Shown here in pieces: positions 1 to 64,000 of a stretch of DNA of 64,000 bases. Source of the DNA: Candidatus Helarchaeota archaeon (lineage in GTDB: Archaea > Asgardarchaeota > Lokiarchaeia > Helarchaeales > RDOG01); assembly GCA_019058315.1 (NCBI GenBank), contig JAHPZH010000006.1, forward strand, positions 139,052 through 203,051. Direction: 5' to 3'. The position numbers and the translations under genes are program-made. The first letter of the stretch is position 1, and each line of letters opens with the position of its first letter. The notes below the pieces were generated by a model that searched no databases, was not told where the DNA came from, and saw only the letters and a list, made by a program, of their open reading frames with translations.

Positions 1-19
1 TTATAAATTATTTTTCTCG

Positions 20-649
20 TTAATTTATTTTAGAAATAAGTCTGTTAATTTCTTCTAATGCTTCATCTAATTTATTTTTAGAGATAAATTTTTTGAGATT
101 TTTGTTTTGTTCTAAACTTTTAAGAAAGTCTTCTCTTTCTTTTTGGTTTTTTAATAGAGCAAAAATCCTATTTCGTGCATAATTTTGGACCTTTAACCAT
201 AATATGTCTTCATCAGATATTAAATCATGTATTTTATCTTTTATTTGTCTTGCTAACCTAGGACTTTGTCCTTTGGTAGAAACCGCAATTAAAATATCAT
301 CTTTTTCGAAATGAGCAGGAATAATAATATCCGATAGTTGATATCTTTGTGCAATATTTACTAGGATCCCTCTAGATTTAGCTATATCTGCTATTTTTTT
401 ATTCAATTCTAAATCATTAGTAGCGATGGAGATTAAATATGTGTTTTTAAGCCATTTTTCGATATTTTTTTCATTAACTTTCTCATTAATCAACTCAATT
501 TTGTCTTGTTTATGTAAATCTTTAATAATTTGAGTAAATGATTCACTTATTATAGTAACTTTACCCCCTCCATCAATAAATTTTTTAATACGACGTTCAC
601 CTACCTTTCCTCCCCCAATAACTAAGATCTTTTTATTTTTTATATTCAA
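20..649 (-). CDS. sirC: Precorrin-2 dehydrogenase (siroheme synthase N-domain type)
   Basis: This 209-residue protein probably oxidises precorrin-2 to sirohydrochlorin with NAD, a step shared by siroheme and anaerobic cobalamin synthesis. A Rossmann motif VIGGGKVGERR lies at the N-terminus (about residues 10-20), and STKGQSPRLAR near residue 125 matches the stretch conserved in CysG/Met8/SirC proteins. The start is TTG at 649; no strong ribosome-binding site is visible. It lies 25 bp downstream of cbiX on the same strand, so the two are likely cotranscribed. A ferrochelatase side activity, as in Met8, is possible and cannot be judged from sequence. Confidence 0.88.
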   Translation of the reverse strand: MNIKNKKILVIGGGKVGERRIKKFIDGGGKVTIISESFTQIIKDLHKQDKIELINEKVNEKNIEKWLKNTYLISIATNDLELNKKIADIAKSRGILVNIAQRYQLSDIIIPAHFEKDDILIAVSTKGQSPRLARQIKDKIHDLISDEDILWLKVQNYARNRIFALLKNQKEREDFLKSLEQNKNLKKFISKNKLDEALEEINRLISKIN

Positions 650-674
650 AATAACAGGTAACAGTTAAATCACT

Positions 675-1073
675 TCATAAATCAATTACAGCTTGAATAC
701 GGTCCTTTACAATTTCTACTATCCTCGAATCTATTCCTAAAGTCTCTGCATAAATTAATTTAATTGTTCTCCCCGCGAAATTTATGTTTTTTATATTTTC
801 GGATTCTAAACCCAGCATTTTCGGAATATCTTCTTTAGTATGAACACCATGTGATAAAAATACGGGAATTATAATTATTTTTTCAATATCCTTACTTAAA
901 TTGGAATAAATTTTTTTATTAAGTGCTTCTTTTCCATCAGTCATAAAAGCAAAATCTATTTGATAAGTTAAGTAGTCTGAAGCAACCAAATCCCTCAATT
1001 TTTTAAAATTTTCTTCTGCATAAGGTAATGAACTGCCATGTCCAAGAAGTATTACTTTAACATTTTTTTTCAT
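675..1073 (-). CDS. cbiX: Sirohydrochlorin cobaltochelatase, small archaeal CbiX
   Basis: This 132-residue protein has the length of the archaeal short chelatase CbiXS, half of the bacterial two-domain enzyme. Two histidine motifs are visible: GHGSSLP near residue 11 and FLSHGVHTKEDIP near residue 73; these histidines bind the metal and porphyrinoid in the family. It would insert Co2+ into the sirohydrochlorin made by the downstream dehydrogenase. It heads a leftward operon and is divergent from the cobD-cbiB-cbiS-cobS-cobY operon. Insertion of iron or nickel instead cannot be excluded. Confidence 0.87.
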   Translation of the reverse strand: MKKNVKVILLGHGSSLPYAEENFKKLRDLVASDYLTYQIDFAFMTDGKEALNKKIYSNLSKDIEKIIIIPVFLSHGVHTKEDIPKMLGLESENIKNINFAGRTIKLIYAETLGIDSRIVEIVKDRIQAVIDL

Positions 1074-1130
1074 AAAAAAAGTTGTAAAACTGGCATTTAT
1101 TAATTTTATATTTAGGAGTTATGAGAAAAA
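1074..1130. promoter_or_regulatory. Short divergent intergenic region of the cobalamin block
   Basis: Fifty-seven base pairs separate the start codons of cbiX (leftward) and cobD (rightward), so both promoters must lie here or inside the neighbouring genes. An AGGAG ribosome-binding site is at 1114-1118. An ATG at 1121 is out of frame and reaches a stop after 13 codons, so the in-frame TTG at 1131 (12 bases after AGGAG) is the better start of cobD. Confidence 0.4.
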
Positions 1131-2264
1131 TTGGAATTTATATACAAGTATTGCAACCCTAATATCCGGGATTTAGAACGTCCGTTGCATGGTGGAAATA
1201 TATTTGAAAAATATTCCAAAAATTTGAATGAATGGAAAGATTTAATTGATTTTAGTACTAATATTAATCCTTTAGGTCCTTCTAAAGAAGCCCTCAATGC
1301 AATTCAAAACAATTTATGGCAAATTTCATATTATCCAGAAACTACTTCACGATTATTACGTGAAGAAATTTCAAACTTCTTTAATAAGCAAATTTCTCCA
1401 GAATCAGTTATTGTTTGTTCTGGTCTTACTGAATTAATCAATTTAACAGCAGAAGTTCTTATACAACCGAATAATGAGGTTTTAATACCAGTTCCGACTT
1501 ATGGAGAATATAGTTGGGCTGTCAAAAAATATGGAGGTAACCCAAGGTTTCATTTTCTAAAAGCAGAAGAAAATTTTCATATGGATAAGTTAATTGATTC
1601 TATTCATCCAAATATTAGAGCTATTTATTTATGTAACCCCAACAATCCAACTGCGTATCTTGAAAATCCTAAATTATTAAGTGAAATTATTGAATTTGCA
1701 TATAAAAATAGGACTTTTGTTTTTGTAGATGAGGCATTTATCGATTTTTGCGATTCTAATTCATCTCTTGTTAATAAGATAAATAATCATCCAAATTTGA
1801 TTGTTTTTAGGAGTTTTACAAAATTTTTTGCTTTGACAGGACTTAGAATTGGTTATGGATTAGCTAATAAAGAAATTATTAAATTATTGATGAAAGGAAA
1901 ATTATCGTGGAACGTAAACTGCTTAGCTCAGATTGGGGCTATAAATTCTTTAAAAGATCAAAATTATATCCAAAATACATTAAAAATAATTAATAAGGAA
2001 CGAGAATTTTTATTGAATTCTTTAAAAAATATTAAAAATATTAAGGTATTTCCATCAGCCACCAGCTATATTTTATTTCAATTAAATTCAGAAATAGATT
2101 CTGGGATTTTTGAAGAAAAATTAATGCAAAAAAGAATTATGATAAGAAATTGTAGTAGTTTTGAAGGTCTAGATAATTCATTTTTTAGGATTGGTATTAA
2201 AATGCGAACAGATAATACAAAATTAATTAAAAATATCAGAACCATTTTAGATGAGGAATATTAA
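1131..2264 (+). CDS. cobD: L-threonine-O-3-phosphate decarboxylase (class I/II PLP enzyme)
   Basis: This 377-residue fold-type I PLP enzyme would make (R)-1-aminopropan-2-ol phosphate, the aminopropanol linker of cobalamin. An LHGGN motif (residues 19-23) typical of CobD is present, with VDEAF (Asp200) and SFTKFFALTGLR, where Lys231 should form the Schiff base. The family is close to histidinol-phosphate aminotransferase. The HGGN motif and the position directly before cbiB favour CobD. The start is TTG 1131 after AGGAG. It opens the rightward cobalamin operon. Confidence 0.85.
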   Translation: MEFIYKYCNPNIRDLERPLHGGNIFEKYSKNLNEWKDLIDFSTNINPLGPSKEALNAIQNNLWQISYYPETTSRLLREEISNFFNKQISPESVIVCSGLTELINLTAEVLIQPNNEVLIPVPTYGEYSWAVKKYGGNPRFHFLKAEENFHMDKLIDSIHPNIRAIYLCNPNNPTAYLENPKLLSEIIEFAYKNRTFVFVDEAFIDFCDSNSSLVNKINNHPNLIVFRSFTKFFALTGLRIGYGLANKEIIKLLMKGKLSWNVNCLAQIGAINSLKDQNYIQNTLKIINKEREFLLNSLKNIKNIKVFPSATSYILFQLNSEIDSGIFEEKLMQKRIMIRNCSSFEGLDNSFFRIGIKMRTDNTKLIKNIRTILDEEY

Positions 2265-2318
2265 ACAAAAAATAAATAATTAAATTTATCAAATAATAAG
2301 AATTTTTAAGGGATTATA

Positions 2319-3392
2319 TTGGATTTTTTCAAATTTCTGTTTGATTTCTTTATTTTTCATTTAATAGTTCTATTAAGTGCTCTTATTTTTGATTTAATAC
2401 TGGGAGATCCTCCTAGTCGATTGCATCCAGTTATATGGATTGGGAAACTTATTAATTCTCTAAAATCAAAATTAAAAAGTAATTCACCCAATACTCCTAA
2501 AAGGGATAAATTAAAAGGGTTTTTAATAACTTTTCTTTCTCTCATTATTTTTTTGGCTCCTCTTGGAATCGGATTTTGGCTGATAAAGAAATTTCTTATT
2601 GAATATTTAGAAATTTATGGGATATTGGTTTATATTTTAGTTATTGCAGTATTTTTTAAATCTTCATTTGCTATACGTTGTTTGAGAGATTCTACAATTC
2701 CAATTGCAAGAGAAATTGAAAATGGGGACTTATTAAAAGCAAAAAGTTATCTAAATATGATAGTAAGGCGTGATCCTAAAGAATTAACTGAAGAACTAGT
2801 GATTTCTGCAACAGTCGAGTCTATTGCAGAAAGTTCAGTGGATGGTATAACTTCTCCGATATTCTTCTTTTTCCTTTTTAATTTAATCGGTTGTTTTTTT
2901 GGGATTGAATGGACATTCTTAGGGGTTCTAGGAGCAATTGGATTCCGAATTATTAATACATTAGATAGTATGGTTGGTTACAAAACTCCAGAATACATAA
3001 ATATTGGTTGGTTTTCTGCAAGATCAGATGATGTTCTCAATTTTTTACCCGAACGATTAACAACAATCTTAATGATTTCTGCCACATCCATATCCCGTCA
3101 AAATTCAAGTGATGCCTTTAGAATTCTACGTAGGGATAGAAATAAAATAGAATCTGTAAATGCAGGGTGGTCAATGTCATGTATGGCTGGAGCTCTTGAA
3201 GTTCAACTTGAAAAACCCGGATACTATCAATTAGGAGATCCTATAAAAGGTTTAAAAGCTAATCATATCAAAATAAGTCTAAAAATAATTTTTATAACTG
3301 TAATCCTATTCCTAATTTCCATGATATTTATTATTTTTGTAATTCAATATTTCTGGTTTGACATTATGTTAAAGGATGTAATTATTTGGTAG
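2319..3392 (+). CDS. cbiB: Adenosylcobinamide-phosphate synthase
   Basis: This 357-residue integral membrane protein attaches the aminopropanol phosphate linker to adenosylcobyric acid. The family signature GDPPSRLHPVIWIG occupies residues 29-42 after a first hydrophobic helix, and several further hydrophobic segments follow. SARSDDVLNFLPERLT near residue 234 is also characteristic. It starts at TTG 2319. Its stop overlaps the start of cbiS by 7 bases, indicating translational coupling. Its substrate is supplied by the adjacent decarboxylase. Confidence 0.92.
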   Translation: MDFFKFLFDFFIFHLIVLLSALIFDLILGDPPSRLHPVIWIGKLINSLKSKLKSNSPNTPKRDKLKGFLITFLSLIIFLAPLGIGFWLIKKFLIEYLEIYGILVYILVIAVFFKSSFAIRCLRDSTIPIAREIENGDLLKAKSYLNMIVRRDPKELTEELVISATVESIAESSVDGITSPIFFFFLFNLIGCFFGIEWTFLGVLGAIGFRIINTLDSMVGYKTPEYINIGWFSARSDDVLNFLPERLTTILMISATSISRQNSSDAFRILRRDRNKIESVNAGWSMSCMAGALEVQLEKPGYYQLGDPIKGLKANHIKISLKIIFITVILFLISMIFIIFVIQYFWFDIMLKDVIIW

Positions 3393-4516
3393 TTAAAAAG
3401 TTGGAATCATGTATCAAGGGAATTGAAATTTCTCTTTCCGAAGAAGATATTATCGTAAGATCCTCTGATCCACTAAATATATTAAGTTCTGCAGTTTTAA
3501 ATGGCGGTCTCGCAAAATCAAAATATATAATCAATCATTATGTTCCAAAGGATTATGATCACCAGATGCCAGAAGAATTATTATTACAAACAGCCAAAAA
3601 AAATGGACTAGATGAGACATGCATTGGTTTAATGACTGCTGTTAAAATGGAAAATGTTATTGTAGAAAATTTTGATTCAGAGGATTTTAAAATATGCGTT
3701 ATTGTTACTGCGGGTACCACTAATAGTATTCAGGCAGGACAATATATTACAGATGAAAAGAATAAACATGGGACAATTAATATTATACTAATTACAAACG
3801 TTCATTTAAATTTACCAGCTATAGTCAACATTTCTCAAGTTATTACGGAAGCAAAAACATTGGCATTATTAAATCTTGATATAAGAAGTCAATACGGAGG
3901 ATATGCAACAGGTACAACTACAGATTCGATCATAATTGCATGCCAAGAAAGGGGTCCTAAAATAAAATATGCAGGCACCGCAACCATGATTGGCTCGAAA
4001 ATTAGCAATTTAATTGAGATAGCTGTTAAAAAAGCTATAATTAAAAGAGAAAGTAAAAAACCAGATAGAGATATAATATTTCGGTTAGAAGAAAGAGGAA
4101 TTGAAATTTCTGATCTAATTGAAACAGCTATGGAATTATATATCCCCCATCCTGGAGTAGAAACTAAAGAAAAAGCACGAATAGCACTGGAAAAAAGCCT
4201 AAATAAATTCTTAAAAGACCCAAATGTGGCAATTCTATTAATGGCAGCATATAGAATGCAAGAAGACGGCGAACGAGGATTAATTCCTATGATATCCAAA
4301 GAAAATTTTGCAAAAGATCCGGTTTATATTGTTGCAGATGAAATATTAGGAATGGCAATTTCAAATTATATTGCTGGAACAAGGGGTATTTTTGAGTTTT
4401 ATAGATTCGATTCTCAAAAACCAGGAATTTTGAAAAAAAAAGGGGTTTTTATTGATGATATAATAGGTGGTTTGCTTGCTGGTGTTTCTTCTTTAATGTA
4501 TTCTGATGGAGTTTAA
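3386..4516 (+). CDS. cbiS: Bifunctional adenosylcobinamide amidohydrolase / alpha-ribazole-phosphate phosphatase (CbiZ-CobZ fusion)
   Basis: This 376-residue protein has two domains. Residues about 25-218 match CbiZ, which hydrolyses adenosylcobinamide to adenosylcobyric acid during salvage; GGYATGTTTDSI at residues 171-182 is typical. Residues about 232-376 match CobZ, the PgpA-like phosphatase acting on alpha-ribazole phosphate; PHPGVETKEKAR, DEILGMAISNYIAGTRG and the C-terminal DDIIGGLLAG are visible. This is the arrangement described as CbiS in other archaea. It sits between cbiB and cobS, with 2 bp before cobS. The TTG at 3386 is the assumed start. Confidence 0.88.
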   Translation: MVVKKLESCIKGIEISLSEEDIIVRSSDPLNILSSAVLNGGLAKSKYIINHYVPKDYDHQMPEELLLQTAKKNGLDETCIGLMTAVKMENVIVENFDSEDFKICVIVTAGTTNSIQAGQYITDEKNKHGTINIILITNVHLNLPAIVNISQVITEAKTLALLNLDIRSQYGGYATGTTTDSIIIACQERGPKIKYAGTATMIGSKISNLIEIAVKKAIIKRESKKPDRDIIFRLEERGIEISDLIETAMELYIPHPGVETKEKARIALEKSLNKFLKDPNVAILLMAAYRMQEDGERGLIPMISKENFAKDPVYIVADEILGMAISNYIAGTRGIFEFYRFDSQKPGILKKKGVFIDDIIGGLLAGVSSLMYSDGV

Positions 4517-4518
4517 AT

Positions 4519-5343
4519 ATGAAGATATTCAAAGGCTTTCGTAATACTCTTGCTTTTTTATCCAAGATTCCAGTGGGAATGGATATTGAAAGTATGGATG
4601 ATATAGCAAAACACATGTGGTTATTCCCTATTGTAGGAATCTTGATTGGTATAATTCCTGGGATTATTGGATTTATTTTACAATTTTTTTTACCAAAATT
4701 ATTAATTGGTCCTTTAATCTTGGGCCTAATTCTCCTGTTGACTGGTTTACATCATACTGATGGTTTATTAGATTTTGGAGATGGGATTATGGCACATGGT
4801 ACACCTGAGAAAAAATTAGAAATTATGCATGATGTGAATACCGGAACTGGTGGGATAGTATTAGGATTAGTTATATTATTGATAACAGCAGTTTCTTATT
4901 CATATTTAGATATATTTATAATATTTGGTGTAATTATTGCAGAAATATCTGCAAAATTAGCTATGTTAGAAGTAGCATCATTTTCTAAAACTACTGCAGA
5001 AGGTTCTAAAATGGCAGAACCTTTTGTTAAATTGACAAAACCCTATCATTTCTTTTTATCCTTGATTATAACTATAATTTTACTTTTCTTATTGAACTAC
5101 GGTATTAGATTAATGATTTATTTTCTTTGGGGGATTTGGTACTTTTCATATTTTGAGTTTTTAATTCAGTCATTTATAATATTAGTTGGTAGTTGTATTC
5201 CTTCATTATTTATATATGGAATTGCAAAAAGGAATTTTAAAGGGATGAGTGGAGACACTTTTGGAGCAATAAATGAAATCTGTAGGATGTCTACATTAAT
5301 TCTATTAGTTATTTTGATACAAGTACGCATTTTGGTGTATTAA
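4519..5343 (+). CDS. cobS: Adenosylcobinamide-GDP ribazoletransferase (cobalamin synthase)
   Basis: This 274-residue membrane enzyme joins adenosylcobinamide-GDP to alpha-ribazole (or its phosphate). The acidic family motif is present as HHTDGLLDFGDGIM followed by IMHDVNTGTGG (about residues 77-115), with about six hydrophobic helices. GMSGDTFGAINE near residue 246 is the second conserved loop. The gene begins 2 bp after cbiS and its stop codon abuts the ATG of cobY, so these are surely one transcript. Confidence 0.93.
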   Translation: MKIFKGFRNTLAFLSKIPVGMDIESMDDIAKHMWLFPIVGILIGIIPGIIGFILQFFLPKLLIGPLILGLILLLTGLHHTDGLLDFGDGIMAHGTPEKKLEIMHDVNTGTGGIVLGLVILLITAVSYSYLDIFIIFGVIIAEISAKLAMLEVASFSKTTAEGSKMAEPFVKLTKPYHFFLSLIITIILLFLLNYGIRLMIYFLWGIWYFSYFEFLIQSFIILVGSCIPSLFIYGIAKRNFKGMSGDTFGAINEICRMSTLILLVILIQVRILVY

Positions 5344-5958
5344 ATGAAAGTAACTTGTATTATAATGGCCGGAGGAAAGAGTACAAGAATGGAATCTCAC
5401 AATGAGAAAAACATTATTCCAATTTTAGGAAAACCAATGATTGAATATGTCATTGAGGCAGCCAATGAATCAAATGTGAAAAAGATCATTATTGCAACTA
5501 GCCCTAATGCTCCAAAAACTTCAAATTTAATAAAAAAATTCGATCTAGAAATATTTGAAACAACTGGCAAAGGATATCACGAGGATTTGAGACAAATTCT
5601 TGAGAACTTTGACCTTGGAATAGTATTAATCATTTCAGGAGATTTTCCTTTAATCTCAAGTAGTGATATCAATCGAATATTAACATTTCATGAAGAATCA
5701 AAGAAACCATCCCTATCTGTAATGGCTAGAGTTGAAGATTTCGAAAAATTTAATTTAAAACCAACTTACATAATGAATTATCAAGAACAAAATTTAGTTC
5801 CTGTTGGAATTAATGTCATTGATGGAAGAAAAAATACTAAAGAATGGCAAGAAGAAGCCATTATGATAGTAAACGAGCCTCAATTTTTGATAAATGTGAA
5901 TACAAAAAAGGATTTAGAGATTGTTGAAAAATATTTAATTGAATCTAAAAAAAAATAG
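5344..5958 (+). CDS. cobY: GTP:adenosylcobinamide-phosphate guanylyltransferase
   Basis: This 204-residue nucleotidyltransferase has the GT-A motif IMAGGKSTRM at residues 7-16 and a downstream LGKPMIEYVI segment. CobY is the archaeal replacement for bacterial CobU/CobP and activates adenosylcobinamide phosphate as the GDP derivative, the substrate of CobS encoded directly upstream. Motif alone would also fit a MobA- or GlmU-like enzyme; the operon position decides the call. No intergenic gap separates it from cobS. Confidence 0.88.
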   Translation: MKVTCIIMAGGKSTRMESHNEKNIIPILGKPMIEYVIEAANESNVKKIIIATSPNAPKTSNLIKKFDLEIFETTGKGYHEDLRQILENFDLGIVLIISGDFPLISSSDINRILTFHEESKKPSLSVMARVEDFEKFNLKPTYIMNYQEQNLVPVGINVIDGRKNTKEWQEEAIMIVNEPQFLINVNTKKDLEIVEKYLIESKKK

Positions 5959-5971
5959 GAGATGATATTGA

Positions 5972-6280
5972 ATGCCTATTACAATTACTGGCGTAGAGAC
6001 TAAGAGAAAACCAGCTACTGGAGTTTCAGTTGTTTGGGACGAAGGTCAGTTTGTTTTCATAGTAGCCCCAAAGGGATTAGTGGCTTGTGGTGCTATTGAT
6101 GTCGAGGTTTTAGATAAATTTAATTTTGCAGTTACTGTTTCAGAAGGAACTGTAGAACAACCCCTAGTTACCCCTGATGACCTTTTAAAAGCAAATGTGA
6201 TGAAATTAACAAAAAAGGCAGAGGAATTAGGAATTAAAATTGGTATGTCAGGGAAAGAAGCGCTTGATAAATTAGTTTAA
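5972..6280 (+). CDS. DUF1805 family protein (YunC-like)
   Basis: This 102-residue protein resembles the small DUF1805/YunC family. The recognisable core is GLVACGAIDVEVLDKF (about residues 35-50), corresponding to the CGaLdvelL stretch of that family, followed by a segment with DDLLKA. The biochemical function of the family is not established. AGGAGATG lies just before the start, so it may be the last member of the cobalamin operon (13 bp after cobY), but nothing else ties it to B12. Confidence 0.7.
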   Translation: MPITITGVETKRKPATGVSVVWDEGQFVFIVAPKGLVACGAIDVEVLDKFNFAVTVSEGTVEQPLVTPDDLLKANVMKLTKKAEELGIKIGMSGKEALDKLV

Positions 6281-6294
6281 ATTAAAATGAGTTG

Positions 6295-7497
6295 ATGAAA
6301 ATTTCAAAATTAAAAATTGGCATAGTAGGATTGGGAAGGATTTTTTCCTTAAATGTCTTAGGATACGTCAATAATCCTGATTGTGAATTATATGCTTTTT
6401 GTGATCGGGATAAAAACGCTTTAAAACAAGCGTCAGAGGAATTTGGAGCTAAAAAAACTTATACGGATTTCAATGAATTTATTAAGGATGATAATATCGA
6501 TTTGGTTGATATATTAACTCCGCATAGTCAACATGAGTGGATGTCTGTTGCAGCGGCAGAAGCTGGTAAGCACATTTCCTTGCAAAAGGTTCCTACTTTG
6601 ACTTTGAGTTCATTTGATAGAATCGTTAATGCAGTGAATAAAGCAGGAGTAAAATTTCGAGTTTTCGAAAATTTTCGTTTTCATCCTCCATATCAACGAC
6701 TTATGAAACTCGTAAAAGATAAAACGATTGGAAAACCCTATGCCGTTAATATGAGAATGTGGTCTGGTGTCAAACAATTATCATCTTGGAAGGTCTCAAT
6801 ATTGAAAACTTGGCGATGGCGATATACTGAACGAGAAAATTATTTAATGCCAACACTTTTCGATGATGGATATCATAAACACTCTGTTATTCAATGGTTT
6901 CTTAAGGATATCAAGAGTGTGCAAGCTTGGAAAGGAAATTTTAAAATTTATGGAATTCTACCAGTGGATAGTCCATCCGTGGTCATTTATAAGGGGAAAA
7001 AAGGAGAAAGATTTGGAACTTGGAATGTTAGCATGTCTCCATTCATCCCAGTTCAATCTGATTATTATGGATGTGATGAAGCATTAGAGGTCCATGGGAA
7101 AAATGGTCTTGCATGGGTGCAAGGTTGCACGGGTAATATGTTCGTTGGGTGTGATGAAGGTGGACCCGGAAAACCTGGGGTATATTGGATTAATAAAAAG
7201 GGAGAATGGAATTCAGATACATCTATGGAATCCAATTGGAAGCACAGTTTTATTCTTTGTTCGAAGCATTTCATAGATGCCATAAAAAATGACACTGAAG
7301 TCATTTTAGATGCGAAAACTGCAAGATATATCCTTCAGATTTCTCTGGCAATGATTAAATCGTTACGATCTGGCTTTATTGATGTTCCAGTTGCCTCAAT
7401 CAAAGATGGAATTGGGGATGATCTAATTCAAGAAGAATTTGACGATTCTGCCATCTTTGATAATATTCCTGAAGGTGTAGACATCGACGATTTATAA
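6295..7497 (+). CDS. Gfo/Idh/MocA family NAD(P)-dependent oxidoreductase
   Basis: This 400-residue protein has an N-terminal Rossmann domain (GIVGLGRIFSLN, about residues 9-20) and the C-terminal alpha/beta domain of the Gfo/Idh/MocA family. The usual EKP catalytic motif appears as QKVP after GKHISL, keeping the lysine. FENFRFHPPYQR follows. The C-terminus is a strongly acidic tail. Substrates in this family are usually sugars, inositols or bile pigments; none can be named. ATG 6295 is chosen over the TTG three bases upstream. Confidence 0.82.
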   Translation: MKISKLKIGIVGLGRIFSLNVLGYVNNPDCELYAFCDRDKNALKQASEEFGAKKTYTDFNEFIKDDNIDLVDILTPHSQHEWMSVAAAEAGKHISLQKVPTLTLSSFDRIVNAVNKAGVKFRVFENFRFHPPYQRLMKLVKDKTIGKPYAVNMRMWSGVKQLSSWKVSILKTWRWRYTERENYLMPTLFDDGYHKHSVIQWFLKDIKSVQAWKGNFKIYGILPVDSPSVVIYKGKKGERFGTWNVSMSPFIPVQSDYYGCDEALEVHGKNGLAWVQGCTGNMFVGCDEGGPGKPGVYWINKKGEWNSDTSMESNWKHSFILCSKHFIDAIKNDTEVILDAKTARYILQISLAMIKSLRSGFIDVPVASIKDGIGDDLIQEEFDDSAIFDNIPEGVDIDDL

Positions 7498-7539
7498 TAT
7501 ATTAGCACCAATTAAAAAATTAAAAAATAAAAAGAGAGT

Positions 7540-8025
7540 TTAACCTAAAATATATCCAATATTTTTAACAAGATCTCTTCTTTGTTTTCTTTGTTCGTCG
7601 TTTTCTATTGAATTTACGGCTTGACCATCAACCACTCCAAGTATAGATTTTCCTAAATTTGTCTTTCCTACAATTATTTGAGTTGGGTTAGCAGTAGCAA
7701 CATAAATATTGCAGACTCCGGGTACATTCTTTATTGCAGTTAATACATTAATAGGATAGGCATTTTGCATAATGATAACAAATATATGACTGGCACCTAT
7801 GTTTAAAGCATTTTTTGCCGCTAGCTTGCCAATATTTTCATCAGTTCCATTATAACGAACTAATTTTGGATCTGCCTCATTCATGGCTACTCCACATTTA
7901 ATTCCAGGAGTTGTTGTTAGTAAAGTTCGAAATATATTATCAACGGTATAAATCGAAAAGTTAGCTTGGCCCACAATACACTGCATTTCTTTACCTTTTT
8001 CAATATCAACAATAATAGTTTCCAT
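7540..8025 (-). CDS. Adenosine-specific kinase family protein (DUF355)
   Basis: About 160 residues long, this matches the small archaeal/thermophile family annotated as adenosine-specific kinase. Recognisable stretches are IVGQANFSIYTVDN, GIKCGVAMNEAD, GASHIFVIIMQNAYPINVL and VCNIYVATANPTQII. Activity on adenosine is the family annotation and is not well proven biochemically. A GTG three codons upstream (8034) is an alternative start; the ATG at 8025 gives the usual N-terminus. Confidence 0.8.
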   Translation of the reverse strand: METIIVDIEKGKEMQCIVGQANFSIYTVDNIFRTLLTTTPGIKCGVAMNEADPKLVRYNGTDENIGKLAAKNALNIGASHIFVIIMQNAYPINVLTAIKNVPGVCNIYVATANPTQIIVGKTNLGKSILGVVDGQAVNSIENDEQRKQRRDLVKNIGYILG

Positions 8026-8034
8026 TTTAATCAC

Positions 8035-8392
8035 AATTTTTATTAATTTAATATACTCCTATTTAAAATTTCTAAAAAAATTACATAAATCGAAAATTTG
8101 AGTTTTATTAGAAATGAACTGTGAAAATAAAGTAATATAATATGAAAGTAAAATTTTCTTATTATCTTTTATTTTTTAAAATTACTGGGACAAAAACTAA
8201 AATTACCAGACAATTAGTGTTTTCATTTGTCTTTAGATTTTTAAAAGGATTGCAAATTTTCCTTAATTCATTTTTATCCAGTTCGTCTAATATTTTGTCA
8301 TCCCAAATCATATTTATTACATTGCTGTATGAAACAGAAAAAACTAAGTAATATATACATATAGTTCTATATGATTTACAGAACTACTTGAA
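8035..8392. other. AT-rich gap with no convincing gene
   Basis: These 358 bases lie between uS2 and the adenosine-specific kinase, both leftward. A 69-codon rightward frame (8142-8351) and a 49-codon leftward frame (8162-8311) exist, but neither has a ribosome-binding site or recognisable residues. The gap should hold the kinase promoter and the end of the uS2 transcript. Confidence 0.4.
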
Positions 8393-9016
8393 TTATTGAG
8401 TTGCTTGAATTTGGGATATGAATTCAGAAAGGGGAACCTCAAATTCTTCTAAAGATTGAATTTCGCCTTTTTCAAAAAGTATTTGTCTTGTTAATAACCA
8501 AAAAATTAATGCTAAAGCTTTCTTTCCTCTATTATTTGTGGGAACAATTAGGTCTAAATTTATTGAGTTGTTATCTGTATCGCATAAACCAACTGTTGGA
8601 ATTTTTGCTATAACGGTCTCTTTCAAAGCTTGCCTATCTGCTCTTGGATCTGTGATAATTACTAGATCAGCTTCAACATATTGGTAGGATGTATGATTAG
8701 TTAGAGTTCCCGGAACAAATCTACCAGCAACAAAATGGGAACCTAATAATTCTGAAAATTTCCTTATTGGTTGATGACCATATCTACGCGCTGAAACAAT
8801 TAAAACTTTCATTGGATCATATCTAGAAATGTAACGAGCAGCTACGCGTAATCTTTCGTCAGTTTTTCTTATATCTATTACATATAGACCGGATCTAGTA
8901 ATTCTATAAATGAAAGGAATCATATCTTGGGTTTTAATTTGGGTTCCAATATGTATTCCAGCAGCTAAATATTGATCACGTGGTACCAATAAATTATCTT
9001 CTTTTTTTTCTGCCAT
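8393..9016 (-). CDS. rpsB: Small ribosomal subunit protein uS2
   Basis: This roughly 207-residue protein has the uS2 hallmarks: LAAGIHIGTQ near the N-terminus, RFVPGTLTN, DLVIITDPRADRQA and the late GKKALALIFWLL helix. It sits at the head-body junction of the 30S subunit. The start is ATG at 9016; an in-frame GTG at 9028 is possible, but its GTGAAG is better read as upstream leader. It follows dnaG on the same strand with a 112-bp gap. Confidence 0.96.
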   Translation of the reverse strand: MAEKKEDNLLVPRDQYLAAGIHIGTQIKTQDMIPFIYRITRSGLYVIDIRKTDERLRVAARYISRYDPMKVLIVSARRYGHQPIRKFSELLGSHFVAGRFVPGTLTNHTSYQYVEADLVIITDPRADRQALKETVIAKIPTVGLCDTDNNSINLDLIVPTNNRGKKALALIFWLLTRQILFEKGEIQSLEEFEVPLSEFISQIQATQ

Positions 9017-9128
9017 GACAAGCTTCACGTATATTAAATTATAATTACTATTTTATTAAAATATGGGATTTTATTAAATTCTTCGCATAAAAATGCTACT
9101 CCATTAAATAGGAAAATGAATTTATTAT

Positions 9129-10385
9129 TTAAAAATCGCCACTATTTTCCGTATTTTCATTTTTTAATAATTGATTAATTTCTATGACATTTAAATTAGC
9201 TGGTTTTTTTGTTAAATCAGCTATTCTTACCCCAATTAAATAATTTACTCCTTTATCAATTGATATATCAACTAATCGTTGTGTAATAAGACCATCAAAG
9301 ACAATAGCTTTTATTTTTTCACTGTAAGTGGGTAATTTATCCGCTATTTCAGAAACACTGACTTCATCAATGGGTTTGAATTCTTCATCGAATAATTTTG
9401 CACGTAATGTTTGTTGTATCGCCTTAGATTCATTTTTTAAAATTTCAGGTAAATCTGGAATTATAACCTGTTTTTGTTTCTCTTTTTCTCCTTTTTTATG
9501 ATGTTTTGACCTTTTTACCTTTTTTCCTTTTTCTTTTTGTTTTTCTAATTGGTGATCAAAGGCTTCCACGGGAATTTTATTTCTAAGAGCTTTAATTATT
9601 TCTTTCCTAGTTAATTCTTCAACTTCTTTTCCCATTGGGGCTCGAGCAATAAAATCAATATCACCTCGTTGTTTAAGCTCTTTTACAATCAATTCTCCAC
9701 CCCTATCACCATCAACAAACGCAATAATTGTCTTTTTTTGAGTTAAATCCACAATAGTTTGCGGGATGTTTGTACCTTCTACAGCAATTATATTTTTATA
9801 TCCATATTTTAATAGATTTAAAACATCTGCACGTCCTTCTACCACAATTAAAGTTTCAGCTTGATCTATTTCTGGACCAGCTGGTAGATCTTCAGAACCA
9901 TATTTTTGAATTTCTTCTATTCTAACAGACTTTATAACTTCATCTGAAATTTCCTGACTTTCAGGAACTACTTTTTCTTCCCAAGTTTTTAATAATTCTG
10001 CTGCTCTAGCAATAACCATCTCTCTTTTCGACTTTCTTATATCTTCAAGCTTGTTAATACTTATCGTAGCTGAACAAGGACCAACTCTATCGACTGCTTC
10101 TAAACCTGCAGCTAGAATAGAAGTCTCTACTTTATTTAAACTGGATGGAATAATAATTGTTCCAGTTGACTTGCCTCCTTCTGATGTAACTTCGACTTGA
10201 ATTCTACCAATCCTACCAGTTTTTTGGAGTTCTCTTAAATCTAAATCATCACCCAATAAACCTTCAGTTTGTCCAAAAATTGCACCTACTATATCGGGTT
10301 TCTCTACAATTCCTTCAATTTCCACATCTGCTTTAATGATATATTTTGTAGTACTTATTTCATCACGAGTTTGAATTTTAACCAC
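9129..10385 (-). CDS. dnaG: DnaG-type primase, archaeal short form
   Basis: This 418-residue protein has the archaeal DnaG layout. An N-terminal conserved region is followed by a Toprim domain with the catalytic glutamate in LIVVEGRADVLNLLK (Glu183) and the acidic DGDRGG motif (residues 225-230). In archaea this protein is found with the RNA exosome as well as showing primase activity. Residues about 280-306 form a lysine-rich, probably disordered insertion. There is no zinc-binding or helicase-interaction domain, as expected for archaea. The start is GTG. Confidence 0.94.
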   Translation of the reverse strand: MVKIQTRDEISTTKYIIKADVEIEGIVEKPDIVGAIFGQTEGLLGDDLDLRELQKTGRIGRIQVEVTSEGGKSTGTIIIPSSLNKVETSILAAGLEAVDRVGPCSATISINKLEDIRKSKREMVIARAAELLKTWEEKVVPESQEISDEVIKSVRIEEIQKYGSEDLPAGPEIDQAETLIVVEGRADVLNLLKYGYKNIIAVEGTNIPQTIVDLTQKKTIIAFVDGDRGGELIVKELKQRGDIDFIARAPMGKEVEELTRKEIIKALRNKIPVEAFDHQLEKQKEKGKKVKRSKHHKKGEKEKQKQVIIPDLPEILKNESKAIQQTLRAKLFDEEFKPIDEVSVSEIADKLPTYSEKIKAIVFDGLITQRLVDISIDKGVNYLIGVRIADLTKKPANLNVIEINQLLKNENTENSGDF

Positions 10386-10727
10386 CTACTATGTTATTTA
10401 ATTTGTAAATTAATTTTAAACGTAAAGTTAATACGCTAAATAAAATAATCAAAAATAGAAATGTTCCTATAAATTATACTAATTAAAGTAAAACTCACTT
10501 TAATTAGTTCCCTCAAACATAAACTTCTTTTTTTTTGGATTTTATTTGATAAATTCCTTACTTGATTATGAATTTTAATTATATTTTCAAGCTTTATTTT
10601 CAAGTTTAAGTGAAGAGTGATAATAATTAAGGTGACAAATCTATTATTGAATTATTTTGAATATTAAATGATTATTATTCAAATATTAAATTAACAACTT
10701 ATGCTTTTATATATTACTTATTTTTAC
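10386..10727. other. AT-rich gap upstream of dnaG and left of the TnpB element
   Basis: I see no gene here. The stretch should include the leftward dnaG promoter next to 10386. Its right edge is the TTAC tetranucleotide at 10724-10727 that I take as the IS insertion target. Confidence 0.35.
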
Positions 10728-10746
10728 CTAAAAAATTGCAGAATAA

Positions 10747-10764
10747 CCCCGTCTTCAGACGGGG
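10747..10764. repeat. Left-end hairpin of the TnpB element
   Basis: A perfect 7-bp stem (CCCCGTC / GACGGGG) encloses the loop TTCA. It is a GC-rich island in an AT-rich region, 87 bp before the tnpB start, as expected for an IS200/IS605 left end. Confidence 0.75.
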
Positions 10765-10851
10765 GACGAATGCAATAACAATATAGTATTTTTTTTCAAT
10801 TATCAAGAAGTCTCTAGAGGTTTAAATAGAATACTTAAAATAGCATAGCTG

Positions 10852-12123
10852 ATGAAGTTATATAGGGCAGTTAAGGTTAGGTTGTATCCCAATAGAGAAG
10901 AGAGAGCATTGTTAGATCAAAACTTTGGATGCTGTCGGTTCATCTATAATAAGATGTTAGAGGAGAGGATTAAAGTGTATAAGGAGTTAAAGGATGACAA
11001 AGAGGCTCTTTATGGCTATAAGTATAAAACAGAGAGGGAGTATAAAGGGCAGTTTCCGTTTTTAAAGGAGGTTGATGCAAAGGCACTACAATCAGAGTGG
11101 AGACATCTAAAATCTGCTTATAATGGGTTTTTTAGGAATATTAAGAAGGGGATAAGGAAAGGATTTCCGAGATTTAAGTCTAAGAGGTCTAAGCAGTCCT
11201 ACACCACGTTTAATATTAATAACAACTGTAAGCTAGATTTTAGAAACATGAGATTAAAACTGCCCAAGATAAAGACATGGATACGATATCGCGATAATCG
11301 TATGTTTCATGAGTAAATACATCACATAACGGTCTCGAAAAATAGGTCTGGAAATTATTTCGCCTCCATTTTGATAGAGACCGAACATACCATTCTCCCA
11401 AAACAGGTTATAAGAGAGAAGAATATTATCGGCTTTGACATGAGTGCTTCTAATTTTCTGATAGCCAAAGAGGTAGAACTCTCAAGTCCCCGATGGTATA
11501 GAACTGAAGAGGGTAAGTTGAAAAAACTACACCGAGCGTTGAGTAGAAAGAAAAAGGGAAGTAGTAATCGTAACAAAGTAAGGGTGAAACTAGCCCGCCT
11601 ATATGAGAAGATAGGAAACCGTAAACTGGATTGGGTACATAAGCTAACGTTTTGTATGAGTCAGCATTTTGAGGGAATAATATTAGAAAACTTGAACATT
11701 AAAGGAATACAACAGTTCAATTCGGGTGTATCTAAATCGGTCACACTTGATTTTTCTTGGAATCAATTCATACACATTCTAAAATATAAGATGGAAGATA
11801 GAGGAGGGCATCTTGTATTAGTAGATCGTTATTTTCCAAGTTCCAAACTTTGTTCTAAATGCGGTTTCAAAAGCAAAGATGTAAAACTGACCGATAGAGT
11901 TTGGACATGTCCTAAGTGTTCTGCTCACCACGATAGAGATATTAATGCCTCTATCAACATTAAAAAAGAAGGATTAAACTGCCTCAAAAATAATCATATC
12001 AAAATCATTAATGATGATGATGCCGCAGGAACTGCGGTCGATGCGTTTGGAGAGGACATTAGACTGATGCTGTATCAGCAGTCTTCGGTGAATTACGAAT
12101 CCCCTCCCTTTAGGGCGGGGTAG
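10852..12123 (+). pseudogene. tnpB: tnpB interrupted by one in-frame stop codon
   Basis: The frame encodes a 423-codon RNA-guided nuclease of the TnpB family broken only by TAA at 11314-11316 (codon 155); reading continues in the same frame on both sides. Upstream are the helix-turn-helix-like start (KVRLYPNREERALLDQNFG) and FPRFKSKRSKQSYTTFN. Downstream are the RuvC motifs GFDMSAS (Asp196), IILENLNIKG (Glu279) and DRDINAS (Asp363), and a zinc ribbon (Cys334, Cys337, Cys353, Cys356). The second half lacks a good start, so the gene is probably a fresh pseudogene, unless the stop is read through or is an assembly error. The final stop lies just past the right-end hairpin. Confidence 0.85.
12101..12120. 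repeat. Right-end hairpin of the TnpB element
   Basis: CCCC-T-CCC and GGG-C-GGGG pair across a TTTA loop with one internal mismatch. The hairpin overlaps the last codons of tnpB and should form the 3' scaffold of the TnpB guide RNA. TCAA at 12125-12128 follows. Confidence 0.7.
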
Positions 12124-12167
12124 TTCAATAAAAGAGTTTTGAATAAAAAAAGGGATTTTCTTTTTTA

Positions 12168-12710
12168 TTACTTTTTAGATGGCTCAAGAAATCGAGTTGA
12201 AATTTTAATTTCCTTTTCCAAGTCTCTCAACGGAAGCCAATTAACAACCTTAAAAACTTCAGTAAATATAGATGAAGCTCGTCGAGGCTCATTTATTACA
12301 CCATCTATTGGTTTTATCTTATTTCTAATAAAATTATTTAATTCGTTTGGTGTTTTACATGTAATTTGAACCAAAATATCAAAATTGCCATATGCAGAAC
12401 CTACGACTTGTATTTCTTCATATTCTGCTAATTTATTTGCTACTTCACGTAATTTTTCAGGTCTTGTGTTAATGCCTACCCAAGCAACTATATTTAATCC
12501 CAGTTTTTCAGGATCCAACAAAGCAGAAAAAGCTTTGATAATTTTATTCTTTATAAGCCGTTTAACTCTATTATGGACAGTACTAGGGGCAATTTTTAAT
12601 CGTTTTCCAATCTCATGATAAGGAATTTTGCAGTTACTTTGTAAAAAAAATAATATTTTTCTATCAATATCGTCTAATTTAACAGCTTTTTCTGACAACT
12701 TCTTTCCCAT
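12168..12710 (-). CDS. Lrp/AsnC family transcriptional regulator
   Basis: This 180-residue protein starts with a winged helix-turn-helix (LDDIDRKILFFLQ, PYHEIGKRLKIAPSTVHNRV, about residues 12-55) and continues with the RAM/AsnC ligand domain (residues about 65-150). It is convergent with tnpB, 45 bp away, so the element inserted just beyond its 3' end. A gap of 183 bp separates it from the next leftward gene. Lrp-type proteins respond to amino acids; the ligand cannot be deduced. Confidence 0.9.
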   Translation of the reverse strand: MGKKLSEKAVKLDDIDRKILFFLQSNCKIPYHEIGKRLKIAPSTVHNRVKRLIKNKIIKAFSALLDPEKLGLNIVAWVGINTRPEKLREVANKLAEYEEIQVVGSAYGNFDILVQITCKTPNELNNFIRNKIKPIDGVINEPRRASSIFTEVFKVVNWLPLRDLEKEIKISTRFLEPSKK

Positions 12711-12893
12711 TTAGAATTGAATATTATTCAATTGAATATTACTCAAATTTTATAAATTTAAATTTAATTTGTATTAAGAGGAAACTATGGAAAAATAGAA
12801 GAAAATAGGAATTTATACTAATTGAGTCTGAAAAAATGGAAGAAACTTTAATAAATTTGTGATTATTGAAATTAATTTTTTATTAAAAATTTA

Positions 12894-13562
12894 TCATTTA
12901 AGAACTTGAATTAATTGTGCGTATAAATTCTGGATATTCTGATTGATTGTGCCTTGAATCATTTGGATATTTTGATCAACTTTGAATTTGAAATTCTCTC
13001 CTGTGGATGTCTCGATTTGGACAATGCCAGCACTTGTTCTTGAAATAAATGCATCTGGAAATTCGTGAAGAATACTTATTAAAAATATTCCTGCTAATGC
13101 TTCATCTTTAATGTTTAATGTCGTGGTTGTTGATACTTGTCCTTGAGGTTGTGCTTGAGCTTGTCCAGCTTCTTGAAATTCAACTATATGTGTAGATGTG
13201 CTGTGTGGTATAACATTTATAGAATCCATCATTGCAAGGAAATTTTGATGATTCTGCATCATTTCAGCATCTGTTCCGGCATCTATTGTGCGTTCATCCA
13301 TTATGATTATATTACCTATATTTTGACCTAAAACTTCTCCATCAACCTTATATCCTTTTGTCGTAAATTTTTCAGTTACCTTGTCTGGTTGTTTTCTAGT
13401 CTTCATGGTAACGGAGTTACCCATCCATACCCACATAGTCTGATGATATTCAGATATCAAAACTACTGCTCTTCTATGGTCTTTTATATATTTTTGTTCA
13501 AATCGTAAATCTCTGATCATCCCCATTCCTCCAAACTCACACATTACCATTAAATTACTCAT
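12894..13562 (-). CDS. Probable gelsolin-like domain protein
   Basis: This 222-residue soluble protein has no standard annotation that I recognise. Residues about 28-78 read like a gelsolin/ADF-H-type repeat: RRAVVLISEYHQTMWVWMG resembles the vyvld...iyvWvG core, followed by a helix with basic residues and a GYKVDGEVLG strand. A Gln/Ala-rich linker (about 152-162) joins this to a C-terminal region ending in Gln-rich amphipathic helices. Gelsolin-like proteins that regulate actin are known in Asgard archaea. The gene is divergent from ppsA, 164 bp away. Domain assignment is by eye. Confidence 0.5.
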   Translation of the reverse strand: MSNLMVMCEFGGMGMIRDLRFEQKYIKDHRRAVVLISEYHQTMWVWMGNSVTMKTRKQPDKVTEKFTTKGYKVDGEVLGQNIGNIIIMDERTIDAGTDAEMMQNHQNFLAMMDSINVIPHSTSTHIVEFQEAGQAQAQPQGQVSTTTTLNIKDEALAGIFLISILHEFPDAFISRTSAGIVQIETSTGENFKFKVDQNIQMIQGTINQNIQNLYAQLIQVLK

Positions 13563-13726
13563 TTAATATCCTTCCGATAATGAAAATTATCAAATTTATT
13601 ATTATTATTTTTTTATAATCTAATTTTTAAACCAAATATACTTAAAAACATTTGATTTAAATACTTTTAAAAATAAATCGATAAAATTTTTGTTGTAGAA
13701 AACCCAATAAATTGGAGTGAAAAAAA

Positions 13727-16357
13727 ATGGAACAAGGAAAGGATAAATCACAAAAATTCATCTTATGGTTTGACGAAACTGGAATTGAAGATGTGCCGCT
13801 AGTCGGAGGAAAAAATGCAAGTCTAGGTGAAATGATACAAAAAACTGGAGTTCCCGTGCCCTATGGTTTTTCACTTACTGCTTATGCATATAGACATTTT
13901 ATTAAAGCTAATAATTTAGAGAGTTTTTTAAAAGAGACTTTAGAAGGGTTAAAACCTGGGGATACGAAGAGCTTGGCTGAAAGAGGGGCAAAAATTCGGA
14001 GAAAGATTAGGGAAAGCGAACTTCCTAAGGATTTGGAGGATGCATTAAGAAAAGCTTATAAAGAATTAGGTGAAAAAATTAACGATCCGCAGCCCGATTG
14101 TGCCGTTAGGAGTTCTGCAACTGCTGAAGATCTCCCGGATGCAAGTTTTGCTGGTCAGCAAGAGACTTTTTTACATGTAAAAGGAATTGATAACATTCTA
14201 AAGTCAACTTTAAACTGCATAGCCTCCTTGTTTACTGATCGTGCCATTCATTATAGAATGGATAAAGGATTTGACCATTTTTCCATAGCCCTTAGTGTTG
14301 GAGTTCAAATTATGGCTAGAAGTGATATTGGTGCAGCAGGAGTTATTTTTTCTATCGATACAGAAAGTGGCTTTGAAAACGTTGTATATATAACCGGCAG
14401 CTGGGGTCTTGGCGAATATGTTGTTCAAGGTAAGGTAAACCCTGATCAATACTACGTATTTAAACCGACATTAGGAATTATAAGTAAAAAAGCAGGTTAT
14501 AAAGATATTAAACTGGTATATGACGAATTTGAAGGTGTAGCGGAAAAAGATGTCCCTCGAGATAAACAATATCAAATCATTCTTAATGATGATCAAATTA
14601 AAGAATTGGCGAAATATTCAATAGAGATTGAAAAACATTATGGTCGCGCTATGGACATTGAATGGGCTCTCGATGGAGTGACAAATAAATTGTTTATTTT
14701 ACAAGCTCGACCTGAAACAGTACATTCGATCACATCAAAAAATATTCTAGAATTCTATAAATCAAATCTTACCGATGAAGAAAAGCAAGCTAGATTGATT
14801 ATAACAGGAGAACCTGTAGGAAGAAAGATTGGTGCAGGAATTGCTAATGTAGTTGGAGATATAAGGGAAATTCACACATTTAAAGAAGGAGAAATTTTAG
14901 TAACTGAAATGACAGATCCCGATTGGGAACCTATCATGAAAAAATCTGCTGCGATCATTACAGATCGAGGTGGAAGAACTTGTCATGCTGCTATTGTTTC
15001 TAGAGAACTAGGTATTCCATGTATTATAGGAACAGGTAATGCCTCCCACATTTTAAAAGATGGTGATGAAATTACTGTAGATTGTAGTGAGGGTATTGGT
15101 AATATATTTCGAGGAATCATTTCTTATGAAATTGAAAAGATTGATATCGAAAAAGTACCAAAAACTAAAACTCAAATTCTTATGAATGTAGGTATCCCAG
15201 AACAAGCATTCGAACAAGGTAAATTACCAGCAGATGGTGTCGGATTAGCTCGTCTAGAATTTATAATTAATAGCCATATCACAATTCATCCGTTAGCGTT
15301 AATTCACTATAATAGCTTAAAAAAATATGTAGAAAAGAAAGAATATGAACCAGAACTAGATGAAACTATAGACAAACTTGCCTCTATTGAAGTTGAAGCG
15401 GTTAAGGAAGAACTTGATAAAAAGATAAATAGAGTTACTAAAATCAAAAAAGTTCTTAAGACAATTGATGAATTTACACCAGGTTATGAGAATAAAGCAG
15501 ATTTCTTTGTGGATAAACTTGCTGAGGGAGTTGCTCGAATTGCAGCCGCATTTTTCCCCAGAGAAATCATTGTTCGCCTCTCTGACTTCAAAACAAATGA
15601 ATATGCTAATCTTATTGGTGGTTTTATATATGAACCCCCTGAAGATAACCCGATGATTGGCTGGCGGGGAGCAAGTCGTTATTATGCTGAAGATTTTCTT
15701 CCTGCTTTTCGCTTAGAATGTAAGGCTTTAAAGAGAGTTAGAGATGATATGGGCTTAACGAATGTAAAAATAATGTTGCCGTTTACCAGAACACCGCAAG
15801 AAGGTAAAAAAGTCATTAAAATCATGAATGATGAAGGTCTTGTACAAGGGCAAAATCAGTTACAAATTTATGTTATGGCTGAAATACCTTCAAATATCAT
15901 ACTTGCAGACGAATTTTCGCAAATATTTGATGGTTTCAGCATTGGAAGTAACGATTTAACACAATTAACACTAGGTTTAGACCGTGATAGCGAGTTAGTC
16001 ATGCATATTTTTGATGAACGTGATCCTGCAGTAAAAAAGAGCTTGAAAAGTTTAATTGAAACTGCACATAGTTTTAATAGGAAAGTTGGAATTTGCGGAC
16101 AAGCCCCTTCTGATTGGCCATCAATTGCAGCGTTTTTAGTCGAATCCGGTATAGATAGTCTAAGTTTAAACCCCGATACTGTTGTTAAAACAAGAGCATT
16201 AGTTAGAGTTGTAGAATGGGCAAAAGAAAATAACAAAATTTATACAAATTTGAGTCTCGATGAAATAAAATCCATCGAAGGAATGACAGAAGGATTAGCA
16301 AAAACTGTTAAACAATTAATTGAAATCGAAAAGAAAGTAGATGAATCTAAAAAATAA
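13727..16357 (+). CDS. ppsA: Phosphoenolpyruvate synthase
   Basis: This 876-residue enzyme makes PEP from pyruvate and ATP for gluconeogenesis. The order is the N-terminal ATP-grasp pyruvate/PEP-binding domain (VPLVGGKNASLGEM, residues 23-36), the mobile phosphohistidine domain (DRGGRTCHAAIVSRE, His420), then a TIM-barrel with MAEIPSN and KVGICGQAPSDWPS, carrying the catalytic Cys. It is somewhat longer than usual, with a charged helical insertion around residues 530-580. GGAG at 13714-13717 is a good ribosome-binding site 9 bases before ATG. Confidence 0.94.
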   Translation: MEQGKDKSQKFILWFDETGIEDVPLVGGKNASLGEMIQKTGVPVPYGFSLTAYAYRHFIKANNLESFLKETLEGLKPGDTKSLAERGAKIRRKIRESELPKDLEDALRKAYKELGEKINDPQPDCAVRSSATAEDLPDASFAGQQETFLHVKGIDNILKSTLNCIASLFTDRAIHYRMDKGFDHFSIALSVGVQIMARSDIGAAGVIFSIDTESGFENVVYITGSWGLGEYVVQGKVNPDQYYVFKPTLGIISKKAGYKDIKLVYDEFEGVAEKDVPRDKQYQIILNDDQIKELAKYSIEIEKHYGRAMDIEWALDGVTNKLFILQARPETVHSITSKNILEFYKSNLTDEEKQARLIITGEPVGRKIGAGIANVVGDIREIHTFKEGEILVTEMTDPDWEPIMKKSAAIITDRGGRTCHAAIVSRELGIPCIIGTGNASHILKDGDEITVDCSEGIGNIFRGIISYEIEKIDIEKVPKTKTQILMNVGIPEQAFEQGKLPADGVGLARLEFIINSHITIHPLALIHYNSLKKYVEKKEYEPELDETIDKLASIEVEAVKEELDKKINRVTKIKKVLKTIDEFTPGYENKADFFVDKLAEGVARIAAAFFPREIIVRLSDFKTNEYANLIGGFIYEPPEDNPMIGWRGASRYYAEDFLPAFRLECKALKRVRDDMGLTNVKIMLPFTRTPQEGKKVIKIMNDEGLVQGQNQLQIYVMAEIPSNIILADEFSQIFDGFSIGSNDLTQLTLGLDRDSELVMHIFDERDPAVKKSLKSLIETAHSFNRKVGICGQAPSDWPSIAAFLVESGIDSLSLNPDTVVKTRALVRVVEWAKENNKIYTNLSLDEIKSIEGMTEGLAKTVKQLIEIEKKVDESKK

Positions 16358-16366
16358 AAATATTTC

Positions 16367-16374
16367 TTTTTTTT
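16367..16374 (+). terminator. T-tract after ppsA
   Basis: Eight consecutive T residues begin 10 bases after the ppsA stop. Oligo-T tracts terminate transcription in archaea without needing a hairpin. In this AT-rich DNA the call stays tentative. Confidence 0.35.
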
Positions 16375-16434
16375 AATTTCAATATATTAAATAAATTTAT
16401 TTTTTAACAAATAAACGATTAAAATTTATTTTTT

Positions 16435-16833
16435 TTATTCTGAACCACCAGATAATTCTAAAATAACATCATGTGTAAGACTACGCCATTTTATTATATG
16501 CTCTACAATTTGAAATTCTTTTCTCTCATCAAATGGATCATCTTGTTTAAGCCGTGTAATCGTGTTAAGCAACCGATTCATCTGTATCAAAATTGGCATG
16601 AGATTTTTTGTTATTTCATGGTTTGGAAGACTTGTAAATTGAATAAGTCTTTCCCTAGAATCAGCTAATGCGAAATATACCTTTCTAACTGGTTCATGTA
16701 AATGAATAATATTAAGAGCTTTATCTAATGGAGTAAGAATTTTCATTGCAAGCCGTAAATATTCGTTTCTTGAACCTTCTGGGTTATGCGAATTTGAATT
16801 AACATTGTTGTTTTTTAATTCTTCATTGTCCAT
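16435..16833 (-). CDS. Hypothetical all-helical protein
   Basis: I do not recognise this 132-residue protein. An Asn/Ser-rich, probably disordered N-terminus (1-25) is followed by about four amphipathic helices (residues 26-125), with no cysteines, no signal peptide and no membrane segment. It is convergent with ppsA and divergent from the L10e gene. Codon use and clear helices suggest a real gene. Confidence 0.55.
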   Translation of the reverse strand: MDNEELKNNNVNSNSHNPEGSRNEYLRLAMKILTPLDKALNIIHLHEPVRKVYFALADSRERLIQFTSLPNHEITKNLMPILIQMNRLLNTITRLKQDDPFDERKEFQIVEHIIKWRSLTHDVILELSGGSE

Positions 16834-17001
16834 TTGATAAATTCCTCTTTAGAATGATATTATCCCTCTCATATAAATATTAATTAATAGGAATTTGAAT
16901 CGGAAAACTAAAAAACATTGGATTTTTTTATCTTTATAACTTAATTAAGAATTCAATAAAATAAATTCTAATTAAAATATTCTTTTATTGAGGCTTGTAT
17001 A

Positions 17002-17559
17002 ATGCCAAAACGTCCATGGAAAAGTTACAGACCAGTATCTGGAAAACCTTATATTCCAAAATGGAAAAAAACTGGAAAAGGAAGAAGATATACCATAAAA
17101 CATATCCCTGAATCTAAAATCAGAATGTTTACTATTGGTAAAGAAGGTGATTATGATTATATTCTGACAATGTTCTCCCTTGAAACTGCACAAGTAAATC
17201 ATCTATCATTAGAAGCTGCCAGAATAGCTTCCAATAGGTATTTAAGAGAGAAAATCGGTCGGGACAACTATCTAATGAGAATTCTACCCTACCCTCATCA
17301 TGTTGTCAGGGAACATAAAATGATGGCATTTGCTGGAGCTGATCGCCTTCAAGACGGAATGCGGCGTGCTTTTGGAAAGCCGTTCGGAAGAGCCGCTAGA
17401 ATTAAAAAAAATCAGAAATTAATGATAATAAAAGTTCATAAAAATGACCTAGAAAATGCCAAGCATGCCATGAAAAGAGCTAAAATGAAATTTCCTATGC
17501 CTTGTAGAATTAGTATTGAAAAAATTAAACAAAAAAATGAAAAATCTGAAACCCAATAA
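17002..17559 (+). CDS. rpl10e: Large ribosomal subunit protein L10e (uL16 family)
   Basis: This 185-residue protein has the L10e N-terminus (PKRPWKSYRPVSGKPYIPK) and conserved GADRLQDGMRRAFGKPFG, near residue 112, that binds near the peptidyl-transferase centre. A basic C-terminal tail is present. The start is the first ATG. It stands alone between two leftward genes, with the dCMP deaminase convergent 36 bp away. Confidence 0.96.
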   Translation: MPKRPWKSYRPVSGKPYIPKWKKTGKGRRYTIKHIPESKIRMFTIGKEGDYDYILTMFSLETAQVNHLSLEAARIASNRYLREKIGRDNYLMRILPYPHHVVREHKMMAFAGADRLQDGMRRAFGKPFGRAARIKKNQKLMIIKVHKNDLENAKHAMKRAKMKFPMPCRISIEKIKQKNEKSETQ

Positions 17560-17595
17560 AAATTTATAACTATTTTTTATCGATTTAGGTAATAC

Positions 17596-18066
17596 CTAAG
17601 GTTTTAATTTCTCGATTTCAATAAGATTTTTTTTAATAGCCTCATTTAACAAGCTATCTCTTAATTTGTCTTCGTATTCTTCTTTATATATTATTTTTTT
17701 AATACCCGCATTCAAAATTAATTTTAAACAATGTGCACAAGGCGATAAATTACAATAAATTACAGCTCCTTCTATACGAGTACCATTCTTCGCTGCTTGG
17801 ACTATCGCATTAGCTTCTGCATGAGCACCTCGACAAAAACCCGTATTTGACTGGAGATTATTCAATGATTCTTTGTGTTTTTCAACATTACATCCGACTT
17901 CTTTATCGCAACAATGTGCTAAGCCTCGAGGAGGACCATTATATCCAGTAGATAATATAGTTTTATCTCTAATAATCACAGCCCCAACTTTATAACGGAC
18001 ACATTTAGACCGTTCAGAAATAACATCGATTATTTTAAAAACCCATTTATCAAATTCGGAAGACAA
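17596..18066 (-). CDS. Deoxycytidylate (dCMP) deaminase family
   Basis: This 156-residue zinc deaminase contains GAHAEANAI (about residue 81) with the metal-binding His and the catalytic Glu, and LSPCAHCLKLI (about residue 107) with the two zinc cysteines. YNGPPRGLAHCC is the substrate-loop signature of ComEB/dCMP deaminases and separates it from cytidine or tRNA deaminases. It converts dCMP to dUMP for thymidylate synthesis. Confidence 0.9.
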   Translation of the reverse strand: MSSEFDKWVFKIIDVISERSKCVRYKVGAVIIRDKTILSTGYNGPPRGLAHCCDKEVGCNVEKHKESLNNLQSNTGFCRGAHAEANAIVQAAKNGTRIEGAVIYCNLSPCAHCLKLILNAGIKKIIYKEEYEDKLRDSLLNEAIKKNLIEIEKLKP

Positions 18067-18256
18067 TTAAGCCGCCTCTAGTTATGGAGTCTTATTTTAT
18101 TACGTAATTAAAAAATTAATAATTGAAATTAATATCCAATTCTCATTTCGAATAAAAATTTTATTTCAATGATATGTAATAATTAATTTATTAGAAATTT
18201 TTTAAAATAATTTATTTTTATTTATTTAAAATCAACAATTCACTTTAAGAGTTACA

Positions 18257-18883
18257 ATGTCAAAGAAACAGAAAAAAATAAAATATGACTTTGAATGTCA
18301 ACGTTGCGGAAAATGTTGTTCACTTTATTGTATTCCATGTACTAATAACGATATTCATCGAATTCTGAATTTCTTAAAACTTCCTCCTGAAAGAGCCTCA
18401 GATTTTTTTGAATTGGTCGAACCAGATGAGGAAATTCTTGAATCATACGAAGATGTTCCCAAAATTCTTGTAGAAGATATCGGTTCTGAAAATTTGGTAC
18501 TTGTAATTAAATCTGATATTGTTGAAGAATATTGTTATTTTTATGATGATGAAAAAAAATGCACAATTTACCCTGTTCGACCATTAGTTTGTCGTTTTTT
18601 TCCATTTGTTTACGAATATGAGGAAGATTCAGAAGCTGATCTCATTGATAATCAACAAGATATCTCATTTTCAGTTTATGAAGATAGTAATTATTGTAAA
18701 GGTATAGGTCAAGGAAAAGAGTTTGATATTAATAAATTAAAAGAAGTCACAGTTCAGACCATAAAAGAGGATATGGAATTTGAAAAAAAAGTAAAGATCT
18801 GGAATGTTAAAGTCATTTTTAATCAAATTAAAAATTGTGAAGAAAGGGATTTTCTAAATTATATTTTAAATAAAGGAGATTAA
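18257..18883 (+). CDS. YkgJ family metal-cluster-binding protein
   Basis: This 208-residue protein begins with a cysteine cluster CQRCGKCCSLYCIPC (about residues 15-29) and continues with CTIYPVRPLVCRFFPF (about residues 99-114), the two halves of the YkgJ/CxxCxxCC zinc- or iron-chelating family. The family has no settled function; members are found near modification enzymes. Its last 4 bases overlap the convergent TrmJ gene. A second, diverged copy lies at 35456-36070. Confidence 0.82.
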   Translation: MSKKQKKIKYDFECQRCGKCCSLYCIPCTNNDIHRILNFLKLPPERASDFFELVEPDEEILESYEDVPKILVEDIGSENLVLVIKSDIVEEYCYFYDDEKKCTIYPVRPLVCRFFPFVYEYEEDSEADLIDNQQDISFSVYEDSNYCKGIGQGKEFDINKLKEVTVQTIKEDMEFEKKVKIWNVKVIFNQIKNCEERDFLNYILNKGD

Positions 18884-19608
18884 CTCCTTTTTCTCTTCAT
18901 ACTCAAATGAATGTATCTTAAAACACCATTTAAAGTGTATGCTTCGCGCCCCGAAATAAAACTCCTTCCAATTATATTCTTGAATATTCGCTCTGCATTT
19001 ATTTTTCTTTTTTCATTAAAATGTGCCCAGTTCGAATTTAAATATTCTAAAATTAAATCAAAAAAAGTAAAAAGGGTTTGTTTCTCTATTAAATTTGCCT
19101 TTCTATTCTGAATATTTTGATCTATTTCTTTTAATTTGAATAGTTCATAAAGTAAAACACAACAAGCATGAGATATATTAAGAGTTGGATAATTTTTTGA
19201 AGCTGGAACATGGACACAACAATCACAAATTTCCATTTCTTTATTAGTTAATCCTGTTCCCTCCCTCCCAAATAGAATTCCAATATTACCATCAAAATTT
19301 TTTAAATTATCTCTTAATTGTTCTGGTCCAATACATATTCTTAACACATTATAATCACCAGATGGCCTTGCAGTTGTTCCTATTAAATAATCAAATTTAG
19401 GAAGTTCGGTTAAATTTGAAATTTGTATTAAATTTTCAAGCAAATCCCTTCCATGCATAGCACGGGCGTATACAGTATTACTATGTACATCTATTTGAGG
19501 ATTTATTGCTATTAATTTTTTAAAATCAAAATTCTTCATTAATCGAACTATTGCCCCTAAATTTCCCTCATTCTCGGGTTCTACTAAAATAACAGTTACA
19601 TTTAACAT
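18880..19608 (-). CDS. trmJ: TrmJ-type tRNA 2'-O-methyltransferase (SPOUT family)
   Basis: This 242-residue protein has the SpoU/TrmH knot fold. VEPENEGNLGAIVRLMKNF (about residues 9-27) is motif 1, GILFGREGTGLTNKEME (about 110-126) motif 2, and NYPTLNISHACCVLLYELF (about 139-157) motif 3 with the cofactor knot. The C-terminal helical extension fits TrmJ, which methylates the ribose at position 32 of the tRNA anticodon loop. Position specificity is inferred. Confidence 0.85.
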   Translation of the reverse strand: MLNVTVILVEPENEGNLGAIVRLMKNFDFKKLIAINPQIDVHSNTVYARAMHGRDLLENLIQISNLTELPKFDYLIGTTARPSGDYNVLRICIGPEQLRDNLKNFDGNIGILFGREGTGLTNKEMEICDCCVHVPASKNYPTLNISHACCVLLYELFKLKEIDQNIQNRKANLIEKQTLFTFFDLILEYLNSNWAHFNEKRKINAERIFKNIIGRSFISGREAYTLNGVLRYIHLSMKRKRS

Positions 19609-19913
19609 AAAATCACTTTTTTGATAAATTCACTAGATATGTTTTTTGTTTAATAATCGGATTAAGATTCAGATAGATATTGTAAAAGTTTTTTTTTAAA
19701 CAACTGATATAATTAAATAAAGATTAATTTTTATTGGAATTTATATTTTCTTTTATTTCAATAAAGAATAGTAATGGCATGTTACCTAATTAGTATAAGT
19801 ATTCTGTCACTATTTAGTCAATTTACGAATATTTTAAAAAAATTAATTAAGTATCTCACGTTAGAAAAGTACAAAGAATGAACTTATATTTCATCACTTA
19901 AAAGGTGTAGATT
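19609..19913. other. Intergenic region with the acyl-CoA mutase promoter
   Basis: No gene is visible in these 305 bases between two divergent genes. CTTATATTT near 19882-19890 is a good archaeal TATA box, and AAAGGTG near 19900-19906 is a ribosome-binding site close before the mutase TTG start at 19914. The same CTTATATT element recurs before other genes of the window. Confidence 0.5.
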
Positions 19914-21593
19914 TTGTTTAAAGAAGAAACCTTGAAAAAAGTTGAAGAAATGAAAAAAGAATGGTCTGAAAGTTTCAAAAAGTCAAAAGAACGTAATATT
20001 AACTTTGTAACTGATTCTGGAATTCCTGTTAAACCAATTTATACTCCCCTTGATATCAAGGATAATAATTATGCAAAAATCGGATTCCCTGGTCAACCCC
20101 CTTTTACGAGAGGTGTATATCCTTCGATGTATCGTGGAAGATTTTGGACGATGAGGTTATTTTCTGGTCATGGCACTCCTGAGGAGACAAATGAGCGTTG
20201 GAAATATCTTTATAAAGAAGGAGAAACAGGTTTTAGTGCAGCTGTTGATGGACTTACTTTTAATGGTCTTGATCCTGACGATCCACGTGCTGATCCTGAA
20301 GTGGGAACTACTGGAGTTCCTCTTTATTGTATCGATTCCATGTTTGCTTTGACGAAAGATCTCCCAATTGATAAAATTAGCGTAGCATTAGTAGTGGAAC
20401 CTTTCTCTGCAGCACCCGTATGTGCTATGTATTTCAATATGGCGAAAATGAAGGGTCTTGATATTACAGCTTTAATGGGAACAACTCAGAACGATATATT
20501 AACCATGACTATAGGGTATGTCCCTTATAAGAACGTGTCACCACCTAATTTACTTAGGCTTGCTTGTGACTTTATAGAATGGTGTACACCTCAAAAAAAT
20601 GTTCCTAGATGGCATCCTATAAATTTCACTACATATAATTATCGTGAAGGAGGAATTGATGCAGTTCAAGAACTTGGTTTTGGTTTCGCAAATGCCATAG
20701 CTCATATTGATGAGTTGATTGCTAGAGGTTGGAAAATAGATGACTTTGTGAACCGTCTTGCTTTCCATTTAGCTGCTCATAAAGATTTTTTCGAAGAAAT
20801 TGCTAAATATAGAGCAGCCAGAAGAATTTGGTATAAATTAATGGAAAGATATGAAGCAAAAAATCCAAAATCTTATCAATTTAGATTTCATATTCAAACT
20901 GCGGGAAGTTCTTTAACTGCTCAGCAACCAATGGTCAATATTATAAGAACTACAATCCAAGGATTAGCAGCTGTTCTCGGAGGCTGCCAAAGTATGCACA
21001 CAAACTCTTTTGATGAAGCTGTATGTTTACCTAGCAAGGAAGCTGTATTATTAGCTTTAAGAACACAACAAACTATTCAAGAAGAAAGTAGAGTTGGACA
21101 TACTATTGATCCACTTGGAGGTTCATATTATATTGAATGGCTAACAGATGAGCTCGAAGAACGAGTTTGGAATTATTTAGATAAAATTAAGGAAGCAGGT
21201 GGAGTAGTAAAGGCTTTAGAAAGTGGTTGGCTTTACAGAGAAATGAGAGACGCATTTAAAAAACGCCAGACAAATGTTGAAAAAGGAGAAGAAGGTGTGA
21301 TTGGTATTAATCGTTATGTTATGGAAGGTGAAAAATTGGACGATAATTGCTTTGTTTTTCGAACTAATCCTAAAGCTGCACAAATTGAACAAGATAGAGT
21401 AAAAAAATTAAGAGAAAAAAGAGATAATAAAAAATTAAATGAATTGTTAGATGCTCTTCGTAAAGTTGTTGAAAAAGGAGAGAATATTATGCCTATTGTC
21501 ATGGAAGTTACTAAGGAAGGTGGTACTGTAGGTGAAGTTTGCAACATTTACCGTGAAATTCTTGGAACTTGGGACCCACCCATTGTAATATAA
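19914..21593 (+). CDS. B12-dependent acyl-CoA mutase, large subunit (methylmalonyl-CoA mutase-like)
   Basis: This 559-residue TIM-barrel subunit lacks the B12 domain, which is encoded by the next gene. GRFWTMRLFSG (residues 75-85), QNDIL, AARRIWYKLMERYEAKNPKS, QTAGSSLTAQQP and LGGCQSMHTNSFDEA are all mutase-family motifs. Several canonical residues differ: Phe83 sits where methylmalonyl-CoA mutase has Tyr89, the region around residues 200-206 lacks the counterpart of Arg207, and Asn242 replaces His244 (TTYNYREGG versus SGYHMQEAG). The acyl group rearranged may therefore not be methylmalonyl. A MeaB GTPase and adenosyltransferase follow in the same direction. Confidence 0.82.
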   Translation: MFKEETLKKVEEMKKEWSESFKKSKERNINFVTDSGIPVKPIYTPLDIKDNNYAKIGFPGQPPFTRGVYPSMYRGRFWTMRLFSGHGTPEETNERWKYLYKEGETGFSAAVDGLTFNGLDPDDPRADPEVGTTGVPLYCIDSMFALTKDLPIDKISVALVVEPFSAAPVCAMYFNMAKMKGLDITALMGTTQNDILTMTIGYVPYKNVSPPNLLRLACDFIEWCTPQKNVPRWHPINFTTYNYREGGIDAVQELGFGFANAIAHIDELIARGWKIDDFVNRLAFHLAAHKDFFEEIAKYRAARRIWYKLMERYEAKNPKSYQFRFHIQTAGSSLTAQQPMVNIIRTTIQGLAAVLGGCQSMHTNSFDEAVCLPSKEAVLLALRTQQTIQEESRVGHTIDPLGGSYYIEWLTDELEERVWNYLDKIKEAGGVVKALESGWLYREMRDAFKKRQTNVEKGEEGVIGINRYVMEGEKLDDNCFVFRTNPKAAQIEQDRVKKLREKRDNKKLNELLDALRKVVEKGENIMPIVMEVTKEGGTVGEVCNIYREILGTWDPPIVI

Positions 21594-21620
21594 ATTGAAT
21601 AAATAAGTGAGGTCAATATT

Positions 21621-22019
21621 ATGACGCGACCAATAAGAGTCTTAATGTCGAAACCTGGTGTAGACGGCCATTGGCGAGGGATCGTCGTAGTAAGTCGTGG
21701 TTTGAGAGATGCAGGAATGGAAGTGATATTTGGAGGCTTTCAATCAGTAGATCAAATTGTAGAATCTGCTATTCAAGAGGATGTTGATATAATTGGTCTT
21801 AGTATTCATTCAGGAGCCCACGTAGCATATACTCAAAGAATTGTAAAATTATTAGAGGAAAAAGGAGTAAAAAATAACTTTATGATTTTAGTTGGCGGAG
21901 TCATCCCTGCAGTAGACGTACCTAAATTAAAAGAGATCGGGGCTGCGAATGTATATGGTCCTGGAACAATTATAAAAGATGTAACTGATTTCATAGAAGG
22001 AAACATTAATCTAAAATAA
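21621..22019 (+). CDS. B12-binding small subunit of the acyl-CoA mutase
   Basis: This 132-residue flavodoxin-like domain carries the base-off/His-on cobalamin motif DxHxxG as DGHWRG (residues 15-20, His17 binding cobalt), then GLSIHSGAH and VGGVIPAVD, which line the nucleotide tail pocket. It is 27 bp downstream of the large subunit, with a GAGGT ribosome-binding site. The split alpha/beta arrangement is common in archaea. Trp18 in place of the usual Asp is mildly unusual. Confidence 0.9.
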   Translation: MTRPIRVLMSKPGVDGHWRGIVVVSRGLRDAGMEVIFGGFQSVDQIVESAIQEDVDIIGLSIHSGAHVAYTQRIVKLLEEKGVKNNFMILVGGVIPAVDVPKLKEIGAANVYGPGTIIKDVTDFIEGNINLK

Positions 22020-22251
22020 AAATTCAATATTTTATTAAATCTTAAATATTATTTCTCCTTATTTTTTTCGAAATCTAATAATAATTAAAAATTTTTAGAC
22101 AATTCAATATTAGACATTATTTATTTGTTAAATTTCTTTAATATTTTCATAATATAAATTAAGAATTTTGAATCAAACAATGTTTAGATACTTTCAAAAA
22201 TTCTAAAGCGTTAGTCTTTTAAAGAAGTGCTTATATTCTTGGTGCAAAATT

Positions 22252-23229
22252 ATGGCACAATTAGACAAGATCGAAGAATTAGTTACTAGATTAAAAAATA
22301 AAGATAAAATAGCGTTAGCAAGACTAATTTCAATCGTTGAGAATAGCCCTGAAATTGCAAAGATTATTTTTAAAAATATTGATCATTTATTAAAAAGCGC
22401 TTACATCATTGGAATTACTGGATCACCGGGAGTTGGTAAAAGTACGTTAGTAGGTAAAATAGCAAAAAAACTAATGGACCAAGGTAAATCTGTAGGCATC
22501 ATAAGCGTAGATCCAAGCTCACCATACAGCGGCGGTGCATTCCTTGGGGATAGGATTCGCATGACAAATCTAACTATGAATCCAAAATTATATATGAGGA
22601 GTCTGGCTTCAAGAGGAGTAACAGGGGGACTTTCAAGGGCGACATTTGATATCTGTCTTCTTATGGAAGCCTTTGGCAAGGATATTATATTAATTGAAAC
22701 TGTTGGAGCAGGGCAATCCGAAGTAGATATTATAAAATTAGCTTATACTAATATTGTTATCGTAGCTCCAGGTATGGGTGATTCCATTCAAATTCAAAAA
22801 GCTGGAATTTTAGAAATTGCTGATATATTTGTTGTGAATAAATGTGATTTGGGTGGAGATGATATAATAGCTCAATTTAATATGATGCTTGATGATGCAA
22901 TTACCTACTCTGGTCTGACTGGATGGCGACCCTCCGCAATTCAAACAAATGGACTCACTGGAGAAGGAATAGATGAATTAATAGAAGAAATGTGGAATCA
23001 TAAGGAACATGTAGAACTGAGTGGCATATTGGATGAGAAAAGGAAAACAATGATCAAAAACAAAATCATCGATCTAATAAAATATGAAGTTGAAAAATAT
23101 ATACTATCTGGTTTAGTAAATGAAAATGAACTAAAAGAAATGGTTTCAAATATATTTAACGAAGAATTTAGTATATTTGAGGGGGCTGAAAGTATAATCG
23201 AGAAATTTTTTTCAAAATTAAAAAAATAG
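22252..23229 (+). CDS. meaB: MeaB/ArgK-type G3E GTPase, mutase chaperone
   Basis: This 325-residue GTPase loads and protects adenosylcobalamin on acyl-CoA mutases. The P-loop GSPGVGKST is at residues 57-65, SVDPSSPYSGGAFLGDRIRM (about 86-105) holds the switch region, ETVGAGQSEVDI is switch III/G3, and NKCDLGG the base-specificity motif. CTTATATTC at 22230-22238 looks like a TATA box but lies only about 20 bp before ATG, so a more distant promoter or a later start remains possible. It lies 11 bp before cobO. Confidence 0.93.
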   Translation: MAQLDKIEELVTRLKNKDKIALARLISIVENSPEIAKIIFKNIDHLLKSAYIIGITGSPGVGKSTLVGKIAKKLMDQGKSVGIISVDPSSPYSGGAFLGDRIRMTNLTMNPKLYMRSLASRGVTGGLSRATFDICLLMEAFGKDIILIETVGAGQSEVDIIKLAYTNIVIVAPGMGDSIQIQKAGILEIADIFVVNKCDLGGDDIIAQFNMMLDDAITYSGLTGWRPSAIQTNGLTGEGIDELIEEMWNHKEHVELSGILDEKRKTMIKNKIIDLIKYEVEKYILSGLVNENELKEMVSNIFNEEFSIFEGAESIIEKFFSKLKK

Positions 23230-23240
23230 GTGTTTCTTAA

Positions 23241-23774
23241 TTGTCCCGTAGAAGATTAGAAAGGGGATTACTGCAAATTTATTTCGGATCAGGAAAAGGA
23301 AAAACAACTTGTGCTCTAGGACAAGGATTTAGAGCTGTAGGTCATGGATTCAAAGTTTATATGATCCAATTTATGAAAGGGGAAATAAAATATGGAGAAA
23401 TAAATTCAATAAAAAAAACGGAAAACTTTGAAGTTAAGCAATTTGGGAGAAAAGAATTAATTGCTGAAGCCGATAATTTCGATGTTGAGGAAGGAAAAAA
23501 AGCATTAGAATTTGCAAAGCAGATAATAATGAGCGATGAATATGATATAGTAATATTGGATGAAGCTGGATACGCAGTTTATATGAACATCATTGAGGTG
23601 GATGAATTAATCGAGATAGTTAAAACTCGACCTCCCCAAGTTGAGATTATAATTACGGGAAGAAAAGTCCATCCTAAACTAAAACTAATTGCCGATTTAA
23701 TAACAGAAATGAGGTTAATCAAACATTATTATGTTACTCAAGGTATTAAAGCTCGTTTTGGTATAGAATATTAG
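23241..23774 (+). CDS. cobO: Corrinoid adenosyltransferase, CobO/BtuR type
   Basis: This 177-residue P-loop enzyme transfers the 5'-deoxyadenosyl group of ATP to cob(I)alamin. GSGKGKTTCALGQGFRAVGHG begins at residue 16, with MIQFMKG near residue 37 and the Walker B-like DIVILDEAG (about residues 95-104). The start is TTG 23241. Together with meaB and the mutase it gives a complete cofactor supply and repair set, and it also supplies the adenosylation step missing from the 1-6 kb cobalamin operon. Confidence 0.92.
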   Translation: MSRRRLERGLLQIYFGSGKGKTTCALGQGFRAVGHGFKVYMIQFMKGEIKYGEINSIKKTENFEVKQFGRKELIAEADNFDVEEGKKALEFAKQIIMSDEYDIVILDEAGYAVYMNIIEVDELIEIVKTRPPQVEIIITGRKVHPKLKLIADLITEMRLIKHYYVTQGIKARFGIEY

Positions 23775-23880
23775 GAAATTAAGACCGAAAATTTATTAAT
23801 AATTAAGAGATTTATAGAAAGAAACATAAATCATATTAAATGTAAGCTTTATCTTCAATTTTCACTTTTTAAAAAAGACA

Positions 23881-23888
23881 CTTATATT
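23881..23888 (+). promoter_or_regulatory. TATA box setting the subtilase start
   Basis: CTTATATT lies about 25-30 bases before the ATG at 23911, the spacing expected for a leaderless transcript. It overlaps the upstream in-frame TTG at 23887, so that codon cannot be part of the message if the TATA box is real. Confidence 0.5.
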
Positions 23889-23910
23889 GAAAAATTATAA
23901 ATTTAAAATT

Positions 23911-26298
23911 ATGAATAAGAAGAAAAGAAATATTCTTTTTTCCATTTTAATTTTAACTTTAATTCTTTTCCCATTATTTCAGATAATATTTAACATTATC
24001 CCTTCAAATATAATTGAACTTGACAAGAAAATTCGAATAATACCTAAATATTATGACGAACAAATTATAGATATTAATAATCAAGGAAGTTCGATTAAAT
24101 CTGAAGATAAAATAGATCCTTATATAGAAAATTTATTAGTTACGGAAAATTTAGAAGAATCTATACCAATAATTATTTATTTAAATTTCCAACCTGCTGA
24201 AAAAATTTCATTAGTGCTTAAATTTGAGAAAAAATTAAAACAAAATAATGCTTTTTACAAAAAATTATATGAATTGACTAAAGAACAAATTCAAGAATCT
24301 CAAAATAAGATTGTTAACAAAATTTTGAGGTACGAGGGAAAAATAAAACATAGATATTCTATTATTAATGCAATTTCGGTAGATATACCACTAAAATATA
24401 TTAAACCTCTATCCCAAGATCCTAATGTTACGAACATTTGTTTTGATCATCTATTAGAGATTAATTTAGTAAACAGCGTACCTTCAATAACTGAAGACTC
24501 ATCTAATCCTAATAATAATTGGAATTATTCTTACAATGGATCAAATGTTGTGGTGGCAGTTTGTGATAGTGGAATTAATGAGGCTCATACCGCTTTAGTT
24601 GGTGTTGTAATTGATGGGTATAATACATTTACTGGTGGTAGAGCTGCAAATGATGATAATTGGCATGGTACTTATGTCGCTGGAATAATTGCAAATAGAG
24701 ATCCAATAAATCATGGTGTAGCCCCAAATGTCAGCTTAATAAATGTAAAAGTATTTGATAATACTGGAACAGGACCTAGTTCAAATTTAATGGCAGGAGC
24801 TGAGTGGGCGCTTACTAAGGCTGTTAAAAAGCCGGATATAATTAATTTTAGTGGAGGTACAGCTACAACTTCATACGATGGAATGAGTTCATTAACCATT
24901 TTTATTGATGCGATTACTTCTATGTATGATGTACTTTGGATAAATGCAGCTGGGAATACACCAGCAGTAATTGAACTTCCTGCTGATGCATATAATTCAA
25001 TTGCAGTAGGTGAGCTTACAGATTCTTCTACACGTGATACAAATAGAAATAATGATATTTTGAAAGGCTCAAGTTCTAGAGGACCTACATTAGACGGCAG
25101 AATTAAACCAGATATTGTTGCATTGGGAACAAATATTAATTCTACATGGTATACAGGGGGATGGAATAATGGTCAAGCTGGAACCAGTTTTGCAGCCCCT
25201 CATATAAGCGGTGCAGCTGCATTAATTTGTGATTATTTAAACAGAAATACAAATCTAGCAAAAAGCTATTATCCTTTAGTCATCAAAGGATTATTACTAC
25301 ATACAGCTGATGACTGGAGCATTAGTGGACCAGGAAGTGATGGACCAGATTATACAACTGGATGGGGCTATGTTAATTTAGCTAATTTATGGAATTTAAC
25401 TCAACAAGGAGTTGCTATCGAAACAAATGCTCTTTCATATGATCAAGTAAGATTTAACTTACCATTTTATTACAATTTAACATTGAGTCAAAATGAAATC
25501 TTAAATATCACTTTAGTATGGAATCGACATGCTGTAAGCGAGGCTGGTCTTGTTTTTGTTTGGGGTAATGGCAGACCAAATAATTTAAATCTATATCTTT
25601 TAAACTCTCACAAAACAACAGTTAATAGCTCTACAGATTCAAAAAATAATATAGAACAAATTTCATATAAAGTACCAGAAAATGGAACCTATTATCTTAA
25701 AATTGTTAGCAAAGATTCACAATATTTTGCAGAAGAACCTTATGCTTTGATTTCTACACATAATTTAACTAGGTTAAATCCATCTGGTCCTCGTCTTTTG
25801 TATTATTCATTATCACCTTTATTCGATGTCGATTTAGATTATTTATTTTTCAAAAGTTTTGATGTATTTGAGAAAGTTTCATTATATCTTTTTGCCTATG
25901 ATGAGGATGGATTACTCGGTGGAACTTTTAATATGCCTTTAGTTCGAACATTTTTAGATCTTATCCCACCTATTGATATTTATTTTCCAATTTTTCAAAT
26001 TTTTCCAAATATATTGTATTTTGATATGATTCTAAATGATCTATTTTTAGAACAGGGCTTTGATAAATTCAACAAAATGTTCTTAGATGGCTCAATTTGG
26101 GCATCATTTACAATTTTTGATGCACATCCAATTGCTCCATCCAGTTCTACCTTTTATTGCATTCTTGATTATCACGGTTTTATTTGGAATTTTTCAATTA
26201 GTTCGATTGCCCTTCTCAGTCTTCTAATTATCATAGATTACGTTCGGGAGAGAAGGGCTAAAAAAAGTATGCTTAAAATGTTTGACAATAAAAAATAA
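23911..26298 (+). CDS. Membrane-anchored subtilisin-like serine protease (S8)
   Basis: This 795-residue exported protease has an N-terminal signal/anchor helix (about residues 7-30), an inhibitor-like propeptide region (about 70-185) and a subtilase domain with Asp219 (AVCDSGIN), His252 (NWHGTYVAG) and Ser426 (GTSFAAPHISGAA). A C-terminal beta-rich domain follows, then a transmembrane helix with a basic tail (RERRAKK), which would leave the enzyme tethered outside the cell. The in-frame TTG eight codons upstream is rejected because it falls in the TATA box. Confidence 0.92.
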   Translation: MNKKKRNILFSILILTLILFPLFQIIFNIIPSNIIELDKKIRIIPKYYDEQIIDINNQGSSIKSEDKIDPYIENLLVTENLEESIPIIIYLNFQPAEKISLVLKFEKKLKQNNAFYKKLYELTKEQIQESQNKIVNKILRYEGKIKHRYSIINAISVDIPLKYIKPLSQDPNVTNICFDHLLEINLVNSVPSITEDSSNPNNNWNYSYNGSNVVVAVCDSGINEAHTALVGVVIDGYNTFTGGRAANDDNWHGTYVAGIIANRDPINHGVAPNVSLINVKVFDNTGTGPSSNLMAGAEWALTKAVKKPDIINFSGGTATTSYDGMSSLTIFIDAITSMYDVLWINAAGNTPAVIELPADAYNSIAVGELTDSSTRDTNRNNDILKGSSSRGPTLDGRIKPDIVALGTNINSTWYTGGWNNGQAGTSFAAPHISGAAALICDYLNRNTNLAKSYYPLVIKGLLLHTADDWSISGPGSDGPDYTTGWGYVNLANLWNLTQQGVAIETNALSYDQVRFNLPFYYNLTLSQNEILNITLVWNRHAVSEAGLVFVWGNGRPNNLNLYLLNSHKTTVNSSTDSKNNIEQISYKVPENGTYYLKIVSKDSQYFAEEPYALISTHNLTRLNPSGPRLLYYSLSPLFDVDLDYLFFKSFDVFEKVSLYLFAYDEDGLLGGTFNMPLVRTFLDLIPPIDIYFPIFQIFPNILYFDMILNDLFLEQGFDKFNKMFLDGSIWASFTIFDAHPIAPSSSTFYCILDYHGFIWNFSISSIALLSLLIIIDYVRERRAKKSMLKMFDNKK

Positions 26299-26355
26299 AA
26301 ATATTTTACTAATCAATCAAATTTAATTATTATTATTGTTCGATTTAAGGAAAAA

Positions 26356-26958
26356 TCATTTTTGAACTGTTAATAATACTAATTCTTCAAAAAAAAATTT
26401 TTTACGAGCTTTTATTTTGACGCTAAAGTCTCGAGCTTTTAAAAAATCAATAGTCTTTTCATAGTCAGAGAGAGATGTCTGAATCATTTGAACTCTACCC
26501 TTTCTTTTTAGATAATTATTAAATTGTATTAGAAACTTATCAATAATCTCTCTTCCAGTCTCTCCCCCATCCCAAGCCCTTTCTAACCATTCATTCTGCT
26601 TATTATTACCAGATATTGGTAAATATGGCGGATTAAATAAAATTAAATCATACTTTTCATCATTTCTTATTGGATCAAATAAATTTCCAGTTCTAATCTC
26701 AATCATATCTGTTAATTTATTCAATTCAACGTTTTTTTTTGCACAATTAACAGCTATAGGCGAAATATCTGTTAGAATGACTTTGTTCGCGTTTTTCGCA
26801 GCAATAATTCCCAATATACCACACCCAGTTCCAAGATCCAAAACAAAATCCCCTCTATTTACCTCTAAATTATCCAATAATAGAAAAGTATCATCCGAGG
26901 GAAGATAAGTATCATCAAAAATATAAAATATCCGATTTTTATACTCTATTTGTCTCAA
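26356..26958 (-). CDS. HemK/PrmC-family protein N5-glutamine methyltransferase
   Basis: This 200-residue protein is a class I SAM methyltransferase. DLGTGCGILGIIAA (about residues 42-55) binds SAM, and NPPYLPI (about 109-115) is the NPPY catalytic motif that positions the glutamine amide. Lacking the bacterial N-terminal domain, it matches archaeal/eukaryotic HemK2 (Mtq2), which modifies the GGQ loop of release factor aRF1. It lies 6 bp downstream of ksgA, a pairing common in archaea. Confidence 0.87.
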   Translation of the reverse strand: MRQIEYKNRIFYIFDDTYLPSDDTFLLLDNLEVNRGDFVLDLGTGCGILGIIAAKNANKVILTDISPIAVNCAKKNVELNKLTDMIEIRTGNLFDPIRNDEKYDLILFNPPYLPISGNNKQNEWLERAWDGGETGREIIDKFLIQFNNYLKRKGRVQMIQTSLSDYEKTIDFLKARDFSVKIKARKKFFFEELVLLTVQK

Positions 26959-26964
26959 TTGATT

Positions 26965-27825
26965 TCAAGACCTGCTGAGTTTCTGATATAACATATTCGA
27001 TAGTTCAACAATGTTTTCTGGTGTTAATTCCCGTATTCTATTTCTAATGCATGAAATATTTGAAATTAATTCATCAATTTTGCTCTCATTCATTTGTTTC
27101 TTTAAAAAACCCTTTAAAACCTTTTCTAATACCTTATTTTTTTGGTTAAAAAGCGAATTCACCAATTTATTATAGAAATCCACATTTATAATCTGTATTT
27201 TATTTGATTTTGGGAGGATTTTTACTAGTGCAGAATCCACTTTTGGAATTGGGAAAAAAAAAGTATTTGGGACAATTTTTAATATTTCTATGTCTGCGTG
27301 AATATAAGAATTTACAGAAATCCTACCATATGCTTTTGAGTTGGGTTTAGCTATTAAACGTTCTGCAAATTCTTTTTGCAATGTAATAATAGCCATTTTA
27401 TAATTTGTCTTAAATAATTTAAATAATAAAGGAGAAGAAATGTTATATGGAGGATTCGAAATTACTTTTTTATCTTCAAAGAGAGAATCATCCAATTCTA
27501 ATATATCTGATTGAATGATTTCGACATTTTTATAAGGTGAAAGTCGATTTCTTAAAACTTCAATTAAGTTTTTATCAATTTCAATTGCAATTACTTTTTT
27601 CACTTTTTGAACTAATGAAAGAGTTAGAATACCTAATCCAGCACCTATTTCCAAAACATAATCATTTTGAGTTAAATTGGCAAATTTTAAATGCCAATCT
27701 ATTAAAATTGGATTAATTAAAAAACTTTGAGAAAATTTTTTTTTAGGATATAGTTTATATTTCTTAAGAATTGTCTTCAATTCAGTAATAGCATCCCCAT
27801 CTTTATCTTCCTTATGAGATATCAC
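26965..27825 (-). CDS. ksgA: 16S rRNA dimethyladenosine transferase KsgA/Dim1
   Basis: This 286-residue enzyme dimethylates two adjacent adenines in the 3' hairpin of 16S rRNA. KKFSQSFLINPILIDW opens the domain, LEIGAGLGILTLSL is the SAM motif and VISNPPYNISSPLL the N6-adenine catalytic motif. A helical C-terminal domain completes the usual length. It is cotranscribed with the C25-like gene upstream (14 bp) and the HemK-like gene downstream. Confidence 0.93.
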   Translation of the reverse strand: MISHKEDKDGDAITELKTILKKYKLYPKKKFSQSFLINPILIDWHLKFANLTQNDYVLEIGAGLGILTLSLVQKVKKVIAIEIDKNLIEVLRNRLSPYKNVEIIQSDILELDDSLFEDKKVISNPPYNISSPLLFKLFKTNYKMAIITLQKEFAERLIAKPNSKAYGRISVNSYIHADIEILKIVPNTFFFPIPKVDSALVKILPKSNKIQIINVDFYNKLVNSLFNQKNKVLEKVLKGFLKKQMNESKIDELISNISCIRNRIRELTPENIVELSNMLYQKLSRS

Positions 27826-27839
27826 CGAAACACCTGTAT

Positions 27840-28949
27840 TTAAGTATAAACTGGAATTTTTGAAATTTTAAAGTTGGGTTTTGGTCCTACAGTAACTGGT
27901 CTCAATGGATTCCCGAAATACATCCATTGGATTACAGATATTATATCTTGATCTTCAATTTTTATGTTATTTTTTTTATTTAATTCGGAAATTTTTCCTT
28001 GTTTACTAGCTGGAAGAGTTTCAAATAAAATTTTATCAACTGTTAGTTTTGCATCCCCCAAAGTAGATTTTTTTGCTAACAAATCCAAAATCCCATATTT
28101 GTAACCATCGCTTGTGAAACAATTTTCCCAAGTATCATATTCAATTTTATTATTATATGTTAGAGAAGTAGCCCCTATATATACCGATAGAGCTCTCATT
28201 GCTTCACGGACAAATGGACCGAAATTTGCTGTATAACAAGCCTCTGAAAAAATAAAAGGGTAGCATTGAAATTGAATTTTGCGAAAATCTTTATATGTAA
28301 AAAATGCTTTCGGGGGACTCCCGCCAAACCACTCTTTTGCATTGCCATGAACTCTATCAAAAAAAGTTCCATCTGAATATTGTAATATCATTTCAGCCTT
28401 TTCTAATAATGGTTCCATTATTTTCAATGATTGTCCTTTTATACCGCTCCACATAAAAACCTTAAAATCTAATTCTTGTAAAGCTTGAACAGGTTTTTCT
28501 GATTTTTTTGGAGTAGTATCTACGACGACAGCTAAATTTGAATCCCCATAATTAAATCTGATATGATTTTGTAAGGTTTTTTCTCCTCCATAAATTCTCC
28601 CTATTTTTAAATTAAATTCTCCAATTTGTTCAAAAATTATATCTGTATACGCAGGAGATTTTTTATGAGTGTATTCTAATGAAGGAAATTGTATTGCGTC
28701 TCCTATTATCAAGACATTGTCCGCATTTTGAGTATCCGCCTCTTTTTCAATCCTTTTATTCGCCTTAAAAATGTTTTCTAACTTAATTTCTGACGTTTTT
28801 AAAGAATTCACCTTACAAAATTTCCTAATAATCTCATTTTTATTGTCAGGGTGATTATCTGGATTCCAAACTATAAGAAGTTTGTTAAGCTCTCTCGAGG
28901 AAACAATTTTTAAGTTATATTGAGACAAATCTAATTTTTTGCTTTTCAT
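27840..28949 (-). CDS. Gingipain-like (C25, clan CD) cysteine peptidase homologue, cytoplasmic
   Basis: This 369-residue protein has the C25 caspase-like layout. VLIIGDAIQFPS and GRIYGG match the gingipain beta-strand core (IGD and GRi motifs). His201 in DRVHGNAKEW matches the catalytic TGHG...W histidine, and Cys238 in FIFSEACYTANFG matches the SxAC catalytic cysteine. No signal peptide, propeptide or membrane segment is visible, unlike secreted gingipains, so it should act inside the cell. It heads a leftward operon with ksgA and the HemK-like gene. The natural substrate is unknown. Confidence 0.68.
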   Translation of the reverse strand: MKSKKLDLSQYNLKIVSSRELNKLLIVWNPDNHPDNKNEIIRKFCKVNSLKTSEIKLENIFKANKRIEKEADTQNADNVLIIGDAIQFPSLEYTHKKSPAYTDIIFEQIGEFNLKIGRIYGGEKTLQNHIRFNYGDSNLAVVVDTTPKKSEKPVQALQELDFKVFMWSGIKGQSLKIMEPLLEKAEMILQYSDGTFFDRVHGNAKEWFGGSPPKAFFTYKDFRKIQFQCYPFIFSEACYTANFGPFVREAMRALSVYIGATSLTYNNKIEYDTWENCFTSDGYKYGILDLLAKKSTLGDAKLTVDKILFETLPASKQGKISELNKKNNIKIEDQDIISVIQWMYFGNPLRPVTVGPKPNFKISKIPVYT

Positions 28950-29059
28950 TAAATGAGACCTATCAACTTATTTTATTTTATTTGGATTTTTTCTAAGATA
29001 AATTTTATTATTTTAAAAATATTAATTTAAACAAAAATATAAGATTTGATGAATAAGAT

Positions 29060-30391
29060 ATGGAAATAGCAAAAGAAATTTTACTAAAATACCCGCTTTG
29101 TGATAGCTGTTTAGGCAGACAGTTTGGTTTACTTGGTTTTGGCCTTGATAATGAAACAAGGGGCAAATCTATAAAAAATGTTCTTGTTTTAGAAAGTTAT
29201 AAAAATTTAATAAAAGATAAAACTGATAAAAATGAAATAAATTTATTGAAAGCTTTAGCAACTAATGGAATGAGCGAGTTTGCCCAAAATAGTTTAAAAA
29301 AATTAGGACATACATACGAATTATCCGATAAGAAATGTTTTTTATGTGAGGGGATTTTGGAAAAAGATTATCTACTTAAATTAACTTCACTAGCAATTGA
29401 AAAGTTAAAAAATTTGGAATTTCAGACTTTTTTAGTAGGTTCTGTAATTGATAATGACTTGATTGAAAAAGAAGATATGCTCCGAGCATCATTTAATTTA
29501 AGTTACGGGGAAGCTTTAAAGAGTGAATTAAATAGACTAATAGGGATTATGGTAAAAGAAAAAATTAATAAAGAACCTAATCTAGCTAATCCAGAAATTG
29601 TTATTTTAGTTAAACCAAATGAAAAAAAAGTTGAAATAAAAATTAATCAATTATTTATAAGTGGAAAATATTGTAAGCTGGAAAGAAACATCCCACAAAC
29701 ACTCTGGATATGTAAAAATTGTGAAGGTCAAGGATGTGACGAATGTGGGGGCACAGGAAAGAGATATGAAACCTCAGTTTCTGAACTAATATCTGAAAAA
29801 ATTTTGCAGAAAACTCAAGGTACAGATGCAAAATTTCATGGAGCAGGTCGTGAAGATATTGATGCCTTAATGTTAGGTAGTGGTAGGGAATTTGTGATAG
29901 AAATAAAAGAACCGAAAAAGAGATATTTTGATTTAAAAAAGTTAGAAGAAGAAATCAATATTTTTGCTAAAGGAAAAATAAGAGTTAACGACTTAAAAAA
30001 GAGTGATAAGGATAAAATAAGACGAATTAAAGCATTTGCACAATTTGCTGAAAAAACTTATAAAGCAATTGTTGAACTGGATTCACCTATACCAAGATCT
30101 AAATTAGATGAAGTAGAAAAATATTTTGATGGCATAACTATAAAACAGAGGACTCCAACAAGAGTTTTGCATAGAAGGGCTGATAAAACTCGAGTTAAAA
30201 AAATCTTTAAAGTTAAAATAAGTATTCTAGAAAAAAATCTAATAGAACTAATTATTAAAACTCAAGGTGGAACCTATATTAAAGAGCTAATTTCTGGTGA
30301 TGATGGAAGGACTAAACCAAGCATTTCAGAATTTTTGAATATGGAACTCGTTTGTAAAAGCCTAGATGTTCTGTCAGTTGAAGAAAAATAA
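29060..30391 (+). CDS. pus10: tRNA pseudouridine synthase Pus10
   Basis: This 443-residue enzyme makes pseudouridine 54/55 in the archaeal tRNA T-loop. It starts with a CDSCLGRQFGLLG motif, has a zinc site formed by this and ICKNCEGQGCDECGGTG (about residue 217), and carries the catalytic GAGREDIDALMLGSGREFVIE with the conserved Asp of the synthase domain. It is divergent from the C25-like gene and lies upstream of L21e-rpoF-DUF655, a neighbourhood conserved in archaea. Confidence 0.93.
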   Translation: MEIAKEILLKYPLCDSCLGRQFGLLGFGLDNETRGKSIKNVLVLESYKNLIKDKTDKNEINLLKALATNGMSEFAQNSLKKLGHTYELSDKKCFLCEGILEKDYLLKLTSLAIEKLKNLEFQTFLVGSVIDNDLIEKEDMLRASFNLSYGEALKSELNRLIGIMVKEKINKEPNLANPEIVILVKPNEKKVEIKINQLFISGKYCKLERNIPQTLWICKNCEGQGCDECGGTGKRYETSVSELISEKILQKTQGTDAKFHGAGREDIDALMLGSGREFVIEIKEPKKRYFDLKKLEEEINIFAKGKIRVNDLKKSDKDKIRRIKAFAQFAEKTYKAIVELDSPIPRSKLDEVEKYFDGITIKQRTPTRVLHRRADKTRVKKIFKVKISILEKNLIELIIKTQGGTYIKELISGDDGRTKPSISEFLNMELVCKSLDVLSVEEK

Positions 30392-30517
30392 ATTCTGGAC
30401 TCTTTAATTTTGGAAAAATTTAATAGGGACTTTTTCTTTTTTATAATCATTAAAAATTATTAATAATAATAATCACTTATTTTATTAATCATTTAATTTT
30501 ATAAGGAATTTAAACCA

Positions 30518-30829
30518 ATGAGAAAGTCTAAAGGTTACAAACACCGCCATACAAAAAATCTTTTAAGAAAACGCCCTCGAGAAAGAGGAATAGCACCATT
30601 AGGACGTAGTGTACTTCAAAAATATAATACTGGAGATTATATTGACATTATAATCGATCCTAGCGTTCATAATGGTCAACCACACTATCGATTTCATGGT
30701 AAAACGGGAATAATTAAAGAAATCAGAGGAAAAGCGTTAATTATATCATTAAAAGATGGGAACAAAGAAAAAACAATAATAAGTCGCAAGGACCATGTAA
30801 GATTAAGTAGATGTATTAGTAAAACGTAA
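30518..30829 (+). CDS. rpl21e: Large ribosomal subunit protein L21e
   Basis: This 103-residue basic protein matches L21e. It has a lysine/arginine-rich N-terminus (RHTKNLLRKRPRERG), an SH3-like fold with IIIDPSVHNGQPHYRFHGKT, and KALIISLKDGNKEKTII. It binds 23S rRNA and is restricted to archaea and eukaryotes. It is followed by rpoF after 25 bp. Confidence 0.95.
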   Translation: MRKSKGYKHRHTKNLLRKRPRERGIAPLGRSVLQKYNTGDYIDIIIDPSVHNGQPHYRFHGKTGIIKEIRGKALIISLKDGNKEKTIISRKDHVRLSRCISKT

Positions 30830-30854
30830 CAAATTTTTATAATTTGGTGAAAAA

Positions 30855-31214
30855 ATGGAGAAAAAAATCATCGAAGAAAAAAATTTAACTTTAGGTGAAG
30901 TAAAAGAAATATTAAAAGCACGTGAAGAAAAAGATACTGAGTTATCTTATGTTCAACGTATTACTTTAGACTATATAAATAAATTTTCTAGGTTCGATGC
31001 AGAACAATCTCGTCAGTTCATAAATGATTTAAAATCAAAATTTGGAATAGAGGAGAAATTTGCAATCCAAATTGTAAATTTAAGCCATCTACCAGAAACA
31101 GAAGAAGAACTGGACTTAATCTTTGATCGAGCTGATCAACCACCAACTGATGAACAAAAAAAAGGTATGCTTCAACTGATTAATGAATATAAGACTCGGA
31201 CAGAATTTTTATGA
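30855..31214 (+). CDS. rpoF: RNA polymerase subunit Rpb4 (RpoF)
   Basis: This 119-residue helical protein has the HRDC-like Rpb4 fold. NLTLGEVKEILKAREE, QRITLDYINKFSRF and a C-terminal DRADQPPTDEQKKGMLQLI segment are typical. With RpoE (Rpb7) it forms the polymerase stalk. GGTGA at about 30843-30847 is a clear ribosome-binding site. It sits between L21e and DUF655, the standard archaeal order. Confidence 0.93.
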   Translation: MEKKIIEEKNLTLGEVKEILKAREEKDTELSYVQRITLDYINKFSRFDAEQSRQFINDLKSKFGIEEKFAIQIVNLSHLPETEEELDLIFDRADQPPTDEQKKGMLQLINEYKTRTEFL

Positions 31215-31334
31215 TGTAATGAATAATATTAAAAATAGCTTAGGGGCTTAAATGGGGATTACATGAAAATTATAAAATGACTTATTAATCTTATTTAGAA
31301 TTTTAAGGAAGCTGATTTTTAGGAAATTATTAAA

Positions 31335-31949
31335 ATGTATAATAAACATCATTCTGAAAAAGTTAAAGATCTTAGCAAAAAGAAATATGAAGAATATGCT
31401 GTAGTACTTGACTTCTTAGCTAGAGGAAAACAAAAACCTCGTGATAAAGTACCTCTATATGCAAAAGAACCTATAGTACAAGCAGTTGGTGAAGGATTCT
31501 TTACACTTTTGGAACTCGTCCCCTATAAATTTACTTCATTTACAATTCGTGAAAGGATATTCATTGGAAAAGGAGATAAAAGAAAAAAGATTGACCATGT
31601 AAAAAAAAGGATTTCTCACGATTCCCTAACAGCATCAGCTAAATTTGAATTACTTCCTGTGATAGAGAAAATTATTAACAGAGAAGAAAAAAGGTTTTTG
31701 AATTTTTTCAATACAGCAAAGCCGATCACAACAAGAATGCACCAATTAGAACTCTTACCAGGAGTGGGAAAAAAATTAATGTGGGATATTATTAATGAAC
31801 TAAAAAAAGGCCCCTTTTCTGATTTTGAGAACCTCAAGCAACGAGTAAAAATATTAGACCCCAAAAAGTTGATTGCAAAAAGGATCTTAACCGAAATTCA
31901 AAATGAAACCGAAAAACATCGCATTTTTACCCGACCCCCGCCAAGTTAA
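31335..31949 (+). CDS. DUF655 family nucleic-acid-binding protein
   Basis: This 204-residue protein matches archaeal DUF655, found next to rpoF and ksgA in many archaea. EYAVVLDFLARGKQKPRDK opens it, an S1/OB-like strand region follows, and the C-terminal half contains helix-hairpin-helix motifs (MHQLELLPGVGKKLMWDII, near residue 136) that suggest nucleic acid binding. Molecular function is not established. A 120-bp gap with no visible gene separates it from rpoF. Confidence 0.87.
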   Translation: MYNKHHSEKVKDLSKKKYEEYAVVLDFLARGKQKPRDKVPLYAKEPIVQAVGEGFFTLLELVPYKFTSFTIRERIFIGKGDKRKKIDHVKKRISHDSLTASAKFELLPVIEKIINREEKRFLNFFNTAKPITTRMHQLELLPGVGKKLMWDIINELKKGPFSDFENLKQRVKILDPKKLIAKRILTEIQNETEKHRIFTRPPPS

Positions 31950-32072
31950 TCAAATCGAACGACTTCATAAAACTAATTATCCTACTTCCTCAAATTCTAA
32001 AATAGTTTTTATTAATTTTTTTTATTAAATTCATAGTGAAACCAATAGTTTTTTAAAAACTGAGGTTATCTC

Positions 32073-33158
32073 TTGGATAACATTTGCAAACAAAAAATTC
32101 GCTTATTATGTGAAGGAGTCAGTGTCGAAAAAGATATAGATAAAGGGAGAAAAAGTGGTGCAGGACCTGCTGGTGGATCATTTTTCCAACTTAGAGATAG
32201 CACTATAAATTTGCCATTATGGCCAAAATTTGCGCAAGCTTCAAAATTAAAATTAGTTAAAGATAATAATAATTGGAAAATCATTGAGAATGATGAATTA
32301 TATTGTAATTTAATTAAAATTCCTCCCCCAAAATTCTATTCTCTGAAAACTAAAGATGGAATTTTAATGAAAAAAATAGCACTCCTTCATGGAAAGGATT
32401 GTTTAGCAACAACAATTTATCAAAAATGTGTCTATTGGAAGCAAAATTTACAATGCAAATTTTGTGGAATAGAACTTAGTTTTAGAGAAAGCGATACAAT
32501 ATTAAAAAAATCTCCAAACCAAATTTTAGAAGTTCTACTTAAGGGATTAGAAGAAAAAAGGGTAAAACATGTGACTCTGACAACAGGAACACTTCAAAAA
32601 CGTGAAAAAGAAATTCAATTATATTCAGAAATTTTGGAAAAATTAAAATCTAACGTAGAAATACCCATACATATTCAATTGGAACCAACTAAACGAAAAA
32701 ATCTTGAAAAATTAGCGTCAAAAGGTTTAGATACTATAGGGATTCATATAGAAAATTTTGATGAAAATATACGCCGTAGAGTATGTCCTGGTAAATATAA
32801 ATCAGCAAATATTGAGATGTACAAAAAATCTTGGAATGAAGCGGTTGAAATTTTTGGAGAAGCTCAAGTATCATCTTATGTAATTATCGGATTAGGGGAA
32901 GATGATGAATCAATAATTAAAGGGTCAGAATGGTTAATTAGAAGAGGAATTATTCCTTTTATAGTTCCTATAAAGCCAATAATCGGAACGATTTTTGAAA
33001 ATTATACTCCTCCTTTTACTGATAGAACTTTGAATATTTGCCATAAAGTTGCAGACTTGTTTAGAGAATATGGATTAAGCCCATTTAAGAATAAAGCTGG
33101 TTGTGTTCGTTGTGGTGGCTGTTCACCAATAAATGAAGCAATTAAGTATTTAAAGTGA
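32073..33158 (+). CDS. Radical SAM protein of the MSMEG_0568 type
   Basis: This 361-residue protein matches the radical SAM family typified by MSMEG_0568. Visible are a SGAGPAGG motif (residues 28-35), PPPKFYSLKTKDGILMKKIA, ALLHGKDCLATTIYQKC, HIQLEPT, IGIHIENFD, and a C-terminal AGCVRCGGCSP. The cluster cysteines are spaced CX8CX2C (Cys119, Cys128, Cys131) instead of the canonical CX3CX2C. Bacterial members occur in nitrilase (Nit1) gene clusters; no nitrilase is near here. The start is TTG 32073. Function is unknown. Confidence 0.78.
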   Translation: MDNICKQKIRLLCEGVSVEKDIDKGRKSGAGPAGGSFFQLRDSTINLPLWPKFAQASKLKLVKDNNNWKIIENDELYCNLIKIPPPKFYSLKTKDGILMKKIALLHGKDCLATTIYQKCVYWKQNLQCKFCGIELSFRESDTILKKSPNQILEVLLKGLEEKRVKHVTLTTGTLQKREKEIQLYSEILEKLKSNVEIPIHIQLEPTKRKNLEKLASKGLDTIGIHIENFDENIRRRVCPGKYKSANIEMYKKSWNEAVEIFGEAQVSSYVIIGLGEDDESIIKGSEWLIRRGIIPFIVPIKPIIGTIFENYTPPFTDRTLNICHKVADLFREYGLSPFKNKAGCVRCGGCSPINEAIKYLK

Positions 33159-33164
33159 AAAAAT

Positions 33165-33989
33165 TTAGCTTTGCAAAATCAAGACTAAAAAATATATCAT
33201 TAATAGATTACCTATAATAATTCCAACATCTTTTATACCCGGAGAAGGAACCTTTGGACGTCTAAAAACATATATAGGTCCTGCAGGGGCAAAAGATAAA
33301 GGAACTAAATAAATATCAGCTAATAATAGAATTGTAATACTGATAAGAATTATAGTCAATATTGAGGCTATTTGAACAACTATTTGAATGGTTCTAAGTG
33401 AATATTTTTGAATCGCTTCTTGATCTATAGCTTCATGAGTAACTTGTGAAGAAAAAGTGAAAACAAAAAAAGCAGCTAAAAGAGCTATTTCTCCCCAAAA
33501 AAATCTTTTACCCAAAATAAACAATCTAAAAATTCTATCTATACGCAGAAATTGTAATGGAGCATAATTAGATGCGATTTTTATAATTAAATATGGAAAA
33601 ATTACGTGAGATGTAACTAAAACAATCTTATTTGTAATAGGATACGGCTTTAATTTTATACAATATAAAACCACTAAAATTATAGAACTTAATGCTAAAC
33701 ATAAAATTACTAGATTTAATAATAGTGCTCTTGATAATAACACAATTCCTAAACCAAAAGAAACTAACCCTATCGTAGCAAGTTCTTTATCTCGAAAAGG
33801 GATATCTCTATCTTTGTCCTTAATATCATTCAATAAATTACCAGTAATACCTAGAAATCCCCATCCGAAAATGATATCTAAATAATCAAAGATATTTAAA
33901 GAATTTATATAAATTGCTAATAAACACGGTAAAATAACAGAAAATAGGTAATCCAATCTTAAAAGTTCAATTCTATTCAATAAATTCAC
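33165..33989 (-). CDS. UbiA-superfamily prenyltransferase
   Basis: This 274-residue polytopic membrane protein (about seven to eight helices) carries NDIKDKDRD at residues 54-62, the first Asp-rich Mg-diphosphate motif of UbiA enzymes. A second Asp motif near IDQEAIQKYSLRTIQ is degenerate. Archaeal members make digeranylgeranylglyceryl phosphate or prenylated quinones/haem; this sequence is too diverged to choose. It is convergent with the radical SAM gene (6 bp). Confidence 0.72.
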   Translation of the reverse strand: MNLLNRIELLRLDYLFSVILPCLLAIYINSLNIFDYLDIIFGWGFLGITGNLLNDIKDKDRDIPFRDKELATIGLVSFGLGIVLLSRALLLNLVILCLALSSIILVVLYCIKLKPYPITNKIVLVTSHVIFPYLIIKIASNYAPLQFLRIDRIFRLFILGKRFFWGEIALLAAFFVFTFSSQVTHEAIDQEAIQKYSLRTIQIVVQIASILTIILISITILLLADIYLVPLSFAPAGPIYVFRRPKVPSPGIKDVGIIIGNLLMIYFLVLILQS

Positions 33990-34099
33990 ATTTAAGTTTT
34001 ACATTTGAATAAATTTTTTTATGTAATAAGATTTACAGATAAGAATTTTATAACTAAATTTTGTTTTTAATCATTAGATAATTTTTTTGAGGAAGATGT

Positions 34100-35440
34100 T
34101 TGAAAAAGAGACCTCCTTTAAGTTCCTTTTTTTCACCTAAGAGTGTTGCAATTATAGGTGCTTCAGCTAAAGAAGGTAAATTTGGATATCAAATTATTAA
34201 AAATTTAAAGAATATAAAGTATAATGGAAAAATTTTTCCAGTAAATAATAATAATAAAGGAAATATACTTAATCTGATTACATATAAGTCTCTTGAAGAA
34301 TTACCAGAAGTTCCAGAATTAGTTGTAATCATCTTACCACCAAAAGAAGCTTTGAAAGCTGTTTATAAAAGTCTAGATTATGGAATAAAAAATATAATGT
34401 TAGAAAGCTCTTTTATTTCAGAAGAAATTGAAGATGAACTTCGTAATGCTAGTTGTCAAATGGGATTTAGAATTATGGGTAGCAATTCCATTGGTTTAAT
34501 TAATTTTAATGATAGATTTTCGACATCAATAATCCCTGTACGCTGTAAAATCGGTAAAGATGCACAAGTAGGTTATATTGCTCAAAGTGGAGGGCTGGCA
34601 GGTGGTTGTGGATGGTGGAAACCCCACACTGGCTGTGGTTTCAGTAAAGTTATTCATCTTGGTAGAAGTTGCGATATTAATGAAGCAGAAGTAATTGAAT
34701 ATCTAACTGAGGATGATAATACTAAAGTAATTACACTATTTCTAAAAAAGATCTCCGACAGAATAATAAATAAAGTAAATATTTGTGCAAAAATCAAACC
34801 GATTATTTTTTTGAAAATAGATAATTCCCCGCCATTTACTAAGTTAGAAAAAGCAGGAGCAATTCCTGTAACTATATATCAAGACTTATTTGAGATATCA
34901 AAAGCGTTTATCCAAGCACCTCTTCTAAAAGGAGAAAATATTGGTGTAATTGGACCAAGTTCAGGAGCATTATCTTTAATTACAAGCAAACTAAAAGAGT
35001 TTAATTTAAAAGTTGCAAAAAATTTAAGCCCAGAAACAGAAAAAATATTGCGAGACAATGTTCTTCATAAAGAAAGTAAAATTTTAAACCCTGTTGACTA
35101 TTGGCCTCCTACTAGATTTGATGGCGAAGAGGTTGGAAATAAGTATAAAGCAGCTACTGAAGCGTTACTTTCAGATAAGAATGTAGATGCGGTAATTATT
35201 ATTTTAGAACTATTTAGAGAGATTGAATTTGATGTAGTGAAAGCTTTTTCGGGTTTAAAACAGAAATATCCTACAAAACCCATAATTGCAGCATGTGTTC
35301 AAGTAGAAACTGACGTACTACAAAGAGTTTTAGATGGTTTATCTGAACTTAATATGCTAATTTATGATTTTAATATTGAAAAGAGTGTCCAAGCGTTGAG
35401 TTCGTTACGTAAATTTGAATTAATCAAAGAAAAACAATAA
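34100..35440 (+). CDS. ADP-forming acyl-CoA synthetase-like protein (alpha-type domains)
   Basis: This 446-residue protein has the CoA-binding domain of NDP-forming acyl-CoA synthetases (SFFSPKSVAIIGASAKEGKFG, residues 9-29) and the succinyl-CoA-ligase-like domains (IAQSGGLAGG, then IGVIGPSSGALSLI). The ATP-grasp (beta) part is absent and would have to be a separate subunit. It would conserve energy as ATP from acyl-CoA if functional; the substrate is unknown. It starts at TTG 34100 and is followed after 15 bp by a YkgJ-type gene. Confidence 0.78.
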   Translation: MKKRPPLSSFFSPKSVAIIGASAKEGKFGYQIIKNLKNIKYNGKIFPVNNNNKGNILNLITYKSLEELPEVPELVVIILPPKEALKAVYKSLDYGIKNIMLESSFISEEIEDELRNASCQMGFRIMGSNSIGLINFNDRFSTSIIPVRCKIGKDAQVGYIAQSGGLAGGCGWWKPHTGCGFSKVIHLGRSCDINEAEVIEYLTEDDNTKVITLFLKKISDRIINKVNICAKIKPIIFLKIDNSPPFTKLEKAGAIPVTIYQDLFEISKAFIQAPLLKGENIGVIGPSSGALSLITSKLKEFNLKVAKNLSPETEKILRDNVLHKESKILNPVDYWPPTRFDGEEVGNKYKAATEALLSDKNVDAVIIILELFREIEFDVVKAFSGLKQKYPTKPIIAACVQVETDVLQRVLDGLSELNMLIYDFNIEKSVQALSSLRKFELIKEKQ

Positions 35441-35455
35441 TAACCGCGTAATTTT

Positions 35456-36070
35456 ATGTTTTTTTTTAAATGCTTTAAATGTGGAAAATGTTGTCATAAT
35501 GTGAAATCAGAGGGGTACGAAAGATACATACCAGTCTATCTAGATGAAATTTCGAAATTGGAAAATCTAGCTTTGAAAAATAAAGTAAAAAATAATTTGG
35601 AACCTGATTTGTTATATCCTGATATCTTGAATAAAAGATTGATTGTTGTGACTTATGTCCTAAAATTTAAAGACGTTTGTGCATTCTATAATGAAAAATT
35701 AGGTTGTACTATATATAATGATCGCCCTATTACTTGTAAATCTTATCCAGTTTCAATATGGAAGGAACATATTAATTATATGATGAAAGTAAATACCGAT
35801 TGTAAATTTGTCGAAAAGAATATCGGTCTTATCTCCCCAAAAAATTATAGCGAATTAGAAACTTTCTTTCCAAAAGAATATAAACAAGCTAAAAAATTGA
35901 TGATAAAAGGTAAAGAAATACTATACAGAATAATTGAGCTTGAACAACAAAAAAAAATTGATGTAGGATATTTAAGTGGAAAACTTGATTTCTTCTATGA
36001 TGTAGAAAAAGCAGAGGTAGAATATAAAAATTGGGAGAAAATAAACTTATATGATATAGAATTGGATTAG
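35456..36070 (+). CDS. YkgJ family metal-cluster-binding protein (second copy)
   Basis: This 204-residue protein starts directly with FKCFKCGKCCHNV (CX2CX2CC, about residues 4-16) and has CTIYNDRPITCKSYPVS at about residues 83-99, the paired motif of the YkgJ family also seen at 18257-18883. A helical C-terminal half follows. It is 15 bp after the acyl-CoA synthetase-like gene, so probably cotranscribed. Function is unknown. Confidence 0.8.
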   Translation: MFFFKCFKCGKCCHNVKSEGYERYIPVYLDEISKLENLALKNKVKNNLEPDLLYPDILNKRLIVVTYVLKFKDVCAFYNEKLGCTIYNDRPITCKSYPVSIWKEHINYMMKVNTDCKFVEKNIGLISPKNYSELETFFPKEYKQAKKLMIKGKEILYRIIELEQQKKIDVGYLSGKLDFFYDVEKAEVEYKNWEKINLYDIELD

Positions 36071-36083
36071 TACTTGAACTATT

Positions 36084-37112
36084 TTAGACTTTAACGATTA
36101 CTTTTAATATATCTTTGGACTTTGCACTTTTAAATGCATCAACAATTTTATCTAAAGTAAAAATTTTAGAAATTAAAGGTTCTAAACTAATATTACCACT
36201 ATTAATTAATTCAATTGCTTTATGAAATGGACCACACCGGCTAGTAAATATATTAATTTCTCTTACAACTAAATCAGTTACATTTATTGGAGAGAGTGTA
36301 CCATGAGTACTTTTAATATGGATTTTTCCTCTACTCCTGGTTGATTTAATAATTTCTATCAGAGCTTTTGCTGAGCCCGTTGCATCAATTGCTATATCTG
36401 TTCCAATTTCATTGGTTAATTTGGCGATTTCGTCTGAAATGTTTTCAACTTCATTATAATTTATTATATTTTTTGCCCCTAATTTTTCAGCGATCTTAAT
36501 TCGGTTTTTATGTTTTCCAACAAGAATTATGTTAATATTTTTTAGTTTCATCGATTTTAAAACTTGAAAAATTAATAATCCTAATTTTCCCAGACCAAAT
36601 ATGGTAATATTCTTATCTTCGCTCTTTATGGGCATTATTTCAAAAGTCTGGATAGCTGCAGCTAAAGGTTCAATAAATGTAGCTTGTTCAAAAGATAAAT
36701 CATCAGGTATATGATGGATTAATGAATAGTTAATGGCAATTTTTTCAGCTAGAGCTCCATTAATATCAATTCCCAAAGCTTTTCTATAAATACAATGAGT
36801 GGGCATTTTATTTAGACAAAAATAACATTTACCACAAATATTTGTATTGATTTCACTAGTAACTCTAGTTTTTAAAAGATCATTTTGAAGATTTTTATCC
36901 AAATTTTTGTCTATATCAATTATAGTTCCAGAAAATTCATGACCTGGAATAATAGGAACTGGAACTGGTAAATTTCCATCAACAATAGCTATATCAGTTC
37001 CACAAATTCCAACTGAATCGACTTTTATCAGAACTTGATTATCCTTTAATATAGGATTGTTTATATCTTCTTTATACTGAATCTTATTTCCATCAAAAAC
37101 TGCCGCTTTCAT
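36084..37112 (-). CDS. Zinc-dependent medium-chain alcohol dehydrogenase
   Basis: This 342-residue MDR enzyme has the catalytic zinc ligands Cys37 (GICGTD) and His58/Glu59 (IPGHEFSG), a four-cysteine structural zinc site (Cys93, Cys96, Cys99, Cys107), and a Rossmann motif FGLGKLGLLI. It resembles threonine/sorbitol/alcohol dehydrogenases; the substrate cannot be fixed. It is convergent with the YkgJ gene and divergent from the GNAT gene. Confidence 0.87.
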   Translation of the reverse strand: MKAAVFDGNKIQYKEDINNPILKDNQVLIKVDSVGICGTDIAIVDGNLPVPVPIIPGHEFSGTIIDIDKNLDKNLQNDLLKTRVTSEINTNICGKCYFCLNKMPTHCIYRKALGIDINGALAEKIAINYSLIHHIPDDLSFEQATFIEPLAAAIQTFEIMPIKSEDKNITIFGLGKLGLLIFQVLKSMKLKNINIILVGKHKNRIKIAEKLGAKNIINYNEVENISDEIAKLTNEIGTDIAIDATGSAKALIEIIKSTRSRGKIHIKSTHGTLSPINVTDLVVREINIFTSRCGPFHKAIELINSGNISLEPLISKIFTLDKIVDAFKSAKSKDILKVIVKV

Positions 37113-37215
37113 TAAAAATTACCTTAATTTCTTTTATTTTAAGTAAAGAATCGTTTATTAATTTATAATTTAATTAAATAATAATATCTTTATTAAAGTG
37201 ATTTAGGCGAAAGAA

Positions 37216-37689
37216 ATGAAAATAAGACTAGCTAAATCCACAGATTTGCCAAATATCGTTTCATTATGGTGGGAAATGCAAAAATTTCATTTTAAATATG
37301 ATGAGTTTTTTTATCACACTAAGCCAGAACAAAATGCAAAGGAGATGTCAACAGAATATTTTAAATATAGCATTAAAGAGAAAAATCACATTCTGATTGT
37401 TATTGAAAAAGATAAAAAACTTATTGGGATGCTTCATTGTGAGATCTCAACTCGTCCTCCTGTTTTAAAAGAAGAAAAAGAAGCTCAAATAGTAGAAACT
37501 GTAGTTACAGCACAATATAGAGGGCAAAGACTATTTCAACAAATGTTTGACTATTTGAAAAAAGAACTAAAGTTGCGAAATATTCGATTTTGTATTTTAT
37601 CTGTTGATAAGGACAATACGAGGGCAATTAAAGCTTATTTAAATTCTAATTTTAAAGAACGTCAAAAAAAGATGATATATAAATTATAA
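37216..37689 (+). CDS. GNAT family N-acetyltransferase
   Basis: This 157-residue protein has the GNAT fold: RLAKSTDLPNIVSLW at the N-terminus, the acetyl-CoA pyrophosphate loop QYRGQRLFQQMFDYL (about residues 97-111; Q/RxxGxG-like) and a C-terminal CILSVDKDNTRAIKAYLN motif. The acceptor substrate is unknown. It is a single gene with ATG at 37216. Confidence 0.82.
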   Translation: MKIRLAKSTDLPNIVSLWWEMQKFHFKYDEFFYHTKPEQNAKEMSTEYFKYSIKEKNHILIVIEKDKKLIGMLHCEISTRPPVLKEEKEAQIVETVVTAQYRGQRLFQQMFDYLKKELKLRNIRFCILSVDKDNTRAIKAYLNSNFKERQKKMIYKL

Positions 37690-37934
37690 GAGTTTTTTAT
37701 TATCTGTAATTTAAATTAAGAAAAAATAGCTAGACAATTATTAGTAATCTTGATTGGGTCAATTAGTTATTTTATTCGATCTTAAGCAAACATTAGAGTA
37801 TTTAATTGATTAAAATTAAAAAATCTCTTTTTATATAACAGATTCCCAAATTTAGGGTGGTTTAAATATGATCCTATTTGAAAAAATTGCACTATCCATT
37901 CTATTTTTCTATTGAAAAGTTTAGGAAAACGGAA

Positions 37935-40258
37935 GTGATTTTATCAGTAAAAATAAAAAATTAGGAATTGCTTTAATTGGGATCTTAATATTAGCCGGTA
38001 GTATTGGTGGCTGGTACTATTATTCATCAACAAAACAAGAAGACTTTTCATATCTTGCAATCCTTCCTCTGCTACTTCCACCAATGCCAACTCCAATAGT
38101 TTTCATAGATAATTCAGCAATCTACAATCATGAGCATGGAATTGCCATATTTGCTGGAAGTTACACTATTAAAGATCAAACGGCACCATTTACACCTAAT
38201 TTACCACCTTATGAAATTCCATTAGTTGGTAAAATAGAAGTAACAAATACTACAGTAGATAATTCATCCACCTATTCAACGAGTTCTTTCAAATATATTA
38301 ACTTATTTATGGACGCAAAGCTCTCTTTAATAAATGTAAATGCCCCAAACTTAGAAATTAATTTATTTGGTGATGCTCATCTAACCGTTCAAAATAGTAC
38401 TATTGGGACAATTATTGCTAGACAGTCCTCAACTGTAACCGTTAGAAATTCAACTGTCAATAAAATATATGATGCACTATCTAGTTTATTAAATATTTAT
38501 TTAGCACTAAATGTGGACCCATTAGGACTTGATAGTGTCATAAATATCGAAGAAAATTCAACTATTTCTCTTATTCAGATAGCTGAAGGAGGAGATCTTG
38601 ATATTTCTGATAGTATTATCTATAATTTGACAGCCTCAAGTGTTGATGTAGATCATAAGGCACAAGTAACTGTTGATAATATAAATGTAGTAAATGAATT
38701 TATACTAGGCCAAAATACTGAAGGCAACATAGTAAATTTAACTAATACGGGATTGACTTTATTACAAGGGGACGCGTATGCACATTTTATTGATATGAAT
38801 ACTGTGATGTTAGGTGTAATACAAGGAGCAACGTGCTTAATAAATAATTCAAACATTGGAATGTTACAAGATGGTATAGTAGGATTATCTGGAGTAACAA
38901 TAGTTAAAAATTACCAAATAACAGGCTCTTATGGTATCAATTACATTAATAACACAATCATTGATGGATTTACAAGTGTCGGAGTTAGACAATTTTCATC
39001 AATTGCGGCTATAACACCAGCAGGTCCTGGTTCTACAGTAGTAATAGTTGAAGATTGCGCTAATTCTTTTACTAGTATATTAGCTGCTGAATATGCCAAC
39101 ATAACAATGAAGAATGTTTCAACTAGTTATTTGATAGGTTTGGGTAACTCCATTATACAAGCAGAAAATATGACAATATCAGCTTTACAGTCAACTGATA
39201 GTGCTCAAGTGAATATTATTAATTCTGCGATAACAGGAATGTATATTCCATTAGATCTCGGAGGCGGAGTAATCTTAAGTATGCCTATATGCGCAGTTAC
39301 TGAAAAGAATTCTAAATTAGAATTAACAAATGTGACAGCAAATGCTTTAAGCGCTTATGATAGTTCTGAATTATTATTGGACAATGTTTCTATTTCAATA
39401 TTGGAAATTGCTACATTGGGAAAAGTTAGGATAACTAGTTCTTATTTAACTGGTGGTGGTCAAACAGTGCTCGGTGCTATAAAAATTCACGATATTCCTA
39501 GTGTAGGTAACGAAGCAGGTGATGTTATAATTGAATATGCAATAATTGGCTTAGCATCTATTTTTGGATCAGCAAATGTTACTCTCCAAAATTGCTATTT
39601 TGGTGCTACTGGAGCATTATTATATGGTGTTGTTGTTAGTGGTGCAAATACTGTTAATATAAATACAGGTGTAATAAGTGGCACTTGTTCGAACTATACT
39701 AAAATTGACGCTGCTACAAAAGCCACAATCTTTGCTGCATTTTTGAATAACATCGAGATAAATGATACTGCTACAGTTAATATTAATAATTATGTATCGA
39801 TTCCTGGTCTCGCTCAACTAAATTATTCAATTAATGCTTATCATAATGCTAAATTGAATGTAGAAAATGGAACATTGGGTCTAGTTAGATTATTCAATGA
39901 CACAACAACTAAAATTAATTCTACTGAAGTAGTTATGCCAAGTAATACAGGTATTGCAGCGATACTGGCTGCAAATAAAGCTTATTTTGAAGCAAATAAT
40001 TCCGATATAAAAGCAATTCTGTGTTATAGAGAAGAAAAATCAACACAATATGCTGCAAAGGTAACAAACTCTGATGTCTATATGGCGTATTTGCTAGGTT
40101 ACACAAGATTAAGACTTGAAACTGTTACAGTCTATCTTTATGCTATTGTTATGGCAGGGGTAGATAATCGCGTATATGCTTTAGAAGTAATTAATAGTAC
40201 ATTTTTCCCTGCATTTGGAGCTACTCTTAGCGCAATTAGTTGGGCCCCAACAGCCTAA
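37935..40258 (+). CDS. Exported repeat protein, probable right-handed beta-helix; start disrupted
   Basis: The product is about 770 residues of short repeats rich in Asn, Thr, Ser, Ile and Val (patterns such as ItNsxI and ITmkNV every 20-25 residues), typical of a pectate-lyase-like beta-helix. No catalytic residues are recognisable. The open frame extends upstream to 37925 and encodes a signal helix (KKLGIALIGILILAGSIGGW), but no ATG, GTG or TTG lies in frame before ATG 38084. A GTG at 37935, 8 bases after AGGA, would join the frame if the six-A run at 37955-37960 had one more A. An assembly indel, a real frameshift or a rare start codon are all possible. Confidence 0.65.
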
Positions 40259-40266
40259 ATCCTTTC

Positions 40267-40276
40267 TTTTTTTTTT
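40267..40276 (+). terminator. T10 tract after the beta-helix gene
   Basis: Ten consecutive T residues begin 8 bases past the stop codon, consistent with an archaeal oligo-T terminator. No stem precedes it. Confidence 0.4.
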
Positions 40277-40417
40277 AAAATAATATTTTGAATTTTTTTC
40301 TATTTTTTTAAATAATTTTAAGCTATTTTTTTTAACTAATATAGTTGTGCTGGACATTCACTTAAATGTTTAATATTTTACTTTCTATTTTATTTTAAAT
40401 TTAAAAATTGGATTAAT

Positions 40418-43024
40418 ATGGATAAAAAAACCGAAAAAAAATTTAGTTGTGTTATCGTCCCTTCAATCAAGACTATTTTAAAATCGAAAATATTATTTTT
40501 TCAGACACAAAAACGTCAAAGAACAATTAATATAACACCCTTTATGGATTTAAAGGTTGAATTCCATTTTATTAACGAAAATAATTTAAGACCTTTAAAA
40601 ATTAAACACCCTGATGGCCTTTATATGCAACATAAACCTTTTATGAAGCTATTAAAGGATGCTGAAACAATATATGTGCCTGAAAAATTTCGTGATAAAA
40701 TTTTAGATATTTCAAATATGCTCAAATCATATCAATTGAATCATGAAATAAAACAATTTTGTAGGCTATGTTTATTAAAAAATAAAGTATCTATACTTGA
40801 CGATAAAAATTCAATATTAAGTTATAATGAATTCCTTTGTCCCAACTGTGCATTAGACGAATTAATGAATGAATTAAAATTTCTTGGTTTTAAACCATCA
40901 AAACCCTTTCTAGATCGGATGCAAAATATATTATTGGATTTAAAGGATCTTAAGAAAGTCCTTCCTATACTTAAACCAAATTTTGATGCTTTTAAAAATC
41001 AAGAATTGACATTTTATAATGAAATTAAGGCAAGCACTAAAAAATCAGGTTATTCAAAGGTTGAAGATTTAAATATTCCTGAAGAATTTATTGAAGTTCT
41101 CAAAAAAAGTGGTTATGAAGAGTTACTACCTGTTCAAGATTTAGCAATTCAAAGTGGTTTATTTGAAAATAAAAATTTGTTAATTGTCTCATCGACTAGT
41201 TCTGGAAAGACATTAATTGGTGAACTGGCAGGAGTTGCTAAAATTATTAAAGAACGAAAATATAAGAAATCTAATGGGTGCTTAGTTTTTTTAAACCCAT
41301 TAAAAGCAATGTGTAATCAACAAAAATTAAGATTCACTGAAAGATATTCAAAATTGGGAATAAAAATTGCAATTAGAGTTGGGATGTCCCAATTAAATGT
41401 CAAAAATGAAGATTTAGTTATTGTAGATGACGATTTTGAAGCCGCGGATATAATAACTGCAACTTATGAAGCATTTGATTATTTATTAAGGAAAGGTAAT
41501 ATAAAAAATGAAATAAAGCAAATTTCAACATTAGTTTTTGATGAATTTCAAATGATTGGGGATGAAGAAAGGGGTCCCATATTAAATGGTTTAATATCAC
41601 GAATAAAAATATTATTTCCAGATACTCAAATAATTGGTTTATCTGCAACTATTAAAAATGTCAGAGAAGTAGCTAAAAAATTTGATCTAATTCCAATTAT
41701 ATATAACGAACGCCCTGTTACTCTTGAACGTCATCTAGTTTTATGTAAAACAGAACATGACAAACTGTTTAATCTTGCTAAACTTATTCGTGGAGAATAT
41801 AAACATAGAAGTTCATTCAAATTTTATGGATCATCTATAGTATTTACTAATTCCAGATTAAGATCACATTTAATATCAAATGAATTATCGAATAAGCATG
41901 GCTTACATATAGTTGCTTATCATGCTGGTTTATCTTATTTTCAAAGAAAAGCAATAGAATTTGCATATGAACATGGACAATATCAGGCTATTATAACTAC
42001 CTATGCATTAGGAGCTGGATTCGATTCACCAGCATCTCAAGTTATTTTTGAATCTTTATTTATGGGCATAAATGCGATTACTCCAAATGAATTTCACCAA
42101 ATGTCTGGTCGTGCTGGTCGTTATAAAATGCATGATATGGGAAAGGTTATACTCTTGGCAGAAATTGGAAAAACGCTTCATGCAGAAAAAATGAGTGAGG
42201 ATCAAATCGCACTTTTCTTATTAGAAAGTCAACCAGAAGACTTGGATCCTCTATATGAACCAGAAAAAATTATTGGAGAGGTTTTAGCTTCAATCACCAC
42301 AGGTTTAAAGAATTTTGACGAAATTGAAAGTTTTTATGATAATATATTTAATGCAGAAGAAAATCTAAATGTTATATTGGAAAATCTTGAATCAAAAAAG
42401 CTAATTTATAAAGAAAATGAAGCATTTTACGTTTCTAATTTAGGTAAAGCTATTGCTCTATCTTTCTTTACCCCAGAGGAGGCACTCTTAATAATTAAAG
42501 AATTGAAATTAAATTTAGATCCTTTAAACATTGCTATAACTTCAGATTATTTTGAAAATATCTATATTTCTGAAAAAATTAGAAATGAAATGACTAAAAT
42601 ATATAAAACTCAAATTCCAGCAAGATTTTTTTCCTCCACTATTATTGATTTTGCTGAATTATTGAAAAAACGTAAAAAAAATGCACCACCATGGCTTTTA
42701 GACCTTGTTATGAAATGGTATTTCAATTTTTTTAATTGCGAATGTGAAGATAGACCATATTGTGAATGTCAATATTTAAAATCTGACCAAAAAATTGTGG
42801 AATTTCGATTTGAAGGATTAAGTCCTACGGAAATTAGCAATAAAATGGAAAAAGAATTTGGATTAACAGTCTATGCTGGTGATATATTTAGATTTCTAGA
42901 TAATTTAATCTATAAACTTAATGGAATTAGCATGATAGCTGAGAGTATCGGCTTAATAGAAATAAAAGAAAAAATAAATAATCTAAAAAGAAGAATAGAA
43001 AATCCTTCAGGATTTAATGGTTAG
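40418..43024 (+). CDS. Ski2-type superfamily 2 RNA helicase with N-terminal zinc site (ASH-Ski2-like)
   Basis: This 868-residue helicase has Walker A SSTSSGKT (Lys264), motif II DEFQ (residues 374-377), GLSATI, and motif VI HQMSGRAGRYK. Four cysteines at 115, 118, 141 and 144 can bind zinc before the helicase core, and a second group, NCECEDRPYCEC, lies near residue 775. N-terminal zinc plus Ski2 core resembles the archaeal-specific helicase ASH-Ski2, which works with RNase J and the exosome. A Hel308-like DNA helicase role is the alternative. Confidence 0.8.
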   Translation: MDKKTEKKFSCVIVPSIKTILKSKILFFQTQKRQRTINITPFMDLKVEFHFINENNLRPLKIKHPDGLYMQHKPFMKLLKDAETIYVPEKFRDKILDISNMLKSYQLNHEIKQFCRLCLLKNKVSILDDKNSILSYNEFLCPNCALDELMNELKFLGFKPSKPFLDRMQNILLDLKDLKKVLPILKPNFDAFKNQELTFYNEIKASTKKSGYSKVEDLNIPEEFIEVLKKSGYEELLPVQDLAIQSGLFENKNLLIVSSTSSGKTLIGELAGVAKIIKERKYKKSNGCLVFLNPLKAMCNQQKLRFTERYSKLGIKIAIRVGMSQLNVKNEDLVIVDDDFEAADIITATYEAFDYLLRKGNIKNEIKQISTLVFDEFQMIGDEERGPILNGLISRIKILFPDTQIIGLSATIKNVREVAKKFDLIPIIYNERPVTLERHLVLCKTEHDKLFNLAKLIRGEYKHRSSFKFYGSSIVFTNSRLRSHLISNELSNKHGLHIVAYHAGLSYFQRKAIEFAYEHGQYQAIITTYALGAGFDSPASQVIFESLFMGINAITPNEFHQMSGRAGRYKMHDMGKVILLAEIGKTLHAEKMSEDQIALFLLESQPEDLDPLYEPEKIIGEVLASITTGLKNFDEIESFYDNIFNAEENLNVILENLESKKLIYKENEAFYVSNLGKAIALSFFTPEEALLIIKELKLNLDPLNIAITSDYFENIYISEKIRNEMTKIYKTQIPARFFSSTIIDFAELLKKRKKNAPPWLLDLVMKWYFNFFNCECEDRPYCECQYLKSDQKIVEFRFEGLSPTEISNKMEKEFGLTVYAGDIFRFLDNLIYKLNGISMIAESIGLIEIKEKINNLKRRIENPSGFNG

Positions 43025-43066
43025 GAGAAATTAAAAAAAGTTCTTAAAATTTTTAAAATACTAATT

Positions 43067-44662
43067 CTATCGAAAATATTGAATTAATCCATAAATTAAT
43101 TCAATTCCACCAAAAATCCAAAATGGAACACTTAACCAATAAAACTCTGGAACTAAAGTCGTAGCTCCAATAATTGTAAAAATTAAACCGATAGTAATTC
43201 CCATTATCCCAAATCCAATATCATAAAATCCGCTTTTTCTGGGATCTTCACTTGGAAATCTCCTTATTTTGATAATTGAACCAATTACAGGGAAAGTTAG
43301 GACAACAGGAAATAGAACTAATGCAATTACAGTAGGTGTTAATATTTCAACACTTAGACTGATATTTGGAGATCCTATGGTTTGAAAGATGCCAGTTGCA
43401 TTAAATAGAATAATAGTAAGGAAAATAAAAGTAATAAGACGATAAATCATACTTACTACGGTAGATCCTAAAACTTTAGAAATATTTGGAGATACTGCAA
43501 CTGCGGCTAAACTTTGTTTCGCTTTTAAATTTTGTTCAAACCGCTCTTCTATATATAATTGTAAATGTTGAGCATCATCATCATCCAATAATTCATCGCT
43601 CCTTTTTTTCCTTAGTTTATACTGTTCTTTTTCTAATTTCTTTCTTTTTTCCATCATCTCTCTTAAATAATCAAAAGCCTCACTTGAAAAGAATCTTCTT
43701 ACTGATATTGAATGAATTTCTACAGTTGGTTCTTTTTCTTCAATTTTAGCTTCCTTTATTTTTTCAATTCGTGTTTCCAATTTATCAATCTGCATTTGTA
43801 ATCTTTTACTTCTTTCTCTTGTTGGAAAATATATTTCTTGAAAATAACTAGTTTGGAGACTTATTTCTAAAAAGATTAAAGCAAAGAATGTGGACAAGAA
43901 TTCAGGACTAATTAAATATGTTGAAATTGGTGTATAATAATACGCATAAATTAAAAGCCCAATTACATTTTGTAAATCTTCTGGAATTAGACTAGAAAAG
44001 TATAATAAATTTAATATTGTATGGTAAATATATGGTCTTAATCGTATTGATAACGAAAGATTGGATAGATCCATTATAATAAATAAAAAATCTGGAAAAT
44101 AAGGTTGTATAAACGTATTGATAAAGACGCTACTTATGATTATTAGGAAGAAATAAAGAACAGCTGTCATTTTTTTCTTTATAATTGAATGAATTAAAAA
44201 GGCAGAAAATACTACCAACAACCCAATAAATGCAATACTCACAAACAATCCTATTAAATTAGCTAGATCTGGAGTTACTACCCAAGTCATAAAAAAATTA
44301 TCAAATAATTCAACAAATATTGGAGTTATTGCTGCCATTAATATAATCATTACGATAAAAATAAAGCTCACAATACTCCAATTTGAATTTCTGGTGTATA
44401 CAAAATATATTAAAAATATAATTGATGAAATCAAAAAAATGATAAATATAGATCGATAAAAAGATGTAAAAAAGGGAAAATTCGGTACTCCTGCCATTGT
44501 AAAGAGCATAGTCCCTAAATATCCACAAAATTGAATAAATGCAGAGAAATTGAAAACATTTGCGGAGAAAACAGATGAAAGTCCTGCTACTGCAAATATA
44601 TAAGTTATTATTGTTAAAATTAAAAGCATAATTACTGAACTGAAGAATTTATTCTGCTCCAT
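43067..44662 (-). CDS. Polytopic membrane protein of the MoxR/DUF58 operon
   Basis: I do not recognise a family. The 531-residue protein has about seven to eight hydrophobic helices in residues 5-285, a long charged, probably coiled-coil segment (about 290-405) containing an acidic DELLDDDDAQ patch, then four more helices. It is the last gene of the six-gene leftward operon, overlapping the DUF58 stop by one base. A membrane scaffold role with the MoxR ATPase is inference from context. Confidence 0.7.
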   Translation of the reverse strand: MEQNKFFSSVIMLLILTIITYIFAVAGLSSVFSANVFNFSAFIQFCGYLGTMLFTMAGVPNFPFFTSFYRSIFIIFLISSIIFLIYFVYTRNSNWSIVSFIFIVMIILMAAITPIFVELFDNFFMTWVVTPDLANLIGLFVSIAFIGLLVVFSAFLIHSIIKKKMTAVLYFFLIIISSVFINTFIQPYFPDFLFIIMDLSNLSLSIRLRPYIYHTILNLLYFSSLIPEDLQNVIGLLIYAYYYTPISTYLISPEFLSTFFALIFLEISLQTSYFQEIYFPTRERSKRLQMQIDKLETRIEKIKEAKIEEKEPTVEIHSISVRRFFSSEAFDYLREMMEKRKKLEKEQYKLRKKRSDELLDDDDAQHLQLYIEERFEQNLKAKQSLAAVAVSPNISKVLGSTVVSMIYRLITFIFLTIILFNATGIFQTIGSPNISLSVEILTPTVIALVLFPVVLTFPVIGSIIKIRRFPSEDPRKSGFYDIGFGIMGITIGLIFTIIGATTLVPEFYWLSVPFWIFGGIELIYGLIQYFR

Positions 44663-45984
44663 TAGATTAGCCCCATCCCCTTCCTTTTTGCTTTCAAGAA
44701 TTCAGATATTATTGTAGGAAAGTAATCCGCAGGTGAAACATTTATTACACTTACTTCTAGACGAGCCAAAGATCGAATGGTAGTCATTCTTTTTTCCCAC
44801 AACTCTTCTGCGATTGCCTGTGTAAGTGCTATATCTACTGGTCTTAACTCTTCAGGTCTTGCTTCAAACCATGGACCAAAAGGACTTATAATTATTATAT
44901 TGTGATCATATGACCTTGCAAGTTGTATAGCTTTTAAAAATTCATCCTTTATATCTTCCATATCAGTTAATAAGAAAAAAAAACTGCTTTTAGGAAGTCT
45001 TTTCACCGCAAAATCCATCGCTTCATATAAGACTTTTTTTCCTGATGCCTGAACTTTAGATAAATTATCTAAAATTTTAAAAAAATTATCACGACCTGGT
45101 TTTGGAGGTAAATAATAATGCATTTTATCAGAAAAAATTAAGAGTCCTATAGAGTCTCTTCTTTCTTGGGCTAAATTTGCAAGTAATACACTTGCTCTAA
45201 TTGAATATTCAAGTTTATCTTCTTCTATTTTTCCTCTTGACATAGAACTCGAAGCATCTAATAGAATTAGAAATCGAATATTTTTTTCTGATTCAAATTC
45301 TCTCACCATGTGTTTTCCCGTTCTTGCTGTTGCTTTCCAATCAATTCTTCTATATTCATCTGCTGTGATGTAAGGACGAATTCCATAAAATTCAGATCCA
45401 TATCCTTTTTGTCTGGTTGCATGAGTTCCAAACATTAGACCTTGACGTCGTCGACTGGCAAATGCTTTCATCCTTCGGACATCCTCATAACTCGGATATA
45501 CTATAATTTCTGTAATATTTCTAACTTTAGATGATTCAAAGTGAAAACCCAAACGATCTCTTATAATAACTTGTATAGGACCTAAGTTATATGCGCCTCT
45601 GTTTTTTGCCATTAGTACATAAGAAAATTCTATTTCCTGGCCCGTATCTAAACGTGTATCTATCCAATTTTCTCCTAATGCTAAGATAAAATTTTCTGGA
45701 TAGATATCATGAACTTCAATAAATTCATAGCTTCTTTTTCCTATATTTCTTAATTTAACTGTCACATGTAAAAAATCGTTGGCAAATACCTTTTCCTTGT
45801 CCAAAGTTCTTTCAAATTCTATATCTTTCATATCAACAGAATATTCAAATAATGGAATTGAAATTACGGTGCTCAAAACACAAAAAATACCTAGAAATAT
45901 TAAATAGTAATTCGTTAATGAAAAACCTAATAATAGAAAAAAAAGTCCAGCAAGAATTAGAATCCTAGCCCGAATTGTTAACAT
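44662..45984 (-). CDS. DUF58 family protein with vWA-like domain
   Basis: This 440-residue protein has two N-terminal membrane helices, an immunoglobulin-like segment (about 50-150), the DUF58 signature YRRIDWKATARTGKHMVREF and a vWA metal site LLDASSSMSRG. DUF58 proteins are encoded beside MoxR ATPases and are presumed partners in assembling or activating other proteins. MoxR is 23 bp upstream, and the stop overlaps the next gene. Confidence 0.9.
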   Translation of the reverse strand: MLTIRARILILAGLFFLLLGFSLTNYYLIFLGIFCVLSTVISIPLFEYSVDMKDIEFERTLDKEKVFANDFLHVTVKLRNIGKRSYEFIEVHDIYPENFILALGENWIDTRLDTGQEIEFSYVLMAKNRGAYNLGPIQVIIRDRLGFHFESSKVRNITEIIVYPSYEDVRRMKAFASRRRQGLMFGTHATRQKGYGSEFYGIRPYITADEYRRIDWKATARTGKHMVREFESEKNIRFLILLDASSSMSRGKIEEDKLEYSIRASVLLANLAQERRDSIGLLIFSDKMHYYLPPKPGRDNFFKILDNLSKVQASGKKVLYEAMDFAVKRLPKSSFFFLLTDMEDIKDEFLKAIQLARSYDHNIIIISPFGPWFEARPEELRPVDIALTQAIAEELWEKRMTTIRSLARLEVSVINVSPADYFPTIISEFLKAKRKGMGLI

Positions 45985-46007
45985 CGATAAATTTGCCTCA
46001 AAATATT

Positions 46008-46958
46008 TTATGTTGGGACAGTTACTTCATTGAGCATATCAGAAATCACTTTATCTAAAGATAATCCTCCTAGCTCTACTTCGGGTTTTAATATTATTCG
46101 ATGTAAAAGGACATGCTTTGCGATGGCTTTGATATCGTCAGGCGTACAATAATCTCGTCCTAATATAGCCCCTCTAGCTTTAGCTCCTTTTAATAATGCT
46201 ATAGAAACTCTAGGACTTCCTCCAAGAAGAACTCGAGGTTCATTTCTCGTTTTAAATACTATATCTTTAATAAAGTCCATAATATCTTCATCAACGTGTA
46301 TTGTTTTAACAGCTTCTTGCATAGCTGCAATTGTCTCTTGATTTGTCACACTTTCAACTTCAACTTCTTTTGGATTATGCATCATTTTTATTAGATCAAC
46401 TTCTTCTTTTTCAGTGGGGTATTCTACCATAAGTTTGAATAGAAATCTATCTACTTGAGCTTCGGGTAGAGGATATGTTCCTTCCATCTCGACTGGATTT
46501 TGTGTTGCTACCACCATAAAAGGTGGAGCTAAAACATGTCTATTTCCTTCTATGGTCACTTGTTTTTCTTGCATGCATTCGAGGAGAGCTGATTGTGTTT
46601 TTGGTGGTGCCCTATTAATTTCATCAGCAAGAACTATATTTGCAAAAATAGGACCTTTTCTTAACACAAAATCCCCAGTTTTTGCATCTAGTACATTTGT
46701 ACCTATAATATCTGCAGGTAACATATCAGGAGTAAACTGGATTCTTTTAAAAGAACAACCAAGCACTTTAGCAAAATTTTTTGCCATGTGTGTTTTTGCA
46801 ACGCCAGGGACACCTTCAAGAAGAACATGTTCATTGCAAAGTAATGCAATAAAAATATTCTGGATAACTTCTCCTTTTCCTACAACTGCCTTTCTAACTT
46901 CTGATAAGATTCTTTGTGCGTTATCTCTGACATCTTTTATTGATAAAGTCAAACTCAT
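46008..46958 (-). CDS. MoxR family AAA+ ATPase
   Basis: This 316-residue ATPase has Walker A GVPGVAKT (residues 49-56), Walker B ILADEINRAPPKTQSALLECM with sensor ATQNPVEMEGTYPLPEAQVDRF, and the arginine finger region. MoxR ATPases act as chaperones for vWA-containing partners, here probably the DUF58 product encoded next. It lies between the DUF4350-like and DUF58 genes on the same strand. Confidence 0.94.
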   Translation of the reverse strand: MSLTLSIKDVRDNAQRILSEVRKAVVGKGEVIQNIFIALLCNEHVLLEGVPGVAKTHMAKNFAKVLGCSFKRIQFTPDMLPADIIGTNVLDAKTGDFVLRKGPIFANIVLADEINRAPPKTQSALLECMQEKQVTIEGNRHVLAPPFMVVATQNPVEMEGTYPLPEAQVDRFLFKLMVEYPTEKEEVDLIKMMHNPKEVEVESVTNQETIAAMQEAVKTIHVDEDIMDFIKDIVFKTRNEPRVLLGGSPRVSIALLKGAKARGAILGRDYCTPDDIKAIAKHVLLHRIILKPEVELGGLSLDKVISDMLNEVTVPT

Positions 46959-47000
46959 CTTTAAAATCTTCCTTATATATTTTTTATAATATTTCGATTT

Positions 47001-48728
47001 TTATTTTATTTGATCATAACACCATTTCATTTCATTAAATGCTTGCAAAAATGTAGTTGGATTTGTTATTTTCATCAATTTTTTATCAACACGTTCAAAT
47101 TTAGTTAAATCACGTTTTAACCTAGTAATATTAACGTGTGGTTTAATATCCTTGATAATTTCAATAATTTGATTAGGATCATAACTTCTTATGTTAATAC
47201 TTTGAATTATATTTCTTTTAAATCGTCTATATAATAAACTAATAGCCTTATTATATTGTCTTTTTCTTTTAAACCATTTCATTCTTTCACTAAATATGGA
47301 TTCACCCTTTGTTTTGACAATTTTAGATTTTTTAATGATTTTTGTTTTTTCAATCTTTGGTATCCATCTACTAACAAGGGCATAAAATAACAAAGGTAAT
47401 ACAGGGACTAGTAATATAAATCCAGAAGATGCATTTATAAATCGTAATATTAAACCAAAGAAGGAAGGAAAAACCTTTTGTTGCTTTGATTCATCAAAAA
47501 CAACAAAATGAGGTGTATTATTAGCCAGATTATTAAGTAAATTCATAGCAAACTTATCGTTATCATATTCTTCTGAAAAAGCAAATAAATTAGTAAAAAT
47601 TTGTGGTTGTGTGGTGATTATTATTCTCTGATTGGCACTCACGCATGAAATCCAAAAAGAACCATTAGAATCCATTATATCATGGAAATAATTCGCATTA
47701 GCATCTACCCATGATGTTGGATTAGTTTTGGCAATTATTTTTGATGTAGTAATATTAAATTGATTATTTAACATATCTAAGATTGCTGCATTAATTTCAT
47801 AGGTATTGCTAATATCGAAAGGTACTCCTGTAATATTTTCTATTGCATCAAACAAAGGATTTTTTTCTCCAGACTTTAATAAATTTTCCCAGCCGGATAT
47901 ACCAAAGTCGATACCTAAATTTAATGGAGTAGGTCTTGTAACTAATATCTTATCAACTTCATCATCTTTATCATTATAAGGATCTCCATTATAAGGATAT
48001 CTTATATCTGTTATAATCATTCCATAAGGTATCTCATTAACTAATAAATTTTCTAAAAATACTGCATTATTCGAATTATTATCGTCATATATTGCGGCAG
48101 AATAAATACCGTTCTCAATCCAATAAGAAAATTTTGGAGATTTTAGTGGTACTTCATTAAAAATAAAATTTGTTAATTTATTCGGATCTGTGAAAAAAGG
48201 ATCCTCAAGCACTTTTGATATATTAAATCCAGCCCTTGTAAAGTTTAAGAATAAATCATACATTGTTTCTTTTACAGGGTCTACAAAATAACTACTCATT
48301 AAATTATTTAATAAAATGAGTTCTGAACCAGTGCCAAAATTAGATGCTAGTAATAGTTTACCCCCATTTCCAACAAAATTGAGCAATGTTATTATTTCAA
48401 ATGGATCAAAAAATTGCACTGGTGCTATTTCAACAAGTATTGTATTCTTGCTTGGTAAAATATACAATGAATTCAATGATGATGTAATTGTTAATGGAAT
48501 ATGCCCAGATTCTGCAGCAGCTTTATAAAAAAATATTGAACTTCCTTTTAAACCATTATTAAAAATCGAATAATCATTTTCTTGTATAAAAAGATTTTCA
48601 AAAGGTGATAAAACGAAAGGTAGCAAAGAAATACCAAAAACTACAAAAAGAATAATTGTTTTACCACCTATACGACCTTCTTTTTCTTTCTTTTTTTTCT
48701 TTTCCTTTTTTTTAGTTTTCTTTTCCAT
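47001..48728 (-). CDS. DUF4350-like membrane protein
   Basis: This 575-residue protein has a very lysine-rich N-terminal tail, a transmembrane helix (about 27-45), a large extracytoplasmic region with an N-terminal GATase-like segment (NGLKGSSIFFYKAAAESG, LLNFVGNGGKLLLASNFGTG) and a second helix near residue 440, followed by a basic cytosolic tail. The layout fits DUF4350 proteins found in MoxR-DUF58-DUF4129 operons. The GATase-like fold in such proteins is generally non-catalytic. Confidence 0.72.
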   Translation of the reverse strand: MEKKTKKKEKKKKKEKEGRIGGKTIILFVVFGISLLPFVLSPFENLFIQENDYSIFNNGLKGSSIFFYKAAAESGHIPLTITSSLNSLYILPSKNTILVEIAPVQFFDPFEIITLLNFVGNGGKLLLASNFGTGSELILLNNLMSSYFVDPVKETMYDLFLNFTRAGFNISKVLEDPFFTDPNKLTNFIFNEVPLKSPKFSYWIENGIYSAAIYDDNNSNNAVFLENLLVNEIPYGMIITDIRYPYNGDPYNDKDDEVDKILVTRPTPLNLGIDFGISGWENLLKSGEKNPLFDAIENITGVPFDISNTYEINAAILDMLNNQFNITTSKIIAKTNPTSWVDANANYFHDIMDSNGSFWISCVSANQRIIITTQPQIFTNLFAFSEEYDNDKFAMNLLNNLANNTPHFVVFDESKQQKVFPSFFGLILRFINASSGFILLVPVLPLLFYALVSRWIPKIEKTKIIKKSKIVKTKGESIFSERMKWFKRKRQYNKAISLLYRRFKRNIIQSINIRSYDPNQIIEIIKDIKPHVNITRLKRDLTKFERVDKKLMKITNPTTFLQAFNEMKWCYDQIK

Positions 48729-48744
48729 TGATTAAAAACACCAA

Positions 48745-49128
48745 TTAACTCTTTGGAACTACTTCAACTCTTACAAGTTCCCCAACAATTACTTGGAATA
48801 ATTTACCAAACATTCGATTAGCCTCTGAATATGCACTAGGTGATATACTGTGACTAGAATACCTTGCTTCTTCATATAAAGTTGTAAATGGATAAACAAG
48901 GGTAGGATCTAATTTTGTATCCTTTATAATTCCCATAATAAATTCTCTAAAGGTTTGACTTTTTGTTGGAGCTTTGTTTAAATGCCCCTTAATTAATTCT
49001 ATAAAGATTTGATAGGAATATATCACAGCCTCTCTAAATCTTTTTCCGTCGATTAAGGATTTTAATTGTTTTTCTACTTTTTTAACATCAATTGCTTTTG
49101 TTTTTAATCTTCTACGAGATCTTGCCAT
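48745..49128 (-). CDS. Small protein paralogous to the cytosolic tail of the neighbouring transglutaminase (DUF4129-like)
   Basis: This 127-residue soluble protein aligns with the C-terminal tail of the 1634-residue protein upstream. KQLKSLIDGKRFREAVIYSY matches KKLKSLIDGNRYKEAIVFLY, and TFREFIMGI, LDPTLVYPFTTLYEEARYSS and SEANRMFGKL have counterparts in order. The YEEARYS motif is typical of DUF4129. It lies 27 bp downstream of that gene, 16 bp before the DUF4350-like gene. It may compete for, or share, a cytosolic partner. Confidence 0.75.
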   Translation of the reverse strand: MARSRRRLKTKAIDVKKVEKQLKSLIDGKRFREAVIYSYQIFIELIKGHLNKAPTKSQTFREFIMGIIKDTKLDPTLVYPFTTLYEEARYSSHSISPSAYSEANRMFGKLFQVIVGELVRVEVVPKS

Positions 49129-49155
49129 TTTTTATCATATCCAAATATTTTATTA

Positions 49156-52100
49156 TCATTCTATTTTAGGTATATTATTCTCCATTGGAGGTATTTCAGG
49201 CTCAGGTTCTTCTTCCTCAATTTCTATTTGTTCAAGTTCAAATGATTTTCTTATTAACTTTTCAAATAATTTATATGTATTCGTATAAATGGATTGAGTA
49301 ATTAAATGATTTGAAAAGCGAGCTTCTTCATAATTCGTGGTGAATGGATATATAAGATTAGGATCTAATTCTATTTTGGTTACTAATGAAGTCATCAATT
49401 CACGAAATGTTAAACCGGGAAGAGGTGGTTTTTTTAATTTTTCTAAAATTTTACTAAAGAAAATTTGGTAGAGAAAAACTATCGCTTCCTTATATCTATT
49501 TCCATCAATTAATGATTTTAATTTTTTTTGAAAATTACTAATCTGGATAGATTCTATAAACCTTTCAATTTGTAATTTTCGATGATACAATTTTCCAATA
49601 ATAATAACCACAACTACCACTACTGCAATTATAACGATAATCCAGACCCAATTATAATTCTCAGGTTGCGTATAACCTAATATGGTAATTTCATTGGACT
49701 CATATGCGGAACTTCCCTCAAAATACGCTTGAAATGTAAACACAGGACCAATAATAGGCATTATAAAGATAAATTCTCCACTTGAATCAGTTTTAAAATT
49801 TCCAATAGTCTGACCAAACATTTTTAATTCAACTGATCTCCCCATAATTTTTAACGAATTATTAGCATCATATGCTTTTCCAATAACTACCACAAAACTT
49901 CCTACAATTACTATTGGAGTTGGAGTCGAAAGTTTAACACGCGGGTCTGAAAAAATATTGATATTTCGTGTTAAGGATGTATTTAAATAATATCCCGAAC
50001 TATTAAAGACCACTGTAATATTATGATTACCAACTGCTGCTATTGGGATAGTACAATTAATTATAAAATAACCATTAATTCCTATTATAGGAGGGATGAT
50101 AGATAATTGGGTTGAATTCATGAAAATACTTATATAATTCTTATATCCTGGAATTTGTTGGTTTATATTATCAGTAATTCTACCACTAATAATAATAAAC
50201 TCACCCACACGGAAAGAATTGTAATTAAAACTTAATTGCTTAATAGCACTAGTGGTATTAATTGAAATAGTATTTGAAATATCTCCTTGTAAAATGAAAT
50301 AAATCGGATTTGTGATTGTTGCATTTATTATATATGTTCCTAGAATATACGAACTCGGAATTATAAAAGTTATATTGAAATGACCTGTCTCATTTGTTAT
50401 TGTTGATTGAATTGACTGATTATTAAGCAGAATTAAAATTTGCTCATTCGATATATTAAATGCCGAATCATTATGTGTAACTTGCCCAGAAATGAAAAGT
50501 GCAGTAACTCCCCTAAATACTGAGTTGGGGGTAACATTAGAAATGGAAATGTTTACCCAAATATACTTTAATGTAATAAAATTTGATATATCATCTTGCC
50601 AAATATAATATGAAGAGTTTGTTGTGGTAGCATTAATTAAATAAATACCCGGAGTTGCAGTTATTGGAATTATAAAAGTTGAGTTAAAATATCCAGTGCT
50701 ATTTGTTGTAGTATTTACAACATTCGTATTATTAAGCAGAATTTCAATTATTTCTCCGTTTGGAATTGTATTTAAGGACCCATTTATTAAAACACGTCCA
50801 GATATGAAGAGTTGCGTTTTTCCCATATAAACAGTGTTAGGAGTTACATTAGATATTGAGAAGTTCACCCAAATAGGATTGACTTGAATAATATTGGATA
50901 TATCATCCTGCCAAATATAATACGAAGAATTAGTCGTTGTAGCATTAATTATGTAAATACCAGGAGTTTGAGTTATAGGAATGATAAATGTTGAGTTGAA
51001 ATGACCAGTGCTATTTGTAGTAGTATTTACAATATTCGTATTATTGAGTAGAATAGCAATTATTTCCCCTGCTGGAATAGTATTGGAAGTACCATTAATT
51101 AAGACACGTCCAGATATAAAAATTGGATCTACACCCCTAATCACTGAGTTGGGGGTGACATTAGATATCGAGAAGTTCACCCAAGTAGGATTGACTTGAA
51201 TAATATTAGATATATCATCTTGCCAAATATAATATGAAGAGTTTGTTGTTGTAGCATTAATTATGTAAAATCCGGGAGTTTGAGTAATTGGAACGATAAA
51301 AGTTGAGTTGAAATGACCAGTGCCATTTGTAGTGGTATTTATAATATTCAAATTATTTAGTAAAATTGAAATTACCTCCCCAGCTGCAATAGTATTAGAA
51401 GTACCATTAATTAAGACACGTCCAGATATAAAAATTGGATTTATACCTCTAACTACTGAAAGGGGAGTTACATTATCAATTGAAAAGTTCAAAAAAGTTG
51501 GATATAAAGTGAGATTATTCCAATTTGTGTCATCTTTAAAAGGATAATATGTAATATTTGTGGTTGTGGCGTTTACTGTATAGAGTCCTGGAGAGACTGA
51601 TAATGGAATTATAAATGTTTTATTAAAATATCCTGTCATATTTGTGGTTGTATTTATAGATATAGGAGAATTATTAAATAGAATTGAAATTACTTCATTC
51701 GAAATATTCATTTGTCCATCTTTATGAACCACTCTTCCCGAAATAAAAACGTTTGTTACTCCTCTTCTTGGATCGAGTGGATTGACTTCGAATATGGTGA
51801 AATTAACACGAATAACTGCTGGAGGATCGGGAATTACAGAAGAATTCATAAAATAGGGAGAGGTAATTGAAGTATTAACTTTGATTGTAACATTTACACC
51901 CGCTTCATGATCTGAAGGAATAAAATATGTTATTGAGTAAAATCCATTTGCAATGGTTGTATTTGTTCCAACAAAGAATTCTCCCGATGAATTTGTCTCA
52001 TAAGCATTGACAATTTGACCCGGTAGTCCAGTTCCATTATCTAACAATAAATTCCCATAAATAGTAAAATTTTCACCAAGAGGTAATACTGAGGGATTGA

Positions 52101-54060
52101 AATTTTTTGTCAAAGAAGTGTTAGCCATTAATATTAAGTCAAATTCACTGCTATTTGATTCACTTCCTACAATAGATCCGACAGATAAATCTGGAAATGG
52201 AAATGGAAAATCAGCAAAAAATGTACCATTAAAATAAGCGTGAATATGATAAATTCCAACATCATAACTGATTGGAATAGTTCCGCTTGTATTTATTTGA
52301 AATATTCCATTAACATCTGTAATTCCAGAACCAATTAATTGGTTAGTCTCATTTATATATAATTTTATTAACCCTCCTTCAACTGTTCTGGTATTCACAT
52401 CATCTGTAAGATTACCTTTAATTGTTAAAGCAATAATATTGTTCCTAAGTAGAGATAAATTTGTATAAGAAGATGCGAGGGTTCCATTGATTTCAGTAAT
52501 ATAAACTTGAGTTGTACCTCTACAAGTAACATATATTGGAGAATTGTTAGTTATTGCTAACCATGAAGCATTAAATCTATGTGGACCAACAAGAGAACTA
52601 TCAAAAAATCGGTTTATAAATGTTGATTCATTATTATTACCAACTTGAGCAAATCCTAAATATGTATTATTAGTATAATCACTGAAATTTATATTTATAA
52701 TTGGCTCGAGAGCGGTTCTGTTGACAGGTGCGTAATTTTTTAAGAGTTGGGCTTTTAATTCAAAAAAATCTGTATTTCTATTTTGGTGGTTAACCGGAGT
52801 TACATTAGCATATAGATTTAGATCGAAATGATCAGTTTCCATTCTGTCATCATTTATTCTCATTGGAATAAGATAATTCCATAAGTATGGAACTGGGGTA
52901 GGATCAAATTGAACCCAATTCCCACCACTTGAACTATCGGGGATCCAAACTTCTGTCCAATAGTGAACGTTAAGTAATGGAAGCCAAGGTGGGGTAATTG
53001 TTAGATAACCTACAGTTCCCATGACATATCTTGTAGAAATATTTAAATATCTCAAGAACAAAGAAAATGCAGTCGCGAAATCCTCGCTATCTCCATATCC
53101 ACTTGTTAAAAATCGAATAATATCTTTATTCGTTGTATTTATAATAGGATTATAGCGGAACCTGGTTTTAAAATACTCTAAGGCTGCTAAAGTTGTATCA
53201 TAAGTATTATTTGTACTTGATATTGGGCTAATTGTTGATAAAAAATCTTGAAGATAAGTATTTATAGAAGGTATATTTGTAACTTGTAAATATTTTCCTG
53301 GAAGTGAAGCCCCTTGAGAGGGAGGAGTAGAAGCGACATTTTGCTCAATATAAGTTAAATTTGCATTAGGATTATAACTAACATTATAAATTATTTGACA
53401 GTTAGTTGGGTTTATTCCAGTATAAGTTAAATTTAAAATAGCATCTTTGTATTCATTAGTTAATAAATTCCACGTTATATTAACACTAGGAGTTATGCTA
53501 AATGCTGGTGAGGTTAAGATTAAAGGAGAATCCCAAAGAATTGGTAGGGGAATTGGTGCCCCACCTATCCCTTGTAATGCCAAGTCTATTCTAACTTGAT
53601 AAATATCAGCACCTGAAAAAGGAGTAGCATAATTTAAAGATTGAAATGTTGTATTGGTTTGGGACCAATCAGTTCCATCAAAATTATCATATGTAAAAAG
53701 TCTCCAGTAACGAGGAATAGTATCTGGAGTTACTGAAATATTGATATTAGTTCCTAAATCATCCGGTAGGAGATCTATTGATTGCATTAAATCTATTAAA
53801 AGTTGTAACAAATCCTGAGGTGATATATCCTGTTCTAGGGGTGGTATAAATGCACCAATAGGAAAATCTCCTAATCTTATTTTACTTGTGAGAGCCCCTG
53901 GATCAAAGAAAAAGGATGATGGTAAAACTGAAATCACAACTATCCCAGAAAATAAAATGATAAAGGTAAAAGCAGCAGTTGTTATCGGTTTGCGGGCATA
54001 TCTTCTAGCAGATAAATCTTCTGTTTCTCTTCTTCTATCTTGATTATTCCGAGAGGACAT
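49156..54060 (-). CDS. Giant membrane protein with transglutaminase fold, tandem Ig-like repeats and DUF4129-like tail
   Basis: This 1634-residue protein begins with a cytosolic tail and a transmembrane helix (about 28-47), then an extracellular region with a transglutaminase-like core (about 280-400). The triad positions read Ser325 (GYGDSEDFATAF, where Cys is expected), His366 (NVHYWTEVW) and Asp386 (WVQFDPTP). Beta-sandwich repeats of about 100 residues occupy about 560-1470, three of them nearly identical. A helix near 1500 leads to a cytosolic domain of DUF4129 type with the YEEARFSNH motif. It heads the operon. The catalytic Cys loss suggests a binding role or an unusual Ser nucleophile. 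Confidence 0.82.
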   Translation of the reverse strand: MSSRNNQDRRRETEDLSARRYARKPITTAAFTFIILFSGIVVISVLPSSFFFDPGALTSKIRLGDFPIGAFIPPLEQDISPQDLLQLLIDLMQSIDLLPDDLGTNINISVTPDTIPRYWRLFTYDNFDGTDWSQTNTTFQSLNYATPFSGADIYQVRIDLALQGIGGAPIPLPILWDSPLILTSPAFSITPSVNITWNLLTNEYKDAILNLTYTGINPTNCQIIYNVSYNPNANLTYIEQNVASTPPSQGASLPGKYLQVTNIPSINTYLQDFLSTISPISSTNNTYDTTLAALEYFKTRFRYNPIINTTNKDIIRFLTSGYGDSEDFATAFSLFLRYLNISTRYVMGTVGYLTITPPWLPLLNVHYWTEVWIPDSSSGGNWVQFDPTPVPYLWNYLIPMRINDDRMETDHFDLNLYANVTPVNHQNRNTDFFELKAQLLKNYAPVNRTALEPIININFSDYTNNTYLGFAQVGNNNESTFINRFFDSSLVGPHRFNASWLAITNNSPIYVTCRGTTQVYITEINGTLASSYTNLSLLRNNIIALTIKGNLTDDVNTRTVEGGLIKLYINETNQLIGSGITDVNGIFQINTSGTIPISYDVGIYHIHAYFNGTFFADFPFPFPDLSVGSIVGSESNSSEFDLILMANTSLTKNFNPSVLPLGENFTIYGNLLLDNGTGLPGQIVNAYETNSSGEFFVGTNTTIANGFYSITYFIPSDHEAGVNVTIKVNTSITSPYFMNSSVIPDPPAVIRVNFTIFEVNPLDPRRGVTNVFISGRVVHKDGQMNISNEVISILFNNSPISINTTTNMTGYFNKTFIIPLSVSPGLYTVNATTTNITYYPFKDDTNWNNLTLYPTFLNFSIDNVTPLSVVRGINPIFISGRVLINGTSNTIAAGEVISILLNNLNIINTTTNGTGHFNSTFIVPITQTPGFYIINATTTNSSYYIWQDDISNIIQVNPTWVNFSISNVTPNSVIRGVDPIFISGRVLINGTSNTIPAGEIIAILLNNTNIVNTTTNSTGHFNSTFIIPITQTPGIYIINATTTNSSYYIWQDDISNIIQVNPIWVNFSISNVTPNTVYMGKTQLFISGRVLINGSLNTIPNGEIIEILLNNTNVVNTTTNSTGYFNSTFIIPITATPGIYLINATTTNSSYYIWQDDISNFITLKYIWVNISISNVTPNSVFRGVTALFISGQVTHNDSAFNISNEQILILLNNQSIQSTITNETGHFNITFIIPSSYILGTYIINATITNPIYFILQGDISNTISINTTSAIKQLSFNYNSFRVGEFIIISGRITDNINQQIPGYKNYISIFMNSTQLSIIPPIIGINGYFIINCTIPIAAVGNHNITVVFNSSGYYLNTSLTRNINIFSDPRVKLSTPTPIVIVGSFVVVIGKAYDANNSLKIMGRSVELKMFGQTIGNFKTDSSGEFIFIMPIIGPVFTFQAYFEGSSAYESNEITILGYTQPENYNWVWIIVIIAVVVVVVIIIGKLYHRKLQIERFIESIQISNFQKKLKSLIDGNRYKEAIVFLYQIFFSKILEKLKKPPLPGLTFRELMTSLVTKIELDPNLIYPFTTNYEEARFSNHLITQSIYTNTYKLFEKLIRKSFELEQIEIEEEEPEPEIPPMENNIPKIE
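50520..51500 (-). repeat. 312-bp tandem repeats inside the transglutaminase gene
   Basis: The landmark CCAAATATAATA recurs at 50599, 50911 and 51223, exactly 312 bases apart, each followed by closely similar sequence; 312 bp equals 104 codons, one Ig-like domain. More diverged copies extend on both sides. The high DNA identity means recent duplication and a risk of copy-number collapse in assembly. Confidence 0.8.
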
Positions 54061-54401
54061 TAAAGATTCCTTACCCGCATAACTAGATGATTATGAAATT
54101 TTTAATTTTTAATTAAACAAACTTTGAATAATAAATCTTAGAATAATATTAATGAAATATCTTACATAAATTTCTTACTTATTAGGTAATACGAAGAATT
54201 TTATTAAAATTAATTTATTTTTTGTATGTTCTTTTTAAATATAATTTTAATTTTATTCAATAAATCTGAAATTACTTCTATCTTCTATAAATTAAAAAAT
54301 TCATTTTTAAGAAAAATAATCATAAATATATTTCATTTTTAATAACTAAAGAAATTTTGAAAATTATCCCTAAAATAATTAATATTGCTGTATTGGAGAA
54401 A
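54061..54401. other. AT-rich intergenic gap
   Basis: These 341 bases lie between two leftward genes and should hold the promoter of the six-gene operon near 54061. I see no open frame with recognisable residues, no RNA gene and no repeat. Confidence 0.4.
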
Positions 54402-55916
54402 CTAAAAAAATGTATATTTCAGCAAATCCAAGACCATTTTAATCCTATTCATTAAAATATTTTCATCAAATTTTGGATGAAATTTAAAATAATTTTCAAG
54501 ATTTTTCATTTGATAAGTTAAAATTGGATTAGTCTTAGATGAAATGAATTTTTTTAATTCAAGCGATTTTTTCAATATATCTCTAACCGTAAAATTTTCT
54601 GTCTCATGTGTTATTACAGAAGGATACCAAGAATCTATGTTTCTTTGGGTAGTAGAAAAAGTAAAAAAATCTTGAAATTTCTTTAATTTTAACTTAATAC
54701 CATATTTTTCCGCATTTTCAAACAATTCTAAACCTGGGAATAGGCAAAGAGGAGTTATCCATTTTGGAAGTGCTCCTAATTTAATAGTTTTTACTATTAA
54801 TTCCTTTGTTTTTTCAATATCGTCCTCTGTTTCAGAAGGTAAACCAACTAACCAGTAAGTTTTTGGTAGTATACCACTTTTTACAGAATGTTTTATTGAA
54901 TCAATAACAATAGGAATCGTGTAAGGTCGTTTCATTATCTTTAAAATCTTTTCAGAACCAGTTTCTATACCAAAATCTACATTATCAACTCCGGCTCTGG
55001 AAAGAGCTGTAAAAATCTCTTGATTTAGACTTCCAGGTAGGGCTGCAAAATTAAAATACTCTACTTTCTCATCTAGATTTTCCTTTTGCATAGCTTTTGC
55101 AATTTCTAATACATTTTTAGGTCTACAATAAATATAATCCTGTATTGAAAGCTTTTTAACATCCTTTAGAAGTATCTGAATTTGGGATATAATCCATTTA
55201 GGTGAATGAACAGCTAAATTTGTTCGATTTGATTTAAGAGAACTTGAATAAGTATTTTTATTCCCAATACAATAATAACAATTATGAATACATGGACCTC
55301 TACAAGTATTAATCATACCAATATCATATGGTGGTATTAATCGAGGTTTTACTATATTGAGCTTATATGGTGGTATATCATCAATATTTTTTAAAATTTT
55401 AGCGGGCCCTTGATCTCTAATTCTATCATTCTCATCTATTCTTAAAATTCCTCTTACTTCGGATAAATCTCTATTTTTTTCTATACTATTAATATAATCT
55501 AAAAAGGTAAGTTCTGATTCTCCAATAAAAATTGCATTAAATAATTTTCTATAATTTTCTAAAATTTCACTCGCAAAAATAGTGGCATTAACTCCTCCTA
55601 AAACAATTGGTGTATTTGGAAAAATTTCTTTTAATTTTTCAGCACATTCAATTGCTCCTTTGCTAAATTGAATCCAATTCAACTCTATTCCTATTAATTT
55701 TGGATTATAACTTTTAAATATGTTAAAAATATTATCTTCTGTAAAACCCAAAGAATATGCATAAGGAATATTGAAAATTTCAACATTAAATCCTTCTTTT
55801 TCTAAAAATGCCCCAATTGATAACATTCCATAGCCAATCATTATTGATGACATAATGGATTTCTTGGATTGCTCAGCATCTAAAATGGTTGGAGGATGAA
55901 TTAATAAAATGTCCAA
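54402..55916 (-). CDS. B12-binding radical SAM protein
   Basis: This 504-residue protein has an N-terminal cobalamin-binding-like Rossmann domain (LLIHPPTILDAEQ, GYGMLSIGAFLEKEGFNVEI, PIVLGGVNATIFA) and a radical SAM domain with the canonical cluster motif CIHNCYYC near residue 210, then FGIETGSEKILKIMKRPYT. Such proteins perform methylations or other radical reactions; the substrate is unknown. It is a single leftward gene, divergent from methionine aminopeptidase. Confidence 0.87.
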   Translation of the reverse strand: MDILLIHPPTILDAEQSKKSIMSSIMIGYGMLSIGAFLEKEGFNVEIFNIPYAYSLGFTEDNIFNIFKSYNPKLIGIELNWIQFSKGAIECAEKLKEIFPNTPIVLGGVNATIFASEILENYRKLFNAIFIGESELTFLDYINSIEKNRDLSEVRGILRIDENDRIRDQGPAKILKNIDDIPPYKLNIVKPRLIPPYDIGMINTCRGPCIHNCYYCIGNKNTYSSSLKSNRTNLAVHSPKWIISQIQILLKDVKKLSIQDYIYCRPKNVLEIAKAMQKENLDEKVEYFNFAALPGSLNQEIFTALSRAGVDNVDFGIETGSEKILKIMKRPYTIPIVIDSIKHSVKSGILPKTYWLVGLPSETEDDIEKTKELIVKTIKLGALPKWITPLCLFPGLELFENAEKYGIKLKLKKFQDFFTFSTTQRNIDSWYPSVITHETENFTVRDILKKSLELKKFISSKTNPILTYQMKNLENYFKFHPKFDENILMNRIKMVLDLLKYTFF

Positions 55917-55993
55917 ATTTGTTCAACAAAATAAATTCAATATAATATATTATTACATTATTCATACACAATTTTTTAAACTCCATTGAAAGT

Positions 55994-56001
55994 TCTTATA
56001 T
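55994..56001 (+). promoter_or_regulatory. TATA box that moves the methionine aminopeptidase start
   Basis: CTTATATT lies 37 bases before GTG 56031, with AAGGT at 56020-56024 between. The upstream in-frame TTG at 55986 precedes this box, so it should not be transcribed. The same octamer precedes the subtilase and acyl-CoA mutase genes. Confidence 0.5.
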
Positions 56002-56030
56002 TAAAAAAAATTGATTTTGAAGGTAATAAA

Positions 56031-56990
56031 GTGTCAAAAGAGAAAAAGACAACTAAAGAGGCTGAAGAAGAAAAAACACTTGAAGAACTCCAAGCTGAAA
56101 AAATAGAAAAAACACGAGAAGCTGGAAAAATAACACAAGAAGTCTATCCAAGGGCACAGAAGTTAGTAAAAATTGGTGCTAAAGTAATTGATATTTGCGA
56201 TAATATAGAACAGATGATTAAAGAAAAGGGCGGAGAATTTGGATTTCCTTGTAATGTTTCAATTAATTCTATTGCTGCACATTATTCCTCTCCACCTAAC
56301 GATGAGACTATAATAAAGGAAAATGATGTTGTTAAAGTCGATTTTGGGGTTCATAAAGATGGATATGTTTCGGATTTTGCTTTTACAGTATGTTTTAATC
56401 CAGAACTCAACTCTTTAGTCGAAGCTGCTGAAGAAGCATTAAGGACAGTTATTGAAAATGTAAAACCAGGGGCAAAAACTAATGAATTGGGTGCGCTTGC
56501 AGAACAAGCTATAAAGAAATATGGTTATCGTCCGGTTATTGATTTATCGGGACATTTACTTGAACAATGGGAATTACATGGAAAAAAGGTGATTCCTGAA
56601 ATTTCTCTGCCTACTGGAGAAGAAATTAAAGAAGGTGAAGTCTACGCCATGGAAACGTTTGCAACAACAGGTTCGGGCAGAGTTCATGATCTTCCATATT
56701 GTTACATCTATAATTTACTTCCAACCAGAGTCTATCCCAGATCTAAACCAGCTAGAAAAATAATTCGCATCATTAGAGATAAATATAAAACTTTACCTTT
56801 TGCTAAACGATGGCTCCCTAAAGATGTTGGTATGGGGTACTTGCTCGGACTTCGGGAACTTGTCAGGTTTAAAATTTTACATGAATATAAACCATTGGCT
56901 GATATAAAAGAAAGTTACATTGCACAAAGAGAATATACATTTATTGTAACTTCGGATGGTTGTGAAGTTATAAATGGAAAATTTCCATAA
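56031..56990 (+). CDS. map: Methionine aminopeptidase, type II
   Basis: This 319-residue pita-bread metallopeptidase removes the N-terminal Met. VKVDFGVHKDGYVSDFAF contains the two metal-binding Asp residues, DLSGHLLEQWELHG the metal His, and GEVYAMETFATTGSG and the late REYTFIV region the Glu ligands. A charged Lys/Glu-rich N-terminus resembles the eukaryotic type II extension but is short. GTG 56031 is chosen because a TATA box precedes it; a TTG 15 codons upstream is in frame. Confidence 0.92.
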   Translation: MSKEKKTTKEAEEEKTLEELQAEKIEKTREAGKITQEVYPRAQKLVKIGAKVIDICDNIEQMIKEKGGEFGFPCNVSINSIAAHYSSPPNDETIIKENDVVKVDFGVHKDGYVSDFAFTVCFNPELNSLVEAAEEALRTVIENVKPGAKTNELGALAEQAIKKYGYRPVIDLSGHLLEQWELHGKKVIPEISLPTGEEIKEGEVYAMETFATTGSGRVHDLPYCYIYNLLPTRVYPRSKPARKIIRIIRDKYKTLPFAKRWLPKDVGMGYLLGLRELVRFKILHEYKPLADIKESYIAQREYTFIVTSDGCEVINGKFP

Positions 56991-57065
56991 AATAAAATAA
57001 GACTGGAATAAAATATCTAAATAACTTTTAAACCACATTTTCCAAGTACAATTAGAGCTTATTTT

Positions 57066-57782
57066 ATGAATTTAGACAAAATTGTGACTAAATCTGATTA
57101 TAAAATTCGATACGACCTTTATAAATTCTGTAAAATTACTTCAAAAGGTCTTTTATTTCCTAATTTTAAATTAATTCTACGTAGAGTAGCATGTGGTAAT
57201 CCTAATCCGAAAAAAAAGGAATATGCTTACTATAGAATTTTGGAAAATAAAGATGAAAAATGTATTCAGTTCATAATATTTTATCAATGGCAATATTTTC
57301 CACCCCATAAACATGATTATCATCCATTTTTTATATATTTAGATAAAAACTTAAACGTTAGCCACATGATTTATGATAAAGGACATCATAGAGGTAAAAA
57401 AATAATCCCAACAAAAAAACCCTTAATTTTTTCAATTTTTTTGCCTGATCATCATTTCGAAACTAAGTTTAAATCTATGATTTTAACAAGACCTCTTAAA
57501 TGTACATATAAACCTCTCAAACCAAAACAAATTATTTATTTTTGGAAAATAAATAGCATGGCACAATTAAAGTTGAGAACAAAATTAATCGATCCTTGGG
57601 ATTCAGGGATTCATTATACCTTTAGGGATGAGGTTCAATGCCCAAATTGTGGAAATTCACATCTTTTAGATTTTATGAATCTTCTAAAAAATAGACTTTT
57701 TTTAAAAATCGAATGTCAAAATCATAGCTTTAAAGCTGAGTATGATATAATTGACCAAACATTTACTACTTTAAAGTTGTGA
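57066..57782 (+). CDS. Unknown His-rich protein with a CX2C knuckle
   Basis: I do not recognise this 238-residue protein. It has a histidine-rich central stretch (PPHKHDYHPF, DKGHHRGKK, LPDHHFETKF, about residues 80-140) and a C-terminal QCPNCGNSHLLDF motif with a later EC, which could bind metal. It is rich in aromatic and basic residues, with no signal peptide or membrane helix. It is convergent with the vWA gene and 75 bp after methionine aminopeptidase. Metal binding is inference only. Confidence 0.6.
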   Translation: MNLDKIVTKSDYKIRYDLYKFCKITSKGLLFPNFKLILRRVACGNPNPKKKEYAYYRILENKDEKCIQFIIFYQWQYFPPHKHDYHPFFIYLDKNLNVSHMIYDKGHHRGKKIIPTKKPLIFSIFLPDHHFETKFKSMILTRPLKCTYKPLKPKQIIYFWKINSMAQLKLRTKLIDPWDSGIHYTFRDEVQCPNCGNSHLLDFMNLLKNRLFLKIECQNHSFKAEYDIIDQTFTTLKL

Positions 57783-57804
57783 CAAACAAAAATAATAATT
57801 TTTA

Positions 57805-59631
57805 TTATTTTTTTCGATAAAAAATACCTTTTTTAATTGTGCCTTCCAATTCTCCACTATCAATTAATTTAATTATGATACCCTCAACTTTGATATTACT
57901 CATTCCTAATTTTTCAGCTAAAATACTAATTGGTATTTTATCTAATTTTTCAAGTCGCTTAGCCAATTCTGATTTTGGTTTAGGAGGTGGACCGGTAGGT
58001 TTTTTTGCTACTTTGACAGATTCTGGGGTCGGAGCTATAGGGGTTTTTTTCGGCTTTTTTTCTTCCTTAACTTTTTTAATTGGAGTTATAGCACTTTCAA
58101 ATAGGTTCAAATATGTCATTGCACCTAATAACAAATTTCCTTCTAAAGAATTACGATCACTAACTTCTAGGGGTTCTGCAAACTTAACTTCTGCTTCTAA
58201 TAAGAAATCCATAATTTTATCAGAACTGAATTTTATTTCAGGATGTTCTATGTTTAATTTTTTAATTTTTGAAATATCGTTCAAGACTCTTTTATTCCAT
58301 TGTTCAAATTCATCTAAATTATAGATAAAAACTCCATGTTGAACTGATGTAGAGCTGAACCATCCAATTAAGTCACGAATTATAAAACCAGTGCAATTAC
58401 CTTGAGTCCAATCTATTTTTGGATGAAATTCTTTACAAACTAGATTATTCATACCAGAAACGATATTACAAGAGTAATTTTCTTTTCCCCAATTATCCCA
58501 TGCTAGATAAATGAACTTTTCTTCTCCTCGATGTTTTATTTTTAATTTAACTTTATCATCTTCTAAAATAAAATCTCCTATTTTAGCTGTTATAGCTGTG
58601 TTTAATGGTGCCTGTCCTTCTTGCTGAGGGGAAGTTGGAGGCTGTGTGGTTTGCGAAGTTTGTGAAGCAGTAGGTTTGGGAGGGAGTGCTATTATTTTAG
58701 AAGCAGGTTTTGAGGTAGTTTTTTCCGTAACAGGTAATTTTAATAAGAATAAACAATGCGGACATCTGCAAACACCGCCTTCAATCATTTTACTTTGTTT
58801 AGCCCATTCTTCAGCACAATGAATATGCATTCCTGTTTTGCAATATGGACATAATCTAATACATTCTGTAGTTCCATCAACTGGACATTTATCAGTTCTA
58901 CAAATTTCACAAAAATTTACTTTTACTCCCATTAATTTATTTACTGCTTTTTGCATCTCTTCTGAAAGGCTGGTCAAATCCAATAAATCAGCAGCAATTA
59001 AGGATAACTTTGGCATTGTTTTTTTCAATTCGAATACATCTTTCTTATGGCTCAAGCTTTTTATAGTAACTTCAAGCAAGGATTTATCATAAATATTATA
59101 AAATTCACCTAGAATTGCCATTGATTCTAATAATTTACCAAAAGATCTAGTTTCTAGTTTTGAAATTTCAATACAATCAGTAATTATTCCTAACTCTGCA
59201 GCTACATTTGCTCTCTCGATGGGATCTATACTCGAAAGTGTTGCTTTTCCATCTGAAATTATTAAGATACGATTAACATTCCCCCCACTAGCAGAATCTC
59301 CTGCCTTAGCCATCTTTTGACCTATAAATTGAACTGTAAATCCCATTCCTTCACCCAAAGCTGAAATTCCGTGGACTCTAACATTTTTTATCGCACTTAT
59401 AATTTGATCTAAATCATCAGTATAATCTTGAACTACTTGACCAGCTGTAGAAAATGTGATAAGTGCAAATCGATCTGCCTTATCTATTTCATTTTTCAAT
59501 TTGACCCATTCTATAAGAGCACTTTTAACAGCCTCAATTCTACAAGGATCAAAATCTTTTCTTGCCATCGAACGTGATACGTCCATAAGTATAACAGTAT
59601 CTTCGATATCAAATTCTCTAGTATCGGACAT
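57805..59631 (-). CDS. vWA domain - RING-like zinc domain - winged-helix protein
   Basis: This 608-residue soluble protein starts with a von Willebrand A domain (about 1-200) with the metal motif DVSRS (residues 17-21) and ISDG near 127. KDFDPCRIEAV (residues 25-35) resembles the stretch conserved in proteasome Rpn10 and TFIIH p44. A RING-like cysteine/histidine cluster follows: Cys241, Cys244, Cys257, Cys261, Cys264, His269, Cys272, Cys288, Cys290 and Cys293. A Pro/Thr-rich linker, a globular region (about 345-510), a Lys/Pro linker and a C-terminal winged helix (ISILAEKLGMSNIKVEG) complete it. An E3-like or complex-scaffold role is inference. Confidence 0.72.
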   Translation of the reverse strand: MSDTREFDIEDTVILMDVSRSMARKDFDPCRIEAVKSALIEWVKLKNEIDKADRFALITFSTAGQVVQDYTDDLDQIISAIKNVRVHGISALGEGMGFTVQFIGQKMAKAGDSASGGNVNRILIISDGKATLSSIDPIERANVAAELGIITDCIEISKLETRSFGKLLESMAILGEFYNIYDKSLLEVTIKSLSHKKDVFELKKTMPKLSLIAADLLDLTSLSEEMQKAVNKLMGVKVNFCEICRTDKCPVDGTTECIRLCPYCKTGMHIHCAEEWAKQSKMIEGGVCRCPHCLFLLKLPVTEKTTSKPASKIIALPPKPTASQTSQTTQPPTSPQQEGQAPLNTAITAKIGDFILEDDKVKLKIKHRGEEKFIYLAWDNWGKENYSCNIVSGMNNLVCKEFHPKIDWTQGNCTGFIIRDLIGWFSSTSVQHGVFIYNLDEFEQWNKRVLNDISKIKKLNIEHPEIKFSSDKIMDFLLEAEVKFAEPLEVSDRNSLEGNLLLGAMTYLNLFESAITPIKKVKEEKKPKKTPIAPTPESVKVAKKPTGPPPKPKSELAKRLEKLDKIPISILAEKLGMSNIKVEGIIIKLIDSGELEGTIKKGIFYRKK

Positions 59632-59687
59632 AAAATCCTCTATTCACATTTCATTTTATAAATTAATTTTTCAAATTTTAATTTCAA

Positions 59688-60092
59688 TTATTCATTCTTT
59701 AAATTTGAAATTTTCTTAATTAACTTCAAATATTCTAGAATTGAAGAATTTTTTAATCTATAATGTATAAATTTACCCCTTTTAATTCCCTCAATAAGAT
59801 CTATTTCTTCTAATTTTTGAACATGATGAGATATTGTAGGTTGCTTCAAATCTGTTAATACTTGAAATTCACAAATACACATTTCTTCTTTATGTACGAG
59901 TAGTTGAAATATTAAAAACCGAGTTTTATCAGCTAAAGCTTTAAAAATCTTCAATAAATCAGTAAAATCTTGATTATTTTCAATCTTTTCTTGTAATTGT
60001 TTTAGATCATCGATATATTTATTTATATCAGTTCCTTCTTCTTTACACTTCATTAAAACATCTAATTGCTTTAATTCTATATCTTCAGACAT
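59688..60092 (-). CDS. arsR: ArsR family arsenic-responsive repressor
   Basis: This 134-residue winged-helix protein carries EEMCICEF at residues 69-76. The Cys72/Cys74 pair sits where E. coli ArsR has its arsenite-binding ELCVCDL. KQPTISHHVQKLEE is the recognition helix. It is divergent from the ACR3 pump gene, so it most likely represses it until As(III) or Sb(III) binds. Confidence 0.87.
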   Translation of the reverse strand: MSEDIELKQLDVLMKCKEEGTDINKYIDDLKQLQEKIENNQDFTDLLKIFKALADKTRFLIFQLLVHKEEMCICEFQVLTDLKQPTISHHVQKLEEIDLIEGIKRGKFIHYRLKNSSILEYLKLIKKISNLKNE

Positions 60093-60186
60093 TTCATTTA
60101 CCCTAAGATAATTATATCTAAGAAATATTTATATATATTGAATCGTATCGTTCCACATAGATATATATCGATACACAACCAATTTA
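60093..60186. promoter_or_regulatory. arsR-acr3 divergent promoter/operator
   Basis: This 94-bp region holds a TATA-like TTTATATATA near 60128-60137 and an inverted repeat GTATCG (60145-60150) / CGATAC (60169-60174) with an 18-bp spacer containing another TATA-like AGATATATAT. The repeat is a reasonable ArsR operator because it brackets the rightward promoter. Confidence 0.55.
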
Positions 60187-61350
60187 ATGAATATAAATGT
60201 GATAAAAATGCATGGAAACTCTGAAGAAATTGAACAAATTGAAGAGGTATCAATGAGTTTATTTGAAAAATATTTAACTCTATGGATTGTTCTATTTATG
60301 GTAATTGGTGTTTTATTAGGTCAATTTTTTCCTATTATTTCTGATACATTAGCTGGTTTTCAATTTGCGGGTTTTTCAATTCCTATCGCAATTTGCTTGT
60401 TTTTCATGATGTACCCTACTCTAATTAACATTGAACTTTCTGAATTAAAGAATGTCGTAAAAGCTCCAAAATCTCTGTTAATTACGATTATTGCAAATTG
60501 GGCAATTAATCCTATATTAGGTTACTTTTTAGCACATGGATTTTTTGGTGCAAATGGGATTTTTAGTCAAGATGGTCAAAACCTAATCATTATAGGGATA
60601 TCTCTAGTAAATCCAGTTTTAGGTTATATAGCAGCTAATACATTATTAGGGATTAACCAACAATATCTAGTTGGTTTATTATTGCTTAGTGCTTCCCCAT
60701 GTACAGCCATGGTTCTTTTTTGGAATAAGTTCGGAAAAGGAGATATTCATCAAGGTCTAGTTAATACATCATTGAATAGCATTTTAATCTTGTTTCTGTA
60801 TTCCCCCTTAGCATCATTACTAATTGGATTAAGTGGCATTCAGGTTCCATTTGAGACTCTATTATTCGGTACTATATTCTTCCTTGCAATACCATTAATA
60901 TTAGGAATAATTACAAAAAAAATAATTTATAGCAAAAAAAGTAAGGAATATTATATCGAAACATTCAAACCCACCTTGGATAAAATAGCAATAGGTGCGT
61001 TATTAATTACTTTAATTGTTCTATTTTCTTTACAAGGAGATGTTATTATTAATAGACCCGCAGATGTCCTAAAAATAACTATTCCACTGGTCATCGGCTA
61101 TGTAGTAATGTTCAGTTTAGTATTTTTGATATCATGGGCTGTTAAATTAAATTATAAACAATCCGTTACCTCTACAATTATAGGGTCAAGTTCTCATTTT
61201 GAAATTGCAATAGCGACTGCAATAGCACTATATGGAGTAGGAAGCTCTGCAGCGTTTGCAACAGTTATTGGACCACTATGGGAAGTGCCTTTAATGGTAA
61301 CATTCATTACTCTGGCCTGGAGGTTAAAGAATCGTTTTCCAAGAAAATAA
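60187..61350 (+). CDS. acr3: ACR3-family arsenite efflux transporter
   Basis: This 387-residue, ten-helix transporter exports As(OH)3 by proton exchange. The conserved transport cysteine is in SASPCTAMVLFWNKFG and the conserved glutamate in IGPLWEVPLMVTF near the C-terminus; GSSSHFEIAIA is also typical. The N-terminal 25 residues are hydrophilic and acidic. ATG 60187 is used; later ATGs at residues 8 and 22 are possible. Confidence 0.93.
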   Translation: MNINVIKMHGNSEEIEQIEEVSMSLFEKYLTLWIVLFMVIGVLLGQFFPIISDTLAGFQFAGFSIPIAICLFFMMYPTLINIELSELKNVVKAPKSLLITIIANWAINPILGYFLAHGFFGANGIFSQDGQNLIIIGISLVNPVLGYIAANTLLGINQQYLVGLLLLSASPCTAMVLFWNKFGKGDIHQGLVNTSLNSILILFLYSPLASLLIGLSGIQVPFETLLFGTIFFLAIPLILGIITKKIIYSKKSKEYYIETFKPTLDKIAIGALLITLIVLFSLQGDVIINRPADVLKITIPLVIGYVVMFSLVFLISWAVKLNYKQSVTSTIIGSSSHFEIAIATAIALYGVGSSAAFATVIGPLWEVPLMVTFITLAWRLKNRFPRK

Positions 61351-61373
61351 TAAACTTTATTCATCTATATTTT

Positions 61374-62474
61374 TTATTTTATTTTAATAAAAGACAATAA
61401 ATCGTTTATATTTTCTTTATTTTTTGCAGAAATGTAAAAATATGGATATTTTGAAAGTACAGGTTCTAAATATTGTATAATTATTTCAAACTCCTGCTTT
61501 GATATTAAATCAAATTTGTTGAAGACTAAAAGGACTTTATTAAGATTTATGCCAATTTCTTTTAACAAATTTAAGCTATATTCCAATTTATAATTAATTA
61601 AATCGAGTTTGTCATCAAGTGCAATTAAATAGATCAAAATATCAGCATTTTGCATGTCCATTAAGTTCAATTCAAAGCTTTTAATCAATCTTGGGTCCAA
61701 ATCTATTACAAATCCTATGGTATCAACAAACATGATATTAAAATTTTTATTAATTCTCCGATATTTACTAGATAATGTGGTAAAAGGTAAATCGCTAGTA
61801 GGTTTCTGCGAACCAGTGAATAAATTAAATAATGTCGTCTTCCCAGCGTTATAATAACCTACAATGCAACAAATTTTTCCACCATTCAATATTTCTCTTC
61901 TTTTTTGGATTCTCTTTAATTTTTTTGTTTTCATTTGTTCTATTTCAGTTGTCAAAGTTGCTATCTTTTTATCATAACTCTTAATTTTTGAGTGAAATGC
62001 AAATTCTCCTGGCCCAAATTTTCGAGCTGGTAGGTCTTGTTTAAATTTGATATTAGCCTGTAATTTATACAAAGGAAACTGTTTTCTTAATTGAGCTAAT
62101 TGAATTTGAATCTTTGATAGTTTATCTGTTGAATTCTTTTCAAAAATCTTTAGTGTAAGTTCATATCGGTCTAAAATTTCAACCTCTTGATGACCAGATA
62201 ATTCTGTTAATAAATTCAGTTTCTGTTTGCTAGTTAAAGTATTGTAAAAAATAACAGTTTCAATATTTAATTCTTGAATTAATTTCTTTAGTTCTTGAAC
62301 TTTGCCTTTTCCTATAAGAAATTTGGATTTTTTCTTTAATTTAGTTTGAATTATTTTCGTGATAATTTCATAATTTAATGATTCTGCAAGTTTTTCTAGT
62401 TCTCTTATTTGGATTTTATAAAAAAAATGATCATGAATATCGGTTTTAAGCAGACAGAGGATACTTCTTTTCAT
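61374..62474 (-). CDS. hflX: HflX-type ribosome-associated GTPase
   Basis: This 366-residue protein has the HflX N-terminal domain (KSKFLIGKGKVQELKKLI), the linker GPGEFAFHSK and a G domain with GYYNAGKTTLFN (P-loop), LPFTTLSSKYRR (G2), VDTIGFV (G3) and VFNKFD (G4). The G2 and G4 motifs are intact. Archaeal HflX binds the 50S subunit. It is convergent with acr3. Confidence 0.93.
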   Translation of the reverse strand: MKRSILCLLKTDIHDHFFYKIQIRELEKLAESLNYEIITKIIQTKLKKKSKFLIGKGKVQELKKLIQELNIETVIFYNTLTSKQKLNLLTELSGHQEVEILDRYELTLKIFEKNSTDKLSKIQIQLAQLRKQFPLYKLQANIKFKQDLPARKFGPGEFAFHSKIKSYDKKIATLTTEIEQMKTKKLKRIQKRREILNGGKICCIVGYYNAGKTTLFNLFTGSQKPTSDLPFTTLSSKYRRINKNFNIMFVDTIGFVIDLDPRLIKSFELNLMDMQNADILIYLIALDDKLDLINYKLEYSLNLLKEIGINLNKVLLVFNKFDLISKQEFEIIIQYLEPVLSKYPYFYISAKNKENINDLLSFIKIK

Positions 62475-62632
62475 TAAATAATCTTCTTCAGTATTTAAGT
62501 TCTTTAAAGTAACTTGATGATAATTATTTTAAAATGAATTACTTATATCCTTTGCATAAATATTTGAAAGATTACAAGTCTAATTACTAAAATTAGATAA
62601 AAGAAAGTTATTATAAAAAATTTGAAGAAAAT

Positions 62633-63325
62633 TTATGAACGAACATTTATGATTCTGATAAAATCTGCAGTTTCTTCAGCAAAGTCAGAGATCTGTTCAA
62701 AAGCTTGTACCATATCAAATACAGTTATTGCAATATATGGAGAATAAGCTGGTTTAACATTAATTAGTTTTCTTTTAATTTCATAATTAATACCATCTAC
62801 ATCATGTTCTAATTCATTTATTTTCATAGTGCTTTCCATTACTTTATCCATTGTTTCACCTAACTGTAAATCTATGGTTTTATGCAACAGTTCCACACAT
62901 TTTAATGTTATCTCACTCATCTTTTTTAAATCATCTGCGATTGGAGCTAAAACATCAGGAGATAATATTCCTAGTCGATTAGCAGTAGCATTTGCATTAT
63001 TTGCAACTGAATCAAGTCTTGAAATTAAATGTGCTAAATCTTCCCTTACACTGGGTGTTAATTCTCCTTTTGAAAGTTCTACCATAACTTTTCTTCGAAT
63101 TGAGTCGCATTCACGTTCTAAATCATCAATTTTTTTTATGTTTTTACTAACATCTGTACCTTTTCCGTCTAGAAATAATTTTATTGTTTTGTCCAGTTCA
63201 TAAACACTATCATATACTTTTTTTGCGTGTTCTTTCGTTTCTTTTATTATGCTAGCCTCACGCCTAGATTTAAACCAATCTATAAGAGTTCCCATAGTAT
63301 CACTTTCTTTATTAGATTTTTTCAA
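62633..63325 (-). CDS. PhoU-like DUF47 family protein (putative phosphate transport regulator)
   Basis: This 230-residue all-helical protein matches the DUF47/TIGR00153 family: SRREASIIKETKEHAKKVYD near the N-terminus, KIDDLERECDSIRRKV with the ExxxD-type metal motif, and its second copy KINELEHDVDGINYEIKRKL near residue 160. These acidic motifs bind metal clusters in PhoU. Members usually sit beside Pit phosphate permeases. The next gene to the right (63962) is cut off, so the partner is unseen. Confidence 0.86.
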   Translation of the reverse strand: MKKSNKESDTMGTLIDWFKSRREASIIKETKEHAKKVYDSVYELDKTIKLFLDGKGTDVSKNIKKIDDLERECDSIRRKVMVELSKGELTPSVREDLAHLISRLDSVANNANATANRLGILSPDVLAPIADDLKKMSEITLKCVELLHKTIDLQLGETMDKVMESTMKINELEHDVDGINYEIKRKLINVKPAYSPYIAITVFDMVQAFEQISDFAEETADFIRIINVRS

Positions 63326-63961
63326 TAAATTTACTAATAATATTTAAGTTTTTTTAATACCTACTATCATTATAATAAAAACATTGTTATGAAAAAAGTA
63401 GATCAATGTTCAAAGTGTTTATATACTTTATGAACAAGTTTTTAAATTTTCAATTTTGTCAATAAACATACTAATTGAAATCAAACTTTTTTAATTAAAA
63501 ATAATAATTAATCAAAAATTAGATCAATGTTCAATTTATTTATATTCAATTTGAACAAGTTTTTAATTAAAGTTTTAATCAATGAACAGTTTAAATAAAA
63601 TCAAATTTACTTAAGTAAAACTTCTACTTCTTCAATAAATTAATCAATGTTCAACTTATATATAAATAATTTGAACATGTATTTAAACAATATATTTTGT
63701 CATTAAACAGATTAGTTAAAAGAATAGATTTATAAAGTGTTTTTAATAGTGTACCTCACCCAAGATTACGAAGAACGAAAAATGACTTATATGATGCATA
63801 GTTTTCAGATTAATTACAAATCTATTGGACAAAAAATCTTGACAACTAGGAATTACAATAAGACAAAAAAATTAGAGATTTATTTAAAATTGAGTTATTT
63901 TTTAAGGTCAGTTCAATTCAATTTTAAAAAATGGTAAAATAATAACAATGGAGTTAAAAAT
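63326..63961. other. Long non-coding regulatory region
   Basis: The 636 bases between the PhoU-like gene and the partial gene at 63962 contain the three operator-like repeats (63400-63720). A 66-codon frame at 63737-63937 has a GTG start, no ribosome-binding site and no family features, so I treat it as non-coding. Confidence 0.5.
63400..63720. repeat. Three tandem operator/TATA units, about 120 bp each
   Basis: Units start near 63400, 63521 and 63641. Each has ATCAATGTTCAA, a TATA-like core (TTTATATAC, TTTATATTC, TTATATATAA), then the inverted arm TTGAACA (TGAACA in unit 1), then about 30 bp later a third, weaker half-site (TCAATGAACAG in unit 2). The rest of the unit is less conserved. A TATA box enclosed by dyad arms fits repressor sites; repeated three times they suggest cooperative binding. 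Confidence 0.65.
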
Positions 63962-64000
63962 ATGAGAGAAAAATACAAAATAATAATATTAGTGTCAATA
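63962..64000 (+). CDS. Start of a truncated gene with a probable signal or membrane helix
   Basis: Thirteen codons are present before the window ends: MREKYKIIILVSI, a charged start followed by a hydrophobic run. GGAG at 63950-63953 is a good ribosome-binding site 8 bases before the ATG. An ATG at 63948 is out of frame and stops at once. The product is unknown; an exported or membrane protein is likely. Confidence 0.55.
   Translation, partial: MREKYKIIILVSI

Follow-up and report, generated by a model that had tools for sequence, protein, structure and literature searches.

The window analysed here is a 64,000-nucleotide stretch of DNA from a Candidatus Helarchaeota archaeon, whose source assembly comprises 5.79 Mb in 12 contigs. 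It contains a complete open reading frame for a 608-residue protein, in which a vWA domain is followed by a RING module (RING1), a linker, a middle domain and a winged helix (Table 1). The frame begins with ATG, and GAGG lies approximately 5 nt upstream of the start codon. A sequence-only reading of this DNA had described the reading frame, its vWA domain and the motifs DVSRS (residues 17–21) and KDFDPCRIEAV (residues 25–35), and each of these is exactly as it stated.

Table 1. Features of the 608-residue protein and of its surroundings, in window coordinates.
Feature	Position	Strand	Remarks
Complete ORF, 608 aa	57805..59631	-	vWA - RING1 - linker - middle domain - winged helix
vWA domain, residues 9-195	59047..59607	-	Pfam VWA_2 2.3e-14; MIDAS D17-x-S19-x-S21 + D127
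RING1, residues 240-300	58732..58914	-	eight ligands; E2-contact positions I243, W276, P291
Low-complexity Pro/Thr/Gln linker, residues 301-344	58600..58731	-	AF2 pLDDT <50; differs in homologues
Middle domain, residues 345-520	58072..58599	-	conserved in three genomes only
Winged helix, residues 555-604	57820..57969	-	secondary structure H-H-E-E
Zinc-ribbon-like protein, 238 aa	57066..57782	+	convergent neighbour, downstream of the 608-aa gene
HflX-type GTPase	61374..62474	-	upstream of the 608-aa gene
MoxR-vWA/TgpA-like cluster	43067..54060		4 kb from the 608-aa gene
DUF58 vWA	44662..45984		member of the cluster
MoxR AAA	46008..46958		member of the cluster

In the AlphaFold2 model of the 608-residue protein (overall pLDDT 62.6) the vWA domain and RING1 are well predicted. 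The pLDDT of the vWA domain is mostly 80–97 up to residue 160 and lower beyond, and Foldseek aligns the domain to the Ssl1 vWA (4wfq) with a TM score of 0.80. The RING1 ligands are Cys241, Cys244, Cys261, Cys264, His269, Cys272, Cys290 and Cys293. All eight are invariant throughout the family alignments, so the set is not a product of chance. The sequence-only reading had counted about ten Cys/His ligands in RING-like spacing; the spacing stands, but the remaining Cys249, Cys257 and His271 of this stretch are not conserved.

Relatives of the protein were found in 81 of the 83 genomes of the host class, which was assigned as Lokiarchaeia through named relatives, and in none of the 145 other Asgard genomes (228 genomes of the phylum were searched). 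A search of genome contigs with the single sequence returned no relatives; the search with the family alignment recovered named records, all of them from Lokiarchaeota/Lokiarchaeia. Outside this class the family profile meets vWA-only or RING-only proteins and no whole-length relatives, a distribution that bears on whether the gene was inherited vertically, lost or transferred. Genomes usually carry two or more copies, mostly of approximately 400 residues, and the canonical architecture is vWA-RING1-RING2. These canonical copies harbor two eight-ligand C4HC3 modules, and each of the sixteen zinc ligands shows no or almost no variation.

RING2 is absent from the 608-residue protein and, in the alignment, the middle domain occupies its position. 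This long form is known from three genomes only, the source genome and two others, here called G083 (619 residues, 48% identity) and G081 (686 residues, 48% identity). In the tree the 608-residue protein groups with the canonical copy from the source genome (support 98/94); it is thus a duplicate specific to its lineage, with a new C-terminal half in place of RING2. The protein is, we conclude, a recent, elongated, lineage-specific variant of the canonical vWA-RING family. Its middle domain is 50% identical in G083 and 46% in G081 and has no other match across the 83 genomes of the class and none in Pfam. The winged helix is predicted with low confidence. The sequence-only reading had likened this tail to PCI-type tails, and that likeness was abandoned: the PCI model scores 23.8 bits against a cut-off of 22 but covers the winged-helix half only, the G083 homologue reaches DDRGK/PCI at only E 0.05/0.18, and the G081 homologue has a double zinc ribbon in place of the winged helix. 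The tail is therefore a generic winged helix, and it is not conserved.

The surroundings of the long gene are partly shared with G083. The convergent 238-residue neighbour is kept there in the same arrangement (47.6% identity). In G083 the HflX homologue immediately precedes the long vWA-RING gene and overlaps its start by a few codons (L040:8562-11578), which suggests that the two are co-translated; in the window, the HflX gene and the 608-residue gene are separated by genes for an ArsR protein and an SBF transporter. The MoxR-vWA/TgpA-like cluster of the window also contains DUF4350 and DUF4129 members and a 1634-residue transglutaminase/MG2 protein.

The two RING modules of the family differ in their E2-contact positions. 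The RING1 pattern C-x2-C, C-x2-C-x4-H-x2-C, C-x2-C was found in 118 of 121 matches, and the E2-contact residues Ile, Trp and Pro are present in 112, 113 and 111 of these 118, respectively, and all three in the 608-residue protein. As judged from this pattern, RING1 has the eight-ligand spacing of a RING-type cross-brace and not that of the plain zinc ribbon that the sequence-only reading had named as the alternative. The signature elements, C-x-I-C, C-x3-W and C-P-x-C, are shared with the RING-H2 E3s Arkadia and RNF165 and with FANCL and Nse1. RING2 is devoid of Trp at the E2-contact position and usually has Gly at the linchpin Arg/Lys position. In searches, the best match of RING2 was the Arkadia E3 RING (1.4e-5), and RING1 matched FANCL (0.055) and Nse1 (0.2) weakly. 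Compared with RING-H2 ligases such as Arkadia and RNF165, the family has the C4HC3 ligand order, a vWA fusion and no linchpin, there being no Arg or Lys directly after the last Cys of RING1. The eukaryotic vWA-RING E3s RGLG and WAV3 likewise combine vWA and RING in one chain, but with a different vWA, of the copine type, and in a different domain order.

We then turn to the vWA domain, which the sequence-only reading had compared with TFIIH p44 and proteasomal Rpn10. The Pfam Ssl1 (TFIIH p44) model scored over its cut-off in 79 of the 228 Asgard genomes, the listed over-cut-off places being family genes, and in none of 14 control genomes, although 11 of these encode vWA proteins. The 608-residue copy itself gave no Ssl1 match at E<=10, and its G081 homologue matched at 3.4e-7; since this copy does not reach the model by itself, the argument is made from the family. 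Searched against the PDB, the family profile retrieved Rpn10 (2.9e-19; 2x5n), p44 (6.5e-16), a Vibrio vWA (4.4e-16) and BatB (1.5e-11). In the reverse direction, human p44 and two Rpn10 queries, taken from printed alignments, matched family members only among all ORFs searched, which included further vWA genes from this genome as well as 16 additional non-family vWA domains. For human p44 the top-scoring Loki relative reached 41.7 bits, compared with 26.6 for Rpn10, and for S. pombe Rpn10 the top-scoring Loki match reached 44.1 bits, compared with 23.1 for p44, the Loki values being the best of many and hence somewhat flattered.

Structural comparison placed p44 first. With the AlphaFold2 model of a canonical member (pLDDT 88), ranks 1–17 of a Foldseek search of the PDB were full-length p44/Ssl1 structures aligned over 390–412 columns with E values down to 1.6e-16, followed by Rpn10 from 1.4e-12 and then BatB at 2.4e-11. 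The model of the 608-residue protein likewise had p44/Ssl1 at the top, and BatB and Rpn10 followed on a par with each other. Full-length superposition on p44 gave an rmsd of 17–20 Å, which indicates that domain order and folds agree with p44 while the mutual arrangement of the domains does not. The resemblance claimed earlier thus stands on Ssl1 specificity and Foldseek order. The D..P.R motif, which had been its starting point, was rejected as proof of kinship as bacterial BatB has DVQPSR; because the motif is undiagnostic, the case rests on the profile, structure and specificity tests. Among the vWA proteins examined, the family is the closest to eukaryotic p44/Ssl1 and Rpn10, and its vWA is probably homologous to theirs.

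These data bear on the idea that the family is a generic vWA zinc scaffold of BatA-type kin, in which zinc is structural and the likeness to p44 and Rpn10 reflects an ancestry common to cytosolic vWAs. NCBIfam BatA models score up to 2.6e-15 on the family, similar to the Ssl1 scores, the Vibrio vWA lies close to p44 in the profile search, and D..P.R is common to BatB. Whether the family groups with bacterial vWAs receives a divided answer: the maximum-likelihood tree of vWA domains, which has long branches and small sampling, places the family, p44 and Rpn10 in one group apart from the other vWAs (95/98), but AU tests reject none of the alternative placements (p 0.24–0.43), including a eukaryotic plus bacterial grouping (p 0.24). 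We nevertheless regard a generic scaffold as quite improbable, as other vWA proteins of the same genomes miss the Ssl1 model and are missed by the p44 and Rpn10 queries, and RING1 keeps E2-contact residues besides its zinc ligands.

Improbable to much the same degree, in our estimate, is an Rpn10-like role, in which the vWA would dock to a proteasome-like particle or to ubiquitin conjugates and the RINGs would be protein-binding modules only. Rpn10/S5a is the closest solved vWA by sequence profile, shares the DxS..M...D..P.R.EA stretch and recovers family members only, and JAB proteases are encoded in the genome. However, Rpn10 has no RING, whereas RING domains take up the C-terminus of the family, its MIDAS is degenerate (DNSEWM) and that of the family intact, whole-length architecture and Foldseek favour p44, and no linkage to proteasome genes was seen.

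The whole-length match raises the further possibility that archaea have in this family their equivalent of p44, with type A of its paralogues also corresponding to p34, such that the vWA binds and regulates XPD and the paralogues pair through vWA-RING contacts as p34 and p44 do. Like TFIIH p44/Ssl1, the canonical protein has an N-terminal vWA, then zinc modules and a C-terminal RING-like domain, and both are approximately 395 residues long. Genomes usually carry two paralogues, the copies being of type A or type B, and an XPD-type helicase was found in 76 of the 83 class genomes (18 of the 18 good ones). In eukaryotes, XPD is contacted by the p44 vWA, and the p34 vWA is bound by the C-terminal RING of p44 (PMC4094531, PMC6422496). 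The Tfb4/p34 model (PF03850) matches 56 of the 83 genomes, nearly all at type A copies, and no control genome (0/14), but these matches are weak and only 9 of 83 exceed the cut-off. The p34 and p44 subunits are likewise paired vWA-zinc paralogues, and the preference of the Tfb4 model for type A hints at a p44/p34-like division between the paralogues; p34, however, has a single C-terminal four-Cys finger and no RING. XPD functions without p44 in other archaea, Tfb2/p52 is absent over cut-off in all 83 genomes, and in the neighbourhoods examined family genes are unlinked to XPD, XPB or NER genes.

The zinc modules also separate the family from p44. The central module of p44 is a four-Cys finger, where the family has eight ligands and an E2-binding signature, and its C-terminal RING is C4C4 rather than C4HC3; moreover, the MIDAS is intact in the family, unlike that of p44/Ssl1, and the 608-residue copy has no counterpart of the C-terminal RING-like domain. 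Because it carries two eight-ligand C4HC3 modules instead of a four-Cys finger followed by a C4C4 RING, we do not file the family as p44, and a p44 or p44/p34 counterpart appears unlikely. Nor do we assign orthology to any one TFIIH subunit, given the BatA scores, the AU tests, the weak Tfb4 matches and the absence of Tfb2/p52. Of the earlier proposal of homology to p44 or Rpn10, we thus retain the closeness of the family to both and make no claim of strict orthology.

The loci themselves show conserved neighbours, none of which indicates repair, and NER-operon linkage was rejected as none was found. Of 51 type A genes, 42 have an MtrH-like methyltransferase gene downstream and 38 a gene for a TPR protein. 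For example, at one type A locus (L086:8004-11459) the vWA-RING-RING gene is followed by same-strand genes for an MtrH-like methyltransferase and a TPR/SNAP-like protein. MetRS lies downstream of type B genes in 36 of 60 cases, and an M20 peptidase is also a conserved neighbour.

We slightly favour, from sequence features, the view that the family acts as a RING E3-like ubiquitin ligase, or as a scaffold that recruits E2, and uses its p44/Rpn10-type vWA for docking. The ubiquitin-like, E1 and E2 genes that the sequence-only reading had proposed looking for are all present in the source genome, as is JAB, with five matches to E2 models and with E1-E2-JAB operons. The canonical paralogue of the 608-residue protein (G000:C6:271195) has a ThiF gene 70 bp away and, at a distance of approximately 1 kb, the JAB gene that belongs to an RWD/RING-E1-E2-JAB cluster (L039:2032-10368; G000:C6:264031-272367). 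This cluster encodes a 421-residue RWD/E2-like protein with a C-terminal RING, E1, E2 and a JAB protein with a coiled-coil tail, followed by a second ThiF gene on the opposite strand and then the canonical vWA-RING-RING gene. Conserved membership in ubiquitin operons was rejected: the adjacency was seen in the source genome and in no other, in G083 the canonical gene and E2-JAB are on different contigs, and a single case could be chance among the ~150 copies examined. This, together with the missing Arg/Lys after the last Cys of RING1, counts against an E3 function.

If the family does act in ubiquitin transfer, RING1 would recruit the ubiquitin-charged E2 of the host E1-E2-JAB system through its conserved contact residues, and the vWA would dock a substrate or partner complex via its intact MIDAS face, by analogy with the vWA domains of p44 and Rpn10, the latter of which docks into the 19S lid. 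The canonical RING2, without Trp and linchpin Arg/Lys, may have a structural or dimerising role, as the C4C4 RING of p44 does, and in the 608-residue protein the new domain and winged helix that replace RING2 may redirect it to another target.

Apart from XPB and XPD, the core subunits of TFIIH are regarded as inventions of eukaryotes. A 2026 review describes a TFIIH-like assembly as lacking in archaea (PMC13024598). In the open-access literature searched, we came across no account of a p44, Rpn10 or vWA-RING protein from Asgard archaea. With a class-wide Asgard family that is specifically related, among prokaryotic proteins, to p44 and Rpn10 and carries an E2-binding-type RING, two questions become testable with recombinant proteins: the origin of the TFIIH and proteasome vWA scaffolds, and whether RING E3 ligases that have substrate domains of their own are older than eukaryotes. 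The eukaryotic p44 and Rpn10 subunits may derive from such a vWA-RING protein, and the family may show where their parts came from. A stronger version, which we find rather doubtful, traces both the p44/p34 vWA-zinc pair of TFIIH and the vWA of Rpn10 back to an Asgard family of vWA-RING ubiquitin ligases, of which the two Lokiarchaeia paralogues are the survivors. Were this true, ubiquitin transfer would have been connected to the XPD repair helicase before eukaryotes arose, and the E3 activity that has been proposed for yeast Ssl1 (PMC4094531) would be left over from that connection.

The gene that follows JAB encodes a RING-type protein in several further ubiquitin operons of Loki genomes, and this protein weakly matches the same zinc profiles. 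These proteins are approximately 390–420 residues long and have a C-terminal RING-like domain (L237:10306-11475, L244:6407-7573, L247:6857-8128 and L255:10373-11542), and the post-JAB RING-like gene is a candidate for the dedicated E3 of the Loki E1-E2-JAB operons.
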